Assembly: GCF_030867145.1 (NCBI RefSeq)
Contig: NC_134433.1
Location: 14,949,396 to 15,013,395, forward strand
DNA length: 64,000 nucleotides
Source: Opisthocomus hoazin
Lineage: Eukaryota > Chordata > Aves > Opisthocomiformes > Opisthocomidae
Reading direction: 5' to 3'
Translations under genes and position numbers: made by a program
Shown here: in pieces, positions 1-64,000 of the stretch
How the letters are laid out: the number at the start of each line of letters is the position of its first letter
Numbering within the stretch: position 1 is the stretch's first letter
Notes under the pieces: model-generated
Seen by the model: only the letters and a program-made list of their open reading frames with translations
Database searches by the model: none
Told to the model about the DNA's origin: nothing

Positions 1-20
1 ATGTAATTGTCTGTCTACAG

Positions 21-3000
21 ATGTCTCAACTGGGCCATCAGCTAATGGAGCACCCAACATAATGATGAATGGGGACCTTCCTAAACCAACGCTAATTCCC
101 AACGGAATGCCAAATACTGTAGTGCCATGTGGAACAGAGCGTAACCTTGCCAACTGGACTCTCAACGGTCACGTGCCCTTGCTTTCTGATAGTCCCTGCA
201 CAGGGTATATAATTGCTGTCCACAGAAAAATGGTTAGTAGAGTTGGCATTTGTTATAAATTGTTCACGTAGCACACTTTGAGAGAAAGTCAGTGAGGATT
301 TTTTTTTAATGTCCACATGATAATCTATTCTTTATTTCTTAAGAAGAGGGAACATGAATACATTTGCCTCTTCAGTGAGTGCCAAGTTCTACACAAACAC
401 AACTCTTGTAAATTTAAATCGTAATGTCTAATGTTGGTGTATTTTTCTTTCCTTAGTACTGGCGTGCTTCCCAGTTCTTTAGTGCTGAGATGCATACTTG
501 GGCGTTCGCTGACTCCCTGATGAAATGTTCCAGACTCTTTGAGCAGAAAAAATCCTAATTAGAGGAGCTACTAGAAGTGCATTTCTTTCCCATTATGTGG
601 AAAAGCCTTATTTCTTATACGGAAACAGAGAGGATGTATAGTACATTCCTGGGTTGTTCTGTTAGCATGAACTGCTCTTTGTAAAAGCATCTGTAGTTAA
701 GTTGAACTCTAAATGTCAAAGCTGGATGACTGAACACCTCAAATAGCCACGAGTTCTGTGCGCACTGTGGCCAGACTTCAGAGTGTGTTGATGTTTAGAG
801 CCTGGCAAATGTGGGCCGGGAGGCCCTTTAACTTCCCTCGTTACTGTGTGTTTGTATGAGGCTTTTTTGCTTTGGTCTCTAAAGTAGTGGCCACTAACCA
901 CTTCTGAGCCATTACAAACTGCTGGTTACACAGCTTAAAAACCAGTAATAGTTGTTTGTAGAAGCTATTCCAGGAATCCACGCTTGTCATTGTCAAAAAT
1001 CTTATCAATGGAAAGAGTTAATTGTATAAAACTTAAGCAAGGCAGTAACCATTTGCTTGTACCTCAGTGTCTTTAAGTCGGCGTGTTAAATCTGTCTTAC
1101 AAAATGGGGATGTAGCGTGAAAGTTAGTTTGTCTGCTTGGAAGAAGTTGCGTACAAGGCTGTGGTGCTTCCTTTAGATGTAAAGGTTTTCTTTCTTTAGC
1201 AGACATAAGCTTGCCTGGTGTAGAGGTCATTTGGGGACAGGTATTAGCATCATTAGGTGCATGCCTGCATTACAATAGTACCACGTGGTGGGAAAAGTAA
1301 GAAATGCACATCATGTGAAATACATAATATTGTACATGTTTGAAATACAGTTTTATGTTTCATGTGGTCTAATGCCTAAAGAACATTGCCATAATGTCAT
1401 AAAATACAAAAAAGTTTTCAAGTCAGTGATCAAAATGTACATTATTTAATATTGGAAAAAATTGCTGAAGTAGAGTACTTTTAATAGAAATAATGGTTGA
1501 TTTTAATTGCCAAAGCCTGAAATAAGTAACAAGGTCAGCACCCTAGTAATTATGGTAACGTGAGCTAATGCATACTTTTATCTGAGTCATTCTTTTATTT
1601 CACATACGCAGATGCGGACAGAATTATATTTTCTTTCATCTCAGAAGAATCGTCCTAGTCTCTTTGGAATGCCACTAATTGTTCCTTGTACAGTTCATAC
1701 ACGGAAAAAAGACCTGTATGATGCAGTGTGGATTCAGGTTTCCAGGCTTGCTAGCCCTCTCCCGCCTCAGGAAGCTAGTAATCATGCACAGGACTGGTGA
1801 GTTTGGCATCTCAGTCTTTGGCTTGAATTACCTGATACAGTGGTGCAGACTTGCTTAGAAGATTTAAAACCATATTCATTCTTCATGTTTATCAGTTTTG
1901 ACTTTCGTAATACCTCTGTTGAATGAACATATGTTTTTTTTAATGTATAATTAAGCTTTAAATGTCAACAACTTTAGGAATGAGTGCATGCGCTTTTGCC
2001 CCAGGTGCTTTCTGCCTGCACATTCCATTTAGGGGGTTATTTTTGTAAGAAGTCATTTTAGAGTCCTGCAGTTTAATAATGGAAATAATTAAAAATAATT
2101 TCTAATCCTTTTTAATGCAATTTAATGTAGTGTTCCTTCTAGCTGCACTTAAAGGTTGCCGTTGATTCATTCTCATCCAGTGACTGACAATTAATTATAT
2201 CTAACAAATTTAGGTGGTATAAAGGCAGGTCTTGTTTTAATAGCTTTATCTAATCAATATTATGATTTTTGAGTGGGTTTTTTTTGTAGCTTTAACGTAA
2301 ACATAGCAACCATAGCAAAGGAAGATAGTTGGCAGCCTGAATGAGTGCTCGTGTTTCATGTTGCATTTTCTTTTGTTTCAGTGATGATAGCATGGGATAT
2401 CAGTATCCATTCACCCTACGGGTAGTGCAGAAGGATGGAAATTCTTGTGCTTGGTGTCCATGGTACAGGTAAATGGTGCTTTTTAGATTTAAGGAAGGGA
2501 ACTACTCCAGCAGAAAGGTAATTTATGGTAATGGGTTTGTGATACATTTCAGACTTCAGAGGTAATATCAAACAATAAGAGTCTAGAATCTAATTTAACC
2601 AAAACCTTCACAGGGCAGACTTTCACTGTAGAACAGCTTTTATGACTTGAAGAGCTGAAAGCTCTACTGACACAGAAACTTTACATAAGGAGACAGATGT
2701 GAGATTATCAAAAACCTCTTAACCCCTTAGAATATTCTGTGGGCATGTGTGTATATATGCAGGCACATATGTATACATATTTGGATGATATGTGAGCATT
2801 TCATACAAAACCAAACTTTTAGATGTAAATCGTCTGCCCTCATTAGTTCCTGTGCCGTTTGAAGAGTGAGAACTAAAATGGACAATAAGAAATTCACCCT
2901 GGAAGCACACTTGGAATTTTCCCCAAACAAAGACATGCTAAGAGAAATTTCAGACACTTGTCAGAAGATATTCAGACCATATGCTCATTTAAAAAAAAAA

Positions 3001-6000
3001 AAAAAAGTCTCTTACAGCTAGATAAATAAAGTACATTAGCTATCATGTTGTAAAATATTTATGGAGACAAAGCATTGTAGTTTTTTGGTGTCATGGGTAG
3101 GCTTGGTCAGCATTATATGCAGGTAGATGGTTGAGCTCGCCCAGCTGCTTCCATTTCTCATCTCTGTTAAGTTTTCTAATAACATAGCAAACTGTCACTG
3201 GTTGTTGTTTTATAAAAATACCTCTCTTTTACACTGAAGGCAGGGCCTGAAACTTTGGGGGTGCGTATGTTACAAAATAAGGAACAGAATTGGAGTGTGA
3301 AGTAATATAACACTTAGTTACCAGACAGTTTACTTACCATATCTAACTTTTGGATTTAGATTTTGCCGTGGCTGTAAAATTGAGTGCACAGAAGACAGAG
3401 CTTGTGTTGGGAATGCTTACATTGCTGTAGACTGGGATCCAACAGCACTCCATCTGCGCTACCAGACGTCGCAAGAACGGGTAAAGTTTCAACGCAAACC
3501 CTTTGTTATTTGTTAATAGCTCTGAAGCACAACCCATTTCACCTATTTTTATTTTATTGATGCTGCTTTTGCCCATTTTCTGTTAAAATAAAGTCAGTAA
3601 TCATCGAACAGTATAGTCTGGGCAAATTAATGTCTTAGTGTTAGACCTCTTATGTGACCATAATGTGGAAGGGAAGCTTTTAAGAAACCACAGCAGTGTA
3701 TTTTCTGTGTGTCGTGAGTTGCTTTTGATCTAGCCTCCACAATGTATTACAAAATACGTTAATCTGATAAATTTTCTAAGCACACCAGTACTATAAACAG
3801 TTATGCATGTGAGTAAGCCTATTTCCTCATTGAGTCAATAAAACATATCTAAAGGTAAGCCTATAGCTGGGTTACTCTAGAATAGCTGTTCAAACTTGTG
3901 AGTTGAATCTATAAACTTGTGCTTTATGGATAATTTTGTAAGCAGAACCCAAGAATAAGGACAGTGCATTATTTGTATGTCTGCCTCTTCACAGCTGAAA
4001 TAAAATTTCTTCTAAAACTTAGTGCATACAGTTTTTATCTTTAATCCAAAGTAACTATATGATATTTGTGTGATACTGTGAATAGAGCCTTCCTCTGAGC
4101 AGTTGCTATATGTTTCCAAGTCAGATACAGTTTTATCTCACTTTAGATTGTAGAAGAACATGAAAGTGTTGAGCAAAGCCGACGAGCTCAAGCAGAGCCC
4201 ATCAATCTGGACAGCTGTCTTAGAGCCTTCACCAGTGAGGAAGAACTGGGGGAGGATGAGATGTACTACTGTTCCAAATGCAAGACCCATTGTTTGGCTA
4301 CGAAAAAACTGGATCTTTGGAGACTTCCCCCTATTTTGGTATGATCTTGTGTAATTTTCCTCTACAGCAACAAAACCAAAGTACATTGATCACAAATTTG
4401 AATTGCTAGGTATGTCTCCTTGTTCTGAATACGAAGATTTGCTTTTGTTCACAGTCTCAGGAGGGGCATTGACTTAGATTGCTTCATGCATTTCTGTAAT
4501 GCAGGCAAATAAAATAAACCTCAAATCCTTTTGAATCTTTTTAGCTGATACGTTGCAGGAAATGGTGGTGTTCTGCATTCAGTGTCGTCTGTTCTGACAT
4601 AGAATTCATGCTGAGGCAGACTTTCTGGTAACATGATCTTTTGTCTAGTTGTGTAATACCTGCATTTGTCGCTTTTCAAATTTAGTAGGTTATTCAAAAC
4701 ACACAGTGCTGATCACTGGATTGAAGCAACCTTTGCCATCATTTCCTCATGCAAATGTTAGTTCCATATTTTACCGGCTTGATCCCAAAATCCAAATTGT
4801 CACATACGGCATTGTTACTGTTTTATTATTAGTGTATGATAAAATGTGTATGTTTCATGAGAAACCATTTTTAAACAGTGAATGTAATTGTCCTCCTTTA
4901 ATTTTCTTTAACTTGTTTCTCCTTAGATCATTCACCTGAAAAGGTTTCAGTTTGTAAATGGCCGCTGGATAAAATCTCAGAAAATTGTTAAATTTCCCAG
5001 AGAAAATTTTGACCCAAGTGCCTTTTTGGTACAAAGGGATCCGAGTCATTTTCAAAGAAAGCAGCTAACGCTCCAGGTTGAGAGCCTGCCTGAACCACGG
5101 GCTCTCCAAGGGGAGTCTCGAAAAATGGATCTCCAGATCACTTACACACTGGGAGAAGGAGATATACTGAACAGAAGTCCATCCTCACTTAACACTACTG
5201 TCTTGAATAATATCAAAGGTAGGTAATAATTAGGGAAAATTCCAGTCAATACTGATACTTGGAGGGGGGGGGAATTATATTGTGAAAAAAATTTTAATAT
5301 TTCTTTGGCCAAAGTACTGCTCTTATTTTGAAACACTCATTCCTGTTGTTTGCACTGGAAAGCTTACTGAAGGTTTGCCATTTATCGAAAGAAAAAAAAA
5401 AGAGGAGAAAAAATTTACTCAGTGACAGCAGATAACTGGCACTGTCTGCTTGTGTGAGTGGGCTGGATGAAGAGTGAGGAAAGTACTCCTGCATAAAAGA
5501 GCTAAATTTCAGTTTATATGTATATGTCTGTGTGTACGCAAAGATAGTTTTACTTTTATATACCACTCCTTAGTTGTAGTGAAACAGTGTGTTTTAACGT
5601 TCGATTATTCAAAAAAACCCACGTAAAAAAAATCTAGACTGTGCGTTTACTTATCTTAGTGGTCCACGTTTTCTGTTTTAGCATCTCCGTCTTTGGGGAG
5701 GAAAGGTGGAACCAGCTGTCCTTCAAGTAAAAACAGTAGCCCAAATAATAGCCCAAGGACTTTAGGAAGAGGTAAAGGGCGTCTGCGGCTACCACAACTG
5801 GGTAAAAACAAACTGTCAAGTAGCAAAGAAAATTTGGATGCAAGTAAAGAGAACGGTACTGACCAGGAACAGAGATTTACTTCTGATCAAGGTGATGCTC
5901 TTACTAGAGGGCAGATTTTGGGTGGTAGCCAGAGTGAGCTATATACTGCTCAGGACAATGAGATGACTCTGGCCAATGGATACATCTGTGAGCAGAACGC

Positions 6001-7006
6001 ATACAGCAATGGCAGTATCAACGGTCAAATTGATAGCCACAGCGAGGACGATGTTACAGATGACCAAAGAGAAGAAGTGTGTGTCAACCCTATTTACAAT
6101 CTATATGCAATTTCGGTAGGTTGACTTTTTATGCAAGTAAACTATGTTTATGTGGCATTGTTTTGACTAAATGCATTTACTCTGTTGTTTTCATTACAAA
6201 AAGTAGGGACCTATTGAGAAGAAGAACAAAGTAGAGCCATTGACAGCAGAATAAGTTAGCTGTAAAACTGGGTACAGCTGAAAAGTCTTTCTCTGCGTAA
6301 TGTTTCTTCTGCCTGACTGTATAAGCTTAGTCAGCTCCAGGTGCATAGATTTTCATGAACCATTGTCACTCACTTAAAGATTGTGAATTTGTGAGTAATT
6401 TGTTCTGTGAATTCTGAGTTTTGATGTTTGATCCAGAATTTATTTTCTTCTTAATTTTCTTCAGTGCCATTCAGGAATTATGGGAGGGGGTCATTATGTC
6501 ACTTATGCCAAAAACCCGAACAACAAGTGGTACTGCTACAATGACAGTAGCTGTAAGGTAAATTATTTACTTTTATAGCAAATAATTGTAATCTTCATTA
6601 CCTAATTAAGCTCTGACATTTCTAAGTATTTGCATTTATCACTATAAAATTTATGACACTTTTCAAGTAAATAATGGAACCTCATAACTATAATAAGGGA
6701 GACAGAAAATGGGATTATTCTTCTTGTAAACAGCCAGTTAAAACACTGTGTCTAGGGCAATCGCATGTGTTTTAGGCTGAGTGACACAATTGTCCCATTG
6801 GGTATTTCAAACCGTGTTTTTCTCTTTTGCAGGAATTGCATCCCGACGAGATCGACACCGACTCTGCCTACATTCTTTTCTACGAGCAGCAGGGGGTAGA
6901 CTATGCACAATTTCTGCCAAAGATAGATGGCAAAAAGATGGCAGACACAAGCAGCATGGATGAAGACTTTGAGTCAGATTATAAGAAGTACTGTGTTTTA
7001 CAGTAA
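21..7006 (+). CDS. USP32: USP32, C-terminal nine coding exons (5' part outside window)
   Basis: Ubiquitin-specific protease 32, a Golgi/endosome-associated cysteine deubiquitinase that removes ubiquitin from substrates. Exons: 21-232, 1612-1796, 2382-2468, 3360-3480, 4147-4338, 4927-5218, 5682-6115, 6465-6557, 6833-7006. All introns are GT-AG and the phases join without a break into about 595 residues; human USP32 is about 1604 residues. Visible landmarks are the paired CxxC ribbon around CAWCPWYRFCRGC (exons 3-4), a second YYCSKC ribbon (exon 5), the IIHLKRFQF strand (exon 6), a Ser/Asn-rich linker in exon 7, and the His box GGGHYVTYAKN with the following YNDS in exon 8. The catalytic Cys box lies upstream of the window. 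The protein ends in CVLQ, a CAAX-type prenylation signal known in USP32. Exon 1 starts in mid-codon after CTGTCTACAG. The identification is very secure; the exon edges are inferred from splice consensus. Confidence 0.97.
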
Positions 7007-9215
7007 GCAGGTGATCTTCTGGGGACTGTTCTAAGAACGTGAGGGATGACATCCTGAAACTAGCATTTGGTGAAAATGTTACTGAAACAGATAACCTAAG
7101 TGTAGGTATTGTACCCTGTGACCTGAAAGCACAAAAAGAAAACCCTAATTAAATAGCAGTTAATATAAAGATAGTATTATTTTGTTCTGTTATCTCACTA
7201 CATGCTCTAAACATTTCTGATGTGAGACATCAGGCTGAGACTGCCATTGGCCTTTAAATAAAATGGTTTGAGAAAAGCCGACTAGGACCAAATAAGAGCT
7301 AAATTAAATAGTCCAGATAAGAGCTAAAGAAAGTAGTGTAGAGTTTACCAACTGTTCTAACAACCCCCTAAGGCTCTCTTTAGGTTTAAGATAATGGGGA
7401 AAAAAAATTGTAGTGTTGTCTTTGGACAACACGATATTGCTACCTCTTTTTTCCTGCAGTTTTATTGCATTTTATTGGCAAAACAGGGAAAGCAAGAGAA
7501 TGAAAAGTGCACAAATTTAAAGAATTAACATCAAGAGTAGGAGACGTTTCCAGTTTTGCCACCACTAATGTGTGTCAGTTGCTTTCTTTCTGCATGTTGG
7601 GAGCACAACCAAATCGTCATTTGAGAAGAGACTGATTTCTGCACTGGAATGGTTTATTATAATTGTGTTCTCTCCACGTGTTGGCTGTGCAGATCAACAT
7701 GTTTCAGGAATGGCTTTTCTGCCTGACGAGTGCTATCTCGAGCGCTTGAGATGCCTCAAGAAGAAACTTCAGGTTGAAGAGAGTAGTTGTGATTACACGC
7801 GTGGTGTCTTAAAATGTGCACATTGCACAGAATGTTCCCAGCTTTTGGAAGGAAAGATGCTTGAGCTTATGTTTCATGACTGGTGTTGCTTTTAAATTTG
7901 CACTTTTAAAAATCCGTATAATTAAATTCAAAAACATAGTTTGTTTTTGTTGTTGTAAGGGCTCTGGAGTGAATGGCTGTGAATTATCCACTGTGTATTT
8001 CAAACAAATGAGAAGCTGTGGCTGTCAGGTAGCTATCGTAGCATTCATGGATGGTTTTTTTTTGTTGGTTTCACAATTTAATGGAGTTTCTTTTTTTCAA
8101 AATTTGGTTGCCTTTTCAAGTTTTCTTTTTTGCAACAGGTTATGCATAGACTTGCAATTAGACCAGAATTGCTTTCCATGCCCTTGCAACATGCTCATTT
8201 AAGTTAACGGGGTTATGGCATGAAGGGAAAGCATGACTGAGTCTTAACAGAGACTGGAAAAAAGATGGCTGTTTTTTGAGTAGGCATTCTTTAAAAATTT
8301 TGACTGTTAAATTGTTTGCGTATTTGAATGAAGATAAAAATTTTGCTCTTTCAGCCTTTTGTTCTTCAGCTGAGTCTAAGCAGCTTACTAATTTTGTCAT
8401 ACATCATCTTCCAAATTCTTTAGCTTTTATATTTTCACTGATAAAATTGATACGTACACGGTTGATCTCTGAAATAAATGTTTGGGTTCATTTTATTGTG
8501 TTTTACAAGAATGCCAAACCTACTAGTAAGTTTTCTAATTCCCGGAAGGATCTGAGTTTTATCCATTTAAGAAATTACATCAGCTCATCCTGCTGTCTGC
8601 ACTCAGGCAAAAACCTCCCTGCCTGTGTTGGAGGCCGTGCCTCCTTAGGACAGCAGGTCAGTTCCAGAGTAAGTATTGTCTTACTGGTGAAGTGTTGCTC
8701 CCTATCCTATACGGTCTTTATCTTTAAAGTGGTCTGAACACTGAGACTGAAGAGAAGCAACCATGGCTTGTGAATTTCTAGGTTATAAGCTTTTTCAGTA
8801 CCCACGTGTCTGCTCCTTCCTACGCAAACTCCATGAAAAGTGAAAGATTTTCAACTGATTTACTTTAAAATGTTTTATTTAAGCAGGTAGCACAATCTAC
8901 TAATGTTATTTGATCTTCTGTGTTTGTTACATTGGTTGTAATTAATTTTTTAAATTAAATTAATTCATGAATTAGTAGTAAATTTATTAAGTTAACTATT
9001 AACTACATTCACTTTGTAAATTATTGTATAAAACTTATTGACAATGCACTGACTTTAGAAAGATGTTAATGTACATAAATACCTTGTAAATAGAATAGTG
9101 TTGATGTACTGGAATATGAGCTGTATTAAAAAAAGGTATTGGTAATTGTATATGGAGTGAACCTGTTTATCTGTAACTATATTATTCAAACAAATTAAAT
9201 ACTGTGGATGCAGAT
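7007..9215 (+). other. USP32: USP32 3' UTR (end approximate)
   Basis: AT-rich sequence after the USP32 stop codon with no convincing protein-coding potential. Candidate poly(A) signals on the + strand are AATAAA at 7257-7262 and 8473-8478, and ATTAAA at 9125-9130 and 9194-9199. The last two sit in a very AT-rich block and are the likeliest distal end, which would make the 3' UTR about 2.2 kb. Use of the earlier signals would give shorter isoforms. A 153-codon open frame at 8276-8737 lies wholly inside this UTR and resembles nothing I know. Confidence 0.6.
9194..9199 (+). terminator. USP32: Candidate distal USP32 poly(A) signal ATTAAA
   Basis: The hexamer ATTAAA lies near the end of the AT-rich tract downstream of USP32. 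It was chosen over AATAAA at 8473 because AT-rich UTR-like sequence continues past that point. RNA evidence is not available here. Confidence 0.4.
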
Positions 9216-9989
9216 GAAGTGTCACTTCTTGCCAGATATTTTTTAATAGCTGTTTTCCTGCTTTGAAGTTTCTGTACTCTTTTCATTCAGCTTAAATGGA
9301 TTTGTCAATCCAAAAGATTGAAGCGTGTGAGGAAGTGTGCAGCAATTCTTTGCCATTTGTCCAGCACAGCACTTAGTTCTGAGTACCAGGATATTTCAGC
9401 TCTTCCAAGTTTTGCTTTTAAGTTATTTTACTTTTCTTTTTCAGAACTTTCTGTTCTGTTTTTTAGAGTTAGTCCATTTAATCCTATTTAAAAGGTGTGC
9501 CTGTGTACACGAGAGACAGTGAGACTTTTCCTTCTTAGAAATAAGTCTGAAGAACTAGTGCACTGAACCACGTTAATTCAGCGGTTCTCACCGATTTCTG
9601 TGGTGTAATTCTGATGGATCTGGAAGGAGAGCAGAGATGACTTAGAAGCACAGTGGCTGCACATGGGATCCCTGCTTACCTGCACTTGAGAATCCTTCTA
9701 CAGGTTGATAAAGTGGGGAAAAAAATTAATTGTCTTTTTAAATATTTAATTGCTTAATTGTTGTATGTGTACTTGGACAACTAAAATCTGAGCTGTAATA
9801 ATTTTACTCCAGCTTCTCATGCTGTGATAAATAAGGCTCCTTTTGAGCTTAAGAGAAAAGTAGGTAAAAAAAAGCTTTGCTCCAAGATGTCCCAGAAAGA
9901 ATGGGATTGTAAGAAAATCATACAACGATTTGCATTGTCGGAAGGTTTGACAAGAAGTGATGAGACAGATCTTGTAATGGTGTGTGCGG

Positions 9990-10112
9990 GATGGTTGCTT
10001 GCCGCTGGGCCCGGGGCAGCGCCGCCGAGCTCGCAGCCACGCGGCGGCAGCGCTGCCCGCCTCGTCCGCACGCGCAGCGGGAGCTTGCGTCGCGTTGGGC
10101 AGCGCGCTCATG
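9990..10112. other. Isolated CpG-dense patch in AT-rich DNA
   Basis: About 120 bp packed with CpG and GCC/GCG trinucleotides, flanked on both sides by AT-rich DNA. It is far shorter than a standard CpG island. No gene start, splice site or known repeat is apparent. It could be a remnant promoter, a GC-rich insertion or a local gene-conversion hot spot. Confidence 0.5.
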
Positions 10113-10665
10113 GAGAGGGGTGTTGTTAACCTGTTAAAATGAGAAAATAAAGCAAAGGTCATCTGCAGGGGGCATCTTCTGCGGATTGCTTGTGAGCGCA
10201 GGGGTGTGCCTCACCAGGGGGAACAATTTCTGAAGTTAAAAGCTTTCATGTTATGGTAGAATCTGGAGTAAATGACACTTACTAGTCCTGCACGTAAGAA
10301 TTTGTTTAATCGTTCTTGTATAAATGATCAACAGCCGTTTTAGGTCAAGCAGAATTATCTGTTTCTATCAGACAGAAACAGCTCTATCAACATATGGTTT
10401 GTACAAAAGACACAGAAGCAAAAGGAAAGATGCAAGTTCAAAAATAAATACAGCGTATACTAACAGGCCGAGGAGTAAAGTGTCTGTACGGCTTCAGCGT
10501 AGGTGCCTGGTCGTCTCCAGACAGCAGCTTGCTGAGGAGGAGAACGAAACTGCCGAGTTTGCCAGCAAAGGAAATTCTTTCCTGTAGCTAAAGGAAGTGT
10601 CACGCGCTGTAGCACAGGTGGTCATCGCTTCCTCTTGGGGTGTTTTGTAACCGGTTAAGTCTGTA

Positions 10666-10725
10666 AAATCATGGAATAGCTTGGGCTGGAAAAAAGGAAG
10701 TCCTCTGCTCCATCTGAATGCTGGA
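10666..10725 (-). mobile_element. Short CR1 LINE 3'-end fragment
   Basis: The + strand reads AATCATGGAATAGCTTGGGC followed by TGGAAAAAAGGAAG. This is a diverged version of the reverse complement of the CR1 3' end (AATCATAGAATGGTTTGGGT then TGGAAGGGACC). Only the tail is recognisable, so the boundaries are approximate. Confidence 0.5.
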
Positions 10726-13700
10726 AGTACACCTCGGCTCACGATTGTAACAGTTCCTCTGTTGTGGCTGTGGTCAACACGGAGGTGATATGTTCGGTTA
10801 CATTTCATTTTTCTGTACAAGTCATGGCAAGTGCACCACTAAATTGCTTTCTTTTCCAAGCAATTTCTTTAAGCAGGGAAAAATACTTGAATCCATCCTG
10901 AATGCCACTTTCTGGTGCTACCTGCAGAAGTAAGATGGAGTTTTATATAAGCAGAGACTAAGAATGGCTTTTTAGGAAGATTTGCTTTGTCATGAGTCCA
11001 AAGAACTGTGAGCTTAATGCTAATGGCAAAAAGTCCATGGGAAAATTCTGCATGGGATGCAGGGTTTAGCAAGGTAAATTCTACTGGCAATCTGGCTCAT
11101 TTGGTACGTTGCTGCTAGAGCAAGCACTTCCCTGCACATGTCAGATCATAACACCAAGTTTTTAAAAAGGAAAGGAAGAGAATACTCTATCTGAGAAAAT
11201 ACTTGGGCTTTTTACTCAGAGCTGATCATGAGATTTCCTTCAGAATCTTTTCCATTCGTGATGCGCATGTTTGTGGATATTATTTTCACGTATGTCTGTG
11301 TGTTTTAGCTGTATCCTCCTGCTAGGTTTTAGTTGATGCAAGACTTGGGGCTAACCAAATGGAAAGTCAAAGCTGCAAATCTTTCACTTGGTTGCTGGAG
11401 GGACAGCTCCGAGACAAATACACAGGAGTCAGGTCAAAATTGATCTTGATGTTGCTTGGACATGTGTGCTTGCAGATGGATTGCAGTTTGGAAGTAAAAC
11501 AAGACTGCAGAAAGTGAATCCAGCTCGTTCATGGGACTGCTGAAAAGAGGAAACGGTGACTCCAGTAACTGGTGAGCAGACTGTACCTGAGCTGTATTTT
11601 CATCTGAAACTCGTCTACTGTTTACGAAGGGTAAGGCTGATATTTTCTCAGTTGAATCCCTTGTTCAGTACTGTGGTTAATAGTAATGACACTTAGAAAG
11701 CAATCTATTTCGAAAGTAAGTGGAATAATGATCCCTTACGTGCATGAAGCTTTTGCGCTCGGAAGCAGTGCTTTTGAAACAAGGAGCTGAAGGTACGTCA
11801 TGTACGGTCCCGGTGTACTGATGTGTTCCTGCTGCTGCTCCTACGTTTACCAGTGTTTGCTCACGTATTTTCTTCTTGATTGTACATAGTGTAGAGACAT
11901 TTCCTCTGAGCAGACACTGACTATATGAGACTACGATTATAATCACGCTTTCTTCCAAAAAGGAAGTAAATCTTGTGGAGTTGGCAGCTGGACCAAAGTC
12001 CACAGTAAGCTGGTCTATCAGGAGTCACATATCGCTTGGGGTTGTTTGTTTTTCGAATGTTTCCAAAAACAGTGTAGTTATGTTTAGATGGAAATGAACT
12101 ATTGTTCTTATTTTATGGCCCTTCAAGAAGCTAAATGGATATTTAACCGAGGATTAGCACGCATTGTTATCACCAGGGATGATGGCAGGGAAGCTGATGT
12201 CTCTGGCAATGAAGTCATCCCTTGCTATGCTTATCAGCTGCAACTGGAGCACTTGTGCAGCGTTAAATGATGACACTTGCTCAAAGCAGTCGTCTTTACT
12301 GCCTGGTGGTGGATTTTCAGAGCATTCACAGTGGTCGTTCTTCACAAGTGATGCAAATTCCACAGTGTCATTTGAGTCATTTGTGCATTTTCAATGTCGA
12401 AAAATTAATTTGCATCACAAAATATGACCTATAGTTACTCCGATCATTAATTTCCTCTATTAAGGCTTTTAGGTATTGAAAACGCAATTAAAAAAACCCC
12501 TAAAAATTCTAATTGCCAAACATGTTCATACGTGCTGTTTTCAGTAGTAAAGCTTTTATTGATTCAGAAATGTACCAAGGGCCATTAAATAGATGAAAGG
12601 ATCGTGTCACTGCCAAAAAAACCTGCAGCCATTTTCTGCTGTTGAGTGCTGTTTACTTCCCAGATCAAAACAGTACGGGTTTCAGATGAGGACTGTCTGA
12701 AGTGAGCAGAGCCCTTTTTGTCAGAGCGGAGCCACTGCGATAGGAGCTGTGCTGGGACTTTGCCCACGTACCTCTATGTGTGTCCGAAGCGCTAAAAAGA
12801 ACTGGCCTACACTTGCAGGTGGTAGTTAGGTAGCCTTCCTTTAAACCTGGAGTAAATTCTGTGAACTGAATGGCTTTTGGTCTTTCTCCTGGGAGCAGGA
12901 GAGAGGCAGCAGGGAAAGTACCTTCTTATGCAAAAGCCTCTTCTTTCCCCCAGCGTGATGGGAGGCACGGGTGCACTAACTCCTGCCGATGCTCTGCTAC
13001 CAGGAGGAGCTGGCCACTGTCACTTCCTCCAAAATCGTGAAAGCCCAACTCCAGAAGTATTTTTCGTCTTCACCCGATTGTTTGCATCTGTTCTGGAGCT
13101 GCTGGTTATGGTCGGAGTGTATCGTCCCGTTCCCTGCGGTTGGCACAGGAGACTCTGTCGCTGATTTTCTCCATATCATGGATTTATGCATTATCTACAG
13201 ATCGGTGCCATTACGTGGCCTGAGAAAGCCCCGGGACTGCGGGCAGAGCTGCCCCGCCTGGCTGCGGCCCCACGGGATCAGCGTGTGCATGTATTGACTG
13301 CAGCTTTTGCTACACTTTTTCCCTTAGGTCTAGTAAATTGAAGCAAGAAGTTAGTAAAATGCAGTCATCCATGCTTGCTGATTTATCGTTTCAGGAAAAT
13401 AAAAACCTGACAGAAGCTTGGAAGATGGTGCCTTTTGTTTGGGACAAGCCTCCAACTTCCTTGTTAATGTGTAAAAGATTTCCTGTTTGTGAAAATTAAA
13501 AGCTGTGTTTGATAAGGTCCCTTCAGCAAAATCATCCACAAAACAGAAAATATATTAAGGATGCTTAGGGATGTAATAGAAATCAATTTTTTCTGACCGT
13601 ATTTGTAGAATCTAGAAATGCTTTTCTCACTGGTGGTTGCTCACTTCCCGAGTCTCAGTAGCTCACAAAAACTAAACCAGATGGGTGACATCCTGCCTAT

Positions 13701-15354
13701 TTTATCATATAGACACACAAACTCAAGATTTTCGTTATTTGGAGATTAATTAATGTTTATGATTGAGACAGACTTTATCAGTTTTCCTAGTTTTTGCAAT
13801 TTAGTCCTTTTGTCTGGACAAACAAAGCTGATAGGCTCTGCGGAGAGAGAACCAGGCAGGGTGTCAGGGTGTCCCTAGGACCTGTCGTAAGCTCCTGTAA
13901 TTGTTCATCTAAAGGCACAGCTGAAAGAGACTGGAAAATCGGGTTTAGTCCTTTATTAAGATTTCATGAAAAGTAAATTCAAGACTGAAAATCACAAGGA
14001 AAGTATCTGTTAATTTGTTAAACTGCAGTTAATCATTGTGCTTTAACGCCATCAGTTGCTGGCAGCGTTTGCATCTTGCATGGCAGCGTGGTGGTGATGC
14101 CCCCGGAACAAGCAATGGGCATAAAACCAACCCAAGCTGCTTCCCTGTGTGTGTTCAAGTCTGGGAGAAGTGCAGAGACAACAGAAGCATGAGTGGATAC
14201 TCATTTTAAGACTGAAAAAAGAGAAAAGAGTGTCCATTTGTACAGAGACACATCCAGCAGACTCGTTCTGTTAGGTGTTAGCGTAGAACACAAACAAGGA
14301 AAAATAATGGCGAAATGCAACTTTCATTTGTATTTGGGATCATTCCAGACAGATGCCTAACAGTGAGATGCTTCCTTTGGAAGGATTTGAAGCTGCGGTC
14401 CTACGGTGCGTTTGCAGTTGGATTACCGCCGCGTTGGCTTCCGTCGATGTCATTACTTGCTTTCCCGCCCGCGTTCGGGGGCAGACGAAGGGATCGCATG
14501 ATTTCAGGGAGCGGCGTGGGGTTTTGCTGGCTAGCAGCGCTGTGTCTGATGCCCACCAGCAGCTCTTGAGAACTCTCGGACTCTGACATTCTCCTTAGTC
14601 TTTAGACATAATCCATCACCGCAGTGCTGGTTGCAGCCGTTCATGTCTCCTCTCAGTATAAAACAGTAAAAGCAGAGCGAAGGCAGCTGAATCTCCTGTC
14701 CCACCTTACCTGACTTGCTGAACCTCGCTTGCTAACTCTGTATTTAAAGATCGGGACTGCAGAGCAGACCAATGTCCCTAGGTGGGTCGCGTGCTGCTTT
14801 TGTTTATCAGAGTTCAAGTAGTTCCATTTGCTGCAAAAAAGATAAATCCAGCAGCAGATGCTTCACAGCCTTTGTGAAAGTGTTTGTCTGATCTCTGCAA
14901 ATAGGGGACTCCTTGTACTCAGTGAAGCAGTATTATTTATCTTAGTACTGCTGAGATATTTTTCAGCATGAAGTTTTTATTGGGTGCAAAGTACAAATGA
15001 GAGGATAGCTCCTTGAGCTCTTGGGTGAGATGACTGTGCTTTCTGGTTTTTGGAAATACTCATCCAGCCTGCTCTGCACCTTGCCGCTTGGACATTTCGC
15101 AGGAGGCTGTGCCTCCGTTCTGTGTCACATGCCAAGAGAGTGTGTTTATCCTTTTCCCAAAAGCGGGAAGCACGGGGAGCTCGTGGTGGCCTTACCACTG
15201 CAGATCTCATTTCCTCTCCTGAAAGAGCAGATGCATTTCCCTTTCACTCAAACTGAAGGGATCAGGGTTGGCTTATGCCATCTGGCTTTTCTGCGGAGTG
15301 GAACATAGACTTAATACAAACGAAATAATAACATGGGGTATAGTTTTGCATAGA

Positions 15355-15450
15355 ACTATAGAATCATAAAATAATTCATGTTGGAAGGAGCTTCAGGAGT
15401 TGATCCAGCCCAGCCTTCTGCTCAAAGCAGTGTCGGCACTGAATTTGGGC
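15355..15450 (-). mobile_element. CR1 LINE 3'-end fragment
   Basis: The + strand has ATAGAATCATAAAATAATTC then TGTTGGAAGGAGCTTCAGGAG and GATCCAGCCCAGCC, matching the reverse-complemented 3' tail of an avian CR1. It is strongly 5'-truncated and diverged. Confidence 0.75.
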
Positions 15451-16676
15451 ATGCCTTAATGCCTGCAGACACACTTGATTTTAAAAAAGTAAAATTAAAA
15501 AAAAAAAGATTTAAAGAAGTTAAATGCAGATATTTTCCTTTCTGAAATACCTTCTTCTTACTTTGGTTTGTCAGTATTCTGTAACAGCCAGGTCATCTTA
15601 TCTAGGCTTGCGGATCTTGTCAGCAAGTACGTATCTTCCTCTTGCTGACTTTTCTATAGTTTTTTATTTCCTTAAGTTATCTTGCAACTTAGTGTCTTTA
15701 CACCATCCATTCCAGAGCTTTTTTGGCCTCAAAAGGTAGAAGAAAGGATCTAAACTGACAAATAAATTGGAAAGGTGGTGGATTACATGCTGGCTACGTT
15801 TGGAGTCAAAGAAATAGTTTGAGGCAACAGCCTTAGCTCAGTCTGAACGTCAGGGAGAAGTCTGGCCGGGTATTCCAGTAGCTCTGGGTACGTGGGTAAT
15901 CTTGTTTAAAATCTGCTGAAATGTGATATAGAGAGCACAGTGTTCATCTAAACCTTCTGTATGTTGAGCATGGAGTGGCTGAGATGGTCTGCAGATTAAA
16001 AATTGTCCCCTTGCTTAACGCAGCATTTTGATGAAGAAAATATTTATACATGTTGTAAATAAACCTTGGCCTTACAATGAGAAACTGCAGGAAAACTGCA
16101 GAGTGCGTGTTAGCTAAGAGCTGGGCAACAACAAAGGGAAGCTGCTGCTTCAGCGCCAGGAACAGGACCCACCACCACCAGTGGCAATTAAGAAAGCCTT
16201 CCAAACGATGTTTGTATTGCGATGTTTGGAGTAACGGGACAATGCAAGGAACAATGTGATTACAGAGATCTGGCCCTGCCGTTGTTAGGCAGATCCCTCC
16301 TCCGAAGCGCTCCGTCGGCATTGTGACCGCTCTCGGTGCCAGTGCCACGCGGGAGCGTGCCACGGGGAGAGCAGAGCAGACGGGATGTGGGCAGGACGGC
16401 TCGCCCGAGGCGGGGAGGAAGAGTAGGGAGGAAGAGCTCAGCCGTGGGGACTGGATGAACCTATGGCGATGTGGCCTCAGAGTAAACTAGAGATGAGGAC
16501 AGCGAGCTCAGCAGGAGCCAGCGGAGTGTCCTGCCAGCGAGGAAGGTGAAGAGCACCCAGAGCCTCGTCAGCTGGAGCCGCGCTGGCGGACGGGTGGAAG
16601 TGATCATCCCCCCTGCTCAGCGCTCGTCGGCCCCATTGAGAGCGCAGCGTCTGCTTCCCCAAGGCCCTGGTCAAGG

Positions 16677-16835
16677 CAGGTCCCTGCCAGGTCCTCCTTC
16701 TCTGGAGATATTCAAGACCCGCCTGGACGCGGTGCTGTGCAGCCTGCTCTGGGTGACCCTGCTTGGGCAGGTTGGACTGGGTGACTCACAGAGGTCCCTG
16801 CCAACCCCCGCCATTCTGTGATGCTGTGAAGGCAG
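16677..16835 (+). mobile_element. CR1 LINE 3'-end fragment, sense orientation
   Basis: The sequence encodes the last residues of CR1 ORF2 (LEIFKTRLDAVL then LLWVTLLGQ) and continues into the typical 3' end with CCATTCTGTGATGCTGTGAA. It belongs to the same subfamily as the copies at 24.07 and 52.55 kb but in the opposite orientation. Less than 0.2 kb remains. Confidence 0.8.
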
Positions 16836-16854
16836 ACAAGGAGGCAGCTGCAAA

Positions 16855-17100
16855 GGTGGTGCGAGGCAAGAGCGTGGAGACGACAGACAGAAATAGAAGT
16901 AAGGTACAAGGAGAAACTTTTTCCCCACGAGGGCAGCGCAGTGGTGGGATAGGCTGGTACCGCAGCTGGGAATTTCTGTCCCTGGAGGCTTCCAAGATCC
17001 GCCTGGATGGACCCCTCAGCTGCGATGGCACACCCACCCTGCCCTGAGCTGGAGGCCAGGCTAGAGACCTCCGAGGGCCCCTCCAGCCCGAATCCTCCTG
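16855..17100 (+). mobile_element. Second CR1-like fragment, sense orientation
   Basis: The stretch from about AAGGTACAAGGAGAAACTTT to CTCCAGCCCGAATCCTCCTG follows the CR1 ORF2-end pattern: a block equivalent to RFFPRVTEHWNRL, then CTGGAGGCTTCCAAGATCCG, CCTGGATGG and GAGGGCCCCTCCAGCCC. It is more diverged than its upstream neighbour and seems to be a different subfamily inserted side by side. Confidence 0.55.
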
Positions 17101-20100
17101 CAGTTTGGGCTCATTTCCAAACTCACAAGGGTAGAGCTGGCTGAATTCTTGAGCTCTGCTGTTCCGATATCCACACAGCACTTCAGAACACATTTCAATG
17201 CTCCCTCTAGATGCTGGAGGTTTTCTTCTGTGATCCACCAGCAAACAGAGCAGAAAGTTAGTTTAATTTTTGTTAGATGATGTTTTCCTTTTGATAGGGA
17301 GTATAAAACCCCTTTGGAGACTTTCCAATCAAAACCATTCACATCACTGTATCGGCCGGTTTCTTCAGGAGGCAGGGAAGGAGTCTGCAGAGGAAGTCCC
17401 AGATGAGGCACACTGGCCGTTAGCGCACGCTCCTGTTCGTGACCTTGCTCACGAGCACGTGAGCTGTAAATGCTTGCCTGCCATGTGGCTTTGCCTTTTC
17501 ATCTTCAGGTTTGATTATAAAAATGTTCCTGTTTAAAAGGCACACGCAAGGGAATAAATCTCTGGGCCTGGTGCCTCTGAGAGCGTCGGCAGCCCCAGTA
17601 TTTAACTGGTAACAAAGAGAATTTTAGTGGAAGTTTTTTGATAAAAAGTTGGCAGCTTATCAGAGGGCGAATTTGACCATGATATGTGAACAAAGATGTC
17701 GCATAGGGTGTTTAGACTGCTTACCTCTCCCTGTAATTCTATTGCTTTAAATAATAATGAATGAAATATAAGCTAGAATACGCTTGCCTTCAGTGTGTAT
17801 GATATTTTCAATTAGTGACTCGATTAAAGAAGTTGTTGAATTTTGCTTTTAGCATAATTCAGGTATTTGACTGTTTAATGCGACGCGAGGCAAACTAGCA
17901 GCAGTTTAAAGTCATGAGAATTAAGAGTGACCTGAAGACTGATTAGCTTTTAACACAAAATCCGTAGGGATAAGAAGCTTGGACCGTTGTTTAACCTGTT
18001 TGATTTCACTGGGACAGAAACGCTGGCTATATTTTAAAGTTGCCTTCTCTTTCATCTGAGTGGCAGGCGGTCCAACCCAGCAAAAGGCAAGTTGAGTGTG
18101 AAGAAGGGTAAAGTTCAAATAAATAAATAAAATAGATGAAGAATTGATTAAAGGAAGGTGAAGGATAGAACACAGATGTGAGTATCCCCTCCTAATATGT
18201 TTCAGTCTTCGCTGGGTTTGGCCTTGCTTCCTTTAACTGCTGGGCTTTGATGTTGCAGGGTGGAAAGCAGAGCCTACTCTGCCTCAGCTTTTGTGTTCCA
18301 GGCAGCATCGACCCTTTGTCTGAGGAGGGCTCAGGCAGGTTATAAATCTGTAACATTGCACTTCACCTTTTGTGTCTTGCTTAATGACCTTTTAGAAATA
18401 AATGCAGAGTAGCTGAAGGGAACAGTATCAGCGATGGAAAAGCTGACACGTACGCAACCTGAGCTCTGATTTTTCAGATTGCTCCAGTCTGTTAAACAAA
18501 ACTTCTTTTTCTTTGCTCTGTGATTAAAAACAAAAAAAAAAAAGAGGGAAAAAGGGGACAGGGGGGCGTTTTCTTAGCTGAGTTCTCTGTCCTGTAATTC
18601 AGCTTACTGAAAGTAAACTCCTTACTGGAAAAATGCTGCAGAGTCACCAGCCTAGAGAAAGAGGCTGCAGTCATTCAAACACGGACACAGATGCTCCGCA
18701 CAAATATCTGCCCGCTTGTTCTCGGACGTCTGTGGACAGCTGTTGATTTAAAGGGCTTTCGCAAGAGCCATTGGAAATGGCACTGTTTATTTCCCTTGCA
18801 TAAAAATGATCATTTAAGAGTCTCATCAGGCTCTTTTTCTGTTTCCCACAGTACTAAATTTAACGTAAATATCCTTGATATGAAAAAATAGATGATAACT
18901 TTTCTGTAAATACACAAAAAACATACACTATTCCAGAGGAGTGTCTCACTATGAAACGTTCTCCAGATGAATGAGAGGAAAACTGAAGTTTCCCACCACT
19001 TCAAACCGGTACAATAATTTATTTTGGTGATGATTATAATGGCTATTTTGGATTCGGGTGTACAATAGTGAAACACTGACATTATTTTCTTTTGTTTATG
19101 CACTTTACTTAAAATAAGAGATTACTCCAAAGGAAGCTATGTGAGGAAGAATACTTGCAGAGAGAGGCCGGATTTACTTTGGCTGGCGGTCCTGGCCTAT
19201 CGGCTAGAGAACGACCTGCAGAATTTACAGAGACCCGCAACCTGCTTACAGTTGCCTTTTAACGCAGAACGCCTACCCTCACTGAACTGATGGACACTGA
19301 CAAGCCCTTGCAAGCTGTACCAAATATTTTCCAGTATTTATACTACTTCGATCCCTCCAAAGAAGGGGAATGCCAAAACCAGAGGTTGTTGCGGACAGGT
19401 CACTTGTACCATTGGTAGTTTTTCCACGTCCACAGTTGTACACCCTGGCTCAGAGTGAATAGATCGCAAGTGAACCAGTTTTCCAGTGGCCTCATAGCCT
19501 TTATTTCTGCCAGGGTTCGTGAAATGGTTGGTGCTCTCTGTTCTCACAGTTTAACTGAAAGCCTTGCGGTTCGCCTGTGGTTCTCCTCGAAGCCCCAGCA
19601 CTCTGGCAAATGTTATAAGGTCAGTCTGAAAAATGCATTCGATGCTTTAACTTGGCACAGCACCCGATGCAGCCGCTAGCAGGGTGACTGCAAAGCTCTG
19701 CCCTCTGCTTTTCAGGAGTTCATACCCTTCGTATGCTACATGGCTGTGTGAGCTTGTGAGTGCTGTGTTGTACCCTATATGGGACTTTATTTCTTTCATT
19801 AGGGCTCTAACTGAATTTTTGTTACAGAAGAGTAGTATTTCCATCTAGTCTTTGCAGTTATCTGCTGGAGAGACCCTCACATGACAGGTTATTCCCTGGC
19901 TGTGCACTTCAGTCTATTAGCTTTGTACCTTTGGCCTTTACAGAGATGATTCTGCCAGGGTCACAGATTGACGCTATAAATCACTTTTATTTGATTTGTA
20001 AAAAACATCCTGCTTGAACAAATAGCGTTCCAGATTGATTTGGGTTGAAGTGGTGTGGATGCCTAGAGCCCAAGTGCCTGACTCTGGACACACAAGCAGT

Positions 20101-23100
20101 GGAGAGCAGCTGTCTAGACAAGAGGTGGCTGGTGGGGAGCAGTGCCGTTCCGTGTGATTTACAAAGCGGCCCTTGAATTCCTTGCTTTTCTGCGAGTCTC
20201 TGGTAGCGGCGTTGGGAGCCCACCTTTGGGACCCCAGCACGCCGGGCTGCATACTGGTAAAAAAGTCAGGCTCCCATCACAGTAATAAGTCTCACTAGCT
20301 ATGAGCGTTGGATTCGCTGTCTTCTGCCCCAGTGAAGAGTGAAACTTAAATATGAACTTCAAATAATTTCTAATGGAAATTGTTACAGATCAATTTAAAA
20401 AAAATTGCTGTTATAGTAGTTTATGTAAAGGACAATTTCTTCCAGTCTGGCTTGCTATTTATCTTTATCTTTTTGAACAAAAACTTGATTTGGGTCAATT
20501 TTTGCCCCACTTCCCCAACTCGCTGTCCTAGAACATCTTGCAGAGAGCCAATGAGCCGACAATTGATGAAGCCACATTGTTCTACCATGACAAGACACAC
20601 AGGAGCAGCAGGCTGGGTTTGTGGAATGCTGCTAGCGTCCCAATTTACAATCTGCATCTAGTAAATACTATTATGAATATCTTATTTATATGTGATTGAG
20701 TCTTTCAGCTACAGGTGAAGGTAGCTACCTGCTCCTAAAACTCTACCTTTCCTTCTTGTGTACAGTGTATATTGTGTGTATATATATACAGTATATATAG
20801 TGTACATGTAGTGTGTATATATATATATACAGTGTATATTACAATATCTTCCCTGTATCTTGTACCTTTCTACGTTGTAGAAATGTACTTGCCATTTCCT
20901 TTTATTTGATGTGATACTGCTTCCACTGATGTGTGTGTGTATGCCTTTATCTAGGTGCATACAGAAGTCTGGAGTCTTGCGAATGTCTTCTGTCTGTTTA
21001 ATCTTAGTTCCTGTAACTCCTCCAACGTGCCGGGAAAGACATAATTCTAAGAGTCAAGGGCTGTATTACGTTGCTGGTTTGCTCATAGGAAAGACTGGTA
21101 AAGCTGCGTTTTGCTGTGTGCCACTTCAACCATGCTGGGATGGCTTAAAAAAAACCAAGGGAGAAAAGGAGCAAGGGATGGGAGGAGAAGAACCTACTGT
21201 CTTTCCAGTATTAGAAATAATGTTACTGATGGTGGAGTACTGTTAGAAGTCCTCAGTGACGGTCAGATTCCTCTTAATAAGAACAAACGGCGCTGTTTAT
21301 CAAGAACATGCTGCAAGGAGTTCCTTATAAAAATTGTTAAATACAAATTCTAACCCAGGAGTGTTAAGAGCATTGGTATAACAGCGCTGCCTTTTCTTAA
21401 GCTCCTTCCCAGGTCAGTCTGAAGAGAAGAAAAACAAACATACAAACCACCAGGATTAGGATCAGGTGCAGAAAAGCAGACTGCTGCTGGCCAGGCTTTT
21501 CCAGAGCGTGCAATGCAGAGAGCATGGTACCATGCTGTACGGAAAATTATCTATTTACCACAGAGTATCCTGGGGTAATTGAATGCCGTGTAATGAGGGC
21601 GCAGGATGTGTTAATCATTCCGTTTCGGCTTTCTTGACAGGAACTTGGCAGTAAGTTACAGCAAAGCAGGCACTGATACCAAAGTTTTTATTACCACTGC
21701 CTATGCTTCTGGCAGATTTTATTGTTGTACAGTTCTTCCTCATCTTCTAAATGGAGAAGCATGTTGTGCTGTCGCTTCTATAGGCTCTGCTGGGGACAAC
21801 TATTGCAAAATATCTTTTGTAAAGTTTTACTTTCTCATGTGTCGGGGTTTTTTACCATTATCTCAGTCTTTTTTTGTTATTTTTTTAAGCCTCTATTTAG
21901 TCTGTTCAGGCAGTTGAAAACCCTAGGCAGCTCTGTCTTCTGGAGAAGACTTACTTAGCCATGTACGTCTTAGTCAAAGGCAGGGAAACGAGCTGTTGGA
22001 AGAGCTAATTTCATCTTGTATAGCTAGCTGTGCGTGCTCTTTTTCTTTTGTGAGTGACAGAGGTGATTCTGTGTATGCTTCTGTTGCACGGCCCCTCTGT
22101 AAGCTGCCGGTGTGTGTTGCCTGGCGTTAGCAAAACGAGCCACCAGGTTTCACCAAACCAACGTCACTTTCTTGAGGCTGAGTCTGTTGCTGAGGTCATT
22201 CGGTACTTGCTGAGGAATGCTCGGGCGTGATTTTTTTCTTTTTAATAAGCTTTATATGAGGTATTTGTAAATCATGAGCTGTGGATTGCCTGTTGTCCTA
22301 CCAACTCTGCTCTGTCACAATCTCAAAACATTCCTATGGTTGCAGCAGACACTGCCCTGACTTTTTAAATGCATTCCCGTGTAATCTGAATGTTTGTGTT
22401 TTATGAGCTTTAATAGCTGTTTTTTAAAATATATCAAACTTGTTCCATAACATGTGCATTCATATCTGTGGGACCATAAACCCGTACTTCCCGTTTATCC
22501 TCTGGCACTGCAATATTAACAGTCGGGACAATAGAAACCCATTTTGGGCTTTTTTTAGGAGAGGGACACTGGAGTGCTTTGAGCAGTGCTTGGGAGACAC
22601 CAGGTTCTCTGCCAATCAAACTGTTGTAAACCATGAAAGTAAATGGAGCTTTGGCAATTTCTCTGCTTACAACCTGCTTCATAAACTTCATGTGAGCACT
22701 CTATACACAGAGACACTCCTTGGACTGGGGCTGTCCCGACGCCCAGTTCCCGAAATGTTTGAGCTGTATCAACGATTTGGAGCAGTGAAATTCTCTGAGG
22801 ACACGGAAATGGCTGGCGAATCCTCCCTTTTACCACATGTATGTGCAATGAAGAGCTGCACAGAGCCAACCGGCCGCCAGCCTCAGAGCATTTCAGCTGA
22901 CGGGGCTGGAGGAAGGCTTCAGCACCTCGGTGCCTGACTTTGTCTCCTTACCCTGCTCTCTGCAGCAGCAGCTTTCCTTTACCTTAGGAGCTGACTGTTT
23001 TTCTCCCAGGATTATTCACAGGTTCAGCAGTAACTCTTGGGTTCCAGGACACAAAACATTACGTTTCACTGCGTGTAAAAAAGCATTTTGTGTAATGCTG

Positions 23101-24060
23101 AGAGTTTCATGTACAACAAACTCCATTGACTCTAGATTTTCAAAGATACAGCATTCTTGACAGAAAATGACTATGATTTATTTAGGACTTAATCTCAACA
23201 TCAGCGAAATGTACAACTTCTGCCTTCCTTTCCCTCTCTGAAATTCTTCATAACCACACATATCTGGAAACTAATCAATCAAGACCTTTCTCCTACGTGC
23301 TGGGAACAACGAGTAGTCTTAGTAATGTGGGAAGTGAATGGGTGTTTGCATTGTGAAGGTAATTTCAGTTGATGGAAACTAATATAGTTTTGCGAAGTTC
23401 TCTTCATACTATAAAAAGAAAGGGCGTGGAAAAGTTTAGCCAGGAGAAGATAGATTATAAACAAACAAAAGCCGTAGTTATTAAAATAGGGTCAGCTGTT
23501 TGGATTTTTTTAATCACAGTTGTGTTTGAGTACTAGATGTCTAAATCATTTCAGAAGATATTAATAGGTAAAAGATAATAAAATCACCCAAACAGATTAC
23601 AATCTTGTACCTTTTATGTACCTTTTATAATAGAACTTTAAATGCAAATTGCATTCAACTGCAAGAAGGGAAATAATGTCCCAAAGGCATTTTAATTAAT
23701 TGCTCTAGTTAATTACAGTCATAATTTTACTTGTGTGACTGACTACAATCAGGTTTTATGGGTGTACATGGATTTATTTCTGAGACTAAAAGCCCCAAAC
23801 AGCAGGGTATTTTTAGGAAGTGTATTTGAACTTCATAATGAAAACTGCATGTTCCCGTTCTCGGCAGTTGGCTTGAAGGAGTTGTGTCAGCATTCAGAGT
23901 TTGGAGGGCATCGAGAAGAAAAACTGCCCGGCTTTACCCAGCCTGGCTGGGAAGGTCACTATGGCCCCGCTGACGCTGCGCTGCTGCTCGTGCTCCCCAA
24001 GCCATCGTCTGCCGTTCATCCTGCCATGGGCACCAGACTTTGCGTCGGTGGCCCGGAGGT
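17101..24060. other. Intergenic, no gene recognised
   Basis: AT-rich DNA with no recognised gene. The longest open frame (22440-22937, + strand, overlapped by 85- and 104-codon frames on the - strand) shows no family motif. A TA/TG microsatellite sits at about 20764-20842. No tRNA-like cloverleaf or intact transposon was seen. Confidence 0.6.
20764..20842. repeat. TA/TG-rich microsatellite
   Basis: Imperfect alternation of GTGTATATTG, TATATATATA and CAGTATATATAGTG units over about 80 bp. It is built from (TA)n and (GTGTATA)n segments and is a simple low-complexity tract with no coding role. Confidence 0.85.
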
Positions 24061-24065
24061 GTTCA

Positions 24066-24480
24066 CAGAATCACAGAATCACAGAATGTTGGGGGTTGGA
24101 AGGGACCTCTGTGGGTCACCCAGCCCAACCCCCTGCCGAAGCAGGGTCACCCAGAGCAGGCCGTAGAGGACCTTGTCCAGGTGGGTCTTGAATATCTCCA
24201 GAGAAGGAGACTCCACAACCTCCCTGGGCAGCCTGGGCCAGGGCTCCGTCACCCTCAGAGGGAAGAAGTTCTTCCTCATCTTCAGACAGAACTTCCTCTG
24301 CTTCAGTTTGTGCCCGTTGCCCCTTATCCTGTTACTGTGCACCACTGAAATGAACTTGGCCCCATCCTCCTGACACCCACCGTGCAGATATTTATAAGCA
24401 TTTCTAAGGTCCCCTCGCAGCCTTCTCTTCTTCAGGCTGAACAAGCCCAGCTCCCTCAGCCTCTTCTTGTGGGAGAGATG
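24066..24480 (-). mobile_element. CR1 LINE, about 415 bp with intact ORF2 C-terminus
   Basis: On the - strand this reads as the end of CR1 ORF2: RLRELGLFSLKKRRLRGDL, GGCQEDGAKF, RGNGHKLKQRKF and PRLPREVVESPSLEIFKTHL, ending at PTPNIL then a stop. The frame 24444-24079 is uninterrupted. The 3' tail on the + strand is three copies of ACAGAATC or its variant at 24066-24090. It is 5'-truncated, as is usual for CR1. The open frame suggests a fairly young copy, but it cannot move by itself because the reverse transcriptase and endonuclease are missing. Confidence 0.93.
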
Positions 24481-25420
24481 TGTTGGCCAGCTGCACCGGT
24501 GGGGTCTGGAAATGTCACCCCCATTTACTGGAGCTGCTGGTGTGGCGCATCGCAGCGGGCTCCTCAGCCAGCCCGCAGCAGGTCTGGAGATGCAGTGCTT
24601 GCCACCATGTCTCTGCCACCTGAAGCCCTGGGGCTACACTACCTTAAATGTGGTGGGGAAGGCAGCACGGGGCTGTTTTGTTCTCCGAGATGGGGCTTGC
24701 GGCAGGTGCCTGCAGCGAGGGGGTTGCCAGGCTGCTTGGGCTCCCCTCAGCCTGACGGGAAGGGACCCTCGCAAGATGGCGGCCAGCGGCGGGCGAGGTC
24801 TGTGGGTGCCCAACCCCTCGCCTGTCACCACTGCCGTGCTGAGAAGGAATTTTTCTCTTTTTTTCTCCCTGACCTTTTTCCTTTCAGGTCACTTTAAGTG
24901 GCAGGGCTGCCCCGCGTGGAATTTGACCCTGACTTTGGTGGCAGCGGGTGCTGCAGCCCGCCTGCCCGCCATGCCACCATGCCCACCTCGGAGAGGCCGC
25001 AGCCCGGCCGCGCTGCCGCTCCTGCCGCCTGTCAACAGCGAAGCGGTGAGTCAGCCCCGTCTGCAAAGGAGATCGTAGATGGTGAAAGAACACTGAGGAA
25101 AAAAAAAAAGGTACACAAGGGTTTACCAGGCTGAGCACTGCCCTGGGGTACGGATGCCTCAGACGGGCATCCTGGGGGTCTCGGTGCTTCCTCATGGGTG
25201 CTTTCCCTCGTGCTGGGAGAGATGCCTGCGTGAGGCTCTGGAAGAAGTAGCTGAGAGATGCGGCGTATGAGCTGGGTGGGGTTTAGATGCTTCTTGTGGA
25301 AGGATCCCGTGGGACTGTGGTCATCCACGTCGTCCCCTGTGTTGGCGGGGAGTGGCTCGTCCAGCCGGGCAGCGTGGCAGGAGGCTGCCAGCCTCGGATT
25401 CCTCGGGTGTGTTTCTTCAG
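24481..25420. other. GC-rich block with candidate promoter and exon
   Basis: The GC content rises sharply next to the CR1 copy. AAGATGGCGGC at 24773-24783 matches the YY1-type start-site motif found at many TATA-less promoters. About 100 bp downstream, a long pyrimidine tract ending CCTTTCAG at 24887 and a donor GCG|GTGAGT after 25045 bracket a 158-bp segment (24888-25045). Several frames are open here, including one of 203 codons at 24467-25078, but none resembles a known protein. It could be the start of a non-coding RNA or an unrecognised gene, or chance in GC-rich DNA. Confidence 0.35.
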
Positions 25421-25696
25421 TGCATCTCAGCTAGATTTTTACTGGCTTTTCCAGAGATAGATACACATTGATTAACTAGTAAATCCTGAATTTCCATTTT
25501 TTTTAAAATGTCTATATGATTTTCTCCTATATGAAATGTTTTCCACAGCCACCTCTGTGGCTACCATGACATTTTTAATGTCATCGACAATTCTCTAAAT
25601 CCCAAGTCATTCGTAGTGCTTACTGGAAGAAAATCACCACGTCCACTTGTAATGCTATTGAAGAGAGCCTCGCGTCTCCAAGCATAATCATTTTTC

Positions 25697-25775
25697 ATAT
25701 AATCATTTATAGGATAATTTAGGTTGGAAAAGACTTTTAAGAACATCGAGTCCAGCCTGATTTTTGTCATGGAGT
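25697..25775 (-). mobile_element. Short CR1 LINE 3'-end fragment
   Basis: The + strand has ATAATCATTTATAGGATAAT then TTAGGTTGGAAAAGACTTTT and CATCGAGTCCAGCCTG, the reverse complement of a CR1 tail of a different subfamily from the 24-kb copy. Only about 75 bp is recognisable. Confidence 0.75.
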
Positions 25776-28700
25776 TTTATCTCCCATGCAAGGTGCAGTG
25801 GGAGGCAACAGGCCTCCCCTGTCTCTGGCTCAGGGGCGGCTGACCTTCCACCTGGTACTAACAACACGTTTATTAAACTTCAAAACCAGCCTGGGAAGCT
25901 AGGTAGGCTTCTCCGTCTCTTTTTTTGACTACAGATGCATGGAGGATATTTTACATAGATTTGCTATAGGACATCTGTTTAACAGGAAGGCTGCTGGCTG
26001 TGTTGGTAAATGCTGTCTTCCCTGTGAAATCCACTTCTGAACGGGCAAGGGAGGAAATGAAAAAGCAAAAAGCGAAATCCTTTTCTCCAAGTGGTCATGG
26101 AAAAATAATTCTGTGCAGAAGAAAAGTGCATTTTGAGCTCGTGTTTGTCAGCAGGAGGAGCTGAGCTGACAATGAAGATGGCAAGTTTGTAGACACTGTA
26201 AATATCTTTCTTGTGAGTAATGGCTAGGTTTCCTTGTCTCTTTCTGCTTCCTGAGAAAATATTTTGCTGAAAACATATTGTATTAGGATTTTTTTTTGCG
26301 CCTGCCCCTCCTGTCGTCCTCCCTGCTCCCCGGCTGACTGTCCGATGGCTGTGGTGGGAGTGAAGCTGGGCCTGAGTTCATACGGCAGATCTGTTCCCTC
26401 ACCTCTCGGACCTCTGAAGGCTTGCACTCAAGTCAAGGTCTGATGCAAAGCTGGAAAAGGATTGCTTTTTGGATGCATTGTACCACACCATGTGATCTCA
26501 GCTCGGTGTATTTCTAGAGACAGGGAGGACCTGCTGAAGTCTGGTGAGTCCCTCGCTGCTCTTCAACCTTACAGTGAATGGACTCTGCCACGACGGCCGT
26601 TACAGGCAAACCCTAAACCAAAATGCAAACTGCGTCTGAAGGACAGAGTTCTCATAAGCAAAGCTGCACCCAGATGTTGATAAACTCCCAGAATGTTTTG
26701 GTCTTTGCACTCTTGAAAGCAATCAGTTCATACCTCTGGTTTTCTGCAGTCCAAATGCCAGTCTGCCCCTGACTTGATTCAGACTGGCAAAGCCCCTGCT
26801 TGTCTTTTTTGCTTTAAGCTGAAAACGTGCATCTCTAGTGAATTTTAGTTTCCACTGCTGTTTCTGTTTCTATTGTATTCCAGTTTTCAGTCACAGAAGC
26901 TAAGCAGTCTTCAACTCCGGCTCCAGCATATGTGAAATGTATTAGCAAAGTTCTGTGCTAACTGCTCTGTACGTGGGAAAATGCTGCTCTTTCTGTGTCT
27001 TGCTAAATACCTCTGCCTCCCCTCCCTGTCACCCCGTCCCCCCGCCCTTTCCTGTATTATCACAGCTTGACTTTTACTTCTTCAGGAGTTACTGTTGTTT
27101 CCTAGTGTCTTCGCAATATGAGAAGTTTCATGCCAAATGAAACGTAGCCACCATTCTTGAAAATCTACTCCTGAAGCTACCTGTGCAACAGCAAATTACT
27201 TTTCCATAGCTATCTTCACAAAAGAAAACCAAATGTCCCACTTCAAGCCTTCCTGTCTTTTATTGTTTTTTTTTTTAAATTTGATAGCTTTTGCTATAGA
27301 TTTGTATTGATTTACTGCATCAGTGCCAGTCCTGTAACTGTCACGTCCTGCACCAGAACAGAATGTGTCTGCCTGGTTGCAAAAAGGTGCCTCCGACAAA
27401 GAGCAAATTGAACTAGATCATTGACACAGATGCAGATTGTAACATTTCCCTTTTCCTTGTTGGCATAAAATTCAGATTTATTCAGTAAAAATGGTCATAA
27501 TTGTTTATTCAGATGTTGTTAGTGCTAAGGTTTGTGCGGAAGACTGCTGACAGAGGACAAACCCTCTTTTCAGCAGATTTTTTTTTTCTTCCTCCTAGTT
27601 ATGTTTTAATGCATTTCATAGTAAACAAGATCCTCCCTCATTGTAAGGAATTGCTGTAAATGCTGCTCTTTGTCCACGTGGTAAACTGAGGCACTGCCTT
27701 GTGAAGCATTGCCCCTGTGAATCACTATCAATAAATGACAGGAGACCCACATCCTCTGTAGCTTCTTCCAATCCTCCTTAAGAGAGCTGCCTATGAAATG
27801 AGACTCACTTCATGAATTTAGTAATTAATAAGAACGGAGAGGGATTGTGGGCTCTTACACACAGTCCCAGCAGAGACAGGGGGCTTTTTTAGTGCAGAAG
27901 GCGTGTTTCTTGGTGGAGGCAATCTGAGGAGTATTCACGTTGCTGGTCTGTAAAACAGGAGCTCCCAAGCCCACAGGACTTTTGTGTATGATTGATAGTG
28001 CTGTTTACTGTGTTGTTTGTAAGTCTTGAAAGAGCAAAAAAATGTGAGCCTTTCAGAATTCTTCCATTTATTACGTCTCGTAAAACAGCCTGAAAACAAA
28101 GCATCTTTCCTCTTAATTTCTTGCTGCATTCTGTTTGTGGGATGGTGAGGGATATGATGGACATAGCTAGCAAAGAGATGTTCAATAGGTGGATAAGTAG
28201 GCACTGTTTATCCTGGTTAACTAACTAGCCACGTGTTTTTTGCAGAGGTGAAGTTCCTCCGGGTAACTCCGCAGTGCCCTGTCCTTCGTTGTAAGCAATC
28301 CGCCTGTCCTCTCCCTGACGCGCTGGGTGTGTGTGCCAGCTCTGCTGAGCATGGTGCCATACTCACAGCAGTTCTTCTCTGTGCAGCTAATACCCAGGTG
28401 ACTCACGCGAAACAGAATCTCCAGATAACATCCAAAACATCCCAATGTACCGCCAGTCCCTCCCTTCTCTCCCCCCCTCCCCACGCAAACCCAACCCTAA
28501 AAAGTGTGAAGAAAATAAGAGAAAAAAGTTACATTCCTTTTCTGAATGAGTGCTGTGTGGACTCTCCTCCAGCAAGGACAAAAGAAATAAAAACTCCAGG
28601 CAATGAAAATATAGGTTTCTGTTCAACTTTTATATTTCATTTGTGTTTGCTTCTCAAAATCTGTTCAGGTAGCTAAAAATACAGTTAAAGTCTTAATCAT

Positions 28701-30164
28701 TCCTCTAAACTTAAAAAGGTGAATTTGCTTTCCCATGTGGTTTTTTTAAGCTTATATTATTGATTGTGAAACATGAAAATAGTTTTTCACCCTGCCTTTT
28801 CTCCTTTGGTGAGCTGTGGTTAGTCTCACTGCCCTGAAAATGGCCATATAGCTGTAGCATCAACTCATCCCTACAAACATTGCCCTAATGAAAAAAAATA
28901 CAGGTCTGCTAATATGAAATCCTGGCTTGGTGTGGCCAAAATCTAAAATTCGAAAAGAAGCAGTAACATATTATATGGCATTAGCCAAAGGAAACAGTGA
29001 TGTCTCTCTCCAGAGAGAGAACTAGAATAATAGAAGGAAATCCCATTTCCCAATATATTGAGCTTCTGTGTAAGTAAATGGATAAGACCTGAAGAAATGA
29101 GTTCAAATCACAGTCTTCTTGGAAAAACTATGACTCTCAACCATATGTGAATATTTTACAGGAATGTTGTTATACAAAAATAAATCGGGGGGGGGGATTC
29201 ATAGGGAAATCATCATGCTGGAATGTTTAAACTGAAATTTAAAAGCTTCTAAAATGTGATACTTAAAAGAGCCATTTCTTGAGCTGTCCCATTTGCTTGG
29301 GCAAATGAAAACTGTAAAGAATCATCGAAGTCTGACGCTTCAGGCGCAGCCCTCCAAAGAGAGGGAATTTCCACAGATGTGCAGTTGATACGCGCAGTTG
29401 AGCTTCCCTTTTTCTTTTCAGCACATCGTATTGGGCATGGGCATCTCAGAGAAGGATGCTGTACTAGGCTGGATAGGCTTAACAGCATCTTGAAATCCAG
29501 AATCAGTAGATTAGATAAAAAGAACCCAGGATCCTCATCTAAAAACTAACTTCAGATACTCTGAAGGAAGAAGGGGGGGGGAATGGAATAGTGTTACTAC
29601 AGACAAAATTTGTCACACGTCCTTCACTACATAGAGTGACCCCGATGTTGCTCAGTTGTGTGTGAGCATTTTGCCTTTGCTCTGTGTTGTACCTTCATGT
29701 AGGGATAATAAGAATTACTCCACGTGTTACTGTCTTCCTGATATGCAGTGCTGAATGTAAACATACTCCAAGCAACCCCCTTCATAGGCACTTAAGAACA
29801 GATTCCTTCTGTAGCTCCTCTGTGTAGCTGGCAAAGCGTCCTTCCAGTGTTGTGTTAAAACTACAGGCTTGCAGAGAATCCATCCTAATGTTTTCTTCAA
29901 GTGTCTTTTTAAATTGGAATCTTCTTAACTTTATCTTTCAGTTCCTTTGAATTCTTGTAATTTAGTGCAATGGATGTCATTTTATATGAGAGCAGCAACA
30001 AAAGTCCTTGGTTAGTGTCTGGAGGGGGAAAAGGTTAAATTCTGTATTCAGATATGATTCAGGAGTTGGTAGTGAGAAAGAATGCTTGATACAAAAACCC
30101 AACCAAACAACAACAACAAAAAACCCTCCAAAAAGCCCAGAACCTTGAATGAGGTGAGAAGTGT
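25776..30164. other. Intergenic and probable CA4 3' UTR
   Basis: No gene is recognised. The right part should hold the 3' UTR of CA4, which is transcribed leftwards. I found no AATAAA or ATTAAA on the - strand within the first kilobase after the CA4 stop. The first clear one is the TTTATT on the + strand near 28066, so the 3' end of CA4 is unresolved. G homopolymers occur at about 29188-29195 and 29573-29581. Confidence 0.5.
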
Positions 30165-33100
30165 TCACTGGAAAAGAGAACTCAGGATGTACGTGAGTAT
30201 CAGGACCAACATTAAAACCTTTGCAGTGGGCAGGAGGATGCTGGCACTGGACCAGTACACCTTGCGTTCGTTCAGAAGCTGAACAGGCCGGAAATTTTCA
30301 GCCATGTATGTGGAGTTCTGCTCATCAAAGTGAACTGTTGAGAACTGAGAGATCTGCAGACATTGAAGAAAGAATAGATCGTTAAATTCTTTTTCTGGGA
30401 AACACTGGAAATTGTGATACGGTAAATGTGCAGTGCCTTACTCCATGGCATTGTGTTGAACTGCATGGATGCATTAAACCTTGCAGGAAACAACGTGATG
30501 GTGGCTTCTGCCAGAGGTCACCAACTGCTGACTTCGTCTAGCCTTGGAAATCACGGGGACTTCCTTTATGTGTGGGCCAAATGCCTTCTCCAGCTCAGAG
30601 ACCTGGCTACACCAGGCCTCTTGACGCACACAGTCCTGTCCTTGTCCATCATGTCACAGCGACAGAGGAGACTGGGATTTCTTTCCTCTCTTCAAATTTC
30701 TACCTGCTTCAGCAAGAAGCTGGCTCAGAGCAAGCAGATGCTCCCTCTCGTGTACTGTGCTATGCTGACCTGTGCGTGGCTGAGCAATGCTCTGTGGCTG
30801 CATGCATTATGAGTGCTCTGCAGGTAAGGAGCTAAAATACAGGGGCTGGCTCTTGGCCGGGCTGTGCTGGCCAGCAGCATTGCTGAGTCCACTCCAGGAC
30901 ATCTGACTTTTTCAGACGTGTACTCTGCCAGCTGAACAATCTGCATTTTAGAGGCAGTCATGATTCAGTCTCTGTTCCTCTCTATAGGACAAAAATGGGT
31001 TACTTAAAGCTGGTGCTGATAGGCTCAAAGTTTGGATTTTGAAGAATTCTGTTATGGTATCCTGACGCTTACACCAACAGGAGAAAAGCAGTGAGCTCTG
31101 CGGGTGAGCAGATGACAGCAGTGGAAGTGCTGCTGTCAAAGTGCTGAGCCAAGTGCTTACCTGGGGGGTTTTTCTGCTTTCTTTTCACATTGTCATTTCC
31201 CCTTCCTCTCCCTTTCCTGCTATTTTTTGAGATAATTTAATAAGGTCAAAAACCTGGCACTAGGGACTCTGCTTAGGCTAACGTCAAGGAAGTGTGTGTG
31301 TCATTGGGACAAAGCAGTGGAGTAGCTAACGAGCCTTTGCTAAACTGTGAGTGAGCAGGCAGCCAAAGGGGCAGATAACCATAAGCAGACCTTCCAGGCT
31401 ATCCCTCTGCGACTCACCTGGTAAATACTGAGTTCAACTGGCTTCTCAAATACTGTCCAGATGACACCCTCGTAGCAGTCGGGAGTGGTGAGGGAGCCCT
31501 CATACCGATAGAATCTTCCAAGGTCTTCCTCAGGTGGGAGTAGAGAACTCAGCGGCAAAGGCTCCATCTGTGCTGTTTGCCCTAGACAAACCATGTGGAA
31601 ACATTGCTCATAACAAGGGCGGAAAAAATAAAAAATTAATAATTGTTCACATTGTCTTCAAAAGTGGCTGCTCATGGCTGCGCCAAGCCTCATCCCCACG
31701 CACGCTTCCCACGCCAGCTGGGGCAGCCGTGCTGCTCTGCTCGGGAAAGCCCTGCCCACCGGCTGCAGGACCCTGCAGAGCACGAGTTACACACGCCTCT
31801 CGTGTTCACACTCTGCGTGTTTTTCTTCTCACTTGGCTTCCTCCTGCAGAAGCAGAAATACTCATTCTGGTTCTGGAGGGGTTTCTTCACTGCAAATATG
31901 GAGAATTCGATTTTCTCCCACCTGCGATGCTCTGAGTGCTTGCCAAACTAACCTTTATCTTTTGGCTTTGACTTTCAAGTAAGAATCTTTACTGTAATTA
32001 GAACAGGATTGGACCATGAAATACCTGGTGTAGTGTATGTGCTTGAAATAAATATATGTTGTGTTTTAACCAACACAAGTGTCTTACCTTTGTATTTAAT
32101 ATTCTCTAATGCACTTATTAGAGTTGCATAGTTTTTATTTTCTTCTTCGGCCTGAAATGGAAATATTCGATTCCAGATCATGCATTTCTCAACTGGTAGC
32201 TTTATATTAATTGTGAATAAAACAGAAAAGAACTGCAAGGCTGAAAGATAACAGCAAGCAGAATATAGAAAAGGGTGAAGGAACTAAGTGCTGGCACTGA
32301 ATGCCTGCATAAGTTAGGGAGACTTAGGTCTTGGACTGTAACATTAACACAATCGATCTCTCAGACAAATTGCTGGTAGATTTGAGATGGGCGATTAAAA
32401 ATTTGGCTACGTACCTTTACAAAGAATGCTAACACAGCCACACCATCTGCTTTGGTCTTCGCTTCGGTTATATCTGACACATCTTCTCTTATGTGGACAA
32501 TGTGAAGCTGTAACACAACAGTCAAGGCCAGTTATTTGTTCGTTTTCCTCTACAGTTCATTGCTGTTCATGCAGCCCGGCTGCTGCTCTCCACCTGCGCT
32601 GCGGTGAGGCCAGGGCTTCTTGGTTGCTCCCAGGCTGGGGACAGACAGACAGCCTGAGGCGCTTGCCCTGGGGCAGGGACCGTGCAAAGAGCGGACTATA
32701 ACTTGAAACTTCACTCATCGGCAATGGTGTCAGTTCATGTCCCCAGAAGGTGAAGAGCTCTGTGGACTGCTGCAGCCCCCCGTTTTCAGCCTGTGCAGTG
32801 GAACAGGCAGATTTTTATGTCATGGCTCAAAGGTGGGTGGGGGTGCGGGAGGGTGTTCTGTCCATCAATCCATGTGTATCAGCACTGGTGACTTTGTCTT
32901 GCCTTGAAGTGAATATTTTTTTTGGTTGCATAGGTCAATTCGTGGTTGCAGTCCCAGAAATGAATGTATAATCTGAATAAGCAGTGTGAGAGTGTAATCA
33001 GGCTGCACAGACTTTGAGATGTTTCTCCTCCCAACAGGCTATCTAACTCCAGGTTTGCTGTCTGTCCTGTGCCTTTGCAGTGCAAAACCAGTGTGCTTTT

Positions 33101-36100
33101 CTGCCTACTCTGGTCAGCAAGCAACATCTCCTCGGTTCTTTATTTCCACTGCTGAGGTATCATAGGACAACTAACCAATAGTTTTTGTGCAACGGTATCT
33201 TAGAAAGCCAGAATTCTTGAGTAAAAGCCATAATCCACAAACAGTCTCACCTACCTCCATGGCTTGTTTTTCTCCATCTATGCTGTGCTCTGACCCGGGA
33301 AAGTATTGCTGCACACCTTGGACTCCCCAATGCAAATGAAATTCTACTGCCTTGTATTTTCTTCCCAGACCTCCGCCTTCAATTTTAGGGGTTGTGCTTA
33401 ATGTTACTTTAACTGGGGAAAACAAAAAAGTTGTTTAAAAAGAACCCAACAGATCATACATTAATCGTATGTGAGAGTAGAGATGCATGCTCTTGAGGTT
33501 CAAGTTTATCCTATTCTGGCTTGGTTTTTCATATCAAGTGTTCCAGAAGTTCAGCTCTGCAGAAACACAACTCTCACAACATACTAGCTGAGATTAATCT
33601 GAGGTGCAAGGGAGAAATATCATGGCCCACTTGCCAGTAATGCACAACAGCACTTGGGCATCCCTCTGCGGCACAGCACTCGGAGCTTCTGCTCCCATCG
33701 GTACCGAGGATCTGCTCAGTGAAGTCGAATGACTTGTGTAGAGCCTCACTTGCTGCAGAGCTGAGCTACCCGCTACTTCAGTTGAATAAATAATAATAAC
33801 TCCAAAAACTTCATGATACTTGTTTCCCCTTGTCAAACGGAGGAGAAGGACAGAGCACTACTTCAGACTGTTCTGAGGTAAAGGGCTTATAGGCTTTTAT
33901 GGCATCCATTGATGCATCCCTTGGAGTATCACTAGGGAGCTGCATTTTGAAGGGTGCAGGGTAACAGACCTTGATTGCACTCAGGGGATTTGTAGGGGTT
34001 TGTTCACTGCCATTATAACCCCAGCAGTCACAGGCACTTTTACCTTTCAGAAGACCCTATATTCCTTCATTTTTTTCCAGGAGAACACCCTCTGTCAAAG
34101 TATCCTTAGAAGTAAACTTGATCAGAGTTTATGTGGTTTTTAAGCACAATTTTTATCTCCTATTGTCTGCACTGTAACATTTGTTTTAGGCGGGGTTTAA
34201 AGATATTCTGCTTTAATTTAGAGTAGTGTTGCAATTTAAGCCAAAGCATCGAACTCATTATATCTGTTTAACGTGATGCTTCATCTGTTTGTAACAGCAA
34301 AACAAAATTTTCTTAGGAGATACTTTTCTACTTATAAATCACCATCACCTCCTGTGCTCGAGACACTTGGGATATATTTTTAAAATTTACTTGTTAAGAC
34401 CTCTACATTAAGCACAGTACTTTTCTTTCCATGGAAAAGCTGTTTTGACCTGAATTGAAGCCCCAGAGATTTCATTTCTGGTCAGATTTCCAAATGAACT
34501 GTAAGCTTGTGTGAGTCATTTAGTTACTTTGCTTTTTTATCTGTAAATGGATGAGTAACTTCTCTTTGTTGGCTTTGTTTATTTAGATTGCAGGACCTTT
34601 GAGACACTGGCCTTCACTATCAGCACATCATCAAACATAATGATAGTCTAATCTCACGTAGAGCTTCTGATTGCAGCTGTAATTTAAGCAATAATTGTTC
34701 CAGTGTAGTACTCATTGTAGCACAGGAACTGGTTGCCCTCAAAAGGAAGAAATTTTAAAAGCCCAGGTTAAAAACCTAATCCTTTTGCTTGGCTGGGAAA
34801 GACGAGAGTTCTGACCAAGCCTTATCAATATTAATTCTTGTGTAAAAGATATTTCTATGCACAGCGACTGTAATATGGAGATTCTACAATATAATTCCGT
34901 AATGGGAAAGTCATTAACCCATATACTGGTGAAAAGTCAAACGTCTTTGTTTTACGGTCTGTCAAAATACTGACATTTTAAACTAGAATCTCTGGCTGTG
35001 AAAATCTACCCAGCTGTCTGCGTTCCTACCTTTCCATTTTAAGTTAGGAAAATATTTGCCACTTGCAACTTTCCACTTTAGGGATTTGGCAGTTAAAACA
35101 ATCAATCAAAGATTTTAAGAACACCTATAGATAATTTTTTTTTTTTTAAAAAAAGGACACCGTATTTATTTTTAAAGTGGTTTAGCATAATATTGTTGAA
35201 GCATCGTCATTAGTATTGCTTTCAGTGGAGGAAGTGAAACAGTGCTAAATTACTACTCAGTGATTGAATGTTTACTGATTTGCTGCCCACTGGTTCACTG
35301 TTTGCTGGATCAGTAAGCAGCCGATCAAGAAGCTCACATCAGCGTTCTTCCACACGCGCAGGATACAGGCTGAAATCTGAGATTATTTCAGCTCATTATT
35401 TAAAGAACTAGTAAGACACACACACTGCGAGTCCCTGGTTGAATGACTTTCCCAGATTATGTTCATCTTCAGCAGAATTCTTCCTTGTGCAGAAGCAAGG
35501 GTCAGAAAGGACAAACCCAGAAATGAAGGGTATAGGAGCATTCAGCAGAAATGATATACCTCTGCCAAAACTGTTGTCCTAAGGCCCTGTACTCACCCGC
35601 CTCCTAGTCCTAGAGGTTGATGTTTGACTTACAGGTTCCCTAGACATCTCAAGTTCTCTTTCTGCACATGCACAGACCCAATTTCTGCTGAGATGCTCAA
35701 GGAAAACATCCAAAATCTAGATAATTCCCACCAAGTTCCCAGAAAGCCTTGGTTCAGAAGGTGTTCTGCGAGTTTTGCTTCTGAAATACAGGGATGCTGT
35801 CTTATTTTTGGTTCCTTGATTTCAAGGAGCGGTAGTGATATCTAACACCTTGCCCAGGATGTGGAAGAAGTGAATGGGTGGTTCCAAGTGAAGACACAGG
35901 TAAAGCCCATAGTAACTGTAATAAATTGACAGTACTTGCCTGTATGTCCATTATTTTCTATGTCCCACGTTGAAGACTCTTTTACATCATATCCTTCAAA
36001 ATTCAGTGGCTTAAGGCTGTTGTCATAAATGACATTTTTGGTGACAATATTGACAGGTGACTGCTTGTTTCCATGGCAGGTGACGTCTATTAGATACCAT

Positions 36101-39100
36101 TCTCGAGGATCTATTTAGGAAGGAAGGAAGGAATTTCTTTCTGTAGACTGCAAATCCTTGATAAAGCCAAACCACCCAATAATGAATGTTATCTCACTTG
36201 GGAAATTGGAGACATCTTTGAAGGAAAGGTCTCTGGGTATTCAAATTCAATAAAGAAACTTTCTTAGCATGTAATTTTTTGTAGTTTTAAAAATATTAAT
36301 ATGCATCAAAAATGTTCTGTTAAGCTTAACAAGAAAACACGCACGTGCAAATGGCTGTAAAATAGAAAGTGAACTGCCCCTGAGGTTGGCTGAACTACAG
36401 AAACTTGGAAACTAGAATGAAAAATGAAAAAAAGTGTGTGTGGGGGTTGGTGGTGCTGGGAGTGAGAAGCCCTTTCATGTGCAGTCAGTTCCAGGGAGAG
36501 CTGGGTGGGACACAGGGATGAGCAAGAGAGCAGGTGCCCTGGGTGGACACCGCTGGTAAAGCAAAAGTTGCAGCTCTAGGTAGAACACTAGGATTTTTTG
36601 TAACTGTCCTTAAGAATTTAAATAGCTGTCTAAATCCACCTTGCTGGGGTGATTAGCTCTGGAGAACATTTGGAGTTATTTTTATATTTGTGCATTGTCC
36701 TTGGTTGAAACAAAATGCATCATTAGCACAAACACCAGTGTCTTCAAAATACCCTTCTTTAGGTGTCCTGTTTAGCACTCATATTTACATAGAACATGAT
36801 TATGCAGCATTCAATGCTGCATTGTGTGAATTTTTGTATTCTTTGTATCAAGAGGCCCTTTGCAAAACAGGAGAGTCCAAACACTAATGTGACTGGAAAA
36901 ACAAACTGTTTAGCAGTACCTTGACAGTGCGGCTCTTCATACTTCTGTGACTGATAGCACCAGTGGCTGCTAACTGGAAAAAAACAAAAAAGATCAGATA
37001 ACCAAAATTGGATGAATGAAAAGCTGTACAACTTGTCCCCTGAAAAAGCAGATGTGAAATGGATTTGCAGCTTGTGATCTTCAGAGGGTGATAACTGGGC
37101 ACTCAGTTTTTACAACTTCTTGTTTTCGTCTGCCCAGTTTTACCAGACCAATCTGGGTTCTGATATCAAATAACTCAGAAGAGAGCACAAAAATCCTGCC
37201 GTAGGCAGCTCTGTCTCTCTCCAGATCTCCTTCTGGTCTTTAATGAATCAGTTTACATCTGTTAATATTCCCTCCAAAAACTGTGCTAGCAGGAAATAAA
37301 AGAACTCTGGACTGGTTGCAGTTCTAAATAATTTGGTTTTGAAACCTTGGCTTCAGCAACTTCTTGAGGCAAAAGTTCCACATCTGAATATATATAGTGT
37401 TAAAATAAATTTCTTTTTATCAGTTCTGTGTTTGCCGTCCTTTTATATACTTGTAAATTCACTTATGCGAGATGACTTATCTCACTCCGTTCCAGGAATT
37501 ATTTTAAAGATTGGTGCAATAAGGAATTTTAAGAAACGAAGGATCTCCTTTCCTGAAAGGCAGGAAGAATCTTCATTCTAACTCAGCTGCGATCCCACAC
37601 AGAAGGCTGCAAAATTTTTCAACAGAACGTCTTAATCTTACTTTTTCATTGTCAGAAAAAATATGAAATTCAGAGGAAGAGAGCTGATTTGACTTTAGTA
37701 AGTATTGATCTAGTCAGGAAAGTAAGGACTATTCTGTTTATTGCAGCACGCTTCAATGGCTGTTTATGACAGCTGTAAAGTTCAAATGGACTTTAATAGG
37801 AATAGTTCTCTTTGGCTATTTAATTTTAGCCAATAACAATTCGAAACCTCTTACACTCATGGTTAATGATATAGTTTCTGTTTGTCTGTGATTAGTAAAT
37901 TATAGACATTTCAATAAATAGCTAATCAATTTTTAGGGATTATTATGGAGGACTCCTGTCATTAGTTTGCTAATTACCATAATTTGCAGTCTGTTATAAC
38001 GCATCTGCTGGAAGGCTCATAACTGCTTTTAGCACCTTGGTCTTCATATCAGCAGCACAGCAACACCATCCATCTACTCAGTGTTTAGAATAAGTTATAA
38101 ATGGAACCTTGATGTAAGATATGGCTAGCTAGAACAACAGAGGGAGACTCGGATGAGCTTGTGGCAATTAATATAATCTTGAAAAAAATGATACTGTTTT
38201 AGTTCATCTCTCACAAAAATTAAAATCATGCTGAAAATTATAAAAAATATTGACTCACTTGCTAGTTTAGCAAATGTTTAGTAGTATTGAGAAGAAAAGT
38301 AAACACTGCTACACTTGTATCCTAAGAACTGTAGTGATTTCTACATTGCTGTTCCACTAGCATTTTGTAATTATAAAAAAAATGGTGTCAACAAAGTTTT
38401 ATTTTGACACACTTCTAGACATTCACAAACCTTAGCTATAGAACTTGCCATGTCTAAGATCGATTATTGTGTTTTCTCAGGCCTCTGCACACAAGAGAGC
38501 AGCCAGGCCTGCAGCAGCGCTGAGCGATGTCCCGTCCCCGCTGGGAAACAGCAGAACCAGAAGCTGCAAGCACAGAATGTCACCAAGTGCCTTAATTGAT
38601 ATGTTAATCAATACGAGCCTAGCAAACACGAGGTAAGCCAAGCTTCACAGCTCTTGATGATGTTTCATACGTGTTAGTGTGTGCATGGATGAAGGACTGC
38701 AGACATATTTTTGGCAGCCGCTCTAGCCCGGTGGTCAGTGTATTCTTTAGCAACCGCTGCACACTGGGATTGGGAGTGGTCTGTTTTTGCAGGCTATATG
38801 TGCATGAACCTTTGGGAGGAAAAGTGCTGCACTGCAGAAATGGCCTGGACACAAATGTTTGAAGGTGGTAGCACCTACGTGGCATGAGAGGACAGTTACG
38901 TGCAAAGATTTGGTCTCAAACTTTCGGATGTGAGTTAGACCAGAGAGGAAAATTGTTGAGTGAGAAATCAAGGTCGGCTGAGGTATTCTGGTCTGTTTAC
39001 TGTAAATTCTTGGAACAAGGTCTGCTGTTCTGGGTTCGTAGAGTGCCTTGCACAATAGGAGCGTGAGCATGACTTAGACATCAAAGCATTACTCTAATGC

Positions 39101-42100
39101 AAATCAAATTTTGTGGTCAATATGATTCACAATGAGGAGTAAGTGCACCAAGTTCATTGTTCATTGGGTGCAAGGTTGTGGAGCTTTTAGACCACGACCA
39201 CAGAACCAGGAAAATCAAGGGTGAGCACAGGAAACACCGAGGGAAGGTAAATGTCACAAATCGTATTGCCAATGGTCCCGATACAGTGCCTCTGTACCAG
39301 AGCAGCGATATGGCAGTGGGTTATGGAGCCTTTTGTCGCTGGGTTTGAGTCCAACCCTTCTCAAACAAAACAGCCACTGACTTTTTACTGGCTGATAGGT
39401 GTTTGGCAGGTTCTCTCAAATAAGCTTGTGGGTTTCAATCACGTCTTAGGAGATCGACACATGAGCACACTAAAAACCTTCCTATCTGCAAAAGTTTAAA
39501 AAGTTTAAAAAAAAAATTCCAGCCCTCAGGTGGCTACTGCTGCCTTCCCTCCAGCACGCAGGAGTATTCTTCCCTTCTGTCGAGCGCAATGTACACCCAA
39601 TAATTAACATCTAATTTTTGCAAGCTTTCTGCAAAATTCCTAGTATCTACAAGGTAACACACAATCCGTGTTTTTCTATCACAGTTGTGGTTTAGAAAGC
39701 TGGATGGTATCAGTGAAGTAGAACAGGATATAAATTCAGCAACTCATAAGAAAAAGGTCCTTAAAGCTGTAACACCTGAAACAATGAGCTAATTAAACAT
39801 TGCAGAATGCCCAAGCAAACAGTGAATTAATGTTTATTGTGAATTAGATTTTTTTTTTTGTTGGCAGTAAGGTAACATTAAACAACAGGATCTTTTGTGT
39901 AGATACTGCTCAGGAGGAACCAAACTGCCATAGCCTGCATCACTTAGAAGGAAAATTTGCATCTGGATTTTATTCGAGTCAGGTGTGATTCATCCCTACG
40001 TACAGGGAACTTGCATTTACAATGGTCCTTTTTTCCCCCTGGGCTTTATGGCTCTATTTCTGAAGCAAGAAGGAAAGATAGTTGTCACATCCAGTCAGTT
40101 GTCTCTGGTCTTAGGTGTGATTATGCCCTAAGGTATGTTGTCTAGTCTAGTTTTAATTGTCTGAGTGGCTCCTGCCACTTCCCTTAGGAGACTTTTCCGC
40201 AGTCTATTAACCTTCACTGTCAGGAAACGCTTCCTGTTTAATAACTTACATTTTCCACTTGCTTATCTGCATCCCATCACTCCTAGGAATATCACTGAAC
40301 CACCCTAAACAATTCTTTTCCCTCCCTGGTGTTTACAGCATTCAAATAGTTCCTTCATAATCTGTAAATCCTGTTCTTGCTTCGTCCATCCTTTGTCCCA
40401 TCTCTTGGCCACATGCCCTTCACCTTTCCACCATTTCCGCTTCCAAGACTTTCGTCTCTCTTGCTCTGAAGCCCCTTTCTTACAGGGACTCGGTACGTAT
40501 CAGATCCCGTCCTGTGGTCCTCTCACCTGACTGCTCTTTTGAGCAAACCTCAGCCCTCCCATTTTCTTTCTTGTTGTTTATTTTGTTGCCCAGAAAAAAA
40601 TGCACCAGAATGTGGGGGGGGGTTGGTGGTTCAGGGTTTTTTTTGCTTTTGTAGCTGAGGTGCTGAAACCATTGCTGCGGTTTGAGCTGCCCTGGGGAGT
40701 TCCGTAGCTTACTCCCATACCTTGCTGGTACACGTGAGTTAAGCCATGAGCATCCACACTTTGCTCAGGACAGTGTGAGATACTAGCCAAGATTTCCAAG
40801 AGCTTCTTGCTGAATTGGCATTAAATAGAGGCATTTGCATTGTTGTCACCATTGAAAGTAGTGTCATTCAGTACGCATGTACACCTGGGCTGATAACTGC
40901 TATATCATCAGCCGCACCTGGCTCCTACATTGTGCCACGGATTCCGGATTTCAGTGGTGAGGCACCGTATCATAGGTGTCACCTGGACTTCACCGGGTTT
41001 TCATTTAGAGTTGGGCTGAACTGGGCTGAAGGCCTCCCCTTCCTTCACAAAGTTCAAGACAGTTAAATTTAGGGAGTCTCTCTTGGCAAGCAACCAGTAC
41101 TTGTCTCTGTTTCTTCCTTGTCAAATTTACAACTGATTTCCTGACCAAAGCTGTTTCTTGGCACCAGACTAGCTGCAAAACAATACAATTATGTATTGTT
41201 TTCATTTTATTGTAAATGTTTTCAATTGTTTTAGCTATCAAGCCTAGTTTGGAAAGTTGAGGAAAAAATTCCTTCAGTTGAGAACTCCCTCTCCTGTTCA
41301 CTTATGCAGCTGGATGGAGGACAGTGCTGCTGGCTGGAAGCCGGGGGGTTAGCAGTTTGCCAAGATGCTATTGTGTGATCTAGGAAAAGACCCTTCAGCT
41401 CTTTGGACCATGGTCAGATTGCCTGAATTCCATAAAAGTTCCTAAATCTACTTTGTCCGTGTTCCACGCTGACTGCCCTACTTGGACCTGCTGAGCTGCT
41501 GCCTGGAAGCCCGCATCTCCCCTGACTCCGGTGGTGTCCAGGCTAGCTGAAAATCACCCTTTTGATTTGTCCATCTGCACAAAAGAGTTACCAAAACAGG
41601 TTTTGTCCTTCTGGATAAAGTGGTTGGAAACCTATTAATTTTATATGTTGACGGTTAGCTATTTTTATGAACTATATTTAACCTCTTGAAGTGTGAGTGA
41701 CCTTTATGCCACTAACAGTCTGAAGCACTGAGGCAGTAAGAATATCCTCTGCGGCGTTTTAGTTAAAATCCCTTCTCTCTCTTTCACTGACTGATTCCTT
41801 TGTTTGGCCCTTTAGATCTCTCACCCTCTTTTAGCCGTGCCCTCGCTAACAGTTCGTGGTGTTCTGAGACACGCAGCTGATGGTGCTCCCCTGCGCTGCT
41901 GTGTTTCAGAAAGCCTGGGCTGCCCCGAATGTCAGAGTTCTCGTGCTGCTCTATCGTCCACCGGCTTCAAATCCACCCCTCAAGTCTGGTGTCACTGCCG
42001 GCGGAATGAAGACTGGCTGTTCCTATGAAAATAGCAAAAGCTAGTTTTGCATGCGATATATTTTTAGCTTTGGTTTGTGTTGGGCTTGCTCTATTTTTAG

Positions 42101-45100
42101 CTTGCTTTGTGAAACTTATTATCTTTAGTACAAAAGACAAAGCAACTTAAAAGCAAGTGGAATCTAAGTCTGTCTTTCTAATTAATGAGATTGCTGAACA
42201 CAAAGTGAGCATATGTACAGAAGTCTATTTATACATTCTTAAGTATTACACGTCCTCAGGATGTCCTGATCAACTACTTTGACAGGCAAAATCAGCTCCA
42301 GACGTTTACTTCTGGATTTGTGTATCTCTAACCATGTAAAACCAAATATTTGTGGTCATCCCTCTCTCCTCTATTCACTTTTACCTGGGAATTTTATTTT
42401 TCATGATGGTGTACATCTGTATGTATGTACATTCTAAGATATTATGGGGAGTTAGCCTTGAAAATAAGCTTTATTGTAGTAGTGAAACAGGACAAGTACC
42501 CACATCTGATTTGAGCACAGTGTTTATGATTCGCACATGTATATGTAAATCACATCCTCAGTGAGGTCTTCGTCTATAAACTAAAGGAAAAATCCGAGGA
42601 GAGTGGAGGATTCTAAGTGTGCCCTATAAACACTTGCAAACTACTTCCTTTGTGTCAGAGAGTGAGGAAAATGTTTTTAGCTGTGACCTGTGATACTGTT
42701 ATAGCCTCTGTCATATATATGTGTCCTCATAAATTTGCTGTATCTAAGAAGGAAGTTGACCTTTAACAAAAAAAGAGTATCCAGGGCTAAGGTGATTTGC
42801 TTCTGTGGGATATTTTGCTTTGCTTTGTTTACAACAGAGGCAGTGCCAAACAAAATTCAGAAATGCTCTTTTTAGTATTTGTAAAATTTAATTAAAACAA
42901 ATTACTCTTTGACTTTACAGTCACTTTGTAATTTTTTATGCTGGCTTTATGATGACTGATCCTACAGCTAGAAATGTGACTAAAAATCTAATAACAGGCC
43001 ATTAGATATATTCTACGACGTAACAAAGCATCTCCTGCAGGGCACAAACAGGGAAAAAAGCCTATTCCCATGGAGACAGGCACCTAGCTGAAGAACTGGG
43101 CCTTGCAGCACGTCTTGAAGACCTAAGGCTTTGTGCTGGGTATTTGGACAGCTAAGATAGCAGTGCCTGTCTCTGAAAACGCTTTTCTGCGTCCAGTCTT
43201 CAAAATCCAAATGTAAGACCTAGGAGAAACCGTGACCCCAGTTTTCTTCAGTATCACAGAGCACAACTTGCAGTATATAAGGGATGTTCCAATTCTTATG
43301 CTGATAACTTTTGCTGTAGGAGAAAGCAAAGTAATTCTTAAGCTGAAGTAAAGTCGCTTGTCACCTGCCCACAACTCCTATGTATGGCTTCTACCATGGT
43401 CCTGTCCTTCCCCCAGAGCTGAAGAGCAGCAGGAAAGCACCTTGGCTTGGATGCTAGAGAAGGGCAAAGTGGTGCAGCACATTGCACTCTGCATGAGGTC
43501 AGCTAAACAGTGAGTTAATACAAACTGATGACAATGTAGTGTACTCACGCTAGTCAGGCTGGTCCTTAAATGGAGCATTAATAATGTGATTGGGTCCACT
43601 GTGTACATGGAAAATTGCCCGCTCCTTGCACGTCACCAGAAACAGGCTGCAAAGGAGTGAACAACGACTTTTGAGCTTGGAGCTGTGACGCCCTTGGGTG
43701 CATCGGCCGAGTAAAAAATCTGCTCGAGAGCCTCGATGCCTGCCGAGGCATTGGACAGATGTATGCTGCCTTAGGGGCGGCACAGGTAAAGCAAAGCAGG
43801 CTTCACCCCAGCTGTGATAGCAGCCATTCGTCACCTCACGCTATACGCAGTCACTCCTCCGCAGTTCGGGAGTCATGCGTGGGGATGAGGGGCAGGTGGT
43901 GGACTTCGATGTGGTGGTGGCAGCAGAGGTGACCTTATCATGCTTACAGGTGTAATTCTTTCAGAGGAACTCAGGATCCACAGATGAATGCAGATTATAG
44001 CAAGTTGTGACTGCACAGTAGATACTCTTGAATAACTTCACACGTAATGTGAAGAGAAACAAGGCACTCCTGTTCTGACCCAAATATATCCATTTGTGCA
44101 AAGCAGAGATGTCTGAATGACACACCTGGCAGGCTACAGAAATGTAAGAAGTTAAAAACATTTCAAAGTTTATTCCATATACGACGAATACTGTCTTGTA
44201 GCTGCCTTTCGGGAGTCTTCCAGGAATACTCCATGCTGTTTCTTTACTTGCTAGGCTTGTTTCCCCGTCCCCCGGAATGAAAGATGCTGTTACAGCTAAC
44301 CGAAGAGCTGCTCTCTGGCTCCACTCTCTCACCTGCTGCCCTGCCACACGAGCTTTTCTGTCTTTTGCTGAATTTTAGTGTCAAAGAGAGAGTGAGAATG
44401 AAATGATTACAGTGCCTTATCACTTTCTGCCTTTATCATAAACTGCGGAAGGAAATGCGCGTACTCTGAGATTACAGGGTTGGCATCCTTAGGTATCCTG
44501 GTCGAGCAGTCTGTGTCCATTCTTCACTCAGCCATAAAACCCCTCCAATTGTAAGACAGACATGACCGTGAGCATGAGAGTGGCTAAACCTCTGTTCACC
44601 ATAACAGTCCCTCTTCTAAAGGTCATTTGCTAATATTTTATTGCAGGATCCACATTTAATTGGAAAGTTCCTCAGTAAAAAAAAATTGCAGAGTTCAAAG
44701 ATGTGAAGTACTAAGGGCTGCTACTGGCTCGGCACAGATGATAAAGTTAGAAAATTCTCTGCTGCCTGCAGGCTGCTCTTGCAGCTACATGGAGAAGGGA
44801 GAGCAGAGCCGTACCGGTGGGTATCTCTTGCTCTCAGCGCACACCCAGCAACCTGACAAATATGAGCTCTCGTTTCTTCTTGTGTGCAGTGGATCTGATA
44901 ATAATGGCATACACAGACATGTATGGATGATGGTAGGCAGACTCAGAGAAGCCTTTAAATCTATTTTGGCAGCTTGAACGATTACAAGGAAGAATGAGAA
45001 GGAAGCCCTAAGCAATGTATGCTGCATAAAGATCATAACTTGAGATCAAAAGTCTGTCTGCACTGAGATAGTCGAGGTAACTACTTTGAGATAATGTCAG

Positions 45101-48004
45101 TGACAGCTTCCCAGTTGTATTTAACCTCGTGTTGGATTAGGTGGGTGGAGAGAGGGAAACTCGGGCAATCCGTACCTCCTAAAGCACCTATGGATTACTG
45201 CCTAAAGCAGCTGTGGCTTACTGCCTTTTCTATGTGTTCTAGGTCTCATATTGCAGTTATCCTTCTCTCTTAAACAACAGAAAATAAAACTTTTTATCCT
45301 GGATCATACCTAAGTGCAGCAGCATCCCAGTTTTGCCAGCCCTAAAATGGATTTGAAATACAAATAGAACTATATGTGCAGTCGATACCATTAGAAGTGG
45401 AAATGGAAGAAGTTCAAACATCTTTTTATGTTGTTTATAGAGATATCAGATATACTTTGTATTTGAATAGCCCGGAGGAAATGTCAGACTGAGAATTAAT
45501 GTGACAACGTCAGTGCCAGCATGGTTATGTAAATTTTATGTTTGTGAAAGATGAAACTATGTAAGTAGAAATATAGAAAAATAGAGGAATTGTATTCTAT
45601 CATGCATCACTCTTTTGGAGCACTAGAGCATGGACTGTGCGAGAACGTCTTCTCATGGCTAAGTCCCAGTCTGTGATAAAGAAAAAGGTTAAAAAGTGCT
45701 GTGGTTCATTCCATCCCTCTTACAGAAAATTATTTTACTGTAACACTTGGAGCTTGCTGTAACCCCACCACAAAGCTTCTAGACGGACATACATTACCGT
45801 CCTCTGCAATTGTTGCTCTCTGGATGGCACTAGGCTGAATCTGCCATCAATAAAAGCTCGCTCTCCACAGGTCTGGAATATTCCTGTTGGAACATTATGG
45901 ACATTTTGCCTCTCTCCTGCCTGTCTAATAGCAGAACTGGAGGGTCACTGATCTCTCAAAGGCAGCAAGCAAGCCATCTGAGGGGCATCAGTGCAGCGAT
46001 TAATGGAGTGTGCTCACTGAGGCTCACAGAAGTCAGTGGGTGAGATGCTGGACAGAGATTGAAGCTAGATGGTTTCTCTGCCGGGTGCCGGTTGATCTCT
46101 GGGCAGGAGGCTGCACCAGTGTGCCTCAGTTTTGCTTTTGTAGAATGGGGATAAAGAAGCTTGCTTCTTTATAAAGCCCTGCAAGTACTGTTAGTAATAA
46201 TTTTTAAGTATAGGTGATATGCTACTAAGACAGGGCAATGCTGAGAGCAGTTTGCAAGAGTAGCAATCAGTCACATTGACGATTTAACTGGCAAATTATG
46301 AGGCTGCCCAGATTAGAAAAACAGTCCAGGTGGAGGTGTGTTAAATGAGCTGATAAGTGGGTATCACTCCAGCTAGTTCTGAAAAGTGGTCAGATAGAAA
46401 GGAAGTCCTTGTTTTCTAAAAAAGATACCTTCCAAATATAGCAAAAAGTAATTTAGGCTGATTCTCAGACATTAAGGTTTCTGGAAATGTATCCTGTGAA
46501 GCTTCTACCTCAGGAAAAGGTTTGGAAAAGAAGGTAGAAGGGAGAGAAGGTTTATTGTGCGTTAATGACTGTGTAGTTTGCCTCCATACTGAGGGAAGAA
46601 AGTGGAAATAATCATGGTTGGGAAGAAAAGCGACATAAAATATTATATCCATTCCCTATCTTACTTCCGTCTCCTGAAGCACTAATTATTGACACTAATC
46701 TAATAAAGCCTGTAACGGTTTTCGAAATAGTCTTTCAAGATCCTGTAATAAATCCCTTAACAGAGCAGTAAATTTAGCAAAGTGTTAAACAGTCAGTAAT
46801 CAATATCAGACAAACACTTGCTGTAGACTTTGGAAGAGCAAAGGTTCTTTGTGTTTCTATTTACCTGTGCCACATGTGGAGAGCCTCTGGAGAGAGAATA
46901 CCCACAAAATAGAGACTAAAGAAGAGGGAAAGTATCTGAACTGTCAGGTAAGAATCTGGAAAAGGCAAGTGACTGAGTCATCGATACAGAGAATTAATTA
47001 AGATCAGAGAAATAAAACTTGGGACACCCCCCCCCCCCCCCCGTTTCCCCAGTGCTCAAAGTGTGCTCCCTGAGGCACTTTCTGAGCACCTCAGACCTCT
47101 GTTACTTTAAGTCTGGCAACTGACTCTTGATCTGCTTTAAAACCACGTCCCTTTAACAGGCTCTTGGTGCAGTGCTTCCCTCTGATACCTCTGATAGTAC
47201 TGTATCTCTTTTTTTTCCGTAATGCAGTCTAGTCTATTTTAGTGCAAACAATAGATCCTTCATTACTATTAAGAACTGCACTGTTTGTCTTTAATTTTGA
47301 GGCTGTGTGCTGATATTTACATAGGAAGGTGATTTATTCAATGTTACAACACTGCTAATCTAATAGAAGCATAAAAATACCTTCTGCATTTTTCAATACT
47401 AATTATAGATCGCTCTTTAATCTAGTCATCGTCAGTGCATAGTGTACTTACGTACATAGTGCACACAGTGCAAAAACAGATGGATCTGCTGGGCTAATGC
47501 AGCAAAAGACATACTGTTCTTTCTCAGTGGGCAACCATAAGAATTTCATTTTATACCATAACCAGCAAAGCAGTATGTGTAGAAACCTAAATCAAGCTAT
47601 TTGAAGTTTCAAGAAGTTTACAGATAAAGAAATTATGTTTTGATTTTTAAAAATTACATATATAATTAACTATAGAGATCAAGTCAAACCTCATTGATTT
47701 TTTTTGGAGGAGGAAGGCAACTGGGATCTCTAAAGGTGAAAAAAAACCCGCACTCATTCGTTCATGAGAAAAGTCTATACTTGATATTTTACCACAAATA
47801 ATAAAAGGCAGAGAAATAAACAAAACATCCTTCATTTGTCATACAGAAGAATTAGAAAGTCTGTACTGTAAGTACTGATACTCAGAAACTAATCACAAAT
47901 AAGTAACCTTGGTACATGGGGTTAGAAAGAGCAGGCAAGGACTTACCTACTGCCTCTGTCTTGAGAATATGCAGAGAGAACAGAACAAGGAACAGCAATT
48001 CCAT
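30165..48004 (-). CDS. CA4: CA4, GPI-anchored carbonic anhydrase 4, complete
   Basis: Catalyses reversible hydration of CO2 on the outer face of the plasma membrane. Eight exons in transcript order: 48004-47947, 36973-36920, 36110-35940, 33412-33255, 32507-32415, 32151-32088, 31581-31418, 30353-30165. The phases join into 316 residues (human 312). Residues 1-18 form a signal peptide (MELLFLVLFSLHILKTEA). Zinc ligands are H120 and H122 (FHLHWG) and H149 (ELHIVH). The proton-shuttle His is H93 (NNGHT), the gatekeepers are E136 (SEHS) and T231 (SLTTP), and the CA4-type disulfide cysteines are C25-C36 and C49-C235. The C-terminus has small residues (WSSAS) followed by a hydrophobic tail, as needed for a GPI anchor. 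The intron after exon 3 has a GC donor. CA4 is favoured over the related CA15 because of its place beside USP32. The boundaries are inferred but consistent throughout. Confidence 0.93.
40130..40500 (-). mobile_element. Ancient CR1/L3-type LINE 3' fragment
   Basis: The + strand carries a series typical of old CR1 elements seen across sauropsids: CCACTTCCCTTAGGAGACTT, GCAGTCTATTAACCTTCACT, GTCAGGAAACGCTTCCTG, CATCCCATCACTCCTAG, CACCCTAAACAATTCTTTTC and CCTGGTGTTTACAGCATTCA. It is much more diverged than the (ATTCTGTG)n CR1 copies elsewhere in the window, so it predates them. The right boundary is vague. Confidence 0.7.
47027..47042. repeat. C homopolymer, about 16 bases
   Basis: An uninterrupted run of C on the + strand within CA4 intron 1. 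Runs like this are prone to sequencing and length errors, so the exact count should not be trusted. Confidence 0.9.
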
Positions 48005-48082
48005 TATCTATTTTAAATAGGCTCAGTGTTGAAACCAGAATTGATTAGACTTCTTAGTATGTGATCATATTTCTGCTCTCAG

Positions 48083-48089
48083 TTTTATA
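48083..48089 (-). promoter_or_regulatory. CA4: TATA box of CA4
   Basis: On the - strand the sequence reads CAGTATAAAACTGAGAGC, with TATAAAA 79-85 bases upstream of the CA4 start codon. A start of transcription about 30 bases downstream (near 48059) would give a 5' UTR of about 55 bases. The region is not CpG-rich, consistent with a tissue-restricted TATA promoter rather than a housekeeping one. Confidence 0.65.
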
Positions 48090-48109
48090 CTGGAGTAAGT
48101 AGTCCTGGA

Positions 48110-51100
48110 CAGACCTGAAAGCCATAGCCAGGAAGGTGAACTCCTCCCCTTTGTAATTTCTCCAGATTCACCCTACCCTCATTTGCCTGCATTTATCCAT
48201 TTCTCCAAAATGAATGGCAAAAGGAATAAGGCTTTCCAGCACTAAGCAAGCAGCCTGTAGTGAATAACTGATACTTTGCAACCTATGCACTTTTAGTAAC
48301 CTATTACTAAAATGCTGCATTTTTATTTTCTGGTAGCTTCTTTTTCTGACAGCCCACATGACATTTGATTAATGCGTACGTTAAGGTTTGTGATTTGTTT
48401 CCAAAAACCCCACTGAAATAATAAACACAAAACCAGCTCTTTCCCCACACCCACCCCTACCCTGCAACCCTCTGAACAGCTGCTTAGGACTGGAGTAGGT
48501 TTGTGAGGCTGGGAAATGGGACTGCTGTGTGCAGTGACAGGAACTGTTTGTTAGGTGGCATACCAACACCTCACTTCTATATGCTTTTGCACTTAGTGAA
48601 TTACCTGAGAGCACATCTTTTGTTTATTTGTTTCTTTGGTGCTGGGGAGGTGTCCTTTTTTTTCCTTTAATAATACTTTTTCTTAACTTTTCTGCTTCTG
48701 GTACTATAACATGTCCAGATTTTTTTTTCCTGTTCCCTTTGCTTTCCTATCGGAATGCTTTAATTCCATGTGTCTGATTCAGTGGCAATTCGGGCTTTAT
48801 GTTCCGCAAACAAAGGCGTGTACGGGAAAGTGGCATTACTACTTTCTGCTCTGTAGTCTCTATTATAGATACATTTTCATCTTTTCGTTTGGGGTTGGAT
48901 TTTGATACAGCTGAGGAAAACAAGAGAGGGAGTGCAAGTTCTTCCTCCCCTTCCCCAACTGCCTCTCTGTCCACAGGGATGCCACCCACATGTTGGGCTG
49001 GGTGCAAGCAGAGGAGCAGGACGCTTGACCCAGCGAGGGATGGACAGAGTGAAGTGGCATTATGCTGGCTGCACTGAGCAAGCCTCGGCATCCAGCAAGG
49101 GGTGAGTTAAAAAAAAGAGCCAAGGAAGCGCTTCTTGCCTTTACCCAGAGCCGCAGGCTCCCAGGTGAAGAGCACGGCCGTTCTGCTGTAGTAGTGGGGT
49201 CGCACAGGATCGGGACCTGCAATAACAATGGGCAATCTGACAGCTGACTTCTGAGCAGGTTTTATTCACAAAAAGGATGGCTATAAATAACATTCCAACA
49301 ATGAAGACTTGCTGGGTAGTGTTTTTCCATCCTGGATTAGGTAGATTAAAGCACGAACAGACGATGATTTGCCTAGCACATGGTGCTAAGATAAATAGTT
49401 GCTGCAGTGACAAGAACAATACGGGAATTTGCGGCGTTTTTCCCCTTCCCAGCCTGGCAGGCTCGGCAGAGCTATCTAAGCAAGGTGCATGCGGAGCACG
49501 TAGAGAGAAGCGGGGGCGTGAACGCGGCGGTGTCAGGTGGTGGCAGCCTTCAAGGGCATCTACAAGGCGTTGTACTCTGGGGCTTTTCTCTTTCTCATTT
49601 CTGGGAACAGTGTTCAGTGAGGGAGCCTGAACCAAAGCTCTTTGATGAATTTTTTTTCCCCGCTATATTTGGGTTTAGTTCTCTGAAAGCTAAGAGCCTG
49701 CTAGAAACCTCTGTCTAGGACTGAGAAATCTGTGGGTCAGAAATTTTGATCTTGAAATTCAGGATTCATTCTTCCTTTTTTTTTTTTTTTTTCCTTTTGT
49801 CAGCCTTCCAGCCTGTCGTTATTAAAGTAATAATAAACTGCACTGCAGTTATGTTAGCTAAGTATTTGTACTAGAATGTGAAGGCTCAGGGAAAGACATT
49901 TTCTTTCCTTGTAAAATCTGTCATCTAAATAAGCAGGGCAGACATTATGTGATATCCATTTTTTTGTCTAAAGAAACTCACCTGGCAGGCACTTGGTTAT
50001 TGGTTCTCAATGGCATCTTTGCACCCAGGAATATTTTTGAAAGGAATTGTGCTGTAGATGGGTTTTACGTAATGACCTTTGGACATTGAACCTCAATACT
50101 AATGAGGATCTTGGCCAGAGAAGCGAAGAGCCAAAGTTACACTGGGAGTCTATTGCAGATCACTGAACTCCAGGCTATTTTTTTCTGGCGTAATGATTGC
50201 AGTTGTGTCCATAGCTACGGGATAGGTAAGAACAGGAGGGAATATCAAAACCACTGAAAATAGCACTTAGTTTGTAGCCTTGAGAGCCACAGCTGCAAAG
50301 ATTTTGGAGATGTTCCCCCCAGCCTGGTTTCTGACACGTGTGAGATCTGGCATGATTCTGCTGCTACCAAAAGGACTTCACAGGAAGTGTAGAGGGACTG
50401 ACGTGATGGCTAACGAAGCTTGCATGTGTCCGAGCCAAATGATCCTACCATGTGCTGCAGGGAGGAAGCCCAGAGCTGTTCCCAGCCTTCCAGTGGACGG
50501 CTGCAGGCCCCCTGTGTCCCAGCAGCACAGGCAGGAGGGGGTGAGAACAGGCTGGGTCTGGCTCCAGGGTACAAAACGCACGAATCCCGGCCAAAGCCAA
50601 GGCGGTGGCACAGCTCTTTGTGCTGGGAGGCTGAGGTGTTGCTCTCGGAAGGAAGAGCTAAGGCTGGTGAGGGTGAGACTGACCTGAGCCCAAATCCTGT
50701 CCGTGGATGAGCTGGCCTGGGAGGAATCGTCCCTGCAGTGGGAGAGAGAAGCACTTCCAAGAGACTTAAAAGACAGATGAATTTCATGATTAGTGACTGC
50801 GTGATTGGGAAACCTACTCTTCAGAGTGGGAGAAAACACTAAGTGCTCTTCATTTAGTTGTGTGTGGTCATTTTCTGCTTTAGAGTTCCCTGACCACTGA
50901 ACTGGAAATCTGGAATTTCATGAGCAATAGCTGTTGGTGAACCAGAAACATGAAGTCTTCACCTTTCACTTGAAAAAGTGGTTTGGCTGTGATTCTCCCT
51001 GAGCCTGCTCTATTGGGAACTTTGTGCTAATACAAGGTCATTCCCAGGGGGACAGTAAGAAGCATTTTGCAGCGGCTCTTTATCCGGTCCTTTGCTCATC

Positions 51101-52544
51101 TCTAGTGCATTAACTGCTTGTTCTCTATTTTAGGCTGTACCTGAGGATTAGACTTTGTATTATGTGATGCCATCATTAGTAAAGCTGAATTTCTCTCCTT
51201 TCCCCAGGATTTATGTAAAGCACTATTCTTCACATGGATGAGTAGCCTTCCTTTGGTGAGCGAAGAAATGCTAGCAGTATGCAGCTCAGCGTTTCCTAGA
51301 ATTCTGAAGATGTATTCTGAGGATGTGTGTCTCTAGGGGGTACATGTAGCTCTCTGTGCTCACAGCCTGTCCAGTTATTCTGCCTGGGTTGAAGCAAGTG
51401 CATTTCTGACCATTCCCTTCTTGTAGGAAGAGTGCTCACTCTGCCTCTGTAGCTGTTTAGTTCAGAAGGAAAATGCTCTTTGCGTGGACCGTTTCATGTC
51501 TAAAGGGAGAAGATGCATTCTGGTGTCTTCACACAGAAATTATCGGTGGAAGGCTTTGTTTACCGTACGATTTGGTTTCAGGTGTTCATCAGTGCTTGTC
51601 TCCCTTTAGACAGTATAACACAAGTTCCTCTGCACAGCCGAGGAGAGGGCCTGGTTTGTGGGGATGTTCTTGCAACAAGCTCTCCTTGCCGTTATTTTGT
51701 GGCTTGTAGCTAACATAATGCTAAACAACAGTCGGAGACATTTGAGCCTGATGATTGTCTTCACTTAATGTTCCTGGTAAGGGCCGTGAAAGCATAGCTG
51801 GGACATCAGATAACTCAAAACCTGCGAGGCAAAAATTCCTCAAAGAGAGTGGGTGGAGGGGGATCGGAGAGCTTTCTGTTTTGAAAACATCTCAGAAAAA
51901 TCTTGGAAGGAGATCATACATCCCATTTGTGTCTTCCTCGCCAAAGAGGAAGACTTTAATCTGCATAAATTAAAACATAAATTGGATAAATAGGCTCCTT
52001 ATTTGTATTACTCCCTTTCCTGAATGTTCCTTATTTGTAGGCCTCGTGATGTTCACTGAAAGACTGAACAGACAAATATTCTTGTCTGGAGGCTGTGCTG
52101 AATGTCATGGGAAGGCAGAATTCATCTTCCTCAGTGCTTAGCCGAGCTGCATCTCACTTGCCATTTTTTGGTTCAGGTTGTGCGTTGTCTGCAGCTTAGC
52201 AAAGTGTGGAGTTGCAGTGCAGAGCAGCATTTCGTAACAAACAAGGTCTGGTGTTTCAAGAAAGGGAGCAGGAATTGGTCCTGAGTCCAGGGAGAATATG
52301 ACAGGAAAGAAAACAGAACAATAAAATCCATTATCCTTTCAGTGCCTTGTTTTTCTCGTGTGTATAGTGCATGTACATGACTTTGGAAGTAACACCAAAT
52401 CATCTGTAGCTTGATTGTGCTACGGAGTTCTTATTTTCATTACATGGATGCAGCTTTTTCTCCTATGGTTTCAGGCAGAACTCGAGTTTCTTGATGTGTT
52501 ATCAGCATAAAGGACATAGAGATCTGCTGTTGCGCCACAGAAAC
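48110..52544. other. Intergenic upstream of CA4
   Basis: No gene is recognised. Open frames at 49141-49635 (-, 164 codons) and 50280-50840 (both strands, up to 153 codons) lie in moderately GC-rich stretches and show no family motif or convincing splice-linked partner. A run of about 17 T lies at 49776-49792. Confidence 0.6.
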
Positions 52545-52915
52545 ACCGAATCCCAGAATGGTGAGGGTTGAAGGGCCCTCTGGGGATCATCTGGCCCAAA
52601 CCCCCCCTTGCCACAGCAGGGTCACCCAGAGCAGGCTGAACAGGACCCTGTCCAGGAGGGTTTGAATATCTCCAGAGAAGGAGACTCTACAACCTCTCTG
52701 GGCAGCCTGGGCCAGGGCTCCGTCACCCTCAGAGGGAAGAAGTTCTTCCTCATGTTCAGCTGGAACTTCCTCTGCTTCAGTTTGTGCCCATTGTCCCTTG
52801 TCCTGTCGCTGGGCACCACTGGAAAGAATCTGGCCCTGTCCTCCTGACACCCACCCTGCAGATATTTACAAGATCCCCTCTCAGTTTTCTCTTCTCCAGC
52901 TAAGGTGAAAGTGTC
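52545..52915 (-). mobile_element. CR1 LINE, about 370 bp, frameshifted ORF2 end
   Basis: Same subfamily as the 24.07-kb copy. The - strand reads RTRDNGHKLKQRKF, NMRKNFFPLRV and PRLPREVVESPSLEIFK, then the frame is lost. The likely cause is a one-base deletion near 52665: GGAGGGTTTGAATATC here versus GGTGGGTCTTGAATATC at 24 kb. The tail ACCGAATCCCAGAATG is also more decayed, so this copy looks older than the 24-kb one. Confidence 0.9.
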
Positions 52916-55900
52916 TGTTGTCCAAGGGTTAGCGCACAGAACAAAGCCTCTCCGCTCCTGAACTTCGTTTCCTGTTTTGAAATCAGCTTTGGCGAGTCAG
53001 AGCTGGGGCCTGTTGTTCTGAGAGCTGCTGAGCACTTCTGATTGCTGCTGCCATCCGAGAGCTGCCGGTTATGGGCGTTGTGGAAACTGCAGGCCCAGTC
53101 TGTGAAGGCAGATTTTCCACAACAGCCACTTGAGATGAATGGTCAGTAAAAATTCAGCCTGAAGCTTCACATGGCTCTTTCTCAGTCTTCTCTGCAGGCA
53201 TAATTGTCAGATAATTATTACTGAACTTTGAGTTTCTATACAAAATAATGCCATTTCTTACGCATGACAAACAGCAAAACAGCAGCAATTTGGACATTCA
53301 GATAAAGACATATAAAAACAATTATAGAACTAGAAAGTGTTGTAGAAAGTGAAATCTAGATAAATACCAATCAGAAGCTTGCCAGCAGCAAGGTACAGCC
53401 GGTGTTTGAAGTGTTAGCCTGAGATACAGGAGATTTGGTTTAGTTCCCTCCGCACTGGACTTCTGTGTGATCTTAAGCAAATAAAGTGATTGTTCTTTTC
53501 CCGTTTGTAAAGTGCAGATAACACTCTTTCCTCGCAGGTGTGTGGGGAGCAGAAGTAGAAGAGAGATTGCAGAGTTCCCAGAATATGGGAGTATGCAAAT
53601 ACCCTGGCATCGAGGTTGTTACTCATAGAGATCCGGCTGTGTCATAGACCTCTCTCTCACACAGTAACTTCGATTCAAACTACTTTTCATTGGGATTTGA
53701 GAGCTCAGACTTTATTACAGAGGGCTGGAATATATGAATCTGGGATTTTCTGTGTATTGGAGCCCACTAACCAAGCAGTTTCCACAGTAATATTGTCTCC
53801 TTTAATCTAGAAACATTATGCTAATGTTTATGCAATTATATTAGGGAAATAAGATTACAAAGCTTTTGTGAAGAGCTACTTCTACTACTTGATATTATTT
53901 TTAATTACATTCTGTTCTCCTATTGTTCAGTATTTCATGCTTGAACACCAAATTTTCCAATTAGGGATATTTCAAGTAGCATTTTCAGGAATATCTGGGG
54001 CACTTTGAAGCCTGAGCTCACAGATATACTCTTCATAGTAACTAGGATACTTTCAAAGATGTTTTACTTTGTGGATAGCCTGCTATTCCTCACAGCGCTC
54101 GGCCCCTCCCTCTGTTCACAGAGCTGTGGAAAACCCTTTCGGAAGAGATCAGGAGCACACGTGCCGTAGTCTGGTGTCCTCTGCCGCTCCTGACCGGTGT
54201 TCCGCTGGGCTGGACGTTACCTGCTGACATTCTTGCTGTTATTGCAAGGACTTGCTGACTTGTGCTGGCACCGAGAAGGTGACAGAAATAGTAGAGCCCT
54301 TGTTCAGCAGCAACCTCACACCAGAGGTGTGGCTGGCGAGGCTGTATGAGGTGGGTCCTAGGATGCGCAAAGAAAGGTGTAGCTGTGACACTTCCAGCAG
54401 CATATTTTATAGGATATGAATACATCAGCAGACTTGATTAATCAGTTCTCAGCCCTTATTTCTATAGAATCATTCTTTGCACTTCCTTGTGACCATCTGA
54501 CACAGCTACTACTTATTTGCATGAAGTATTGCTTGTCTGTAACACTTGTGTACTACTAATTGCACACTAACCTGAATATGCTTTCATACACCTCAACTTC
54601 AATGGAAAAAGAAGCTATAGAATTTTCCTTTTTAAGCTCAGCATTTTAGCACAAATTTCTTATGCTGTAAATTCTGGCAGAGCTATCACCTAGTTCGCAG
54701 ATTTACAGTCCCAGAGCTGGAACTGCTGCCATCATGATCAGATGTCAGCACTGAATGTGGAAAGCCCATAAATTTAGCTGAGCTGCTTTGCCCATATTAT
54801 ACCAATATCATGGTACAAAACTGTTACTAATGCAAATTAATCCTTTGTTAGGATAACGGTAAAAAATGAATTAAATCAGAATAACTTTCTAAGTAGCATG
54901 GCTTTACCTGGATGATTTTGCCAAAGGAAAGCTGCTCAGTTGCAGGCAGGCGCCAGGCAGCAGCCAGAGCAGACGGGAGCTTTCTCCTTGTCTGTGGGCA
55001 TTTGGAATAAAGCGTGGGGTGACACAGAGGTGACCCACACTCAGCACCAGCCAAGAAAAGCGGCCACTTCTGCACAGATAAAATACCCACGGGGCTGTTC
55101 TGATCGGTGTGCCGATGTTCTGCCCAGCTAAGCTGCCCCGCTGTCGAACAGCCCCCCCCCTCCCCGGAGGTGTGGTGTTTGTTCCAGCAGTGCCCTCTGC
55201 TGTCTGCTAGCACTGGAGGTATCTCCAAAGAGCTTTTTTCCCCCAGGTCTCAAGTATTTTAAATGTAGTTCTCAAAAATCGTTTACCTTTAAAAAGACGG
55301 AGAAAGAAAAGATATCACGATGTTATGTTGTTTTATTAATGTACAAGTTACACATTAACTTTCAATAAGCAAACACAAAATGTCCCGTAAGGAAGGTATG
55401 AGTATAGATTAGATGTCTGTCACTTTCTAGCTATATTCTCATCTGAGAGTTAAGGTGGAAAAAATGGCATTTTCAGAACTGTTTAGGCATCATAAGTCTC
55501 CAATACAATTAATCTACTAAAGGGTTAAGACATTCTCCTGTGTTTCCCTGTTTGAAAATTAATTCAACAACTCATTAAATGCATTTCTCCTTTTTTTTTT
55601 AGCTGGTAAAGCATCAGTACCTCTAATTTACACAAGTGAAAGAAAAGCCATACAATTTCAGGTGTATTCTGACAAATTCTGAGTATTCCAGTACTCAGTA
55701 CAGATATTTCTGTGGGCCCAAGCTCAGGAGCATCGTGGAGACAGAGGCTCTGACCCCTTTGGATCCCCTTTGCAGTGCTGCAGTTCGTCGTGTGGTTTTG
55801 CTTACAAGTTTGGGGTTTGTTCTGTAGGTCTGACCTAACTGTGCTTAGAAAAGCAGCCTCTGTTGGCTGCATCAGTCTGTAACTGTAAGCAAGAGACGGT

Positions 55901-56537
55901 GAACAACGAGGCTCTCTTGTCTCTTGCTCAGTGAGAGGTTTTTTGATGTCACTAGAGTTGATCTGAAATTAAGGCTTACATCCTCACTGACCTGGGGTCC
56001 AGGTGAGGGACACAACAGTGATGTTCTTCTTTGAGTTCCAGCAGTCACATACCCCTCCAAAACAAAAAAATCACTGCTCTCTGTTTTCTGACTCTCTATC
56101 CTTTATCCAGCTAGTTTATTTGTGAATGAAAGCTGAGTTCGCATTCATTCCGTTTTAGAATATCCTTCAAGACTTTTAAACTACTGATGCGATCATTCAT
56201 CTTCACCAGAACTGGCTGGATTTTGCTCTTGGTAGAGGTTGCTTTAAGCAGATTGTCTTCTGTATGGTAGTAAATGTGTTTTCCACTTTCGGCTATCCTA
56301 GCAACTTCAACCTAAGTGGCTATGCCCTGGGTTGGTAACCCAAATATTTAAAAGCACGAATGGTTAAAGTTTAATCCACTGTCATGATGATGCTGTGGCG
56401 ATCAAAGCCGTGTGTCAGGATTCATTCCTCGCCTGGAGAGTAAGGTGGCAGGAACACTCCTGCAGCATGGTCTCTTATGGAATATGGGATGAGTGAAGCA
56501 GACCTCGTTAACTGTTGAAAGTAGGATTTTTTCCACC
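52916..56537. other. Intergenic and upstream region of the GPCR
   Basis: AT-rich with no recognised gene. It should contain the promoter and any 5' non-coding exon of the downstream receptor, but no TATA box or CpG island is evident immediately upstream. A run of seven or more C interrupts the sequence near 55152. Confidence 0.5.
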
Positions 56538-57485
56538 ATGAATAGATACTCGAACTGCTCTGCTAACCACACTAAAATTTGGAGTCATTATTTAGTGCTT
56601 TCGCTGGGCATCCCTCAACTGATCATTAACATAGCATCTGTGATCTTCAACTGCACAGTCATCTTCACCAGAATGGCGACAAAGGATCTGCACAAGCCTA
56701 TCTCTATACTCTTCTGCAATTTGGCTTTTTCCGATCTCTTCACCAGCTTTTCTGGCTTTTGGATCTCGATGCTGTTCATCACCAATCCTGACATTACGAT
56801 CTTTGGATCCAAGGAGATGCTTGCGCCTTATGCCTTTTACACTACTTCTATTTTATCCACCATCTATAACCTGGTAAGCATTGGAATTGAACGCTACCTG
56901 GCTGTGGCTGAAAGCATGAGGACAAGATTCAGGGTTGCTAGAAACCATTCCATAGCTGCAGTTTTAATTAACTGGGTCCTTGCTTTCATTTTGGGCTGCT
57001 TGCCATTGATGGGGTGGAACTGCTTGCACACGGAAAAAAATCTCTCTGTCCTCTACAGTCCATTTTGCATCGACTACCTCATCTTCATTGCCATTCCCAA
57101 CATTGCGGTGGCTTTTGTTATACCTCTGTTCACTTACCTGGGAATCATCATCATCTTGAGGAGAAGAAAGCTGAGAATGAAAGCATGTGGACAAGCTACT
57201 GGCACCTACAAATCGGCTGAAACCCAGGTCGCCAGAACCAGTATTTTTATTTGGCTCCTGGCACTGATCTCCTACGCCCCTTTTTTTGCGGGAGTCCTAT
57301 TCGATGCAACCACCCACCAGTGCCACGCCGACCTCTACCCAGGCGTGTACGTCTTCCGAAACTGCACGGCCATGCTGATCACCATGAACTGCCTGGGAAA
57401 CCCCATCATCTACACCCTGAAAGGCAAAGCGCTGGGGGCCAGGCTCCGCGCCCTCGCCTGCCTCCGCGCCAGCCAGAACGTCTGA
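56538..57485 (+). CDS. Single-exon class A GPCR, S1P/LPA/cannabinoid-group-like orphan
   Basis: Seven-transmembrane receptor of 315 residues. The start is taken at 56538 because CCACCATGA is a near-perfect Kozak context; the frame opens earlier but has no ATG before this one. N-glycosylation sites are N6 and N10. Class A landmarks: N38 (1.50), LAFSD with D66 (2.50), E118-R119-Y120 in place of DRY, W146 (4.50) and N288-P-I-I-Y292. The PLMGWNC motif (156-162), a second Cys in the same loop (C177), the absence of the TM3 Cys 3.25 and the end NPIIYTL are all typical of S1P/LPA/cannabinoid receptors. However, positions 3.28-3.29 are P97-Y98 instead of Arg-Glu/Gln, and 6.48 is Y246 instead of Trp (SYAP). 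C308 may be palmitoylated. I cannot assign a named orthologue. The frame is intact, so it is probably functional. Confidence 0.9.
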   Translation: MNRYSNCSANHTKIWSHYLVLSLGIPQLIINIASVIFNCTVIFTRMATKDLHKPISILFCNLAFSDLFTSFSGFWISMLFITNPDITIFGSKEMLAPYAFYTTSILSTIYNLVSIGIERYLAVAESMRTRFRVARNHSIAAVLINWVLAFILGCLPLMGWNCLHTEKNLSVLYSPFCIDYLIFIAIPNIAVAFVIPLFTYLGIIIILRRRKLRMKACGQATGTYKSAETQVARTSIFIWLLALISYAPFFAGVLFDATTHQCHADLYPGVYVFRNCTAMLITMNCLGNPIIYTLKGKALGARLRALACLRASQNV

Positions 57486-57582
57486 CCGGGCTGGCCCCGG
57501 CCCCGCGGAGAAACCCGCACCCAAACCCGGCTCCCGCCACGCTCGCCGCGCTTCAGCACCCGGCGAGGGGACAGCTCCGGGC

Positions 57583-58029
57583 GCGGGAGGGGAGCGCGGG
57601 AAACGGGAGCGCGGGAAACGGGAAGGAGAACGCGGGAACGGGATTGCGGGAAGGGGAACGCAGGAAGGGGAACGCAGGAACGGGAGTGCGGGAAACGGGA
57701 AGGGGATTGCAGGAAGGGGAGCGAAGGAAGGGGAGCGCAGGAACGGGAGTGCGGGAAGCAGAACACGGGAAGGGGAGCACGGGAAGGGGAGTGGGAAGGG
57801 GAGCAGGAAGGGGAGCGAAGGAAGGGGAGTGCGGGAAGCAGAATGTGGGAAGGGGAAAGAGGGAAGGCAAGCGGGAAGAGGAGCACGGGAAGGGGAGCGC
57901 AGGAACAGGACTGCAGGAAGCAGAACACGGGAAGGGGAAAGAGGGAAGGTGAGCAGGAAGGGGAGCACGGGAATTGGAGTGGGAGAGGGGGAATGCAGGA
58001 AGGGGAGCACGGGAAGGGGAGCGCGGGAG
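57583..58029 (+). repeat. Purine-rich minisatellite with nested periods
   Basis: About 450 bp that is almost purely G and A on the + strand. It is built from variants of a 10-13-base unit such as GGGAAGGGGAGCAC. Longer blocks beginning (G/C)TGC(G/A)GGAAGCAGAA start at 57749, 57829 and 57911, giving a higher-order period of about 80-82 bp. Few stops occur, which creates long spurious open frames on both strands. It begins about 100 bp after the GPCR stop codon and may lie in its 3' UTR. Confidence 0.9.
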
Positions 58030-59249
58030 CTTTGTGCCTTCCCTGAGCAGCTCTCCGGGTTGGCGGGAATGGTGGCAGTGGGGCCCGGTCCGCACGGTTG
58101 CCGAAGGGCGACAGCAGGGCTGTTCCACGTGGAGACGCAAATGAAGCCTTTCGCCAGGCTGGCGTCGCGCGTGGGAAGCGGCTGTGGAGGCGGTGTCCCT
58201 GCTGTGTCGCTGTCTGGGTCTGAAGGCAGTGAAACAGCTAGAAAGCGTTCAGCAGCCTGGGGGAAACGCGACTTCACTTCCTCATTTGCAGTCAGCCAAA
58301 TTGTATCTCTGAATATTTGATGACGTGCTTTATCGATGGGGCACTCAGCACTGGTTTACTGGTGTGATTTTAACTGTGGTATCTAGCTGGATCACAAGTT
58401 TTTGAGAGACATTTGTGACTGCACTTTTCATATTTCTGCTTATAAAGAGAGGCACACCTGAGTCCGCGGCTTTTGAGATTTGCACCATTGTAGGAGAAAA
58501 CCTCGCTGGAGTTCTTCAGTATCAGAACTGCAGCCAAGTTGCCTGTACAAACCAAAATAAAAATCTCAAGACTAAGTATTTTGTAAGAAGGTCTTACCCT
58601 CTTCCTCTCCAAAAAAGAAACTTGCTACTGAATAGTTAATACGTCAGACCCCAGCAGAAATTAACTCTTATTCTTAGTCACAGGGGGACATCGTCTAGCA
58701 GAATCTCCAGGCTTAAATTTCTTCTCCCTCCTCTTGCACAGTTACCAATCTAGAAGCCTTGGAGGCGTTAGCTTCTCTTTCTGGTTTTAAAGTGTGCTCA
58801 GGTGCTGCTCAATGGTATCACATCGACGCGATGATCCGTACGGTGACAACGCGCCCACGTTCAGGAAACACACGCGCATGGCGCAACCAGCACCAGCCCT
58901 CCCAGTGCAGGCTGGCGTTTTCAGGGATTGCCTTCCAGCTTCTTTGCTTTCCCGTTGTTGTTTCAGCACTTCAAGGAGCCAAACCCCATCCGTCTTCTCC
59001 CGCGCGGGGATGAGAAAAGAGTGTGTTTTCTGTTGGAAATGGGCTCACCCACAAAGGTAACAAAGGGGCCAGCACCATCATGTTGCCCAGCCCGGGGCTC
59101 AGTGCCGGTGGTGATCGCCGTAAAACCCCCTGGAGAATTTCATTTGTGCGAACTGAAATGCAGACGTTTAAGGATATGGATGGCACTAAATGAAACATAA
59201 TTAAAATGAAATATTTAAATGGATAATGTAACTCGGGCAAGAGACACCC
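58030..59249. other. Intergenic, GPCR to ZNHIT3 island
   Basis: CpG-rich at first (to about 58210), then AT-rich. No gene is recognised. AATAAA-like sequence near 58555 could end the GPCR transcript, but this is a guess. Confidence 0.45.
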
Positions 59250-59596
59250 AGCCGGGTGTTCTCCTTCGGGACGCAGCCGCTCCGTTAGCGCCTGCTGCTC
59301 GCCCCACCGCCCCCGGCCTCGAGGGCTGGAAGCGGAGCGGCTCGCTCTTACCACGTGGTGCTCAACCGGAACCGAGCACCAAGAGATTAAACCCAACCTT
59401 ACCGGGGCGGAGGGTGAGGGTCAGCCCCGGGTGGGCTGGTGACGCCATGTTCGTGGTACGACTGGGCGTCCCATGGGCGCGGGGCGTTGTAACCGCCGGA
59501 ATATCCAGCGCGTTGCTGCCTGCCGCGGTGGCGGTCATTTCCAACAGCGAGGTGACGGCTGGAATCCAGCCAGGACCCCCTACAGAGGAGAGAGAG

Positions 59597-59627
59597 ATAT
59601 GTAAATATATATATATGTATGTATGTG
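59597..59627. repeat. TA/TATG short repeat inside the CpG island
   Basis: TATGTAAATATATATATATG followed by TATGTATG, a short AT-only tract within otherwise GC-rich DNA upstream of ZNHIT3. It could be a chance microsatellite or could melt easily near the transcription start. Confidence 0.8.
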
Positions 59628-59680
59628 AAGAATAGCGCCGGGCCCTGGGAGGGGCTGTGCGGGCGCTCCGTCCCGCCCGC

Positions 59681-59790
59681 GCTCGGCGGTGGACTAGCCA
59701 GCCTGGGTGGAGGCGCTCGGCGGTGGACTAGCCAGCCTGGGTGGAGGCGCTCGGCGCTGGACTAGCCAGCCTGGGTGGAGGCGCTCGGCG
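59681..59790 (+). repeat. 34-bp direct repeat, 3.2 copies, in ZNHIT3 promoter or 5' UTR
   Basis: The unit starts GCTCGGCGGTGGACTAGCCA and ends GCCTGGGTGGAGGC. Copies lie at 59681-59714, 59715-59748 and 59749-59782, followed by a partial copy. Copies one and two are identical; copy three differs by a G-to-C change (GGCGCTGG). The array ends 35 bp before the ZNHIT3 start codon. Confidence 0.95.
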
Positions 59791-59825
59791 CTCCGTCGGC
59801 CGGAAGCGGGGCGGCGAAGGTCGTC

Positions 59826-60780
59826 ATGCGGGCTCCGAGGCCGTGCGGTGTCTGCGAGGCGGCCGGGACGGCGAAGTACCGGTGTCCGCGCTGCGCTGCC
59901 GCTTAGTGAGGGCCGGGCCGGGCCGGGGGGCGGCGGGGGACTCGGGGGGGAGGGAGCGGGGCGAGGGGCGCGGCGCGGCCTTGCCCGCCGAGGCCTGAGG
60001 CGCGGTGAGGGCTGAGGGAGGCGAGGCCGCCGCCCGCCCTGACCGGCGCCTCTCGCCCCGCAGCTGCTCCGTGCCCTGCTGCAGGACCCACAGGGGTGAG
60101 TGACCGGCGGGGGGGGGGCGGGAGCGGGCCCGGCGGGCCGCACCGCTGCTGACGTCGCCTCTCTCCTGCCGCAGAGCGGTGCGCGCCGGAGGCGGAGCGG
60201 CCTGCGAACGGCGCGGGAGGGGAGGGCGCGGGGAGCCCCCGGCCCGCGGCAGCTGTGCAGGCCGGGCCCGCAGACGGCCCCTGGTCGGTGGAGGACATCC
60301 TGACCGAGAGCGACGAGCAGGACCGCGTCCCGCTGCAGAAGCTCCAGTGTCTGGGTGAGCGCCAGGGGCGGGGGCCCGGGGGCAGAGCCAGCCGAGACGC
60401 GGCCGCTCCTCCGCCCTTGCTCCTTCTCCTTTATCCCAGGCGTGTGCTGCACTGCAAGGCCACAGAGGCTCAACCGTCAGCTGCCTGGCCGTCGCCGTGT
60501 CTCTCTGGAAGTTTGTTTGCAAAATAAGGGTGTTCTCAACCATGTTTGTAGCTGTTTGATGTTAGTTACGTTAATCTTTTTTTTTACAGGGGAATCGGAA
60601 GAACTGAGAGGCTTGCTTCAGAATCCGCATCTCAGGCAGCTGCTGCTGACGGTCGACCAAGCAGAAGACAAAAGCTCCCTCATGAAGAAGTACATGCAGG
60701 AGCCGTTATTTGTTGAGTTTGCGGACTGCTGTCTGAGGATCGTTGAGCCTCCGGAGAAGGAGAACATTCTTCCCGAGTGA
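59826..60780 (+). CDS. ZNHIT3: ZNHIT3, zinc finger HIT domain protein 3, complete
   Basis: Small nuclear zinc-finger protein. With NUFIP1 it acts in assembly of box C/D snoRNPs, and it is also known as thyroid receptor interactor 3 (TRIP3). Exons are 59826-59905, 60064-60095, 60175-60354 and 60590-60780, all GT-AG, giving 160 residues (human 155). The HIT zinc finger is complete: C7, C10, C20, C23, C28, C32, H36 and C40. A Pro/Ala/Gly-rich linker follows, then the acidic [20 protein letters not shown] segment. The conserved C-terminal block is [20 protein letters not shown] and [19 protein letters not shown]. The linker is richer in GC and Ala than in mammals, as expected in a CpG island. The start codon gives an N-terminus placed correctly just before the first zinc ligand. 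Confidence 0.96.
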
Positions 60781-61080
60781 GCTCCTTTGGGAACATTTTT
60801 CTTTCCTTGAGATTTCCCCGTTTGTCAGCACGCCGTGCTGCTGTGGTGCCCCAGTCTGCGCTGCCCCAAGGTGTGGTCACTCTTTGCTCACGGGTGTCAG
60901 TGCTCTGATTTTTGATTTAGAGTTGACAACCAGTGATGCAGTGTTGGGCAGATTTCTAGATCGTAGGAATTAAATGTGATGTTCTGTGGACTTGCTTTGT
61001 GTTGGTACAGAAATACTGTCAACCATGGGGAATGTTGCTACCCAGTGACCATATTAAATATATTTGCATTTATTTTAATC
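60781..61080 (+). other. ZNHIT3: ZNHIT3 3' UTR
   Basis: About 300 bp after the stop codon, with ATTAAA at 61053-61058 as the first poly(A) signal, so cleavage is expected near 61075. It meets the MYO19 3' UTR coming from the other strand. Confidence 0.6.
61053..61058 (+). terminator. ZNHIT3: ZNHIT3 poly(A) signal ATTAAA
   Basis: A common variant hexamer in the AT-rich gap between the two convergent genes, 273 bases after the ZNHIT3 stop. Confidence 0.55.
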
Positions 61081-61139
61081 CACAAACTATTCTGAAATGT
61101 TTTTGTTAACTAAACCGTGTCGCGGATGGTCAGGCACCT

Positions 61140-61788
61140 TTACAAGGTATTGAAGAGTTTATTTAGAAGTGGCATACACAGAACAGCTTAACATTTCCAG
61201 GACCCACACAGGCAACAAAGAGACGGCACAGAGCGCTTCTGATGAAACCCTGGCAGAGGAAGCACTATGGACGAGGTAGTGCTAGAAACCCACCGCCAGT
61301 GTGAGACGACACCTCTTTTGGTCCCGGTGTGAGAGTACAGATATTTTGGTCCTATAGATAAAAAGCGAGAGTCCGGTCTGGCTTTTCCCTGAGCCGTGCC
61401 GTTAGTGTTACAGCTGACTGCTGTTCGCTGCCTGTTCCCACCGAGAAACCCACACGCATCTGGCGTGCTTGCACTCGTTACTCTTGCTTCTCTCAGGTAG
61501 TGGCAGAAGTGTTCAGTTCAAGTATATATGGCTTAAAGCACTTGATCTGTTTTAATTATGTTGAGTGTTTTCCTAGTATTGATATTTCCTCTAATATGTG
61601 CATGTGTGGGAGCAGAGCAATGCCCCCTCCCACGCCTTCTGAATTTGAAGTATATTATTACGTACAATGCATCAATCTAGAAAGCTCTGAGGTAGCAGCA
61701 GATATGGACGTTGAGTAATTTGAAAGCAGCAGCTTGCAGTCAGTCCTTCCCTGAAGGAAAACGTACGGTGTATGCAGGTGGCCCAAAC
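61140..61788 (-). other. MYO19: MYO19 3' UTR
   Basis: Sequence after the MYO19 stop on the - strand, about 650 bp if the AATAAA at 61158-61163 (TTTATT on +) is used. A second AATAAA on the - strand at 61069-61074 would extend it into the ZNHIT3 3' end. No open frame of note. Confidence 0.6.
61158..61163 (-). terminator. MYO19: MYO19 poly(A) signal AATAAA
   Basis: A canonical hexamer on the - strand, about 630 bases after the MYO19 stop. Another lies at 61069-61074. Confidence 0.55.
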
Positions 61789-63922
61789 CTATGTTGGAAG
61801 GAGTTTTTTTCTGTCCAGTAAAATCTGGTTAAATCCGGTGATGGAACAGGTGTCCGTGTGGGGGCTGACGTTTGCGTAGTGCAGGGGAGACTTCTTACAG
61901 TGAAACTTGATAGAGCCCTACGAGAAAAGAGGTGGAGAGGTCAGTGGATGGCTTTGCCAGACTTTAAGCTCATTTTGCTATTCAGACAAAGTAGTGCTGT
62001 GGTATACAAGCAACTAGTGAATATGGATAAGGGCAGAAGACGACCTCCAAAGGAGTCCTAGTACAAATGGATTTAAGAGAAATGATTACTACAAAGAGTA
62101 CCAGTACTGTAATTTGAACTGAAATTAGCTTAAACTCTGAAGATCTGAGTATGTAGTCAGTACTGAACTTGGTTCTGCTTCTTCCTGCTTGTAGCAGCTG
62201 ACCAGGCACGGGCTGCATACTTGCAAACATGATTTTATGCAACCTCAGAAATGTATCAACAGGAAAACCAAGCACAGGCACAAGCGGATTGGTAACCAGA
62301 GTGCAACTTCAGAGAGGAGCCAGCGTGGGCTGTGGCTTGTCATAAATGGTCTCTAAGACTGTCCGGCATGTGCATGGGAGGTGAAGTACTGGATGGTTGC
62401 TCCCCATTTTCTGCCCTGAAAATCCTGTGTAAATTAGTCTGTGCAGTTGTCTGCACAGTGAAGTTAATACAGAATTACTGGGATATTATTAATGCACCCA
62501 GTGGCTTTTCCCCAAGTGGAAGCTTTTTCATGTGTTCACCTGTTGTGCAACATGAATCCCCTAAGCAGAAAAAATACACGTGGTACGTAACAGAGCCCAC
62601 GCTGGAATCCTCTGCCCTCCCTTTCTGAGGCAGAGCTTGGATCGGTTTGTTCCTATGACAGAGATCAGTGAGTTTTGGTGCTGAATTGAAAGTCCCGGCG
62701 CAGCCCTGTGCCTAGCTCGACCTACTGATCTCAGTCATCCTCGCGTGTCTAAGCCAGTGGAATAAGGAAGACTGTAGCTCGAGAGCAGCCTTCGTGGTGG
62801 CTCTGCTTGACAGAGTTCAGGTTCCTTAACTCATGGCAGCTTAGCTGTGCTGCTGAGAGTGCACGGGGTTTGTTACCTGTGGGAGAGCTCTAATGGAAGT
62901 GATGCCGCAGCCAAAGGAACAGCTTTCCACCTTGTAGCAGTCGCTCTCCTGAAGTACTTTGAGGCACGCCAGCAGGGACTGGTCTCTCCGAAGTCCCGTT
63001 ACAGTAACAGGGGCAGCAGCCAGGACAAGGCCGAGAGGCCAGAACTGAATTATTGCCTGCAGAGGCCAAGATGTTTCCAAAGAGCAAGGTGCTTTGGCCA
63101 AGATCCCCATAGCTCCAGGAACTGAGAAGAACGCCTTTTCTTCACCCTCATCCAACTCTGCTGCTGCTAATGCAGCCATTTTTGCCTGACAAAGAGATGC
63201 AGAACAGTATTCTTAGTTTTGCAGTTTTGAATTTTGATCAAGAGTCTAAAAAAAGGGGGCATCTTAAAGGATAGGACACCTTTTGGGGTATCTTCCCATT
63301 TTATGAAGGTAAGGAACGAGTTCATTCTGCAGTCTTTATGCTGCCACGCTGTAAGAGCAGCTGTGCAAGGCTGGCATCCATCTTCTACTCTTCAGCTAGA
63401 GAAGAGTTTTCTGCAGCACTGACAGCACGGGGTTTGTGCAGTAACTTGACAGAGGTAGATTGTTTCTCAAACACTAGAAACCCTCGGTCGCTCAATTTCA
63501 GTGCTTTCCTGTACCAATGTACTTACCTTCCATTTCCTCCAGCCACGCTTAATGACATTAGCAGCCCTGCGCATCCTTTGGAAGCGATTCTTGGCTAACC
63601 AGGAACGAACAGCTGAAGATTTAATTAAAAGAAAATGAGCACAAAGAATCTCAGAAGCTCCTGCACACAATGTACGAGACGGCATGTAAGCTTCCTCCGT
63701 GTTCAATTAACGTAACCGCTCCTGCCACCGTAAACATCCAGCGTAACTGGAAATGTTACTTGTTATGTTCAGCCACACCCTTACCCCATTACCTGCTTGG
63801 ATGAGGGTTGCAGACCATCTCTCCTTTGCTAGTTTCTTCTGCTTAAATCTTCTCCAGCAACACTGAATGCAAAATGCCTTCTCATTTAACACCTCTGCTC
63901 TTCTAGCTTCAAGTTGCTCCAG
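61789..63922 (-). CDS. MYO19: MYO19, C-terminal four coding exons (5' part outside window)
   Basis: Unconventional myosin XIX, an actin motor carried on the mitochondrial outer membrane. Exons in transcript order: 63922-63793, 63612-63527, 63185-62877 and 61917-61789 (stop TAG at 61791-61789). The phases join into about 209 residues. The first two exons hold the IQ motifs that bind light chains ([41 protein letters not shown]). The last two hold the C-terminal mitochondria-binding region, with [25 protein letters not shown] and [10 protein letters not shown] matching human MYO19. The motor domain is beyond the right edge. The first acceptor is read as ATGCAG|CTGGAG because [12 protein letters not shown] then aligns with the human sequence; GCAG|GCTCG 19 bases upstream (exon start 63941) is an alternative. 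The third exon has about ten residues (around [11 protein letters not shown]) that human lacks. Confidence 0.94.
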
Positions 63923-64000
63923 CTGCATTGGGGATACGAGCCTGCAGTTAATGCTCGGGGCTGGAGTTGTGTTCGCAGCTCTTCCCTCTTCTACAGCCTC

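Follow-up and report, generated by a model that had tools for sequence, protein, structure and literature searches.

The receptors to which the gene described here can best be compared are LPA receptors 1-3, S1P receptors 1-5, cannabinoid receptors 1-2 and the GPR3/6/12 receptors. In chicken and duck, a further relative of the last of these, GPR12L (GPR185), has been described, and constitutive activity was reported for the avian GPR3, GPR6, GPR12 and GPR12L (PMC8065388). A survey of vertebrates that covers five birds presents, in its MECA section, GPR188 (two sets beside ADORA, with no birds listed), 'GPR119B', GPR185, a fish clade near GPR3 and two fish S1P subtypes (Rinne et al., 2019; PMC6504862). 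No other clade in this section is listed from gar and sauropsids alone. 'GPR119B' comprises the spotted gar and five sauropsids (ENSLOCP00000002170 and its sauropsid relatives), has no human orthologue and was placed by the authors beside GPR119. The same survey reports GPR209 in fish, five sauropsids and one marsupial, beside GPR148. Among the papers listed by searches of the literature, none was seen on a receptor gene at CA4-ZNHIT3 or on an LPA-like chicken receptor. The receptor analysed here, P0001, may be an already listed receptor that has had no study of its own; its gene may appear in the 2006 survey of chicken GPCRs, and it could be an entry under another name, such as GPR209, in another section of Rinne et al. 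(2019). On the sequence evidence given below, P0001 is probably the product of a working gene, an orphan class A GPCR that branches deeply on its own inside the melanocortin/EDG/cannabinoid/GPR3-6-12 group, with none of the receptors tested as its one-to-one counterpart in human.

A receptor frame between carbonic anhydrase and ZNHIT3 exons

The window, by which is meant the whole stretch of 64,000 nucleotides of Opisthocomus hoazin DNA that was analysed, carries one intact exon that reads from ATG to TGA with no internal stop and encodes P0001 (Table 1). The initial annotation had described a complete single-exon receptor of 315 residues between CA4 and ZNHIT3, and this description is supported by the frame and by its match to Pfam 7tm_1, which extends over profile positions 2-260 of 260. 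The seven-helix domain together with N1.50, D2.50, R3.50, W4.50, P6.50 and P7.50 identifies P0001 as a class A GPCR, with a short C-terminal tail. The context of its start codon is what we take to be a good Kozak-type match. Structure prediction from the single sequence gave a poor model (mean pLDDT 47.9, pTM 0.29).

The open run at the locus measures 330 codons. When 4000 sequences were drawn from a first-order Markov model of the 1.95-kb region and read in three frames of one strand, none reached this length (mean longest run 123 codons, maximum 298), which rules out a chance ORF. The GC content at codon positions 1, 2 and 3 (0.40, 0.42 and 0.62) is of the type found in coding DNA. The last fifth of the coding sequence (residues 253-315, window 57294-57482) has a GC3 of 0.87 and 14 CpG, whereas the other four fifths are poorer in GC (GC3 0.52-0.59, with 2-5 CpG each). 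About 100 bp past the stop codon, a GA-rich imperfect tandem repeat with units near 14, 42 and 82 bp occupies window positions 57584-58028.

Table 1. Features of the receptor gene and of its neighbours, in window coordinates
Feature	Position	Strand	Basis
Intact single-exon CDS, orphan class A GPCR P0001 (315 aa)	56538..57485	+	Uninterrupted frame; Pfam 7tm_1 E 6.6e-27; one copy in its genome
Translation start context ccaccATGa	56533..56541	+	Read directly
Two N-glycosylation sequons (N6-C-S, N10-H-T), N-terminus before TM1	56553..56573	+	Predicted from sequence motif
TM3: M3.25 (no Cys), P3.28, Y3.29, ERY (R119 = 3.50)	56817..56897	+	Sequence and residue table
Extracellular loop 2: GWNC162-x14-C177 replacing the usual C-x6-C	57012..57068	+	Sequence and residue table
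TM6: S-Y-A-P replacing CWxP (Tyr for W6.48)	57270..57281	+	Trp in 21/21 comparators
TM7: GNPIIY (N7.49-P-x-x-Y7.53)	57396..57413	+	Sequence and residue table
Open frame with carbonic anhydrase exon (CA4 by context)	31343..31657	-	PF00194 7.8e-18
Open frame with second carbonic anhydrase exon (CA4 by context)	35845..36114	-	PF00194 2.3e-15
Open frame with ZNHIT3 C-terminal exon	60304..60777	+	PF21373 3.4e-33
Open frame with IQ motif (MYO19 by context)	63710..64000	-	PF00612 at cut-off score
Open frame with weak UCH (ubiquitin hydrolase) fragment (USP32 by context)	4927..5223	+	PF00443 E 0.0029, under curated cut-off

P0001 is flanked by carbonic anhydrase exons on the left and by the C-terminal exon of ZNHIT3 on the right. 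CA4, MYO19 and USP32 are names that we presume from context. The carbonic anhydrase is called CA4 by context because the PDB search, made with one exon, scores CA14 and CA4 alike, and the myosin-like frames that lie past the IQ motif on the reverse strand, beyond the window edge, are likewise taken to be MYO19. About 0.5 kb before the ZNHIT3 frame there is a tandem array with a 34-bp unit (window 59679-59790, 3.3 copies, 98% match).

A study of copy number in the dog places CA4, PSMG4, ZNHIT3, MYO19, PIGW, GGNBP2 and USP32 in one 142-kb region, in its gene list for that region (PMC7774950), and a study on cattle names USP32, CA4, ZNHIT3 and MYO19 consecutively among its candidate genes (PMC8591823). 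The initial annotation had stressed that CA4 and ZNHIT3 lie apart in human. In the bird they lie on either side of P0001, CA4 being named by context. Since the dog and cattle gene lists keep USP32, CA4, ZNHIT3 and MYO19 together, the bird order is not an unusual one, and it is probably ancestral. In these lists no receptor is named, which is weak evidence for its absence from the two mammals because such lists contain annotated or chosen genes only.

Placement and copy number

By similarity, the LPA receptors are the nearest family to P0001. Profile scores were 103.6 bits for LPAR, 75.2 for S1PR, 51.7 for GPR3/6/12, 47.0 for amine receptors, 44.6 for MCR, 42.5 for CNR, 28.2 for ADORA, 25.1 for SSTR and 9.6 for GPR119, the last from a profile built on one sequence; the amine profile thus scores above those of MCR and CNR. 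In shuffled Smith-Waterman comparisons the three highest z values were those of LPAR1 (42.3), LPAR2 (35.1) and S1PR1 (34.2), and a TSHR-like row (25.7) came ahead of LPAR3 (24.8). The best match in the PDB was LPA1 (101 bits, E 7e-28), with rhodopsin (72 bits) ahead of S1P1 (61 bits).

Phylogenetic placement was based on four alignments: alignment 1 (MAFFT auto, 30 rows), alignment 2 (L-INS-i, 29 rows, including human S1PR5) and alignments 3 and 4 (L-INS-i and E-INS-i, 30 rows, including two adenosine receptors). The TSHR-like row (GPRx_L026, a presumed name) and a P2Y-type row were left out of the trees of alignments 2-4, and MC2R was left out of those of alignments 3-4 and hence of the residue table; a second MC2R-type copy (L037) and some loci of amine and peptide receptors (L021, L023, L027, L040 and L044 among them) were in no tree. 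All four alignments place P0001 in one clade with the melanocortin, GPR3/6/12, cannabinoid, LPA and S1P receptors, as against amine, SSTR, HRH2 and TAAR receptors (90/94, 82/51, 90/70 and 91/78; never starred), and the MECA clade with GPR119 included received 94/93 and 93/87, again never starred. The MCR, GPR3/6/12, CNR, LPAR and S1PR families each form one clade without P0001, with 98-100% bootstrap (100/100 for GPR3/6/12), and P0001 lies outside both the LPAR and the S1PR clades in the four trees. Its position inside the group shifts from sister of LPAR in alignment 1 (32/58) to basal in alignments 2-4, and in the tree of alignment 2 it branches adjacent to GPR119. The branch of P0001 measures 2.85 to 3.54 changes per site, against a median end branch of 0.53 in alignment 1 and 0.39 in alignment 2, and its placement is therefore provisional and its family-level position unsure.

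The AU test, applied to S1PR1-5, LPAR1-3, CNR2 and GPR119 with p values uncorrected for the number of tests, rejected P0001 as sister of a single receptor in nine of ten cases, one of them (LPAR1) in one of two alignments; the pair with GPR119 was unrejected (0.226 and, in alignment 2, 0.298). In alignment 1 the values were 0.016, 0.0007, 0.0008 and 0.0012 for S1PR1, 2, 3 and 4, 0.038, 0.022 and 0.032 for LPAR1, 2 and 3, and 0.04 for CNR2; LPAR1 in alignment 2 gave 0.163. Sister positions to whole families were unrejected (S1PR 0.117, CNR 0.277, GPR3/6/12 0.118, MCR 0.152), LPAR with P0001 being the best tree in alignment 1 and unrejected in alignments 3-4 (0.36 and 0.362). A position with the amine/SSTR outgroup came near to rejection only (0.065 and 0.052 in alignments 3-4).

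The genome of the bird itself (1.48 Gb, 415 contigs) was searched for relatives. With P0001 as query, the matches (24) were headed by P0001 itself and then by LPAR1 at 29% identity; P0001 is therefore a single copy, and a recent species-specific duplicate is ruled out. Together with the trees, in which P0001 nests with high support in none of the named families tested, this leaves standing the view of the initial annotation, which could name no member of the group for this receptor. The queries P0001, S1PR1, GPR12 and GPR119 recovered loci that we take to be LPAR1-3, S1PR1-4, CNR1, CNR2, four receptors of GPR3/6/12 type, MC1-5R and one GPR119; these names are presumed, except those of GPR119 (L038), whose best PDB matches are all human GPR119, and of the human S1PR5 used for comparison. 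P0001 ranked 20th of 99 listed matches with the S1PR1 query (best 122 of 318 candidates scored) and 27th of 67 with the GPR12 query (best 120 of 352).

An alternative that bears on novelty, and overlaps with the reading preferred here, is that P0001 belongs to the 'GPR119B' clade, which we regard as rather doubtful. The distribution of that clade is of the kind that the initial annotation proposed for P0001. The authors place the clade beside GPR119 (Rinne et al., 2019), which is dissimilar to P0001. The genome has a true GPR119 and, among the 79 listed matches of the GPR119 query (best 123 of 475 candidates), no second close copy was seen; the adjacency of P0001 and GPR119 in one tree, and the unrejected pair, also speak for this alternative. 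P0001 itself is absent from the same 79 matches, its score on the one-sequence GPR119 profile is less than a tenth of that on LPAR, and it has neither the R3.28 nor the C3.25 of GPR119. A GPR119 subtype is thus disfavoured by similarity, while the AU trees leave the pair unrejected. If P0001 were 'GPR119B', it would be a listed yet unstudied receptor, and the idea of the initial annotation that the gene was retained in sauropsids would be right.

It is unlikely that P0001 is a lineage-specific, fast-diverged copy of an LPA receptor, perhaps a retrocopy, that survived by chance or took on a new role. The profile, Smith-Waterman and PDB comparisons all put LPAR nearest, the union of LPAR with P0001 gives the best tree for one alignment and is unrejected in two others tested, and P0001 is intronless, as a retrocopy would be, whereas LPAR1-3 have a TM6 intron in common. 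On the other hand, every single LPAR was rejected as its sister in alignment 1 (LPAR1 being unrejected in alignment 2), the branch of P0001 in alignment 1 is some 5 to 11 times as long as those of the three LPARs, and the S1P, GPR3/6/12 and MC receptors of the same genome are single open frames as well.

Residues kept and changed

The residue table sets P0001 beside 21 comparators. Besides the class A residues named above, P0001 keeps E/D3.49 before R3.50, Y5.58, N7.45 and Y7.53 (NPxxY). It has neither Cys3.25 nor Pro5.50, the residue pattern of MECA receptors: M3.25 agrees with 18 of the 21 comparators in not being Cys (the exceptions are GPR119, ADORA2B and ADORA3) and A5.50 with 19 in not being Pro, found only in two ADORA. 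With the LPA receptors P0001 shares Glu3.49-Arg3.50, the absence of Cys3.25 and a GWNC-type end of TM4; with the S1P receptors, Glu3.49-Arg3.50, a single open frame, GWNC and NPIIY; and with the cannabinoid receptors, the absence of Cys3.25 and Pro5.50 and GWNC, although these have DRY in place of ERY. With GPR3/6/12 and GPR12L it shares the wider group.

R3.28 with Q3.29 or E3.29 has a role in binding the phosphate head group in LPA and S1P receptors. Arg at 3.28 and Gln or Glu at 3.29 (Gln in LPAR, Glu in S1PR) are present in all eight LPAR and S1PR rows, whereas P0001 has Pro and Tyr, and ligand recognition must therefore differ from that of these receptors. The initial annotation had assigned P0001 to an S1P/LPA/cannabinoid group; the trees keep it with the melanocortin/EDG/cannabinoid receptors in each of the four alignments, but the S1P and LPA head-group residues are missing. 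The annotation had also counted the paired cysteines of loop 2 as a motif of the group, which did not hold. The exact C-x6-C spacing occurs in 14 of 14 rows of LPAR, S1PR, CNR and GPR3/6/12, and all 17 comparators with a residue at the second position have Cys there, whereas P0001 has Leu169 at this place and its Cys eight residues further on, at a spacing of 14. Three further positions depart from the comparators: W6.48, which has the role of a switch, is present in 21/21 and is Tyr246 in P0001, S3.39 (21/21) is Thr and F6.44 (19/21) is Ala.

The loss of W6.48, F6.44 and S3.39 could reflect relaxed constraint. Together with the loss of the loop-2 Cys and the very long branch, it would fit a gene that has no role any more and is drifting, open by chance. 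This reading is quite unlikely, as the frame is open over a length that no random sequence reached, its codon-position composition is of coding type, P0001 retains nine residues that are conserved widely in class A, and the sequons and the start context are present. It is highly improbable that P0001 is the diverged orthologue of some named human receptor seemingly missing here. S1PR5 is the candidate, because none was seen among the 99 listed matches of the S1PR1 query (best 122 of 318 candidates) and S1PR1-4 were. It was ruled out, since the AU test rejects human S1PR5 as the sister of P0001 (0.0245, alignment 2), S1PR5 groups within an S1PR clade (98/98) that excludes P0001, and P0001 has neither R3.28 nor E3.29.

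For P0001 as a working orphan receptor of its own branch, we infer expression, ligand class, coupling and age from the sequence. A small hydrophobic or lipid ligand would enter a mostly apolar pocket (I3.36, F6.51, F6.52, V6.55, A7.39) in a receptor that would lack the disulfide between TM3 and loop 2, and R7.35, which aligned to gaps in the residue table, could hold an acidic head group. The signal would pass to a G protein through the retained core of D2.50, ERY, Y5.58, P6.50 and NPxxY, which argues for G-protein coupling, with a TM6 switch altered by Tyr for Trp6.48 and Ala for Phe6.44. With its anchor changed, P0001 is not expected to have LPA or S1P as its ligand; the apolar pocket and the group that it joins favour a ligand that is a lipid or otherwise hydrophobic, or else constitutive activity.

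P0001 may be an old receptor without a human counterpart, and its retention in sauropsids with loss in mammals is plausible. The loss in mammals is suggested by the dog and cattle lists, in which no receptor is named, and by the best match to a solved structure being only LPA1, at 101 bits. We hold it as a tentative possibility that the lineage of P0001 is older than the split of the LPA, S1P, cannabinoid, GPR3/6/12 and melanocortin receptors, that birds, and perhaps gar and further sauropsids, kept it between CA4 and ZNHIT3 while mammals lost it, and that it rebuilt its ligand anchor and took Tyr for the nearly universal W6.48. If so, its ligand would be a signal beyond the reach of mammal-based work. 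Should orthologues exist across birds and reptiles, P0001 would be an intact orphan receptor, with no human copy, in a heavily drugged group, the ancestral set of lipid-type receptors would be larger than the mammalian one, and there would be a natural test of class A signalling in a receptor that has neither W6.48 nor the usual loop-2 bridge.

Other receptor loci

Relatives of P0001 were also sought in two collections without vertebrates, where none of 8 pattern matches in viral_contigs and none of 30 in genome_contigs was confirmed. In the genome of the bird, two fragments (L047, L048) considered as LPAR retrocopies were dropped, as they resemble the last exons of what we take to be dopamine receptors. 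Among the four receptors of GPR3/6/12 type (L014, L016, L018 and L024), L014 is the most diverged in the tree of the first alignment, and one of the four should be GPR12L (GPR185). Two open genes of MC2R (ACTH receptor) type, L036 (C3:62086600-62088500) and L037 (C40:40278300-40280200), are 95.3% identical over 1869 bp, flanks included. Contig C41, which carries LPAR1 and S1PR3, we take to be the Z chromosome, and we presume that C40 may be the W; if so, the pair would be an autosome-to-W copy.
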